Below are positions 1-32,287 of a stretch of 32,287 nt of DNA, piece after piece. The notes beneath the pieces are model-generated. The model had not been told where the DNA came from. It saw only the letters and a program-made list of their open reading frames with translations, and made no database searches. The stretch is from the NCBI GenBank assembly GCA_013812905.1, contig JACCSP010000004.1:1-32287 (forward strand), written 5' to 3'. Position 1 is the first letter of the stretch, and each line of letters begins with the position of its first letter. Both the position numbers and the translations under genes were made by a program. This stretch comes from Pyrinomonadaceae bacterium. Its GTDB lineage: Bacteria > Acidobacteriota > Blastocatellia > Pyrinomonadales > Pyrinomonadaceae.

Positions 1-162
1 GTCAGCCTGGGTCACCGGCTCCCGATTATCAAACTCGCTCTTCTGTTCAATCTGAAGCGGGCCTTCGTAGAACTCGAGGATGGCGGCGCCGGCCTCGCGC
101 GCGAGATCGAGCGCGACTTCGAGCTCGTGGTTGAAAGTTTGTGATTGGAGTGTTCCGGTCAT
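1..162 (-). CDS. CysQ/inositol monophosphatase-like phosphatase, N-terminal part (cut by window edge)
   Basis: The minus strand reads 54 codons from an ATG at 162 to the window edge with no stop. The N-terminus is an amphipathic helix (LDLAREAGAAILEFY) followed by a segment ending in EPVTQAD. A helix followed by a P-V-T-x-A-D turn is the usual start of 3'(2'),5'-bisphosphate nucleotidase (CysQ) and inositol monophosphatase-type Mg-dependent phosphatases, in which the PVTxAD segment sits near the metal site. CysQ removes the 3'-phosphate from PAP/PAPS during sulfate assimilation. The catalytic DPxDGT motif lies outside the window, so the exact substrate cannot be told. No strong Shine-Dalgarno (SD) sequence is visible before the ATG. 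The decarboxylase gene upstream is on the same strand, but 133 bases of repeat-like DNA separate the two, so co-transcription is uncertain. Confidence 0.7.
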   Translation of the reverse strand, partial: MTGTLQSQTFNHELEVALDLAREAGAAILEFYEGPLQIEQKSEFDNREPVTQAD

Positions 163-176
163 TCGTTCAACATAGT

Positions 177-296
177 GTCACACGATCCACGAATTCCCAC
201 GAACTGACGCTTTGAGATCTGAAAACTCAGATTTCAGATCTCAGAAAATCTCAGAATGTAAATTGGTGTGGTTTTCGGTGAGCGATCGCTTGTGAC
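177..296. repeat. Degenerate inverted repeat of the GATCCACGAA family with a nested perfect hairpin
   Basis: The arm at 177-201 (GTCACACGATCCACGAATTC...) is matched imperfectly, in inverted orientation, by 265-296 (ending GAGCGATCGCTTGTGAC). Inside lies a perfect 11-bp stem, GAGATCTGAAA at 214-224 and TTTCAGATCTC at 232-242, with a 7-base loop. The outer arms resemble the repeats at 21862-21933 and 30743-30827. The element fills the gap between two minus-strand genes, and its right edge touches the decarboxylase stop codon. The hairpin has no T-run on the minus strand, so it is not a classical intrinsic terminator. Confidence 0.6.
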
Positions 297-1816
297 TAAT
301 CCGTTTCTCGCCGCGCCGCTTCACGAATGATCTCCAGCGTCTTATCGATGTCCGCCTGCGTCGTACGGAAGTTTGTGATGCAGGCTCGCAGCGCAAACCT
401 GCCGCGAAGAGTCGCATTGGACAGATAAGCCTGGCCGCCACGTTGCACTGCCAGCATCAGCCGAGTGTTTAGTTGATCGAGTTCCGCGTCGATCCGGGCT
501 CGCTCCACTACCGACACCGATGCCAGTCTGGCCTTCGTTCCTTTGGGCAGGTAACGAAAGCAGCAGATACTCAACTCTACCGGCGCCAACAACTCAAAGT
601 CGTCCGCATCATTGACACATCGCCCCAGGTATTCTGCCAATGAGTTGTCTTCGCCAATCGCCGCCGCGATGCGAGTTAATCCGTAGTACCGAAACGTCAA
701 CCAAATCTTCAGCGCCCGAAATCGGCGCGACAACTCTAACCCGCAATCCCAGAAGGCGAAGGCCTCGTCCGTATCGGGCTGCTCGAGAACCTTGATGTAG
801 TCGGCCTCACCAGAGGCGAAGGCCGCGCGAGCAGCAGTCTGATCGCGAAACAGCAGGCAACCTGCGTCGATAGGAACATATAACCACTTATGAGCGTCGA
901 GCGATATGGAGTCAGCACGATCGAGCCCGGCGAAGAGCGGTCGCTTCCGTTCGTCAAGAGTCGCGGGCGCACCATAAGCTCCGTCGATGTGGAACCACAG
1001 ATCAAACTCCGCCGCCAGGTTTGCGATTTCATTGAGGGCATCTACCGCTCCGGTGTTTACCGTGCCTGCGCTGGCCACCACGCAGACGGGTTTTAGTCCG
1101 TTTTGCAGATCCGCTAGCACCTGCTCTCTCATCGCTCGAACGTTTAAGTGAAAAGTCTCGTCCGTCTCAATCGTCCGCACCTGATCGCGCCCCATACCCA
1201 GGATGTCGGCGGCCTTCTGAATCGACATATGCACTTGATCCGACGCGTAGATCGTCATCGGGGGACCGCAACTCCAGAGGCCCTGGCGCGCGATGTCATC
1301 TTTCGCTTTCCCACGGTGAGCGATATGCATCGCTATCAGATTGGCCATGGATCCGCCGCTGGTGAGCAAGCCGTGGGCGTCTTCGCTGTAGCCGATCATC
1401 GAGCCCAGCCAGCGCACTACCATCTTTTCGAGCTCCGTCGCCGCCGGCGCAGACCGCCAAGCCGTTACGTTTACATTGAGGGCCGAAGCAATCAGGTCAG
1501 CAAAGGCCCCGGGGGGAGTAGCCGGAGAAGCGACGTAACCAAATTGGCGCGGATGGCCGTTGTGGCGGATGCCACTAATGATTGCGCGGCAGTCGGCAAG
1601 CAACTTCTCTAAGGGCTCTCCTGCAAGGGGAAGACGGGATTCAAGGTGCGCGATCGTTGGACCACCAGACGTCTGCGGGAAAACCGGGAGGTCAGATACC
1701 TGGCTGAAGTACTCTGTCACAAGCCCCGTTACTTGCGACGACAGCGAATCGATCTCCAGGTTTGAGAGTCCCAAACCGGACTGGCGAGAATTGGTGGTCT
1801 TTCCTGTTTCGCTCAT
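296..1816 (-). CDS. Group II pyridoxal-phosphate-dependent decarboxylase (aromatic amino acid decarboxylase-like)
   Basis: This 506-residue protein has the usual length and motif order of group II PLP decarboxylases (aromatic-L-amino-acid, glutamate and diaminobutyrate decarboxylases). Visible motifs are LLTSGGSMANL (phosphate-binding loop), SDQVHMSIQKAA (His that stacks on the PLP ring), HIDGAYGAPA (Asp pairing with the pyridine nitrogen) and SLDAHKWLYVP, where Lys310 should form the Schiff base. The N-terminal EYFSQVSDLPVFP region also fits the family. Substrate specificity cannot be read directly, although the overall pattern is closer to the aromatic decarboxylases than to glutamate decarboxylase. 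The ATG at 1816 overlaps the stop of the upstream cupin gene as ATGA, so the two are very likely translationally coupled. The enzyme is predicted cytosolic. Confidence is high for the family and low for the substrate. Confidence 0.9.
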   Translation of the reverse strand: MSETGKTTNSRQSGLGLSNLEIDSLSSQVTGLVTEYFSQVSDLPVFPQTSGGPTIAHLESRLPLAGEPLEKLLADCRAIISGIRHNGHPRQFGYVASPATPPGAFADLIASALNVNVTAWRSAPAATELEKMVVRWLGSMIGYSEDAHGLLTSGGSMANLIAMHIAHRGKAKDDIARQGLWSCGPPMTIYASDQVHMSIQKAADILGMGRDQVRTIETDETFHLNVRAMREQVLADLQNGLKPVCVVASAGTVNTGAVDALNEIANLAAEFDLWFHIDGAYGAPATLDERKRPLFAGLDRADSISLDAHKWLYVPIDAGCLLFRDQTAARAAFASGEADYIKVLEQPDTDEAFAFWDCGLELSRRFRALKIWLTFRYYGLTRIAAAIGEDNSLAEYLGRCVNDADDFELLAPVELSICCFRYLPKGTKARLASVSVVERARIDAELDQLNTRLMLAVQRGGQAYLSNATLRGRFALRACITNFRTTQADIDKTLEIIREAARRETD

Positions 1817-2136
1817 TTTGGTCCGGGCGCGATTGCCACCAGTAGCGACAGCCGAGCGCCGCTCATGTTCGTTACCCCGTGCGCGATGCCGGCAGGAGCA
1901 ACCACTAGGGCGCCGGCTATTGCGGTGCGCTCCTCATTTCCGATTGTAAACTTGCCCTCGCCTTCGAGGACAAAATAGAGCTTGTCGGCGCCCTGGTGCG
2001 AGTGCAGGCCCTGCGTCTGGTTCGGTTCCAGGCAATTGAGCCCGACCATTACATGTTCACCCTGCCAGAGCGTGGTCTTGTAAAATTTTTCAGCCGCCGA
2101 GCCCGCGTGCGCACGCCAGTCGAGAATGTGGTTCAT
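1813..2136 (-). CDS. Small single-domain cupin protein
   Basis: This 107-residue protein has one double-stranded beta-helix domain. Cupin motif 1 is present as GLHSHQGADKLYFVLEGEG (His45, His47), but the usual Glu ligand position is taken by Asp51 or Lys52. Motif 2 is canonical: GALVVAPAGIAHGVTN, with Pro81, Gly83, His86 and Asn90. It probably binds one divalent metal; the function could be sensing, isomerisation or dioxygenation, and is not resolved. The reading frame stays open upstream to 2328, but that part is low-complexity and unlike cupins. The ATG at 2136 is preceded by AAGGAA about 7 bases away, which fixes the start. It is the first gene of a two-gene operon with the PLP decarboxylase, so a role tied to amine or amino acid metabolism is a reasonable inference. 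Confidence 0.85.
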   Translation of the reverse strand: MNHILDWRAHAGSAAEKFYKTTLWQGEHVMVGLNCLEPNQTQGLHSHQGADKLYFVLEGEGKFTIGNEERTAIAGALVVAPAGIAHGVTNMSGARLSLLVAIAPGPK

Positions 2137-2151
2137 ACCATGTTCCTTAGA

Positions 2152-2170
2152 TTTGGATTTGAAATCCAAA
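2152..2170 (-). promoter_or_regulatory. 19-bp palindrome directly upstream of the cupin ribosome-binding site
   Basis: TTTGGATTT-G-AAATCCAAA is a perfect inverted repeat of 9-bp arms around a single central base. On the minus strand it ends only a few bases before the AAGGAA ribosome-binding site of the cupin-decarboxylase operon. It could be an operator for a dimeric regulator or, in RNA, a hairpin that affects access to the ribosome-binding site. No regulator gene is adjacent. Confidence 0.5.
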
Positions 2171-2439
2171 CTATCATACAGCCTGCTGCTGGACGAAGAG
2201 CGCTTGCAGAGCGTAACAGTGGCGGTTATAGTCCGGTGCCGGCTCTGAATGGGCTGTGTGGATATTCTGTCGTTCATATCTGAAACTTGATTAACCCCAC
2301 TTTTATAGGAACGGAATGTCTCAACCAACTCCTTCTGCGCTTAGCCACGTCGAGGCCATATGTAGCTCCTACGGAGCTTTAGTTCTTGACTGGCTTCTGC
2401 TGCTGTAAGCATTCGGCTCCCACCGGAGACAAACACACA
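2171..2439. other. Divergent intergenic region between cupin and aldo/keto reductase genes
   Basis: With the palindrome at 2152-2170 this is a roughly 300-base gap between divergent genes and must hold both promoters. A short hairpin, AGCTCC-TAC-GGAGCT at 2364-2378, is followed by TTTAG. It resembles the short stem-loops seen elsewhere in the window (for example GTCCC-GAT-GGGAC at 21826-21838). No convincing -35/-10 pair and no small gene were recognised. Confidence 0.4.
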
Positions 2440-3552
2440 ATGTCCCTATTCGGCTCCGCAACGCTAGAAGGTACGGCCCGTTACCGCGACCGTTTTAAGG
2501 TCCAGGTCGCTGATAATTTCTTCCGTAATGAACAGAACCTCTGGTTATCGTCGATCGGCATCGGGACCTACCTGGGTAATGCAGACGATGCTACTGACGC
2601 GAAATACACCGAAGCAGTCGTGCGGGCTGTGGAGCTCGGAGCCAATGTAATCGACACCGCGGCAAACTACCGCTTTCAGAAAAGTGAGCGCTCAATCGGA
2701 AAAGCCCTGGGTGAACTGACCAGTACAAAGGGATTCGCGCGCGAGGAAGTTCTTATCTGCACCAAAGGCGGTTATCTGCCGTTCGACGGCGCACCCACAC
2801 GAGATGTGCGCGGATACATTGAAGAAACATTCGTCCGCCCAGGCATAGCACGCCTCGAGGATTTTGCGGGGGGCAGCCATTGCATGACGCCGAAATACTT
2901 GCAGAATCAATTGGAACAATCGCTCCGAAACATGGACCTTGAATGCGTTGACGTTTATTACGTTCACAATCCTGAATCACAACTCGGATTTGTTTCGGAG
3001 GCAGAGTTCTACTCGAGACTGCGAGCGGCCTTTGAACGGCTGGAACAGAGCGTTGCGCAAGGCAAGATCAAGATGTATGGCGTGGCTACCTGGAATGGCT
3101 TTCGCGTGCCGCCGGAAGGGCCCGGGTATCATTCATTGCCGCGCATGGCGGAGCTGGCCCGCGAGGTCGGTGGAGAGTCGCATGGTTTCCGTTTTATTCA
3201 GCTTCCCTTCAATCTGGCAATGCCCGAGGCCCTGGTCATGCGCAATCAGATGGTCGACGAAGCCGAAGTCTCAACTCTGGAAGCAGCAGCGGCGCTCAGT
3301 GTTACGGTTATTTCGAGCGCATCGATTCTCCAGGGACGGGTTGCGCAGGGTTTGCCGGAAACCATTCGAGAGCCCCTCGGCTCTCTGGCCACAGATGCAC
3401 TGACTGCGATTCAGTTTGTGCGCTCAACTCCGGGAATCACCACCGCATTGGTCGGCATGAGCAGCCCCGAGCACGTCAAAGAGAACCTCCAGCTTGTAGG
3501 TGTCGAACCGGCCCATGAAGACGATTACCGACGAGTGTTCGTGGGGAAGTAG
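2440..3552 (+). CDS. Aldo/keto reductase family protein
   Basis: This 370-residue protein is a predicted cytosolic NAD(P)H-dependent oxidoreductase with the AKR (beta/alpha)8 barrel. The catalytic tetrad is visible: Asp and Tyr in GANVIDTAANY, Lys in LICTKGGYLPF, and His in DVYYVHNPESQ. The C-terminal cofactor-binding region reads STPGITTALVGMSSPEHVKENL, the usual (S/T)xPGxxxxxxGxxxxxHxxEN pattern. The substrate is unknown. The ATG at 2440 has GGAGA about 9 bases upstream. An alternative TTG at 2386 would add 18 residues of cysteine-rich, non-AKR sequence, so the ATG is preferred. The protein is somewhat longer than a typical 320-350-residue AKR because of an insertion around FVRPGIARLEDFAGGSHCM. 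Confidence 0.9.
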   Translation: MSLFGSATLEGTARYRDRFKVQVADNFFRNEQNLWLSSIGIGTYLGNADDATDAKYTEAVVRAVELGANVIDTAANYRFQKSERSIGKALGELTSTKGFAREEVLICTKGGYLPFDGAPTRDVRGYIEETFVRPGIARLEDFAGGSHCMTPKYLQNQLEQSLRNMDLECVDVYYVHNPESQLGFVSEAEFYSRLRAAFERLEQSVAQGKIKMYGVATWNGFRVPPEGPGYHSLPRMAELAREVGGESHGFRFIQLPFNLAMPEALVMRNQMVDEAEVSTLEAAAALSVTVISSASILQGRVAQGLPETIREPLGSLATDALTAIQFVRSTPGITTALVGMSSPEHVKENLQLVGVEPAHEDDYRRVFVGK

Positions 3553-3643
3553 AGCCGTCCAAAGCTCTGGTTGCGGCTCTCTAATTGGGAGCCGGGGCTG
3601 GAATGGCCCCGCCCTTGGCATAAAAGAACAACTTAACATTTTC

Positions 3644-3997
3644 ATGACCGCACCCGCACGGAAGTTCAACTCACTCAGCGAATTCTGGCCTCATTACCTT
3701 GCCGAACACAGCCAACCCTCGACTCGCCTGCTTCATTTGATAGGCACCAGTGTGGGAAATGTTTGTGCGTTGTACTTTATTGTTGGAGGCAGATGGTGGC
3801 TGTTTCCACTTGGACTAATTCCTGGTTATGGCGCAGCGTGGATTGGGCATTTTTTTGTCGAGAAAAACAGACCCGCAACATTCCAGCATCCCTTATGGTC
3901 CTTTATGGGCGATTACAAAATGATCTGGATGATGCTTTCAGGAAGAATGAAAACGGAAGTTGAGCGTTTGTTACCGCAGCGAACAAACAAGCAATAA
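3644..3997 (+). CDS. Mpo1-like (DUF962) membrane protein
   Basis: This 117-residue protein has the DUF962/Mpo1-like signature: LAEHSQPSTRLLHLIGTS at the N-terminus, two hydrophobic segments (about residues 36-50 and 54-66), and GHFFVEKNRPATFQHP with conserved His residues, followed by PLWSFMGDYKMIWMM. Yeast Mpo1 of this family is an Fe(II)-dependent dioxygenase acting on 2-hydroxy fatty acids from phytosphingosine; bacterial members are mostly uncharacterised. The conserved His residues (HLIGT, GHFF, QHP) suggest that metal binding is kept. The open frame extends upstream to 3500, overlapping the aldo/keto reductase, but family alignment begins near the ATG at 3644. It lies 91 bases behind the reductase gene and may share its transcript. 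Confidence 0.85.
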   Translation: MTAPARKFNSLSEFWPHYLAEHSQPSTRLLHLIGTSVGNVCALYFIVGGRWWLFPLGLIPGYGAAWIGHFFVEKNRPATFQHPLWSFMGDYKMIWMMLSGRMKTEVERLLPQRTNKQ

Positions 3998-4028
3998 GGA
4001 GAGCTGATGTTGGCACTACGTCGACCAT

Positions 4029-4167
4029 GTCACTCTCCTACCGTGAGCGGTAGCGACCGGATCCTAGATTCAAGCCGCAATTGAACAAGATCTTGGCATC
4101 GTAAGGACCTAGCAGTATTGAGGGTAAGTCCCGGTCGTTACCGCTCGCGGTTCCGTAGTCGAGTGAC
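4029..4167. repeat. Long imperfect inverted repeat (AGCGGTAGCGACCGG type)
   Basis: The left arm 4040-4060 (ACCGTGAGCGGTAGCGACCGG) pairs with 4131-4151 at 19 of 21 positions. Flanking GTCACTC at 4029-4035 pairs with GAGTGAC at 4161-4167. The arms enclose about 70 bases. It fills most of the 203-base gap between the DUF962 and exonuclease genes. A single-arm relative occurs near 7066-7087. It has the appearance of a dispersed, non-coding, MITE- or REP-like element. Confidence 0.75.
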
Positions 4168-4200
4168 CAGTCCACAAATGGGATTCATCCGGACATAACT

Positions 4201-5232
4201 ATGAAAGGCAACATTCCGATTCCCGAACTCCCTCGCGGGGAAGACGTCTGGCTCATGGTAGTCGTGACCTCAGTTCGCGACCGGCGCACGCAACAGGGCA
4301 AGCGTTTTTGCGAAGCACTGGCTCGCAACGCTACCGGCTCGATCGCTCTGAAAATCTGGTCTGAAGTACTCGATACGGGCAAAGAGATCCATCCCGGACT
4401 CTGGGGCCTCACCGGCCGTCTGGATAACTTCCAGGATCGTCCCCAATTCGTGGTTGCGGAGTATCGCCGGATAACCATCGAGCAATATCGTGAGCAGCTG
4501 GGGGTGGATCCTGTGCTGCCTCTGGCTTACACAATGGATATCGAAACCCTCGCACTCCCGGACTTCCGCGCGCGAGTGAGTTCCCAACTCGAGCGCACCA
4601 TGAGGCTCGGCAATATGCGGCTCGAGCAACAACAGAGGTATCTCGAAGATATCGCTGCCGAAGAAGAGCGCTGTTATCAACTGGGCGCATTGAGCGCGAC
4701 CTCCGGCCGCATTGTTTGTCTGGCTGTGCACGTAGGCCCGGTTCCGGGCTTGGAGATTGAAGGTTTAGAGCACAGTCAACGCGAACATGTGTTCGGCATC
4801 GATGCTGACGGCTTTGAACATGACGAAAGACGCGCCCTCACGGCTTTCCTTACACTGCTCAAGGATTTCGATCCGGATACGGACGAGATTGTCGGCCACA
4901 ACATTCTGGGTTTTGATCTTCCCTTCATCTTCCAACGATGTCTGGTCAACAACATTTCCGTGCGACCTTTCATTGACCTCTCAGAGTTTCATGTACGCGG
5001 GGTTTTCGACACCATGCATCATTGGTGGCTGGGTTCGAAGCGCCATGTAAGTCTCGACGACATTGCCTGGGCTCTGGGGATTGAATCAAGCAAAACGGCG
5101 GAGGCCGAAGGAAGCAAAGTATTCCAGATGTACCAGGCTGACAAGCTCGCCGAGATTCGCGAATACAACCTCAACGACGTTCGCGTTACCCGTAAAGTTT
5201 ACGAACGCATGGTGTCCTGTTTTGGCAGGTGA
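4201..5232 (+). CDS. OB-fold plus DEDDy-type 3'-5' exonuclease
   Basis: This 343-residue protein has two domains. Residues about 10-95 look like an OB-fold nucleic-acid-binding domain (VWLMVVVTSVRDRRTQQGKRF ... HPGLWGLTGRL). Residues about 105-343 form an RNase H-like exonuclease: ExoI Asp113/Glu115 (MDIET), a roughly 50-residue helical charged insert, then TSGRIVCLAV; ExoII GHNILGFDLPF with Asp239; and ExoIII YNLNDV with Tyr322 and Asp326. The Y-x3-D spacing makes it DEDDy type. The insert between DIET and the next strand is typical of bacterial predicted exonucleases related to the PolB proofreading domain, but no polymerase domain is present. The substrate (ssDNA, or RNA as for the OB-fold nuclease YhaM) is unknown. 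The gene lies at the head of a run of DNA-end-processing genes (RmuC, AddB, AddA), which favours a repair role. Confidence 0.8.
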   Translation: MKGNIPIPELPRGEDVWLMVVVTSVRDRRTQQGKRFCEALARNATGSIALKIWSEVLDTGKEIHPGLWGLTGRLDNFQDRPQFVVAEYRRITIEQYREQLGVDPVLPLAYTMDIETLALPDFRARVSSQLERTMRLGNMRLEQQQRYLEDIAAEEERCYQLGALSATSGRIVCLAVHVGPVPGLEIEGLEHSQREHVFGIDADGFEHDERRALTAFLTLLKDFDPDTDEIVGHNILGFDLPFIFQRCLVNNISVRPFIDLSEFHVRGVFDTMHHWWLGSKRHVSLDDIAWALGIESSKTAEAEGSKVFQMYQADKLAEIREYNLNDVRVTRKVYERMVSCFGR

Positions 5233-5317
5233 ACATTTTTCATTTTCCAGCGGTTGGAATCGATTTCAATTCCCTCGGCTTAACGTTTGAATCCCGCCCG
5301 CTGCGCCCTTAACGGGT

Positions 5318-5402
5318 CAGTACTACAACGCGGTAGCGGGTGAGTCGATCCGTCCAAGATCGCGCACCGCCTACTCCACCCGCTACCCGCGCGGTGGTAC
5401 TG
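5318..5402. repeat. Imperfect inverted repeat (GTACTAC...CGGTAGCGGGTG type)
   Basis: The left arm 5318-5345 (CAGTACTACAACGCGGTAGCG...) and right arm 5373-5402 (ending GCGCGGTGGTACTG) are inverted copies with a few mismatches and small indels around a 27-base spacer. It occupies the 308-base gap 5233-5540 between the exonuclease and rmuC. The open frame of rmuC runs back through it, but the encoded Pro/Arg-rich sequence is not RmuC-like. No other gene is seen in the gap. Confidence 0.7.
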
Positions 5403-5540
5403 TCCTTTCAACGACATCTCCCTCTGGGCGGCCACGGCCTGTCACTGCCAGTATTACCTAGCGAACATGGAGTTGATTGCGAGCGGGGGGCCCCCAGGTG
5501 GACAGCTCGAGTGGGGTGCAAGAATGGTAGAATCCGATCA

Positions 5541-7043
5541 ATGGATAGTTTCCCGGTACTGACGTTGTTTGTGGGCGTACTCCTGGGGTCAGCCGTAAGC
5601 TGGCTAGTCTTTCGTTTCAAGCTTAAGTACGAATACGACCGGGCTCGCGCCGGAACCGAAGGCGAACGCGCCACCCTCGCCGAGCGGCTCGCCGGAAAAG
5701 ATCGTCAGTCGCAGGAACTGCGAGAGTCGTTGGAATGCGAGATTGCCAAGAGGGATCAGATTCAAGCGGAAAGCGCTAACAATATGGCGAGGCTTTCGGC
5801 GTTACAAACTCTCCTCGAGGAAGAAAGAAAAGGCTCTCAGGAGAAACTGGGTCTGCTGGATGATGCCCAACGGAAGTTGGCCGACGCATTTAAGGCACTC
5901 TCAGCCGATGCCCTCAGAAACAACAATCAATCATTTCTGGAACTGGCGAAGGCAAACCTGGAAACGATTCAAGAGACAGCAAAAGGTGACCTCGAGATTC
6001 GTAAAAGTGCGATTGACGCGCTCGTGAAACCGCTTAAGGAGTCCCTCGAGAAAGTCGACGGCCGAATTGGTGAACTGGAAAAGGCGCGCGCCGGAGCCTA
6101 TTCAGAATTGCGTGAGCAGGTAAGAACGCTGGCCACGTCGCAGCTGCAGTTGCAAGCGGAAACGGGGAATCTCGTGAAGGCTTTGCGTGCGCCACACGTG
6201 CGCGGGCGCTGGGGAGAGATTCAGTTGCGGCGCGTTGTCGAGATGGCGGGAATGCTTCAATATTGCGACTTTGTCGAACAGGAAACGGTTGTCACTGAAG
6301 ACGGCCGTATACGCCCGGATTTGATAGTTCGACTCCCGGGTAACCGCACGATCGTCGTCGATGCAAAAGTCCCTTTCGATGCCTTTTATGAATCGATCTC
6401 CACCACGGATGATGAAGTCCGGTGCGCGAGATTAAAAGACCATGCGCGCCTCGTACGCACGCACATCGGTTCCTTAAGTAGAAAATCCTATTGGGAGTCG
6501 GTACAGCCTACACCCGAGTTTGTCCTGCTCTTCCTGCCGGGTGAGACCTTCTACAGCGCCGCCCTTGAGAACGATCCGAAATTGATAGAAGACGGTGTCG
6601 GCCTCGGAGTGATCATCGCTACGCCCACCACCTTGATCGCCCTGCTTAAGGCGGTCTCATACGGCTGGCGGCAGGAGCAGATGGCAACTAATGCTCACGA
6701 GGTGAGCAAGCTCGCGAAAGATCTGTACGACCGTTTGCGAACCTTCACAAATTACTTCGCAGACATCGGCAAAGGACTTGAACGGGCACTGGATTCTTAC
6801 AATAAAGGTGTAGGCTCACTTGAAACACGCGTGCTAGTTACAGCGAGGAAGTTCAAGGAACGCGGTGCTGTTGCCGGCGAAGAGATCGAAATCCTCGATC
6901 CAATTGACAAGACTGCTCGCCCGCTTCGTCTCGACGAAGGCGGGCTTTTCCCTGATGCCATTGCTGACGAGCCGGAAGCTTTAGAGGATGAAGCGCCGTT
7001 GTTCAGTCTCAAAGCCGCTGGCGGCGATAGCGGTGATACTTAG
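5541..7043 (+). CDS. rmuC: DNA recombination protein RmuC
   Basis: This 500-residue protein has RmuC architecture. An N-terminal membrane segment (residues 3-24, FPVLTLFVGVLLGSAVSW) is followed by a long charged coiled coil (about 28-200). The nuclease-like RmuC domain then shows HVRGRWGEIQLRRVVE (219-234), a GRIRPDLIVRLP strand, VVDAKVPFDAFYE with Asp274/Lys276, and LLFLPGETFYSAAL. The DAK and RPD segments fit a PD-(D/E)xK fold. RmuC limits inversions at short inverted repeats in E. coli; its biochemical activity is not established. The ATG at 5541 is chosen because the membrane helix starts immediately after it; the frame is open back to 5340 through a repeat. SD support is weak. The gene lies between the exonuclease and addB genes on the same strand. 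Confidence 0.92.
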   Translation: MDSFPVLTLFVGVLLGSAVSWLVFRFKLKYEYDRARAGTEGERATLAERLAGKDRQSQELRESLECEIAKRDQIQAESANNMARLSALQTLLEEERKGSQEKLGLLDDAQRKLADAFKALSADALRNNNQSFLELAKANLETIQETAKGDLEIRKSAIDALVKPLKESLEKVDGRIGELEKARAGAYSELREQVRTLATSQLQLQAETGNLVKALRAPHVRGRWGEIQLRRVVEMAGMLQYCDFVEQETVVTEDGRIRPDLIVRLPGNRTIVVDAKVPFDAFYESISTTDDEVRCARLKDHARLVRTHIGSLSRKSYWESVQPTPEFVLLFLPGETFYSAALENDPKLIEDGVGLGVIIATPTTLIALLKAVSYGWRQEQMATNAHEVSKLAKDLYDRLRTFTNYFADIGKGLERALDSYNKGVGSLETRVLVTARKFKERGAVAGEEIEILDPIDKTARPLRLDEGGLFPDAIADEPEALEDEAPLFSLKAAGGDSGDT

Positions 7044-7065
7044 GTTCCGTCTAAGAGCTCATTAC

Positions 7066-7087
7066 CGAACCGGGAGCGATAGCGCAA
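7066..7087. repeat. Single-arm relative of the 4131-4151 repeat
   Basis: GAACCGGGAGCGATAGCG matches the reverse complement of the repeat arm around 4133-4150 (GAACCGCGAGCGGTAACG) with three differences. It lies in the 68-base gap between rmuC and addB. No partner arm is nearby, so it looks like a decayed or half copy. Confidence 0.4.
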
Positions 7088-7111
7088 CAACTAATAGTCT
7101 CCGGAGTACAT

Positions 7112-10100
7112 TTGGCAAAGGAAATATGGCTGGGACCTCTGCTGGGTAGCAATCGAGCGCGTCTCATCGAACGCTGCGCCGCGCTGGTTTCAGAGGGTCA
7201 GTCCGACAGTTTCCTATATCTCGCGGCGTCACACCCGCTTCTGGAAGTAATATCTGAAGAAATCCTCGACGGCAGCTGCAATCGGGGCGTCTGGGGGGAA
7301 TTTCCAGTCTATCTTTTTCGAGGCCTGGTGGGCCGCATACTCCTGACTGCCGTCAATGAAACCGGCGGCCGCCTCCCACCCAGCATTCTTATTGACCGCG
7401 AAGAACTGCCTCTGCAACGTAGCTTGATCTCCCAGATTCTTGCTCGCCTGAAGGCCCAGGGAGAACTGAAAGCAATCGGTCCCCTAGCCCATAGTGACGG
7501 CTGCGTGAACACGATCGTTAAGTTGATGGGTGAGCTGGAACGCGCCGCGAAAAGCCCCGCTGAACTGCGCGCGATAGTCGAAGAGCGAAGCAGCGATGCA
7601 AACTCGCCGACGTCGGCAAGTGTTCCTTTGCAGGTCGATTTCGATCGCGAAGTAGCGCTTATCTATGAAGCGTACCAACGAGCACTCTCGCAAAACACCT
7701 TAACCGAGGACAATGCCGATCAACTGCGGGCCCTGGCAATTCTGCGGGGTAAGCTGGAGGGCAACCGGGCCAGTGTGCCGTGGTTGTTCAGGGTGAAGTT
7801 CCTGGTGCTCGACGGCTTTTTTGACTTCACGCCCGTGCAGGGCGAGATGCTGCGGCTCTTGATTCCGTCAGTACCCGAAGTCGTCGTGAACCTTAATCAC
7901 GATGAACGCAATCCCGAAATCTTCAGGGCTTTCCATGACACGATCGGGCAACTGCAGGGCATGGACACGTTTGACGTGAAGCGGTTTAACGAACCTGCGC
8001 CGGTCAGCGGGGCCCTGACTGAACTGAAAGAGAAGCTTTTCAATCCAAGTGTTGCGGCGGGCCAGCAGATCGATACCGCTGCCCCCACCTCAGCGCTCGA
8101 TAATCAGAACTCAATACTCACAACTCAAGCTGAGATTCAACTTTTCGAATGCACTGACCGTGAGACAGAAATCCGGGCTGTCGCCAAAGAAATAAAGCGC
8201 CTGGTTTTTTCTGAATCTTACCAGCTCTCCGACATCGCGCTCATTGTTCGCGAGCTTGAATCATATGGAGAAACGATCGAGCGCGTGATGAGGGAAGAGT
8301 CAATTCCCTGCAACCTCGAGCGGCGCATGGAAACAGTGGAAATCCCCGCCGTTAGAGCGGCCCGCAAGCTTTTCCAGTTGCTGACGGAGTTAGCTGAAGA
8401 TGTCACTCCGAGCATCAGGATTTCAATTCTTGCGGACTTAATTAAATCTGAGTATTTCCGTTTGGCAGACGACGAACTCGCAACACTCGCCGACGATTTT
8501 GCTCAATCCTATGCGGCTCTCTTGCGCCTGGAGAACAATGGAAGCTTCGCGCCGGTTGATCGCGAGCGCGAAGAGTGGCTTAGTCGCGAAGCCGGCATTG
8601 GGCGCTGGGATGTAGATGGGTTGGAAAACGTAATCGCCTACGTCGGTGCCAATCTGCCAGTGACCAAGTGGCTGGCCAGGGCTGGGCAACTCCTGGCCCA
8701 GTGGCCGCAGGTAAATGCTACCAGGAAACTGGTCGCTCCCGATCCCACCAGCGATCAGAAGGACGACGACCCTGAAGACAATATTGTGGACGCGGACAAA
8801 ATTGAGCTCGATACCAAGGCCGGAGATCTTGAAAAGAAACGCCGACCGGCGCGAGATGTTCATCCTACAGCCCTCGCGTGGGCGTCGCTGGTGATCCGCC
8901 GTCTTTCGGACTTAATCAAAAACGTCCCCCGCGCGGGGCAACCGCCCGAGCTGCGGCTTGGAATTCTGCGCCTCCTGGAGCAACTCCAGTTTTACCGTCA
9001 GATAAGGAAACCGCTGCGGGCCACGGCTGACAGTGATCTTCCGCAGGCGATGCTGGATCTGCGCGGGTTGGAGGCACTGCGTCGGAGTTTGGTCGCAACC
9101 ATCAAGTCGTTTGAGATTGCGCAGGCCGCGTTGCCGGCCAAAACCGGGGCGACAGCAGTTGCACTTTCGTCATTTCTAAACGAGGTCTCACGTTGTCTGA
9201 GTACCCAAGCGCAAGCCGGAACGGGCGTGCAACACGGTGGGTTGCGTGTGCACTCGGCAACCGACGTCCGCGGCCTCCGTTTTCGCGCACTTTTCATCGC
9301 CGGACTAATTGAAGGTGGGTTTCCGCTGCGCGCTTCGCGCGACTGGATTTACCCACACGAAGAACGCGCGCGCCTGAAAGAGTTTGGATTAACGCTCGAA
9401 GACATATCCCCGGCGACCTTGCTGAAGGAAGAACACTACTTCTATCAGGCCGCCTGCCGTGCCACTGAGCGACTTTACCTGCTCCGACCCCTGTCGCCAG
9501 AAGACGGGACTGAAACCGTCGCGTCCTATTACATCGAAGAACTGCGACGAGCGATCGAGCCGGCTGCGCTAGAGGCCAGTATTATGCGTCGTGATTTCGA
9601 CGGTAAGGAAGTGTTGTCGGCATCAACTCCGTCTGAGTTCGCCCGGTCTCTGGTTCGCCAGCAGGAACAGCGGAAACACAGCGTTCTTCGGGACGCATTG
9701 CTGCCAGCCGATCACGTCGACCGTTTGATCGCATGGGCACACGAGAAGCAATACCTCAGCGCCTCCGCTCTGGTACGCATTGACATCGAGCGCGAGCGAT
9801 CTAGTGGAGCTTTTGGCCCTCATGACGGGCTGATCACCGATGAGCACCTGCGCGCCATGCTCGGAAATCAATTTGGCGCCTCAGCTGTCCACAGTGCCAG
9901 CGGGCTAAGCATATATGGCAACTGCCCATACCAATTTTTTGCCAGACGTGTTTTGAAGCTTGAGCCCCGAGGCGAAGCGGCACTTGACCTGCAAGCGCTT
10001 GATGCCGGCAAACTCTTGCATGATGTGTTGCGACGGTTCTTTGAACGACACCGCGGTGAACGACTGAGCAGAAGTGATCTGCCTGAGTTGCGACGGGAAC

Positions 10101-10858
10101 TCGCCGAAATGGCCGACCGTGTATTTAATGAGCACCAACGCGTCGTGCCACCTCTCAACCCTCATATTTGGAAAATCGATCGTGAGATACGAAAGATCCT
10201 GCTGGACCAGGTTCTGCTCTTCGAAATGGGAGTACAAGGGAAGGGCAAAAAGGATGTGCGTCCCGCCTACTTTGAAGTTGCATTCGGCATGAAGCCACAT
10301 CAACCCGCTGATACAATTTCCAAGACCGAACATCTGGAGTTGTCGCGTTCAGGCCCTGCAGGTGAGGAAAAAATCAAGATTCAGGGACAGATTGATCGCG
10401 TGGACGTTTGCGAAGGCCCCGAAGGCCATACGCTGATCGCCTACGACTACAAGCTCTCAAACGGTTACAACTCTCCGGACATGGTCGCCGGCCGCACACT
10501 CCAGGTGCCGATCTATCTTGAAGCGCTTGAGCGATTGATTCTCCCAAATTACCAAATTGCCGGCGGCGGCTATTACACAATTCGCGGAGGTACGAACCGG
10601 CGCAACAAAGGGCTTTATCGGGCTGGCTACAGTGACTACACGGGAATCCAAGCCAAGTCCTCCGTTTGGGATGATAACGACTGGCAGAGAATCCGCTCTG
10701 ACGCGATCAAGAAGATTTGGCAGTTCCTGGATGGAATGCGCTGCGGCAGTTTTGTTGTCAGTCCTTCAGAAGGAAAGAAGACGTGCAGGTTTTGCGACTT
10801 TGCGGCGGTGTGCAGGTATGAGCGATACAGGATTGACCGAAAGAATCGAAATGAATGA
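7112..10858 (+). CDS. addB: AddB-like helicase-nuclease subunit (Fe-S PD-(D/E)xK nuclease)
   Basis: This 1248-residue protein is of AddB/RexB type. The N-terminal half is an inactivated UvrD-like helicase scaffold: LGPLLGSNRARL stands where AddB proteins usually carry a Walker A loop and has no GK[S/T]. The central part carries the VHSATDVRGLRFRALFIAGL and EGGFP segments typical of AddB. The C-terminal nuclease domain shows IDRVDV (Asp1095), AYDYKLSNGY (Asp1112, Lys1114) and QVPIY (Gln1131/Tyr1135), flanked by Cys938 (NCPYQFF) and Cys1225-x2-Cys1228-x5-Cys1234, the four ligands of a 4Fe-4S cluster. The start is TTG at 7112, with GGAG five bases upstream; no in-frame ATG lies nearby. With AddA it should resect double-strand breaks ahead of RecA loading. 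The addA gene follows after 205 bases. Confidence 0.88.
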   Translation: MAKEIWLGPLLGSNRARLIERCAALVSEGQSDSFLYLAASHPLLEVISEEILDGSCNRGVWGEFPVYLFRGLVGRILLTAVNETGGRLPPSILIDREELPLQRSLISQILARLKAQGELKAIGPLAHSDGCVNTIVKLMGELERAAKSPAELRAIVEERSSDANSPTSASVPLQVDFDREVALIYEAYQRALSQNTLTEDNADQLRALAILRGKLEGNRASVPWLFRVKFLVLDGFFDFTPVQGEMLRLLIPSVPEVVVNLNHDERNPEIFRAFHDTIGQLQGMDTFDVKRFNEPAPVSGALTELKEKLFNPSVAAGQQIDTAAPTSALDNQNSILTTQAEIQLFECTDRETEIRAVAKEIKRLVFSESYQLSDIALIVRELESYGETIERVMREESIPCNLERRMETVEIPAVRAARKLFQLLTELAEDVTPSIRISILADLIKSEYFRLADDELATLADDFAQSYAALLRLENNGSFAPVDREREEWLSREAGIGRWDVDGLENVIAYVGANLPVTKWLARAGQLLAQWPQVNATRKLVAPDPTSDQKDDDPEDNIVDADKIELDTKAGDLEKKRRPARDVHPTALAWASLVIRRLSDLIKNVPRAGQPPELRLGILRLLEQLQFYRQIRKPLRATADSDLPQAMLDLRGLEALRRSLVATIKSFEIAQAALPAKTGATAVALSSFLNEVSRCLSTQAQAGTGVQHGGLRVHSATDVRGLRFRALFIAGLIEGGFPLRASRDWIYPHEERARLKEFGLTLEDISPATLLKEEHYFYQAACRATERLYLLRPLSPEDGTETVASYYIEELRRAIEPAALEASIMRRDFDGKEVLSASTPSEFARSLVRQQEQRKHSVLRDALLPADHVDRLIAWAHEKQYLSASALVRIDIERERSSGAFGPHDGLITDEHLRAMLGNQFGASAVHSASGLSIYGNCPYQFFARRVLKLEPRGEAALDLQALDAGKLLHDVLRRFFERHRGERLSRSDLPELRRELAEMADRVFNEHQRVVPPLNPHIWKIDREIRKILLDQVLLFEMGVQGKGKKDVRPAYFEVAFGMKPHQPADTISKTEHLELSRSGPAGEEKIKIQGQIDRVDVCEGPEGHTLIAYDYKLSNGYNSPDMVAGRTLQVPIYLEALERLILPNYQIAGGGYYTIRGGTNRRNKGLYRAGYSDYTGIQAKSSVWDDNDWQRIRSDAIKKIWQFLDGMRCGSFVVSPSEGKKTCRFCDFAAVCRYERYRIDRKNRNE

Positions 10859-11063
10859 TACCGGGCGCGAAAGGCAACACCCCGTGCGGCGACTCCTCAG
10901 AGAATTGCAATTCAACCGATTTAGTTCTGAGAGAACGACATGGGTCAAGGGGTTTGTCTGCCGATTACTCGCCTTCAACGGTCAGAACTTAGGTGGAAAT
11001 CCCCTGGCGCGTGGCCCCGGCCGTTGCAGATTGCGCCTTCTTCACCTTGGGAATGGCTTTTAG

Positions 11064-14000
11064 ATGGAACCCAGACCTGAAACGAAGTCCAGACTCACAC
11101 TCGAGCAAGTGGCGGCGGTCGAAACACTTGACCGCCACGTCTCCGTTACAGCAGGTCCAGGCGCAGGCAAGACCACAGTTCTGGTCGGACGCTACCTCCA
11201 CATCCTGCGCGAAAACAAGAATCTCGACATCGATCAGATTGTCGCCATCACCTTCACTAATCGTGCCGCCAACGAAATGCGCGAACGGCTGCGCAAGCAG
11301 CTGGATGGAATCCTGCTGACCGCCGCCCCGGAAGAACGGAGGCGCTGGATGAGTTACAAGCGCACGCTCGACGGTGCAATCATTACTACGATTCACGGCT
11401 TCTGTTCTCGCCTGCTGCGCGAGTTCCCTGTCGAAGCGCGAGTAGATCCGCAGTTCATTCTGCTCGATGAGCACCAGGCGGCAACGCTCCTCGAGAATGC
11501 AGTCGAAGAGACTCTCACGGAGTTCATCAATTCTGGCCACGAAGCAATTTCGCGACTCACCGCAGGCGTCGGCCGAGGCCAACTCGCCGCGATGCTGGTC
11601 GAACTGTATCGGAAGGTCCGCGGCCAGGGACTTTTTTCCAAGTGGCTCCGCGAGCAGGCCGACCAGAGTCATTCGAGCTGGGAGGAGTATCGCGTGGCGT
11701 TTTCACAGGTAGAACGACTCGTGGAAACCCTGATCCGCGCGCGGGGTCTCCCTGATAGAGCCGAGGGCAAACGCATCGAGCTTCAACGAAGTTGGCCACG
11801 GCTGCGACCGCTGCTCCTTAATCCGCAATTGCCACTGGCGGATTACTGCAGAGAGGTTGTAGAGCTGAGAGATGCAGCAAGGCCCACCGCCGGGGGCCGC
11901 ATCAGCATTATAGTCAAAGAACTCGACGAGCTTTTCTGGGGCAAGACAAGAGAAAAGCCCTATGGCCAAATTCCGTCTCTGCGTTTTGATCTGGTGGCCA
12001 GAGAATATGCCTGCGAGGTGCTCAAAGTGGTGATTAGCATTGAAACCCGTCTGGAGGAAACGAAGCGACAACTGGCAGTGCTCGATTTTGACGATTTGCA
12101 AATCCGCGCGTTGCGTCTGCTGGAAAAGGACGAAGTGTTGTTGCGCGCCTCGCGCCGATACAAGTTCTTTCTGGTTGACGAGTTTCAGGACACAAACCCT
12201 TTGCAGCGCGATTTGATGAGCCGGCTCGCGCTCCAGAATCGCCATGATGCCAATCTGTTCATCGTCGGCGATCCGAAGCAATCGATCTATGGGTTCCGTG
12301 GCACTGACGTCGAAGTCTTTCGTGAAATGACTGAAGCTTTGGTAAGCGCCGGCGGAGTTGATTTGTCCCTGCGCACAAACTTCCGCAGCGAGCCGGAAAT
12401 AATAAACTTTTTCAATCTGCTTTTTGCGCGACTCTTTGAACCGAGTGAGGGGATTGCTCCAGCGGACTTGGGTGAGCTCGGTTACGTAAGACATGAAGCG
12501 AGCATACCCGGTCGTGAAAAGGAGGCCGCTGGGCCATTAGTCGAGTTGATGGTGGACACCCTAAGCGGCGACAAATCAGAACCGAAAGCGCAAAAACCGA
12601 ACCGGGAACGAGATGCCCAACAGCTGACGAAGCGGATTAACTCGCTGGTGGCTACCGGCACTGCCTTTGGCGACATTGCATTGCTTTTTCGCGCCATGAC
12701 TGATGCGCAGATTTACGAGTCAGCCTTCCGCCGCGCGAATATTCCCTATCAGACCGTGCTGGGCAGAGGATTCTACGAACGCCAGGAGATCATGGATCTA
12801 ATCCAACTCCTGCGTTTCCTTGATAATCGCACTGATGAGTTAGCTCTCGCGGCCGTTTTGCGGTCACCCCTCGTGGGCATCTCCGACAACGCCTTGCTTG
12901 CCCTGCGCCTCGCGCCCCGAATTGGCGAGACCCCCGAAGGCGAAGCGCCGCAGCCACGCTGGCGTCCACGCAAGTTGGTCCACGCTTTGCGTGAGCAGAA
13001 TGAAATCAATTTCATCGCGCCGGAGGATCGGGAGGCTCTCGATCGCGCAACAGCGTTCCTGAAACCCCTGATCGAAAAGCGAAATCGCTATCCGGTCGGC
13101 GATCTTCTGCGGCTCGCCGTTAAAAGTTCAGAGTATATGACGATCATCGCGGCAAATTTCGACGGGGCGCAGCGGATAGCAAACGTCGAGAAGCTTTTCA
13201 CTCTGGCAGAGCGATTTGAACGGTCCGGCGCGCACTTGATCCGAGACTTCGTTAAGTATGTTCACGACTTCGAAGCCATCGGCAGCCGCGAAAGTGAAGG
13301 TCAACTGGATGAAACCTCGAACGCCGTGAAGTTGATGTCGATCCATCAGGCGAAGGGTCTGGAATTTCCGATAGTCATCATTCCCGATCTGCAACGCATT
13401 CAGGCTCCAAAGGGCAACTGGTTTTCGCTCGACCGATATTTGGGGCTGACCTTAAAGGTGCCCAATGGCCGCGGCGAGCAAGTAAAGGGCGGGACGTTTG
13501 AGAAATTCAACGAGCGGGAAAAGCTACGGGAGCACTTTGAGAGCCTCCGTCTACTCTATGTAGCCGCTACCAGGGCGAAAAACCGCTTGATCCTTTCGGC
13601 GGCAACTGACGAGTTGAGTAAACTGGACTCCGGCCGCGACTGCTGGCTGAAGTGGATCTGGCAAGCACTGGGATTTCGACCGCGCGAGAGCGGAATCGTC
13701 GAACTCGCCGCGGGAGTGAAAGTGCAATTCACCATCAATCTTCCGAGCGAAGTGTTAAGCCCGTTAACGGGGTCGGTCGGGTCGGAGGCAGGCGCACAGG
13801 CGACTGATCTTGAGCAACCTCCCGACAACCTCTTTCCACTCTTGCGCTCGCTGCAACCGGAACGCGATCGGGCGGTCCACCGCTTCAGCGTCACCCAGTT
13901 GATTAACTACCAGCGCTGCCCTCGACAGTATTATTTCGATCGTCTCCTGCACGTGCCGGCAGCTGACGAAATGGGTGTCTGGAACGACGCCGAGGCTCCA

Positions 14001-15089
14001 GAGCCGCCGGCAAATCTGACCGCCACATTCAAAGGCGCTGTCATCCACCGCTTCTGTGAAACCTATTCACTGGGGGAGGAGGTGGAAGGGAGATTGCGGC
14101 ATAGCCTTGACGACGTGGTTGGCTCGCGCCCGGCAGAATTCGCCGAGCGTCTGCTCGATATCGGCACTGATGAAGCGTTAAAGGAGTTGTTACCTTTCGC
14201 TCGGAATTATCTTTCGAGCGATGTGTTTAAGAGAATTGAGAGAGCGAGAGAGGCGGCAGGAACTGTGCTCACCCCTGTTCCTGCGGCCAGTCCGGGTTTA
14301 TGGAGTGAACTTAATTTTCGTTTACGCCGTCCCTTCGGTATTCTGACCGGAACGATTGATAAGCTGTTGGTTTCAGCTTCCCCAAGTGGAAAGGGTTTTG
14401 ACATCGAAATCGTCGACTTCAAAACAAACCGCATTCGAAGTCGCCCCTCCAGTCAAGAAAATGCGTCAACCTCTTCTCTGGGACCGCATTCGGGCGGGGG
14501 CGCCGCCGGGGCAGCTCGGGGCCTCCAGCCCAGCGTCTCGGCGGGGGTTCAAGCCCCGCTGGGGCTTGGGTCCCGCCCTCCAAGCAGCGAAGCCACAACT
14601 GCCTTGAATGCCACCTCCGGAATGCAGGCGAGACGCGTGGGGTCCCAGCAGTCAGCGATGCAGTTCACGTTGGATTTCTCAGAATCGGAACCCGCACAGA
14701 AAAGGGCAATCACGACCAGTGAGTTCACCGCAAGCGCTTTACCCTCCCTGACAGATGAAATTCTGAGGGTTGCCTCCGACTATCAACTACAAATGCAGGC
14801 GTATGCTCTGGCCGTGCGGGAATTGATGCCGGATCTAGTGAATACTGGAAGCGAAATTAGAGTCACGCTTCATTTTCTCGACCCCGACGTGGAATCTCAT
14901 TTAACCGAAGATCTGCTGGAACTTAATGCATGCGCGCGCGCAATTGACCAGGCTTTTCTACAACTAATCTCTTCACGCGAGCCCGAGCATTTTCCGATAC
15001 GCGCGGCAACTCACTGCCGCATGTGCAACTTTTTACAAATCTGTGTCGGCGGACGTGAGTGGATTGCTGAACAAAAGATAGCGCCTTAG
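11064..15089 (+). CDS. addA: AddA-like UvrD-family helicase-nuclease
   Basis: This 1341-residue protein is a superfamily 1A helicase with a C-terminal RecB-like nuclease. Helicase motifs in order: AGPGAGKTT (Walker A, 30-38), ITFTNRAANEM (Ia), LVDEFQDTNPLQ (Walker B, Asp372/Glu373), GDPKQSIYGFRG (III), LRTNFRSEPEI (IV), MSIHQAKGLEFPIVIIPDL (V) and YVAATRAKNRLIL (VI). The nuclease domain has GTIDKLL (Asp1099), IVDFKTNR (Asp1118, Lys1120) and YQLQMQAY (1240-1247). Unusually for AddA, it also has Cys952 (QRCPRQYYF) and Cys1318-x2-Cys1321-x5-Cys1327, an AddB/Cas4-type Fe-S signature. A low-complexity insertion lies between Lys1120 and the QxxxY motif (see 14476-14590). The ATG at 11064 has only a weak SD. 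The 205 bases between addB and addA show no gene. Confidence 0.9.
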   Translation: MEPRPETKSRLTLEQVAAVETLDRHVSVTAGPGAGKTTVLVGRYLHILRENKNLDIDQIVAITFTNRAANEMRERLRKQLDGILLTAAPEERRRWMSYKRTLDGAIITTIHGFCSRLLREFPVEARVDPQFILLDEHQAATLLENAVEETLTEFINSGHEAISRLTAGVGRGQLAAMLVELYRKVRGQGLFSKWLREQADQSHSSWEEYRVAFSQVERLVETLIRARGLPDRAEGKRIELQRSWPRLRPLLLNPQLPLADYCREVVELRDAARPTAGGRISIIVKELDELFWGKTREKPYGQIPSLRFDLVAREYACEVLKVVISIETRLEETKRQLAVLDFDDLQIRALRLLEKDEVLLRASRRYKFFLVDEFQDTNPLQRDLMSRLALQNRHDANLFIVGDPKQSIYGFRGTDVEVFREMTEALVSAGGVDLSLRTNFRSEPEIINFFNLLFARLFEPSEGIAPADLGELGYVRHEASIPGREKEAAGPLVELMVDTLSGDKSEPKAQKPNRERDAQQLTKRINSLVATGTAFGDIALLFRAMTDAQIYESAFRRANIPYQTVLGRGFYERQEIMDLIQLLRFLDNRTDELALAAVLRSPLVGISDNALLALRLAPRIGETPEGEAPQPRWRPRKLVHALREQNEINFIAPEDREALDRATAFLKPLIEKRNRYPVGDLLRLAVKSSEYMTIIAANFDGAQRIANVEKLFTLAERFERSGAHLIRDFVKYVHDFEAIGSRESEGQLDETSNAVKLMSIHQAKGLEFPIVIIPDLQRIQAPKGNWFSLDRYLGLTLKVPNGRGEQVKGGTFEKFNEREKLREHFESLRLLYVAATRAKNRLILSAATDELSKLDSGRDCWLKWIWQALGFRPRESGIVELAAGVKVQFTINLPSEVLSPLTGSVGSEAGAQATDLEQPPDNLFPLLRSLQPERDRAVHRFSVTQLINYQRCPRQYYFDRLLHVPAADEMGVWNDAEAPEPPANLTATFKGAVIHRFCETYSLGEEVEGRLRHSLDDVVGSRPAEFAERLLDIGTDEALKELLPFARNYLSSDVFKRIERAREAAGTVLTPVPAASPGLWSELNFRLRRPFGILTGTIDKLLVSASPSGKGFDIEIVDFKTNRIRSRPSSQENASTSSLGPHSGGGAAGAARGLQPSVSAGVQAPLGLGSRPPSSEATTALNATSGMQARRVGSQQSAMQFTLDFSESEPAQKRAITTSEFTASALPSLTDEILRVASDYQLQMQAYALAVRELMPDLVNTGSEIRVTLHFLDPDVESHLTEDLLELNACARAIDQAFLQLISSREPEHFPIRAATHCRMCNFLQICVGGREWIAEQKIAP
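14476..14590. repeat. GC-rich palindromic element embedded in frame within addA
   Basis: This stretch has a base composition unlike the surrounding gene and contains nested inverted repeats. GCGGGG at 14541-14546 pairs with CCCCGC at 14554-14559 across a 7-base loop, and GGGACC at 14480-14485 pairs with GGTCCC at 14569-14574. It stays in frame and encodes a Gly/Ala/Pro/Ser-rich linker (about residues 1139-1176) within the AddA nuclease domain, after DFKTNR and before the QxxxY motif. It looks like a dispersed intergenic-type repeat that inserted into a tolerant loop. The further low-complexity stretch to about residue 1225 may be part of the same expansion. Confidence 0.6.
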
Positions 15090-15107
15090 CGCGGGGGGCG
15101 ATAAGTG

Positions 15108-15121
15108 TAGGGACGTCCCTA
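15108..15121. promoter_or_regulatory. 14-bp perfect palindrome between addA and the peroxiredoxin gene
   Basis: TAGGGACGTCCCTA is a perfect palindrome 19 bases after the addA stop and 57 bases before the peroxiredoxin ATG. It could be an operator for the downstream gene, which may have its own promoter (a TATAAG-like hexamer lies near 15139). It could equally be another dispersed short repeat. No T-run follows, so it is not a standard terminator. Confidence 0.4.
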
Positions 15122-15177
15122 AACCTCGCGTAAGTGTTTATAAGAATGTATTCTGTTCAAAGGTAACGGCGGAACGA

Positions 15178-15666
15178 ATGAGCAAAACAAGCAAGTCAGA
15201 GGTGGGGCAGCCGGCGCCGGGTTTCAGGCTCCGCGACGGATCCGATCAGGAATGGGCACTGGCGCAGCAACGAGGCAAAGTTGTGGTGCTCCTTTTCTAT
15301 CCGGGCGACGAAACACCCATCTGCACGCGGCAGATGTGTTCTGTGCGCGACCGTTGGGACGACTACTCGGCAACCGGTGCCGAGGTTGTGGGTGTTTCTA
15401 CTAACTCGGTAGAATCGCATAAGAGGTTTGCCGAGCATCACGATCTGCCTCTCCGACTACTGTCAGATAAAGGCGGCGACGTAGCGCGCATGTATGGCGC
15501 ACAATCGCTGATCCCCGGTAAAGTTGCGCGTTCGGTTTTTGTAATAGATGCGAATGGCATTGTTCGTTATCGCGACGTGCGCCCGCTCGGTCTGTTTCGT
15601 CCCAAGGATCAGGATGTTATACGGGCAATCCGCGAAGCGCAGGGAGAGGCAGTGGGCCGTAGCTAG
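15178..15666 (+). CDS. BCP/PrxQ-type thiol peroxiredoxin
   Basis: This 162-residue thioredoxin-fold protein has the peroxidase motif FYPGDETPICTRQMC. Cys49 is the expected peroxidatic cysteine and Cys54 the resolving cysteine; the C-x4-C spacing in one helix is that of the BCP/PrxQ subfamily. Such enzymes reduce H2O2 and organic hydroperoxides using thioredoxin or a similar donor. Other family features are VGQPAPGFRLRDGSDQEW at the N-terminus, VVGVSTNSVESHKRFAEHHDLPLRLLSDKGG, and the arginine region ARSVFVIDANGIVRYRD. It is predicted cytosolic with no signal peptide. The ATG at 15178 lies in a purine-rich context (GGCGGAACGA) without a perfect SD. The YggX-like gene follows after 69 bases, giving an oxidative-stress pair. 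Confidence 0.92.
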   Translation: MSKTSKSEVGQPAPGFRLRDGSDQEWALAQQRGKVVVLLFYPGDETPICTRQMCSVRDRWDDYSATGAEVVGVSTNSVESHKRFAEHHDLPLRLLSDKGGDVARMYGAQSLIPGKVARSVFVIDANGIVRYRDVRPLGLFRPKDQDVIRAIREAQGEAVGRS

Positions 15667-15735
15667 GAGGCAGTAGACAGTCCCATGCCCCGATGACAAC
15701 CGTCGAAACCCGGCAGCTGAGAGGAGAATTAGGTA

Positions 15736-16017
15736 ATGGCTGAATCAGTAAAGTGTAAACACTGTGGACAAAAGCGTCCTGGGCTTGGGTTCGCTCCGTT
15801 TCCCAACGAACTCGGACAAAAAATCGCAAGCGAGATTTGTCAGCAGTGTTGGAGTTCATGGCTCCAGAAGCAGACCCAAATCATCAATCACTATGGCCTC
15901 GATCTCACGAATCCCGACGCCCAAAACTTTTTATTCGACAACATCAAAGGCTTTCTATTCAACGAAGCTCAATCCGCTGAAATCGACACCTCTAAAGAAG
16001 GCAGCGTGACGTGGTGA
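15736..16017 (+). CDS. YggX-like Fe(2+)-trafficking protein, four-cysteine variant
   Basis: This 93-residue protein matches the YggX/iron-traffic family along its length: FPNELGQKIASEI, then WSSWLQKQTQIINHYGLDLTNPDA, ending in FLF. In enterobacteria YggX protects Fe-S clusters from superoxide and may carry ferrous iron. E. coli YggX has a single N-terminal Cys in this region. Here there are two CxxC pairs, Cys7-x2-Cys10 (KCKHCGQK) and Cys35-x2-Cys38 (EICQQCW), which together look like a zinc-ribbon or rubredoxin-style metal knuckle. The start is well supported: GAGGAG at 15721-15726, nine bases before the ATG. Its position directly behind a peroxiredoxin fits a role in oxidative and iron stress. 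The metal and the role are inferred. Confidence 0.85.
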   Translation: MAESVKCKHCGQKRPGLGFAPFPNELGQKIASEICQQCWSSWLQKQTQIINHYGLDLTNPDAQNFLFDNIKGFLFNEAQSAEIDTSKEGSVTW

Positions 16018-16018
16018 G

Positions 16019-16139
16019 AGACAAAGAGCAGGGAAAGGGAGATACGGAGAAGAGGAAACGGGGAGGACCCGATAACCAATTACCGCTTTTCCCCGTGTCT
16101 CCCCTTTCCCCTTCCCCGTTCCCCTTTGCCCCCTTTCTT
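16019..16139. repeat. Purine-rich/pyrimidine-rich mirrored repeat, copy 1
   Basis: About 50 bases of G/A-rich sequence (with CGGGGAGG and GGAGATACGGAGA) are followed, after a short spacer with GATAACCAATTACCG, by about 55 bases of C/T-rich sequence (TTTTCCCCGTGTCTCCCC...). The two halves form an imperfect inverted repeat. The element lies just after the YggX-like stop. A second copy of similar style lies at 16727-16834, and a purine-only relative at 20397-20456. Confidence 0.65.
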
Positions 16140-16211
16140 CAATTGAGTCGGCCGGATGTTTTTTCGGTCTGACTTTAGGGTTGCGAAACCAACCAGGAGG
16201 ATTGCACAAGA

Positions 16212-16691
16212 ATGAGAAACAAAATCGTAGCAGTGCTGATCGGTACCTTAGCTTTGGCTTTGGTCGGATGCGGAGAAACGGCGAATTACAATACAAACGC
16301 CAATGCCAATCGAGCAGCCAACGCAAACGTCGCGATAGCGAATACGAATGCCAACCCCACTCCAAGTCCACGAAGAGGAATGACGCGTGCGGAGTATGAC
16401 CGCGACAAAGATCGCTACACACGGGAGGCCAAAGAATCAGGTCGTACGGTTGGGAGTGGACTCAACGATGGCTGGCTATGGGTTAAGGCCAAATTTGATT
16501 TGGCTGCCGCTGACGATCTGAGAGATTCAACAATCAATGTCGATGTCGACAATGAAGTGGTAACGCTGTCCGGCACGGTAGCCAACGCCGCACAAAAAAC
16601 GCAAGCCGAGACCATTGCCAAATCGATCGAGGGCGTGAAGAGCGTGAAGAACATGCTTAAAATCACGGCGCCCGGAAACACAAACAAGTGA
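16212..16691 (+). CDS. BON-domain lipoprotein
   Basis: This 159-residue protein starts with a lipoprotein signal peptide (MRNKIVAVLIGTLALALVGC; lipobox LVGC, acylated Cys20). An Asn/Ala-rich linker of N-A-N-type repeats (about 25-50) follows, then a charged stretch and a C-terminal BON domain. The BON part is recognisable as DDLRDSTINVDVDNEVVTLSG, TVANAAQKTQAETIAKSIEGV and KSVKNMLKI. BON domains (as in OsmY) associate with membranes or phospholipids and often respond to envelope or osmotic stress. AGGAGG at 16195-16200 lies 11 bases before the ATG. The gene is bracketed by two purine/pyrimidine mirrored repeats and is probably transcribed on its own. Confidence 0.88.
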   Translation: MRNKIVAVLIGTLALALVGCGETANYNTNANANRAANANVAIANTNANPTPSPRRGMTRAEYDRDKDRYTREAKESGRTVGSGLNDGWLWVKAKFDLAAADDLRDSTINVDVDNEVVTLSGTVANAAQKTQAETIAKSIEGVKSVKNMLKITAPGNTNK

Positions 16692-16726
16692 CCACACCAA
16701 AAGGCCGCTAGAAGACACATTGCCGG

Positions 16727-16834
16727 CTCAAGGGGAACGGAGGGATAAGGGGTAAGAGGGTAATTGGCTAACAGTCCCTCCGCATCTCTCCGTACCTCCC
16801 TTTCCTCTTATCCCCTTTCCCCTTTTCCATTTCT
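16727..16834. repeat. Purine-rich/pyrimidine-rich mirrored repeat, copy 2
   Basis: G/A-rich sequence (AAGGGGAACGGAGGGATAAG...) is followed, after a spacer around GGTAATTGGCTAACAG, by C/T-rich sequence (CCCTCCGCATCTCTCCGTAC...). The halves form an imperfect inverted repeat and share style and submotifs with copy 1 (TAACCAATTACC-like centre, ACGGAG, GGGAAAGGGG). It lies between the BON lipoprotein and the first amidohydrolase gene. Confidence 0.65.
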
Positions 16835-16933
16835 AAGCTAAGCTTTTGTCAGTTCTTTCAGCACTGGGGCTCGCTGGCGCTCTTCTCCCGGCGAACCCGC
16901 GTCGCACTCACTTTGACGAGGATTGGATTGCCT

Positions 16934-18961
16934 ATGCCAGCCGTCCGTTTGCGGATTCTCGCCGCTCTGCTAGCTTCTGCTTTCGTCGTTATCCCATCGT
17001 CCAACTTCCTTATTGCTCAGCGCAGCGCGATTGATACGTACGCCATTACCAACGCGCGAGTCATCACTGTTGCAGGACCAATACTTGACCATGGTACCGT
17101 GGTCGTTCGCGATGGCTTGATTGCTGCGGTCGGGGCGAACGTTACCGCACCCGCCGATGCTCGCGTAATCGATGGCACCGGCCTGACGGTCTATCCCGGG
17201 CTAATCGATTCCAGCACCGCACTCGGGATGCCCCAGCCTTCCCCGACTCCAACGCCGTCGCCCGGGGGCGCAGGCGTTGGGTTCGGCCAGTTTCGCCCAC
17301 AAACCAGCGCCACCAGCGCCCTCAACTCAACGCAGCCTCCGGGCCTCCAGCCGGAAGTGCTGGCCGAGGACTTTATCAAGCCCGGGGGCGACCAGATCGA
17401 AGCCGCACGCAACGCTGGAATCACAACTGCATTAACTGCGTCTCGCCAGGGGATCTGGATGGGCCAGTCTGCCCTGATCAATCTCGCCGGTGACACGACG
17501 CAGCAGATGATTGTGCGCTCCCCGGTGGCGCTGCACGTCGGTTTCACCCCCTTGCGCACTGGCAACTATCCCAATTCGCTGATGGGCGTATTTGCCTCGT
17601 TACGTCAGATGCTGCTCGACGCTCAGCGCTATCGTCAGGCTCTGCAAATCTACGAACGCTCACCGCGGGGAATGCGGCGTCCAAGCCAGGACCGATCTCT
17701 GGCGGCTTTGCTCCCAGTGCTCGACGGCACTATGCCCGTTGTAATGTACGCAGATCGAGAGCGCGAGATTGGTCGGGCCTTAGATCTCGCCCAAGAGTTC
17801 AAACTGCGCCCGATTATCGCCGGGGGTTTGGAGGCTGGCAGAGTCACGGATCGTCTCCGCCAAAGCAAAGTTCCGGTGCTACTCTCGCTCAACTTCCCGC
17901 GACGCACCACGGCCGCCTTGCCGGAAGCTGATGCGGAACCCGTTAGAATTTTGCGCGAACGAGTTGAAGCGCCGAAGACGGCGGCTAAGCTGGTGGCGGC
18001 TCGTGTTTCGTTTGCCTTTCAATCCGGCGCGCTAACAAATATGGCCGACTTCTCGGCGAATCTGATCCGGGCCATCGAGAATGGCCTTTCCCGCGACGAT
18101 GCCCTACGCGCCTTGACGCTTTGGCCGGCACAGATTCTGGGTGTTGCCGATCGACTCGGCACAATTGAAGCCGGCAAGATTGCCAACCTTACGATTACAC
18201 GAGGAGATCTTTTTGATCGCAACCCGAGGATTTCTTACGTATTTATCGACGGTCGTTCCATTGACCTGCGATCAGAGACCGGCGGTATCCAGGCCGGCGC
18301 GGCAACGGGTACATGGACGCTAAACGTGAATCTGGGCTCCGGCGACGCTGCCGTAACTCTCGTTCTCCAACAGGAAGGTGAACGCTTGCGCGGATCTATC
18401 CAGGGTGATTTAGGCAGCAGCGAGATTGCCAACGCCTCAACCGGCGCCGGCGGAGACGTTCGGTTTACTGTCCCCATTACGTTTGAAGGCCAAACCGCGG
18501 AAGCAACATTCGCCGGAAGGATTTCCGGCAACGAAATGCAAGGCACGATGACCGTGGTCGGCCGCGCGCCAGGTTCGTTTACCGGAACGAAAGCGGGGGC
18601 GCCCGCCCAGCCCGCCCCGTCGCCAACACCGCCAGGCGAGCTCCGCACTGCGGTTAGCACAAACGCGGCTCTCGGTACTTGGATTATCAACCTGATGGTT
18701 GGTCTACAAACGTTTCCAGGAACCCTTAAACTCGACCAGAGCGGGACCGCAATTACTGGACTGTTGCAGAGTCCATTCGGAACTACGAAGCTGACCGGAG
18801 GATCAATTGACGCGCATGGCTTTCGTTTCATCGCTCGAGAGCCGATTGCCGGTCGCATGGTTGACATGGCGGTCGACGGCAGCGCCGACGGTAACGAGAT
18901 CCGTGGCACAGTTAGATCAGAAATTGGTTTTGCGCGTTTCATCGGGACTCGTCAAAGGTGA
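16934..18961 (+). CDS. Exported amidohydrolase-fold protein lacking the metal ligands, with duplicated C-terminal domain
   Basis: This 675-residue protein has a signal peptide (about 1-30, ending FLIAQ) and an imidazolonepropionase-like composite beta-domain/TIM barrel: NARVITVAGPILDHGTVVVRDG, then VYPGLIDSS, and late AGKIANLTITRGDLFD. The HxH after the PGLID motif is replaced (Ser94, Ala96). The later metal histidines (HAH and QH in the next gene) are replaced by YAD and GG, and the barrel Asp is missing. Hydrolysis by the usual mechanism is therefore unlikely. A Pro/Ser/Thr-rich insert follows PGLID. After the barrel come two related beta-rich repeats of about 95 residues (459-553 and 581-675), each opening with GTW and ending in GNE(M/I)xGT...FxGT. 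The ATG at 16934 has GAGGA 11 bases upstream; a TTG at 16913 is less likely. It is the first of three tandem amidohydrolase genes. Confidence 0.82.
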   Translation: MPAVRLRILAALLASAFVVIPSSNFLIAQRSAIDTYAITNARVITVAGPILDHGTVVVRDGLIAAVGANVTAPADARVIDGTGLTVYPGLIDSSTALGMPQPSPTPTPSPGGAGVGFGQFRPQTSATSALNSTQPPGLQPEVLAEDFIKPGGDQIEAARNAGITTALTASRQGIWMGQSALINLAGDTTQQMIVRSPVALHVGFTPLRTGNYPNSLMGVFASLRQMLLDAQRYRQALQIYERSPRGMRRPSQDRSLAALLPVLDGTMPVVMYADREREIGRALDLAQEFKLRPIIAGGLEAGRVTDRLRQSKVPVLLSLNFPRRTTAALPEADAEPVRILRERVEAPKTAAKLVAARVSFAFQSGALTNMADFSANLIRAIENGLSRDDALRALTLWPAQILGVADRLGTIEAGKIANLTITRGDLFDRNPRISYVFIDGRSIDLRSETGGIQAGAATGTWTLNVNLGSGDAAVTLVLQQEGERLRGSIQGDLGSSEIANASTGAGGDVRFTVPITFEGQTAEATFAGRISGNEMQGTMTVVGRAPGSFTGTKAGAPAQPAPSPTPPGELRTAVSTNAALGTWIINLMVGLQTFPGTLKLDQSGTAITGLLQSPFGTTKLTGGSIDAHGFRFIAREPIAGRMVDMAVDGSADGNEIRGTVRSEIGFARFIGTRQR

Positions 18962-18974
18962 AAGGGAGGCAATG

Positions 18975-20396
18975 ATGAGGCGATTATTCATTCACTTCCT
19001 AACCTGCTCGCTCCTGGCCGGGTTTTTGTTGCCGGAAACCTTCGCGCAGCGTCGCATTAGCGCTCCGGACATACTCATTCGCAATGCGACCGTGCTCACC
19101 GTAACGCGCGGGACCCTGCCGAATGCTGATGTGTTGATCCGCAATGGAAAAATTGTCGCGGTAGGGAAAAACCTGAACGCTGGAAATGCCCGGCTGATCG
19201 ACACAACCGGCAAATACTTGATGCCGGGAATTGTCGATTGCCATTCTCACTCAATGCTCGACGCTATCAATGAAGGCAGCCTTTCGGTTACCTCGATGAC
19301 CCGCATGAATGACGTGCTCAACCCGAACGATGTGGACCTTTACCGGGCGTTGGCGGGCGGAGTGACTTCTTTGAACCTCCTGCACGGCTCGGCCAACGCA
19401 ATCGGTGGCCAGAACACAGTAGTGAAGATCAAATACGGCCGGCCGGTGGAAGAATTCCTGTTTCCCGGTGCGCTGCCGGGAATCAAGTTTGCGCTCGGTG
19501 AGAATCCCAAACGCGCTAGCTTTACTCCTCAGCCGGGACAACAGCGGCGTTACCCGGCCACGCGTATGGGTGTCGAAGAAGTGATTCGAGAAGCTTTCAC
19601 GCGCGCTCGCGATTATAAGATGAGCTGGGACGAGTACCGAGCGGGGGTTGCACGGCGCGACCAAAACTTGATTCCGCCGCGGCGTGATCTTCAGCTCGAG
19701 CCTCTGGTCGAGGTGATGGAGGGCAAGCGCTACGTGCATGCGCATTGCTATCGCGCGGACGAAATACTGATGCTCATCAATCTGGCCAATGAGTTTGGAT
19801 TCAAAATCAGAACATTCCAGCACACGCTGGAAGGCTACAAAGTGGCGAAGGAGATCGCCCAGCACGGCGCCGGCGCTTCCATTTTTGCCGATAACTGGGC
19901 ATACAAGATCGAAGCCTACGACGCAATCCCTTACAACGCCGCCATCATGACCCGCGCCGGGGTCAATGTTTCAATGAACTCTGATTCCGACGAGCGGGCC
20001 CGTCGTTTGAACATCGAAGCCGCTAAGTCCATGCGTTATGGCGATCTGAGCGAGGAAGAAGCGCTCAAACTCATCACCTGGAATCCTGCCTGGCAACTTG
20101 GAATTCATGATCGCGTCGGGTCGATCGAAGTCGGGAAGGATGCGGACCTGGCAATCTGGAACGGCCATCCGCTCAGCGTCTACTCGCGGGTCGAAACGAC
20201 GTTTGTAGACGGTGAAATCTTTTTTGATCGTCAGCAAGACCTGGCGCGACGCGCCGATCTTCTGAAGGAGCGAGCGCAATTGGAGCAGGCAGAACCTAAT
20301 CGTCCGCCGTCCGGCGGCGCCTTACCATCGCCAACGCCGCGCCGCCGCCGTCCTACTAATCATGACGATGACATGTGGGAGGGAGAGCAGCCATGA
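18975..20396 (+). CDS. Exported amidohydrolase with intact metal-binding site
   Basis: This 473-residue protein has a signal peptide (about 1-22, FLTCSLLAGFLLPETFAQ). It keeps the amidohydrolase ligands: HxH at His90/His92 (GIVDCHSHS), HAH at 255-257, His283 (FQHTLEGY), and Asp337 in NSDSDE. It resembles imidazolonepropionase-like or prolidase-like exported amidohydrolases; the substrate (peptide, cyclic amide or other) is unknown. The C-terminus is a basic Pro/Arg-rich tail ending in acidic residues. GGGAGG at 18964-18969 is five bases before the ATG at 18975; an adjacent ATG at 18972 is only two bases away, so 18975 is preferred. It begins 13 bases after the upstream gene and its stop overlaps the next start (ATGA), so the three genes form one operon. 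Confidence 0.88.
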   Translation: MRRLFIHFLTCSLLAGFLLPETFAQRRISAPDILIRNATVLTVTRGTLPNADVLIRNGKIVAVGKNLNAGNARLIDTTGKYLMPGIVDCHSHSMLDAINEGSLSVTSMTRMNDVLNPNDVDLYRALAGGVTSLNLLHGSANAIGGQNTVVKIKYGRPVEEFLFPGALPGIKFALGENPKRASFTPQPGQQRRYPATRMGVEEVIREAFTRARDYKMSWDEYRAGVARRDQNLIPPRRDLQLEPLVEVMEGKRYVHAHCYRADEILMLINLANEFGFKIRTFQHTLEGYKVAKEIAQHGAGASIFADNWAYKIEAYDAIPYNAAIMTRAGVNVSMNSDSDERARRLNIEAAKSMRYGDLSEEEALKLITWNPAWQLGIHDRVGSIEVGKDADLAIWNGHPLSVYSRVETTFVDGEIFFDRQQDLARRADLLKERAQLEQAEPNRPPSGGALPSPTPRRRRPTNHDDDMWEGEQP

Positions 20397-21799
20397 GGAG
20401 AAGTGGCGACGGGGAGAGGTGGAGTCACGGTGATGGGGGGACGGGAAGACAAGGATCACTTGCGCTCTTTCTCTCAATCGCGTTGGTTCTATCAAGTTCG
20501 GCTCAAAGCTTTGCTCAACAGATTAGTGAATCTACGAGGCAACACGGCGTCAGCTTCCCTCGCGGCACCTACGCTATTCGCAACGCTCATATCGTCACCG
20601 TCAGCGGCGCGGACATCGACAATGGGACTATAGTTATTCGTGACGGGAAGATCGAAGCCGTAGGAGCCGGCGTTACTGTTCCCTCCGGAGCTCAAATCAT
20701 CGATGCGGCCGGGCTACGGGTTTATCCGGGGATGATTGATGCTGCAACTTCCATGGGCCTGGTCGAAGTAGGCCAGGGCGCTTCCGGCACGGTCGATACG
20801 ACTGAGGTGGGAGATTTAAATCCGAATGTGAAAGCTATTATTGGCATCAATCCGCACAGTGCCCATATTGCAGTTACGCGCGTCGATGGCGTCACCAACG
20901 CTGTTTCAATGCCCCTCGGCGGCTTAATCTCCGGTCAAGCGGCAATCGTCAATCTGGTTGGGACCACCCCACTCGAAATGGCCGTAGTTCCATATGCAGC
21001 CCTGGTGATTAACTATCCTCGGGCCGGTGGCGGCGGTGGTGGCGGCGGTTTCTTCGTCCCCGACCAGCCGCCTAATCTCACAGAGGCGCTCGCCCAGGCA
21101 AATCGCCAGCTTAATCAAATTCGCAAAATGCTCTCTGACGCTGAAGTTTACGGTCGCGCACAGGAAGCTTACGCAAAGGATAAGAGCCTCCCGCGATCCG
21201 ATCAGAATGTCGTTCTTGAGCCGCTTGTTCCTTATGTGCGCGGCGAACGCTCGGTCATCTTTCGCGCGGACCGAGAGACCGACATTCGCGGCGCAATCAG
21301 ATTCGCGGAAGAGATGAAGCTGAAACCCATCATCCTCGGCGGCAACGATGCGGGAAAGATCGCATCATTCCTCAAGGACAAAAACATTCCCGTGATCTTG
21401 ACCGGCATTCTCGACCTGCCGGCCCGCGAAGACGATTTTTATGATGTGCTGTATGAGAATGCGGCCAAGCTTCAACAAGCGGGCGTGCGCTTTTGCATCT
21501 CTAGCGGAGATAACGGCGCAAATGTTCGCAACCTTCCGTACTACGCCGGAATGGCTGCCGCCTTTGGACTGCCGAAAACTGAGGCTCTGAAAGCAGTCAC
21601 CCTGTATCCCGCGCAGATCATGAATGTGGCCGACCGGCTCGGTTCGATTGAAGCAGGCAAAATGGCGAACCTTGTCGTGACGGACGGGGACTTGCTCGAG
21701 ACGCGAACAGGCGTGCGACACCTTTTCATCGACGGTCGTCAGATTCCTTTGCACAGCCGTCACACGGATCTGAACGACGCATTTAAGAATCGCAGGTAG
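20393..21799 (+). CDS. Exported amidohydrolase-fold protein lacking the metal ligands
   Basis: This 468-residue protein starts at an ATG that overlaps the previous stop (ATGA), with GGGAGGGAGAG just upstream. A long Gly/Arg-rich n-region (encoded by a purine-rich repeat, 20397-20456) precedes the signal-peptide core LALFLSIALVLSSSAQSFAQ. The barrel resembles the first gene of the set: TYAIRNAHIVTVSGADIDNGT, VYPGMIDAAT, RADRETDIRGAIRFAEEMKLKP and FCISSGDNGAN. The HxH (Ala, Ser), the HAH (FRAD) and the following His (GGN) are all replaced, so a standard metal-dependent reaction is not expected. A Gly-rich run (AGGGGGGGGFF) lies in mid-protein. It could be a non-catalytic partner of the intact middle protein, or a metal-independent binding protein; both are inference. 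Confidence 0.82.
   Translation: MRRSGDGERWSHGDGGTGRQGSLALFLSIALVLSSSAQSFAQQISESTRQHGVSFPRGTYAIRNAHIVTVSGADIDNGTIVIRDGKIEAVGAGVTVPSGAQIIDAAGLRVYPGMIDAATSMGLVEVGQGASGTVDTTEVGDLNPNVKAIIGINPHSAHIAVTRVDGVTNAVSMPLGGLISGQAAIVNLVGTTPLEMAVVPYAALVINYPRAGGGGGGGGFFVPDQPPNLTEALAQANRQLNQIRKMLSDAEVYGRAQEAYAKDKSLPRSDQNVVLEPLVPYVRGERSVIFRADRETDIRGAIRFAEEMKLKPIILGGNDAGKIASFLKDKNIPVILTGILDLPAREDDFYDVLYENAAKLQQAGVRFCISSGDNGANVRNLPYYAGMAAAFGLPKTEALKAVTLYPAQIMNVADRLGSIEAGKMANLVVTDGDLLETRTGVRHLFIDGRQIPLHSRHTDLNDAFKNRR
20397..20456. repeat. Purine-rich repeat block inside the start of the third amidohydrolase gene
   Basis: G/A-rich DNA containing ACGGGGAGAGG, GGAGTCACGG and GGGGGGACGGGAAGA resembles the purine halves of the repeats at 16019-16139 and 16727-16834. 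It is translated as the Arg/Gly-rich n-region before the signal-peptide core. No pyrimidine-rich partner follows. Confidence 0.5.
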
Positions 21800-21825
21800 A
21801 TCGGCAGTAGTTTAGGTTCCTTACA

Positions 21826-21933
21826 GTCCCGATGGGACGAAGTGTTTGTAGAATCACAGCACGATCCACGAAAATCACACGAAACCGCACGAAATGAATG
21901 CTCTAAGTTATTTCGTGTGACTTTCGTGGATCG
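21826..21933. repeat. Hairpin and near-perfect GATCCACGAAA inverted repeat before the Tricorn-like gene
   Basis: GTCCC-GAT-GGGAC at 21826-21838 is a short hairpin. The arm at 21862-21884 (CGATCCACGAAAATCACACG...) pairs with 21911-21933 at 22 of 23 positions around a 26-base loop. The same arm motif occurs at 177-296 and 30743-30827. It ends 25 bases before the TTG start of the next gene; transcribed, it would form a strong hairpin in the leader. Confidence 0.8.
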
Positions 21934-21958
21934 CTTTACTGCTTCTAGGGAGGTTTCC

Positions 21959-24900
21959 TTGTTTTCCAGAAGTAAAATTGCGCGCTATTTTCTGCCCGGA
22001 TTTGTCTTCGCGCTTATGCTGGGCATGATCACCGCCCACGCCCAAACCAAGCTTCTTCGCTTTCCCGACATCCATGGCGACCGCGTGGTTTTCACTTACG
22101 CCGGCGATCTTTGGACGGCGGCAACCACTGGAGGTTCGGCCATCCGACTGACGGCCCATCCGGGGGTGGAAGTTTTTGCGAAGTTTTCTCCCGATGGTAA
22201 GTGGATCGCCTTCACTGGACAGTATGACGGCGATGAGCAGGTGTATGTGATTCCTGTCGGCGGCGGCGTGCCGCGGCAACTCACTTTCTATCCGGCCAGG
22301 GGACCATTGGCTCCGCGCTGGGGATACGACAACCAAATCTATGGTTGGACCAGAGACGGACAGCGAATTCTCTTCCGCTCTCTCCGCGACTCCTGGGCTT
22401 TACCGATTGCTCGTCTCTACTCTGTTTCAGTCGAGGGTGGCGCTGCTGAGGCCATGCCAATGCCGACAGCCGGCTCCGGGGATTTTTCGGCTGATACAGC
22501 TCAGCTTGTTTATTCACCGCAATCGCGCGATTTCAGATCTGAGAAACGTTACGGCGGCGGTCAGGCGAATAGTCTCCAGATCTTCGATCTCAAGACCTAT
22601 GCAACCAAACAGATCAGCGAAGGACCGCGACCGAGTCGAGACCCGATGTGGATCGGGGACACGATCTATTTCAATTCTGACCGCGACGGGCATTTCAACC
22701 TCTTTGCTTACAACGTGACCGAGGGCAAGACCACCCAGGTAACTAACAGCAAACTCTGGGATGTGCGCTGGCCCAGCTCGGACAATGAAGGGAAGATTGT
22801 CTACGAGATGAATGGCGAATTGCAGGTGCTCGACACCAGGAATCGTAAAAGCGGTAGCATTTCCATCAACGTGCCCGACGACGGGCTGGCCCGCAGACCA
22901 AGCCGGGTGTCCGCGTCCAATCAGATCGAATCCGTGGGGTTGAGTCCAAAAGGCGAGCGTGCGGTTTTCGCGGCCCGCGGCGATATCTTTAGCGCTCCCA
23001 TCGAAAAAGGACCGACGCGCAATCTCACCCACTCATCAGGGGCCCACGACAAGTGGCCCAGCTGGTCGCCCGACGGTTCGCGCATCGCTTTCATTTCCGA
23101 TTTGAGTGGCGAAGAAGAGCTGTACCTGGTTCCCCAGGACGGATTGAAAGCACCGGAACAGATCACGCGCGGCGGCACCGCCATGCGCTATCAACCGGAA
23201 TGGTCCGCTGACGGCCAGCGAATCGCTTTCGGCGACAAGGACGGGAAGATCCACGTGCTGACCGTGTCCGATCGCAAGCTGACAGAGATCGCCGATTCAC
23301 CGCGCGGGCAAATACGCGACTACGTATGGTCACCACGCGGAAATTATCTGGCTTTCAGCATGGCTGTTTCAGGCAACGGCTTTTCCTCGGTGTACATTTG
23401 GAACGCCGCGGACGGGAAGGTCAATCGGATTACCGATGACATGTTCAATGCCTTTAATCCCGCCTGGGATCCGCAGGGAAACTATATCTACTTCGTAAGC
23501 GATCGAGAATTTGCGCCACAAATTTCCCAAATTGAATTTAACTATGCGACGAACCGCGACGCTTACATTTATGCGATGAGTCTACGTAAGGATGTTAAGC
23601 ATCCATTTCCGGCGGAGAGCGATGAGGTCGCAGTTACCAAACCGGACGAGGCGCCCAAACCAAAGGGAACGCCGCCGGCGCTTGAACCAAAAGAACCGGC
23701 GAAAGATCTCAACAAAGAACTGAGCAAGGAACCGGCAACTGAAATCGACAAGGAGAAACCGGCTTCCTCGCCGACACCCGAAGCGAAGCCCGATGCGACC
23801 GCGAAGCCGCCGGTGATTTTGGCAATTGATTTCGACGGTATCTCAGGGCGGGCGGCGCGGGTGCCGCTTGGCGCCGACAACTACGGTGGCTTGTCGGCGA
23901 AAACGGGACACCTGCTGTATGGCGTGGGACCAGCGTTCTACTACGGCAGAACAGGCGACCGCCCGGCGTCGCTGCGTATCTATTCCATCAACGATCGCAA
24001 AGAGACTACGCTAGCGGAAGATGTCCGGGGCTACTCGATGTCTGACGACGGTGCCAAGGTGCTGGTGGCCCAGGGTCCGGCATACAACTTGTACGATGCC
24101 ACCCCTCAAGGCGATAAGTCGAAGAAGGCGGTGCCGACTACCGCACTCGCTGTGGATCGCGTACCTGCCGAGGAGTGGAGCCAGATTTTCAACGAAGTTT
24201 GGCGCCGCTATCGCGATTGGTTTTACGTTTCAAACATGCACGGTTACGACTGGGTCGCCTTGCGTGAGCAATACAAACCACTCTTGCAGTACGTGGCCCA
24301 CCGCTCCGATCTGAACTACGTGATCAGCGAGATGATTTCCGAGTTAACGGTACAGCATGCGTACGTGGAAGGGGGCGATTTCCAGATTCCCCCGCGGCCT
24401 CGTGTAGGTCTGCCGGGCGCACGCTTCGAACTCGACAAAGCAGCCGGTCGTTATCGCATCGCCAGGATCTTCGAAGGACAAAACGAAGAAGACATCTATC
24501 GCTCACCGCTTACCGAGATTGGCGTGAACGCCAGCGTCGGCGAGTACGTTCTGGCAATCGACGGCGATGAACTCAAGGGCACCGACGATCCGTATCGGCT
24601 GTTGCGCAACAAGGCGGACAATCCGGTCCAGCTAACCGTGAATAAGAAACCTTTTATGGAGGGTGCACGCATAATCTCGTACCGCCCCATTACGGATGAG
24701 GGAAACTTGATTTATCTGGATTGGATTAATGCGAACCGGCGCAAAGTATCGGAAGCAACCGGTGGCCGCGTCGGCTACATTCACATTCCTGACATGGGCT
24801 CGAACGGAATTCGCGAATTTATCAAGTGGTACTATCCGCAGATTCGGAAAGAGGCGCTGATTGTGGACGTACGCGCGAACGGCGGCGGCAATGTCTCGCG

Positions 24901-25372
24901 CATGCTCATCGAACGCTTGCGGCGGAAGCTGCTGGCGCTTAACTACTCGCGAACTGTGGATGAGGCCAACACCTATCCGGACGCCGTGTTTACTGGTCCC
25001 ATGGTGGCGCTCCTGGACGCGAACTCGGCTTCTGACGGAGACATCTTCCCAGCCATGTTCCGTGAAGCAGGACTCGGCCCGCTGATCGGAAAACGATCGT
25101 GGGGTGGTGTTGTCGGCATCAGCAATCGCGGACAGTTGGTCGATGGCGGGGGAATTTCGGTGCCTGAATCAGGATTTGCCAACACGAAGGGCGAATGGGT
25201 GATCGAGGGTTACGGCGTCGATCCTGATATTGAGGTAGACAACGATCCGAAGTCAGTGCTGGATGGCAAAGATCCCCAGCTCGAGCGTGGTATTGCGGAA
25301 ATAATGGCGCGACTCAAACAACCGACGCGCTTGCCGGCAAAGCCTCCCGGTCCTGTGAAGACGAACAGGTAA
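21959..25372 (+). CDS. Tricorn-like exported S41 protease (beta-propeller, PDZ, S41 core)
   Basis: This 1137-residue protein has a signal peptide (FALMLGMITAHAQ). N-terminal TolB/PD40-type propeller repeats follow (for example FSPDGKWIAFTG, WSPDGSRIAFISD, WSADGQRIAFGDKDG, WDPQGNYIYFVSD), then a Lys/Pro/Glu-rich linker (about 548-605) and a second propeller segment. After these come a Tricorn core-1-like helical domain, a PDZ domain (about 840-920) and the S41 core. Candidate catalytic residues are His800 (VQHAYVEGGDF), Ser1025 (NSASDGD) and Glu1083 (EGYGVDPDIEVD), matching the Tricorn arrangement. It probably degrades peptides in the periplasm. The start is TTG at 21959, with AGGGAGG five bases upstream; the longer frame from 21842 runs through a repeat and has no signal peptide at its N-terminus. 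It follows the amidohydrolase operon by 159 bases. Confidence 0.92.
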   Translation: MFSRSKIARYFLPGFVFALMLGMITAHAQTKLLRFPDIHGDRVVFTYAGDLWTAATTGGSAIRLTAHPGVEVFAKFSPDGKWIAFTGQYDGDEQVYVIPVGGGVPRQLTFYPARGPLAPRWGYDNQIYGWTRDGQRILFRSLRDSWALPIARLYSVSVEGGAAEAMPMPTAGSGDFSADTAQLVYSPQSRDFRSEKRYGGGQANSLQIFDLKTYATKQISEGPRPSRDPMWIGDTIYFNSDRDGHFNLFAYNVTEGKTTQVTNSKLWDVRWPSSDNEGKIVYEMNGELQVLDTRNRKSGSISINVPDDGLARRPSRVSASNQIESVGLSPKGERAVFAARGDIFSAPIEKGPTRNLTHSSGAHDKWPSWSPDGSRIAFISDLSGEEELYLVPQDGLKAPEQITRGGTAMRYQPEWSADGQRIAFGDKDGKIHVLTVSDRKLTEIADSPRGQIRDYVWSPRGNYLAFSMAVSGNGFSSVYIWNAADGKVNRITDDMFNAFNPAWDPQGNYIYFVSDREFAPQISQIEFNYATNRDAYIYAMSLRKDVKHPFPAESDEVAVTKPDEAPKPKGTPPALEPKEPAKDLNKELSKEPATEIDKEKPASSPTPEAKPDATAKPPVILAIDFDGISGRAARVPLGADNYGGLSAKTGHLLYGVGPAFYYGRTGDRPASLRIYSINDRKETTLAEDVRGYSMSDDGAKVLVAQGPAYNLYDATPQGDKSKKAVPTTALAVDRVPAEEWSQIFNEVWRRYRDWFYVSNMHGYDWVALREQYKPLLQYVAHRSDLNYVISEMISELTVQHAYVEGGDFQIPPRPRVGLPGARFELDKAAGRYRIARIFEGQNEEDIYRSPLTEIGVNASVGEYVLAIDGDELKGTDDPYRLLRNKADNPVQLTVNKKPFMEGARIISYRPITDEGNLIYLDWINANRRKVSEATGGRVGYIHIPDMGSNGIREFIKWYYPQIRKEALIVDVRANGGGNVSRMLIERLRRKLLALNYSRTVDEANTYPDAVFTGPMVALLDANSASDGDIFPAMFREAGLGPLIGKRSWGGVVGISNRGQLVDGGGISVPESGFANTKGEWVIEGYGVDPDIEVDNDPKSVLDGKDPQLERGIAEIMARLKQPTRLPAKPPGPVKTNR

Positions 25373-25385
25373 TCAACGCCTACGC

Positions 25386-25541
25386 GTGAAATCGTCGGCA
25401 TTGATAAAACCTTTTCGAATGAGAAACTGGAAACAAAGCAAACCTGATTCAGGTACCGTCGGTCCTAAAGCCACCGAGTATTACTACGTCGACAAAACAA
25501 GCAACAAGCTTGCCGGTCGCAGCTTGCTCCGCTTTGTTTAG
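25386..25541 (+). other. Possible small ORF or gene remnant
   Basis: A GTG at 25386 (or ATG at 25419) opens a frame of 51 (or 40) residues ending in TEYYYVDKTSNKLAGRSLLRFV. The composition looks protein-like, but there is no clear SD and no family was recognised. It could be a real small protein, the 3' end of a decayed gene, or chance. Nothing else is seen in the 204-base gap 25373-25576. Confidence 0.25.
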
Positions 25542-25576
25542 AGATTGAAGATAGGACTTCTCGACGGACAACAGGG

Positions 25577-25981
25577 TCAGTTCAACGCCGCTCTCAATGA
25601 AAACGTTAAGGTGCCCCCGACGAAACGCGACTGAGTTGGTGGGTCCCCACGCCAGGCCTCACTGCCCATGTTGCTCACCGCAGCCTTTGTCGAGAGGCGC
25701 GTAAAGTCTGATAAGGCATTACTCGCAGCCTCGTTTGACGGGTAAGGGACGATAGCGATCTTTACCCGACGATCTGACGTTTTCCAACTTTCAATCAACG
25801 TGTTTGAGCCGGGATAGACTGGAACGATCCGCTCGCGTGTCCAGCCACGCATATGTCTGTCAAACGAGTTGTCCAGTTTGAAACCGAGTACAACCATATC
25901 AGGTGAAAGCTTTTGTGCATTAGAAACAGCAGGCAGGAACAGAGCAAGAGAGACAAAAAAAAGACAACATTGTAATTTCAT
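25577..25981 (-). CDS. Small secreted protein of unknown function
   Basis: This 134-residue protein has a clear signal peptide (MKLQCCLFFVSLALFLPAVSNAQ). The mature part of about 110 residues has alternating charged and hydrophobic strands (RVKIAIVPYPSNEAASNALSDF...) and ends in VGGTLTFSLRAALN. No family was recognised. The signal peptide and the coding-like composition argue for a real gene. No strong SD precedes the ATG at 25981. It is followed on the same strand by no close gene; the Uma2 gene lies 39 bases upstream on the same strand, so the two may be co-transcribed. Confidence 0.65.
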   Translation of the reverse strand: MKLQCCLFFVSLALFLPAVSNAQKLSPDMVVLGFKLDNSFDRHMRGWTRERIVPVYPGSNTLIESWKTSDRRVKIAIVPYPSNEAASNALSDFTRLSTKAAVSNMGSEAWRGDPPTQSRFVGGTLTFSLRAALN

Positions 25982-26020
25982 GTAAGCATGTTCGTTGATG
26001 TGAGGAACTAAACAGACACT

Positions 26021-26629
26021 TTAGACCAAGCCAGCAAACAGTTCATCAACCGAAACTTGCCAGCCAGCCAACACTCTCGATTCTGCCGAGTCGCCTTTCG
26101 AGTAACGCCATGTCTCCCAGGCAGGTTTGGCCTTGCGTTCCGTTGCGTAGCGTACTTCAACTGTCATCGTAGAGTGATCCACCAGCCATAATTCGCGCAC
26201 ACCAAGTGCAAGATACGTATGCGCTTTGGTCGTGCGATCATATATGGCGTTGCTGGCGGAAAGATATTCAAAGACGATGTCGGCGGACGTGCGTTTTCGC
26301 CCCATACGTTCGAGCAACTCCTGCGAAACGTACATCATGTCAGGCTCGAGATAAGTGCCTGCGAAGCGGTCCGTGTAGATTGGCTCGCGTGGATGATGAA
26401 CTTCGCCATCTTTTTGGTGGGCGAGCAGATACTGCACTAGTGATTTGTTCAACCGGGAGTCGATTGAACCGTGAGGTGGGTCAGGTGGTGGAACCATGAA
26501 AAGACAACCTCCGATCAATTCGTAGTGAGAGCGATCGTCGGGGTCTGGCAGGGACCAAAACTCTTCGAGGGTGTAGCTGTGCAAGAGTGGTGAGAAGCTG
26601 ACCTCTGGGGCCGTGTCGAGAGCCTGCAT
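26021..26629 (-). CDS. Uma2-family (DUF820) PD-(D/E)xK protein
   Basis: This 202-residue protein has the Uma2/DUF820 pattern: YTLEEFWSLPDPDDRSHYELIGG at the N-terminus, GTYLEPDMMYVS (PD motif), ADIVFEYLSASN (the family usually has VVEVLSPS), a downstream Lys region DRTTKAHTYLALGVRELWLVD, and a C-terminal WQVSVDELF. The family has a restriction-endonuclease-like fold and is abundant in cyanobacteria and other phyla; its biological role is largely unknown. AGGAGG lies about ten bases upstream of the ATG at 26629, so the start is secure. The E-x-L context is slightly unusual (FEYLSAS) but keeps the Glu. Confidence 0.9.
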   Translation of the reverse strand: MQALDTAPEVSFSPLLHSYTLEEFWSLPDPDDRSHYELIGGCLFMVPPPDPPHGSIDSRLNKSLVQYLLAHQKDGEVHHPREPIYTDRFAGTYLEPDMMYVSQELLERMGRKRTSADIVFEYLSASNAIYDRTTKAHTYLALGVRELWLVDHSTMTVEVRYATERKAKPAWETWRYSKGDSAESRVLAGWQVSVDELFAGLV

Positions 26630-26808
26630 TTAATTCAAACCTCCTAATTTTGAACTTATCGTACCACCAGAGTCTTAAGGCTCAAACGGTTGTAGTTCGG
26701 TGAAGGACACGGTTTTTATTGTGACTATCTCACAGTCAGTCGACCGCGAGCATATGAGTTCTGGATCGTCACCTTTTCCGAACTGCGCTGAACTGGCGTA
26801 TTCCCCAT

Positions 26809-27285
26809 TCACCCTCGCACGATCAACTTTTCTGGCGGCCGCATCGCCGGCGATCCTTTGTGCTGCCAGCAACGAACAGGACTATGAACGCGACGAGCGC
26901 AGGGCGTCCCCTTTTTTGTGCGCGCTCCGCAGAGGTAGACCAACTCCTCTTCCGTCCTCGCCGGAGAATTTTGGGACGGGTTCAAGCTTGTAGGTTCAGG
27001 GTTGGCTGGAATGGCACCAGTTTCACTCCCCCGATTGCTCTCTGGCTTGTAAAGAGGCGAATTGCCGCTGCGCTCGATGACCAGGGCTGGCGGAGCAGGG
27101 CGTCCCGCGCGTCCGCAGATCATACCGATACTAAACAGCGCGAATGCCGCTACCAGAGGAATTTTCACGCGCTGCTTCAGTAAGCGCTTTGAGCAAAGGT
27201 CACAAAACTTGCGGCTGGTCCACATGTGCCAGTTCAGGCGCAGTATCTTCGCGCCGCATTCGGAGCAGAAATTGGGTCGATACAC
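26809..27285 (-). CDS. Zinc-ribbon, membrane-anchored protein with a C-terminal Cys/His motif
   Basis: This 158-residue protein starts at a GTG (27285) and has an N-terminal four-Cys ribbon (Cys7-x2-Cys10 and Cys28-x2-Cys31) and one membrane helix (about 42-58, IPLVAAFALFSIGMI). A Pro/Ser/Asn-rich linker follows, then a C-terminal motif CGARTKKGTPC-x9-CWQH (Cys119, Cys129, Cys139, His142), which looks like a second zinc site. A C-x-A-x-T-K-x-G-x-x-C...RC-x-x-H motif occurs in various small bacterial and phage proteins of unknown function. The architecture resembles membrane-tethered zinc-ribbon proteins, with the two metal sites on opposite sides of the membrane. No partner gene is apparent; the Uma2 gene lies 179 bases downstream on the same strand. 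Confidence 0.65.
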   Translation of the reverse strand: MYRPNFCSECGAKILRLNWHMWTSRKFCDLCSKRLLKQRVKIPLVAAFALFSIGMICGRAGRPAPPALVIERSGNSPLYKPESNRGSETGAIPANPEPTSLNPSQNSPARTEEELVYLCGARTKKGTPCARRVHSPVRCWQHKGSPAMRPPEKLIVRG

Positions 27286-27867
27286 TGTTGAGCCCTCGGC
27301 AAAGAAAGGTTGTGAGGTCTCTGCCCAAGCAGGAGACGGGTTTGCTACACCGCAGTTTGCGGAAATTGAGATTGACTGAGGTAATCTCCGCTCGTTTTAG
27401 GCGTGAGCATTATATGCCATCGTTAACTAGAAACCGTTTTTTTTTAGACCGGCAACCGGATAATCCCGGTTGGAGTCTTATTCACACCGCGGCTTTAGCC
27501 TGGTGAGAAAGTGGTTCAAATAGTCTAAAGAACCGTTTCAACGGGTTGGTAGGGCCCATTAAATTTTCACCCAGCCGAACCCGTTTCAAACGGTTCGATA
27601 ATTGGGGGCTGGTTGACCTCGGGCTGAACCCGCAGTTTAATGAGATTATCAAAAGAACCGGTACGCTGCAGTACGCGCCGCACCCTGCCCCTCACTTTTC
27701 CATATTTGGGATACCCGCTTAAAGCAGGCAAACTTAAGCCGCAAGCAACGGGACTGCGATTTTCTGCGTCCGAAGGTAGCGACCGAATGCTAACTTGGGA
27801 GCCGGATTGCAAAAAGCTGAACTTGGCAGGCATACTCGCGAACAAAACCAAGGACAGGCGATTCCAG
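27286..27867. other. 582-base intergenic region with two inverted repeats
   Basis: No convincing gene was found. CAACCGG at 27453-27459 pairs with CCGGTTG at 27466-27472 (6-base loop), just after a T-run. A longer imperfect inverted repeat pairs 27530-27549 (GAACCGTTTCAACGGGTT...) with 27576-27596 (CGAACCCGTTTCAAACGGTTC). The frame of the VWA gene is open back to 27640, but the encoded Arg/Lys-rich stretch precedes a clear signal peptide and is probably untranslated leader and promoter. Confidence 0.5.
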
Positions 27868-28896
27868 ATGACTTCGTTTCCAAACCCCGTAATCAATTCT
27901 TTACAGCCAACTCTATTCCTTGCGTTGGCGCTGATACTTTTGACAACAAACGTTTCACGCGCCCAGGAAATTGACGACGTCGTTCGAACGAGTGTCTCCC
28001 TGGTGCAACTGAATGTCGGCGTAGTCGATAAAGAAGGCCGGGCCATCACCTCCTTAACTCGAAATGACTTCACGGTTTTCGAAGACGGAGTCCGACAACC
28101 TATTTCCCAATTCGAACCCACCAACGCTCCGTTCAGTCTGGTGTTGCTGCTTGACGTCTCCGGATCGACGATAAACTTTCGCCCGCAGTTAAAGCTGGCC
28201 ACCCAGCGCTTCCTCGATGCACTAGCCCCCGAAGACCGCGTGGCGGTCATACAATTCAACGCCAATACCAAAAAATTGGTGAGTTTTTCAACCGATCGCA
28301 AAAAGACTGCTTATGCCATCCAAATTGCCGAGGGCACCGGCGAAACCAATCTCTTTGACGCGCTTAAATACTCTCTAAAAGAACTTGAGAAAGAAGGCAA
28401 GCGACGCAAAGCGATCGTCGTACTGACTGACGGGCTTGATACGGAGATGCGTAATGTAGATCGCATGGTGGTCGCGAAGGCGCAGACTGATGAGGAAGCG
28501 CTCTCGGCAATCCAGCCAGAGTCAAGTGGGCCGCTGACCACAGTGCTGAATGCGGCGGACCGGCAGGGAGTGACGATCTATCCCCTCGCGCTGCCGTCCG
28601 GCGATCCGAAGCGATTGCCGCTGCCCGGTCCTGACATCACCGGAATATATGCAGCAGCTCGGACCAGATTGCAGAGTCTTGCCAAGCGCACTGGCGGTCG
28701 CCTTACTGACGTCAGTCGTCTAGATCAGATGGCCAGACTCTATGCCGAGGTGGCGGCAGACCTGCGCACACTTTACACCGTTGCTTACCGGGCACCCAGT
28801 GATCGCCCGCGCGATGGGAGATGGCATGACATACGTGTTGAAGTTAGCCATCCCGCGCTCATCGCCCGCACCCGTCCGGGTTACTACGCCCGTTAA
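27868..28896 (+). CDS. Exported VWA-domain protein (VWFA-related, acidobacterial type)
   Basis: This 342-residue protein has a signal peptide (FLALALILLTTNVSRAQ). A short beta domain, VQLNVGVVDKEGRAITSLTRNDFTVFEDG, is followed by a von Willebrand A domain. The MIDAS is complete: LLDVSGST (Asp96, Ser98, Ser100), Thr in GETNLFDAL, and Asp in VLTDGLDT. The C-terminus, LRTLYTVAYRAPSDRPRDGRWH...VEVSHPALIARTRPGYYAR, is the hallmark of the VWFA-related proteins that are abundant in Acidobacteria (TIGR03436-like). The likely role is metal-dependent protein binding or adhesion at the cell surface. The ATG at 27868 is chosen because it begins the signal peptide; AGGCG lies about seven bases upstream. 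It appears to be a single-gene unit. Confidence 0.92.
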   Translation: MTSFPNPVINSLQPTLFLALALILLTTNVSRAQEIDDVVRTSVSLVQLNVGVVDKEGRAITSLTRNDFTVFEDGVRQPISQFEPTNAPFSLVLLLDVSGSTINFRPQLKLATQRFLDALAPEDRVAVIQFNANTKKLVSFSTDRKKTAYAIQIAEGTGETNLFDALKYSLKELEKEGKRRKAIVVLTDGLDTEMRNVDRMVVAKAQTDEEALSAIQPESSGPLTTVLNAADRQGVTIYPLALPSGDPKRLPLPGPDITGIYAAARTRLQSLAKRTGGRLTDVSRLDQMARLYAEVAADLRTLYTVAYRAPSDRPRDGRWHDIRVEVSHPALIARTRPGYYAR

Positions 28897-28998
28897 GTCA
28901 GGTTCGGTTTCGAGTTTCGGCTCAGGCTTCGAGTTTTAGATTCTGAGTCTGAGCAGGGGGCTTCCAACCGATTAGCACTTATCGATTTTTCCGAGCGT

Positions 28999-29033
28999 TT
29001 TACTATTTACCATTTACGATTTACTATTTACCG
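28999..29033. repeat. Five tandem heptamers (TTTACNA) immediately upstream of the tRNA
   Basis: Units are TTTACTA, TTTACCA, TTTACGA, TTTACTA and TTTACCG, each seven bases, ending five bases before the tRNA gene. Only positions 6 and 7 vary. The array could influence tRNA promoter spacing or be a slippage-prone repeat. The region 28897-28998 before it holds short direct repeats of TTCGGTTTCGAG-like sequence and no gene. Confidence 0.75.
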
Positions 29034-29038
29034 TTCGG

Positions 29039-29115
29039 GCACCCGTAGCTCAGCTGGATAGAGTACCTGACTACGAATCAGGGGGTCGCACGTTCGAGTC
29101 GTGCCGGGTGCACCA
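29039..29115 (+). tRNA. tRNA-Arg(ACG)
   Basis: The 77-base gene folds as a complete cloverleaf. The acceptor stem is GCACCCG/CGGGTGC, the D-arm GCTC-AGCTGGATA-GAGT (one G-T pair), and the anticodon stem CCTGA/TCAGG with loop CTACGAA (anticodon ACG at 29073-29075). The variable loop is five bases. The T-arm is GCACG-TTCGAGT-CGTGC, followed by discriminator A and an encoded CCA (29113-29115). The ACG anticodon is normally edited to ICG and reads CGU, CGC and CGA. No tRNA-linked integrase or attachment-site duplication was seen in the adjacent 300 bases. Confidence 0.97.
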
Positions 29116-29426
29116 AAATCTCAATAACTTACAAGAATTAAAATACGTTAGTAGTCCTCACCTCCACAAAACACCCCACTCTCAAGAAATACACAAAAGC
29201 AACTTCTGTTAAAACAGAATCGCAACAGCGAGGCTACAATCGAGCTCGTTCAAAAGAATTAGAACGTAAATATTCAGCGCCCAACATGAAACAACGCCTT
29301 GCAGCCGACCGCGAATAGCGTGGAAGTCCCCATCCTCGGGCTGTGTTGAACATGAAACTTCCCGCCCACCCCTGCGTAGTGGTAAGCGACACCTCGCGGC
29401 CTGTTATAGTTGTATTTAGTCTGCAA
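29116..29426. other. 311-base intergenic region after the tRNA
   Basis: The stretch is A/C-rich at first and holds a small hairpin, TTCTGTT-AA-AACAGAA at 29204-29219. No gene was recognised. The region upstream of the first permease contains TTATAGTTGTATTTAG, a plausible but unproven -10-like area. The permease frame is open back to 29343, but that part does not match the family. Confidence 0.4.
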
Positions 29427-30653
29427 ATGCCATATTTCGAAGCGCTAAAACTAGCTCTCGCTTCCATCCTGACTCACAAACTGCGTTCCTTTTTGACCCT
29501 GCTGGGCGTCATATTCGGAGTGGCTACTGTGATTGTAGTAGTGTCGCTAATCGAAGGCTTCAATTCCTATGTCGATGAGAAGATTGCCAACATCGGGACT
29601 AATGCTTTCTCGGTGAGCAAGTATGCGATTGACGACTTCTCCAGTGTCGAGGCGCTCAACGCGGCACGCAGGCGCAACAAGGACGTGACTCTCGACGATG
29701 CCGCGGCTCTCCAAGCGCGCGACGGATCCATCCAGGAGGTCGGCGCTAAGGAAGATGCAGCGGGGGACGTAAAGTTTGGGGCGACTCATCTTTTTCGCAT
29801 TCACATCAGCGCTACCACACCTAACATTGCCGAGATCGAACGAATCGAAGCCGGCGAGGGCCGCTACTTCACCAAAGTTGAAGATGAAAGCCGGCGCAGT
29901 GTTACGTTTATCGGAGCCGATGTCGCGGAGAAACTTTTTCCGACATCGAATCCCCTCGGCCAAACAATTCGCATCGACGGGCGGCCTTTTGAAATCGTAG
30001 GTGTCGGCAAAGCTAAGGGTTCCGTCTTTGGCCAACCGCAGGACATGTACGTTTCCATGCCCCTTTCAACTTTCATGGCGATCTACGGCTCGCGGCGATC
30101 GTTAAATCTTAGTGTGACGTCGACCAGTCCCGAAAGTTATCAGGATGCCGTTGATGAAGCTCGCGTCGTTATGCGGATGCGCCGTAAATTGTCGCCCGCT
30201 GAAAAAGATAACTTCGGGATCATAACCCCGAGCGCTATCAACGAACTGCGAGACAAGATCTTCGGGACCATTCAGATTGCCGCGATTGGTGTTACCTCAA
30301 TCTCCCTTGTGGTCGGCGGCATCGTTATCATGAACATCATGCTGGTGAGCGTTTCAGAGCGGACTAAAGAGATTGGCATCCGCAAAAGCATCGGCGCTCG
30401 CCGCACCGACATACTGAAACAGTTTCTGGCCGAGTCCACATTGCTGTCCCTGGTGGGCGGCGGAATAGGCATTACCATCGCCTACCTGCTGGCTAAGCTG
30501 GTGGCAGTCTTAACGCCGGTCCCTACTGCTCTGCCGCTTCTTGCCGTCACCGTAGCTCTCGCAGTGTCGGGAACCGTTGGTCTGATTTCTGGGGTGTATC
30601 CCGCATGGAAAGCAGCGGGGCTGGATCCAATTGAAGCGCTGCGAGCTGAATGA
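29427..30653 (+). CDS. MacB/FtsX-like ABC transporter permease 1
   Basis: This 408-residue inner-membrane protein has the MacB layout: one N-terminal membrane helix (LTHKLRSFLTLLGVIFGVATVIVVVSL), a periplasmic MacB_PCD-type domain (about 45-275), and three C-terminal helices (about 286-308, 339-362 and 368-390). The conserved cytoplasmic segment MNIMLVSVSERTKEIGIRKSIGARR and the ending SGVYPAWKAAGLDPIEALRAE are family hallmarks. Such permeases work with an ATPase in mechanotransmission or export of lipids, peptides or macrolides; no ATPase gene is in the window. The ATG at 29427 aligns with the usual start (MPYFEALKLALASI); no clear SD precedes it. Upstream starts at 29343 or 29352 would add a 25-28-residue non-homologous extension. 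Confidence 0.9.
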   Translation: MPYFEALKLALASILTHKLRSFLTLLGVIFGVATVIVVVSLIEGFNSYVDEKIANIGTNAFSVSKYAIDDFSSVEALNAARRRNKDVTLDDAAALQARDGSIQEVGAKEDAAGDVKFGATHLFRIHISATTPNIAEIERIEAGEGRYFTKVEDESRRSVTFIGADVAEKLFPTSNPLGQTIRIDGRPFEIVGVGKAKGSVFGQPQDMYVSMPLSTFMAIYGSRRSLNLSVTSTSPESYQDAVDEARVVMRMRRKLSPAEKDNFGIITPSAINELRDKIFGTIQIAAIGVTSISLVVGGIVIMNIMLVSVSERTKEIGIRKSIGARRTDILKQFLAESTLLSLVGGGIGITIAYLLAKLVAVLTPVPTALPLLAVTVALAVSGTVGLISGVYPAWKAAGLDPIEALRAE

Positions 30654-30682
30654 CTACAAGACCACGCGAGTGAAAAAGACCA

Positions 30683-30869
30683 TTTTCCATTTGTCATCTT
30701 TCATATTTTTCGTTTCTCAATTGTGATGTTTCTGAATCTCATTTCGTGATCCTTCGTGTAACGTTGTGGATCGTTTGCCAGGCCGGGAGATCAGAACGAT
30801 CCACGAAATCACACCAACGGACACGAATAAGAAGTAGACAATGAAAAATGGGAGATGAGAAATGGAAAA
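30683..30869. repeat. Nested inverted repeat (MITE-like) between the two permease genes
   Basis: Outer arms: 30683-30711 (TTTTCCATTTGTCATCTTTC...) and 30843-30869, inverted, with a few mismatches. Inner arms: 30743-30775 and 30795-30827 (AACGATCCACGAAATCACAC...), pairing at 25 of 33 positions. The inner arms belong to the same family as 21862-21933 and 177-296. The element fills most of the 268-base gap, and its right outer arm contains an ATG (30862) with GGGAGA ahead of it. Confidence 0.7.
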
Positions 30870-30921
30870 GACTCCGGCACTTAAACGAATTAGCATTTTA
30901 TCACTAACATCTAAACCGGAC

Positions 30922-32190
30922 ATGAACCTCTTTCAAGGTAGCTTATTCGAGAACGTTAGAATGGGGCTGGATACGTTGTGGCAGCACAAGCTCCGGTCTG
31001 CGCTTACCGTGCTGGGAGTAGTCATCGGCACTATGACCGTGATCGTCATCGCGGCCTTCGTTTCCGGAATCGACGCTCGCGTTTCCAAAGAAATTGAATC
31101 ATTCGGGACCAATTCTATCTACATTTACCGGTTCGACCCGGGTTTCAACTTCAACCCATCGCAGGAGGAGCGGATGCGTAAGCCGCTCAGCTACGAAGAT
31201 ACGTTGGCCATCCAAACCGAGTGTCCTTCCATCCTTTATGCCGCGGCGTTTATGTCCCCGGTGGATTTCTTTGGCGGCCCTTTCACCCAGCGCGTTAACG
31301 TACGCTATCGTGACATCGAGATGACTAATGCCGCCGTGCAGGGTGCTTCCCCCACGTACTTCAAGATGGGTGTAACGACTATCGCTGAGGGCCGCTACTT
31401 CACTGACGAAGAAAACGCGCGTCACGCCAACGTGGTGGTCATCGGCAGCGACGTCGCTAACACACTCTTCCCTTTCAGCAATGCCGTCGATCAGCAGGTG
31501 TCGATTAATGGTAGGAGTTACCGGGTGGCTGGTGTGCTTGCTGCGCGCGATGTCTTCCTGGTCGGCGCCGAAGACCCGAACAATGAGAACAAGGCCGTCT
31601 ACATGCCCTATCTCACATTGCGCAAATTGTATCCTGATGTTAATGACAACTTTGTTATGGCCCAGGCGCGACCGGGGGAAATGCGAGCGGCAGTCGAGGA
31701 GGTACGTGAACTGTTGCGCCGGCGACGAAAAGTGGCGTTTGGGGCGGCCGACAACTTTGGGATCTCCACTTCTGAACAAATCCTCTCGCAGTTTGGCGCC
31801 ATTACCGGAGGCGTGTTCGCTTTGATGGTCGCTATCTCAAGTGTCGGGCTGCTGATCGGCGGTATCGGCGTGATGAACATTATGTTGGTCTCGGTAACGG
31901 AGCGTACCCGGGAAATCGGCGTCAGAAAAGCAATTGGTGCGCGGCGGCGCGACATCGTGCTGCAGATTCTGATTGAAGCGGCAACGCTGACCGGGTTGGG
32001 TGGAATCCTCGGAATTTTGGTGGGCTCCGGCATCGCCCTGTTAATCCAGACTATAATGCCCACCTACATTCCAATCTGGGCGCCGATTGTAGGCTTTGTT
32101 GTTTCAGTGGGGTTGGGTGTGATCTTCGGATTGTGGCCCGCATGGAAGGCGGCCCGATTGAATCCGATTGAAGCGCTTAGGTATGAGTAG
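30922..32190 (+). CDS. MacB/FtsX-like ABC transporter permease 2
   Basis: This 422-residue paralogue of the preceding permease has the same layout: N-terminal helix (LWQHKLRSALTVLGVVIGTMTVIVIAAF), a periplasmic MacB_PCD-type domain containing RYFTDEENARHANVVVIGSDVA, and three C-terminal helices. The segment MNIMLVSVTERTREIGVRKAIGARR and the ending FGLWPAWKAARLNPIEALRYE are diagnostic. The ATG at 30922 (MNLFQGSLFENVRMGL) aligns with the family start. An upstream ATG at 30862 lies in the right arm of a repeat and would add 20 unrelated residues, although it has a better-looking SD. The two permeases may form a heterodimer served by an ATPase encoded outside the window. The last 97 bases of the window hold no recognisable gene. 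Confidence 0.9.
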   Translation: MNLFQGSLFENVRMGLDTLWQHKLRSALTVLGVVIGTMTVIVIAAFVSGIDARVSKEIESFGTNSIYIYRFDPGFNFNPSQEERMRKPLSYEDTLAIQTECPSILYAAAFMSPVDFFGGPFTQRVNVRYRDIEMTNAAVQGASPTYFKMGVTTIAEGRYFTDEENARHANVVVIGSDVANTLFPFSNAVDQQVSINGRSYRVAGVLAARDVFLVGAEDPNNENKAVYMPYLTLRKLYPDVNDNFVMAQARPGEMRAAVEEVRELLRRRRKVAFGAADNFGISTSEQILSQFGAITGGVFALMVAISSVGLLIGGIGVMNIMLVSVTERTREIGVRKAIGARRRDIVLQILIEAATLTGLGGILGILVGSGIALLIQTIMPTYIPIWAPIVGFVVSVGLGVIFGLWPAWKAARLNPIEALRYE

Positions 32191-32287
32191 ATTACAACGT
32201 GGCATCTGACAAAGCTCTTTTGCCTGGGAGCTCAATTGTCGAATCCCCAAGGGCAGCCTGCGCTGCCGCCAGACGGGCCACCGGTAG

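Follow-up and report, generated by a model that had tools for sequence, protein, structure and literature searches.

Mobile hairpin repeats, one nested in another, as the probable source of the extra linker in an acidobacterial AddA nuclease domain

The AddA protein encoded in the window (the whole 32,287-nt stretch of DNA analysed here, from a soil acidobacterium of the Pyrinomonadaceae) carries an extra part in the linker of its nuclease domain. This extra part is very probably a mobile, hairpin-forming repeat that inserted in frame into a loop that was already disordered. The inserted DNA belongs to a dispersed repeat family, is present in some relatives and absent from others, is interrupted by a second repeat, keeps the reading frame, has counterparts inside other genes and falls in a region predicted to be disordered.

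Results

We identified the host open reading frame as AddA from its Pfam matches (UvrD-helicase, UvrD_C and PDDEXK_1); AddB lies directly upstream. A sequence-only reading of the same DNA had counted about 120 residues between Lys1120 of the DFK motif (codon 14421–14423) and the tyrosine of YQLQMQAY (Tyr1240, codon 14781–14783), and had called this gap unusually long. The count is accurate: there are 119 residues. The gap is indeed long, as AddAs elsewhere in the class, in other families, have 26–34 residues when counted from DFK through the YxxQ..Y motif, but only part of it needs a special explanation. Congeners without the repeat still have linkers of 54–76 residues, and AddAs of families f1 and f2 have linkers of 54–130 residues, all longer than in other families. 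By these sequence comparisons, roughly half of the 119-residue linker (about 60 residues) is ordinary for this family.

The linker is predicted to be disordered, as the sequence-only reading had proposed checking. In an AlphaFold2 model of the nuclease domain built from 12 sequences, pLDDT is around 30 in the linker (about 27–44 for residues 192–287 of the modelled domain) and 78–92 in the flanks. Within the disordered region, 12 nt downstream of the insertion, lies the conserved hexapeptide QFTLDF. The pattern Q-x-x-[FL]-x-F (QFTLDF, QFAFDF, QLSLDF) is present in all 17 long-linker AddAs and in none of the 8 with short linkers, at positions homologous to 14661–14678 in L005–L018, L127 and L128. 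We take this hexapeptide to resemble a bacterial sliding-clamp binding motif.

Table 1. Features of the AddA gene and of the insertion in its linker
Feature	Position	Strand	Description
addA gene	11064..15089	+	1341 aa; intact open frame; host of the insertion
Linker Lys1120–Tyr1240	14424..14780	+	119 residues; predicted disordered
fam1 palindromic element	14478..14648	+	171 nt = 57 in-frame codons; 93 nt without the nested block
fam1 left arm, outer part	14478..14489	+	CTGGGACCGCAT; matches repeat arm CTGGGACCGCRGGCGTCYCGCCYGC; unbroken in G012 and G007
Nested fam2-type block	14490..14567	-	78 nt, 26 codons; decayed; boundaries ± about 2 nt
fam1 left arm, inner part	14568..14582	+	GGGTCCCGCCCTCCA; from alignment to G012 and G007
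fam1 right arm	14624..14648	-	GCAGGCGAGACGCGTGGGGTCCCAG; 2 mismatches from genomic repeat consensus
Motif QFTLDF	14661..14678	+	Conserved; 12 nt downstream of the insertion, inside the disordered linker

The insertion consists of two elements, one inside the other (Table 1). The outer one belongs to a repeat family that we call fam1 and is delimited by an outer inverted repeat and by alignment to the relatives G002, G012 and G007; the inner one derives from a second family, fam2. The sequence-only reading had likened the GC-rich nested palindromes to an intergenic repeat that landed in frame; this is supported, but there are two elements where it had seen a single one. The palindromes are real and decayed (inverted repeats pair 14478–14488 with 14638–14648 and 14486–14501 with 14610–14625, among others), and GC content reaches 74% at 14460–14579 against about 47–64% in neighbouring 120-nt windows; the element, however, ends at 14648 and not at 14590.

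The fam1 right arm scores 42 against the repeat consensus, where the maximum of 300 shuffles is 24. The interrupted left arm taken alone does not rise above the shuffles (22 against the same null maximum of 24). The nested 78-nt block is shared with G002 and absent from G012 and G007. The G002 block scores 48 against the fam2 reverse complement (null maximum 30); the window copy scores 28 against a null maximum of 30 and folds no better than shuffled sequence (z −1.4). Because the copy in this genome (G000) has decayed, the identity of its left arm and nested block rests on the relatives, and the same decay explains why a repeat finder at default settings reported nothing at the AddA insertion. 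Two other candidates were rejected: an Rfam match of the region to a mascRNA-like family is sub-threshold (17.8 bits against a gathering cutoff of 42.5, E 1.7), and ARAGORN detects no tRNA at the tRNA-like T-arm in the GC-rich block.

Comparison of AddA among relatives, which the earlier reading had recommended, shows that the insertion varies in presence, length and sequence and that the nested element is cleanly present or absent. In G012 and G007, fam1 is present with an uninterrupted left arm. In G011, an independent 39-nt fam2 insertion sits in the fam1 right arm; the close relative G004 lacks it, and the peptide encoded by this nested fam2 is also found in the AddA of G014. The linker of G017 contains a repeat of an unrelated third family; its sister AA24 lacks this repeat, and one more copy lies at another place in the genome of G017. 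There is also a second site, in the helicase part of AddA, where G004 and G006 carry about 40–55 fam1-derived residues; this stretch is absent from G011, G014 and G012. The AddA tree resolves the sub-clades of the genus and leaves G000 on an open fork. From the shared position, it seems likely that fam1 entered the AddA linker only once. The linker has been hit repeatedly by separate repeat insertions.

Both families are dispersed. A DNA search of the own genome with the region gave one short extra match, on contig C160, inside a helicase gene; the palindrome there (CTGGGAGCGCAGGCGTCCCGCCTGC ... GCAGGCGAGACGCCTGCGGTTCCAG) was the route to the fam1 family. Each fam1 copy has two inverted arms of about 25 nt around a variable spacer, and most complete copies measure 79–150 nt. 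Copies were counted by pattern searches, and the genomes compared are metagenome-assembled (MAGs). The arm consensus CTGGGACCGCRGGCGTCYCGCCYGC has 7 matches in this genome at up to three mismatches; arms occur in 11 of 16 congeneric genomes, with as many as 76 matches per genome at up to two mismatches. The fam2 pattern (CACCCCAGC..GCTGGGGACCCC) occurs in 8 of the 16 congeners in up to 70 copies per genome, and its stem varies in a compensated fashion. Reversed control patterns of fam1 and fam2 gave no matches at all. In the phylum, fam1 is patchy (13 of 297 genomes at no more than one mismatch). Intact fam1 copies fold into strong hairpins (z −6 to −11). In G004 and G015, most repeat copies are intergenic. 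The search for copies in the host genome that the earlier reading had suggested thus found both families at other sites of this genome, and congeners contain them in the tens.

AddA is one of several coding hosts. In this genome, fam1 also lies in frame in an Lhr-type helicase gene, flanked by DEAD_assoc and WH3_Lhr, in an EgtB-like gene with matches to DinB_2 and FGE-sulfatase, and in a large redox-subunit-like open reading frame. In congeners, fam1 lies within the long frames of ThiC and of MutL, where it falls between the DNA_mis_repair and MutL_C domains, and fam2 within Ser/Thr kinase and hybrid histidine kinase frames; some of these intragenic examples are orthologous to each other and hence not independent. 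The frame used differs between hosts: AddA has LGPRASRP..RPRSQ where the helicase has AGSAGVPPAG..GETPAVPAG. The arms are stop-free in 4–6 of the six frames, mostly in all six, so that an insertion, provided its length is suitable, can be translated whichever way round it lies. Among fam1 copies whose flanks are both open for 100 codons or more, lengths leave a remainder of 0, 1 or 2 on division by three in 9, 2 and 1 cases; for all others the counts are 21, 16 and 17. Some of the nine copies are orthologous, so these counts lend support and do not amount to a clean test. In the MutL linker of G014 (L046, about position 1501), a fam1 arm adjoins a second repeat-like peptide, SPKSKVQSPTSNL.

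Measures of constraint rest on small counts. Against G002, dN/dS is 0.73 in the insert and 0.28 in the nuclease core. Against G012, it is 0.19 in the fam1 part and 0.17 in the core, with dS near saturation and only 31 codons compared. On these small counts, the insert would be under weaker constraint than the core in the first comparison and no different from it in the second.

Discussion

We propose that fam1 inserted in frame into the AddA linker, probably in some ancestral member of this Pyrinomonadaceae genus, and that fam2 would later have entered its left arm in the lineage of G000 and G002, adding 78 nt. The repeats were presumably moved by a transposase acting in trans. Selection would remove insertions that break the frame or land in folded parts; survivors would sit in disordered linkers and then decay by mutation, and the peptide that they encode may have little or no function.

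Could the whole linker be an ordinary family trait, its Gly/Ala/Ser/Pro-rich disorder typical of this AddA clade and its palindromes a by-product of GC-rich low complexity? The uniformly longer linkers of the f1 and f2 AddAs, with their conserved Q..[FL].F motif, are what such an account would expect, and we accept it for the remaining 60 or so residues. For the extra piece it is already contradicted and very improbable: the piece matches a repeat at unlinked sites, its presence varies between close relatives, an unrelated repeat occupies the same site in G017, and the reversed-pattern controls are empty. The pattern that the sequence-only reading had named as pointing to an ordinary linker, namely no repeat elsewhere together with conservation in all relatives, was looked for and did not appear. 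We also consider it improbable, if slightly less so, that the repeat peptides and QFTLDF were co-opted and selected for tuning AddA, by setting tether length or binding another protein, for example the sliding clamp. Several species of this genus have retained the insertion, and the clamp-motif-like hexapeptide lies close downstream, both of which are compatible with co-option; the inserted peptide is hypervariable, however, its dN/dS against G002 is 0.73, and related species have an intact AddA without it. The genomes being MAGs, palindromes might have caused chimeric joins that stitched the linker together. The start of contig G002:C52 (L004:1–280) is in fact a fold-back copy at the same AddA palindrome, itself likely an assembly or amplification artefact of the hairpin. 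An artefact is nevertheless extremely improbable as the source of the linker: the 1341-residue frame is intact, both flanks align to G012 and G007, and the element occupies the same place on contigs of several relatives, some longer than 100 kb (G014, G004).

A different question is what moves the repeats. They might be REP/REPIN elements mobilized by RAYT transposases: each fam1 copy is an inverted pair of arms, like a REP dimer, and 14 of the 16 congeneric genomes contain transposases of the Y1/RAYT type. We regard this as doubtful, since a fam1 arm lies near none of 30 RAYT loci and a fam2 copy near one of the 30 (up to three mismatches), the terminal GTAG tag is absent, and G015 has 64 fam1 arms and no Y1_Tnp match in a genome that is only 83% complete. 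In G006, 3 of 11 Y1_Tnp matches (contigs C103, C170 and C228) have a fam2 copy no more than about 1.3 kb away; this proximity is suggestive, and by a hand estimate over four genomes it is not clearly above expectation.

Whatever moves them, in-frame insertion of a mobile hairpin repeat has precedents. The classic coding palindromes are the RPEs of Rickettsia (Ogata 2000 and 2002, reviewed in PMC10969869), palindromes of about 100–150 bp that lie in frame within functionally unrelated genes and are compatible with the function of the proteins. The likeness to Rickettsia elements drawn by the sequence-only reading holds for the way in which the repeats work: fam1 and fam2 are palindromes of the same size order, in frame, in functionally unrelated genes. 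By frame use it does not extend to membership. The repeats are from another phylum, and as far as examined their sequence would differ. Moreover, fam1 encodes no single conserved peptide, since its AddA and Lhr-helicase copies use different frames; many copies are intergenic, and the elements nest in each other. By analogy, fam1 and fam2 are counterparts of RPEs, and their frame use sets them apart from that class. As with coding palindromes in general, they have copies at unlinked sites and keep the frame of genes whose relatives lack the insertion.

REPs tagged with GTAG or CGTC have been described inside DNA-repair genes, often as inverted pairs (Di Nocera 2013, PMC3733652), and Xanthomonas campestris and X. 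oryzae carry different REPs at about the same recB site (PMC3733652); in that paper, Acidobacteria come up solely in connection with RAYT genes that have long terminal inverted repeats on their flanks. The fam1 elements are likewise short palindromes that form inverted pairs and lie within genes for DNA repair. In contrast to GTAG-tagged REPs, their arm consensus contains no GTAG, they are different sequence families, and RAYT genes here are not flanked by them (0/30; 1/30 for fam2). In contrast to CGTC-tagged REPs, they have CGTC nowhere but within the paired arm, with no unpaired terminal CGTC. MITEs with intragenic copies, such as ERIC and RU elements, are non-autonomous, have inverted repeats and can fuse with host reading frames (Delihas 2007, PMC2759123). 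The fam1 elements have inverted arms; for fam1 and fam2 we found no parent insertion sequence among the Y1-type loci examined and saw no clear target-site duplication. REPs that lie in frame within repair genes have been published before, and the kind of event is therefore known. We found no description of fam1 or fam2 repeats in Acidobacteriota in the literature searched. Against that literature, three things appear to be new: the repeat families themselves, the phylum in which they occur, and the repeated use of the AddA linker with one element nested in another.

Coding palindromes have so far been regarded as an oddity, found mainly in Rickettsia and in a small number of REP-rich proteobacteria. 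In Acidobacteriota, coding genes have taken up in-frame copies of two abundant families and of a rarer third, with nesting and with repeated hits on a single place, and the before-and-after pairs offer a tractable series for mobile DNA becoming protein sequence. They also call for caution: linker peptides in proteins from acidobacterial MAGs may be translated repeats and not evolved domains. A broader proposal, which we think unlikely as a whole, is that unrelated, mutually nested mobile hairpin repeats land again and again in the AddA linker of Pyrinomonadaceae, because a disordered tether with a short conserved interaction motif would absorb any in-frame insertion. Together with Xanthomonas recB, the linkers of recombination nucleases might then receive coding palindromes quite generally, and the element might even gain from sitting in a gene for DNA-end processing.

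Two further observations concern AddA itself. Its C-terminal nuclease domain is 76% identical to that of G012 and a longer stretch of 600 residues 68.5% identical; the helicase part thus looks more divergent than the nuclease domain, and a mosaic gene is possible on these identities. Another loop of the nuclease domain, upstream of WSE, is also variable in AA24 (L127), G017 (L009) and G043 (L016), and peptides there, such as SKSQIPNSKS..IPNPQSVVPNPKS and NHASRITHHS, look like translations of other interspersed repeats.
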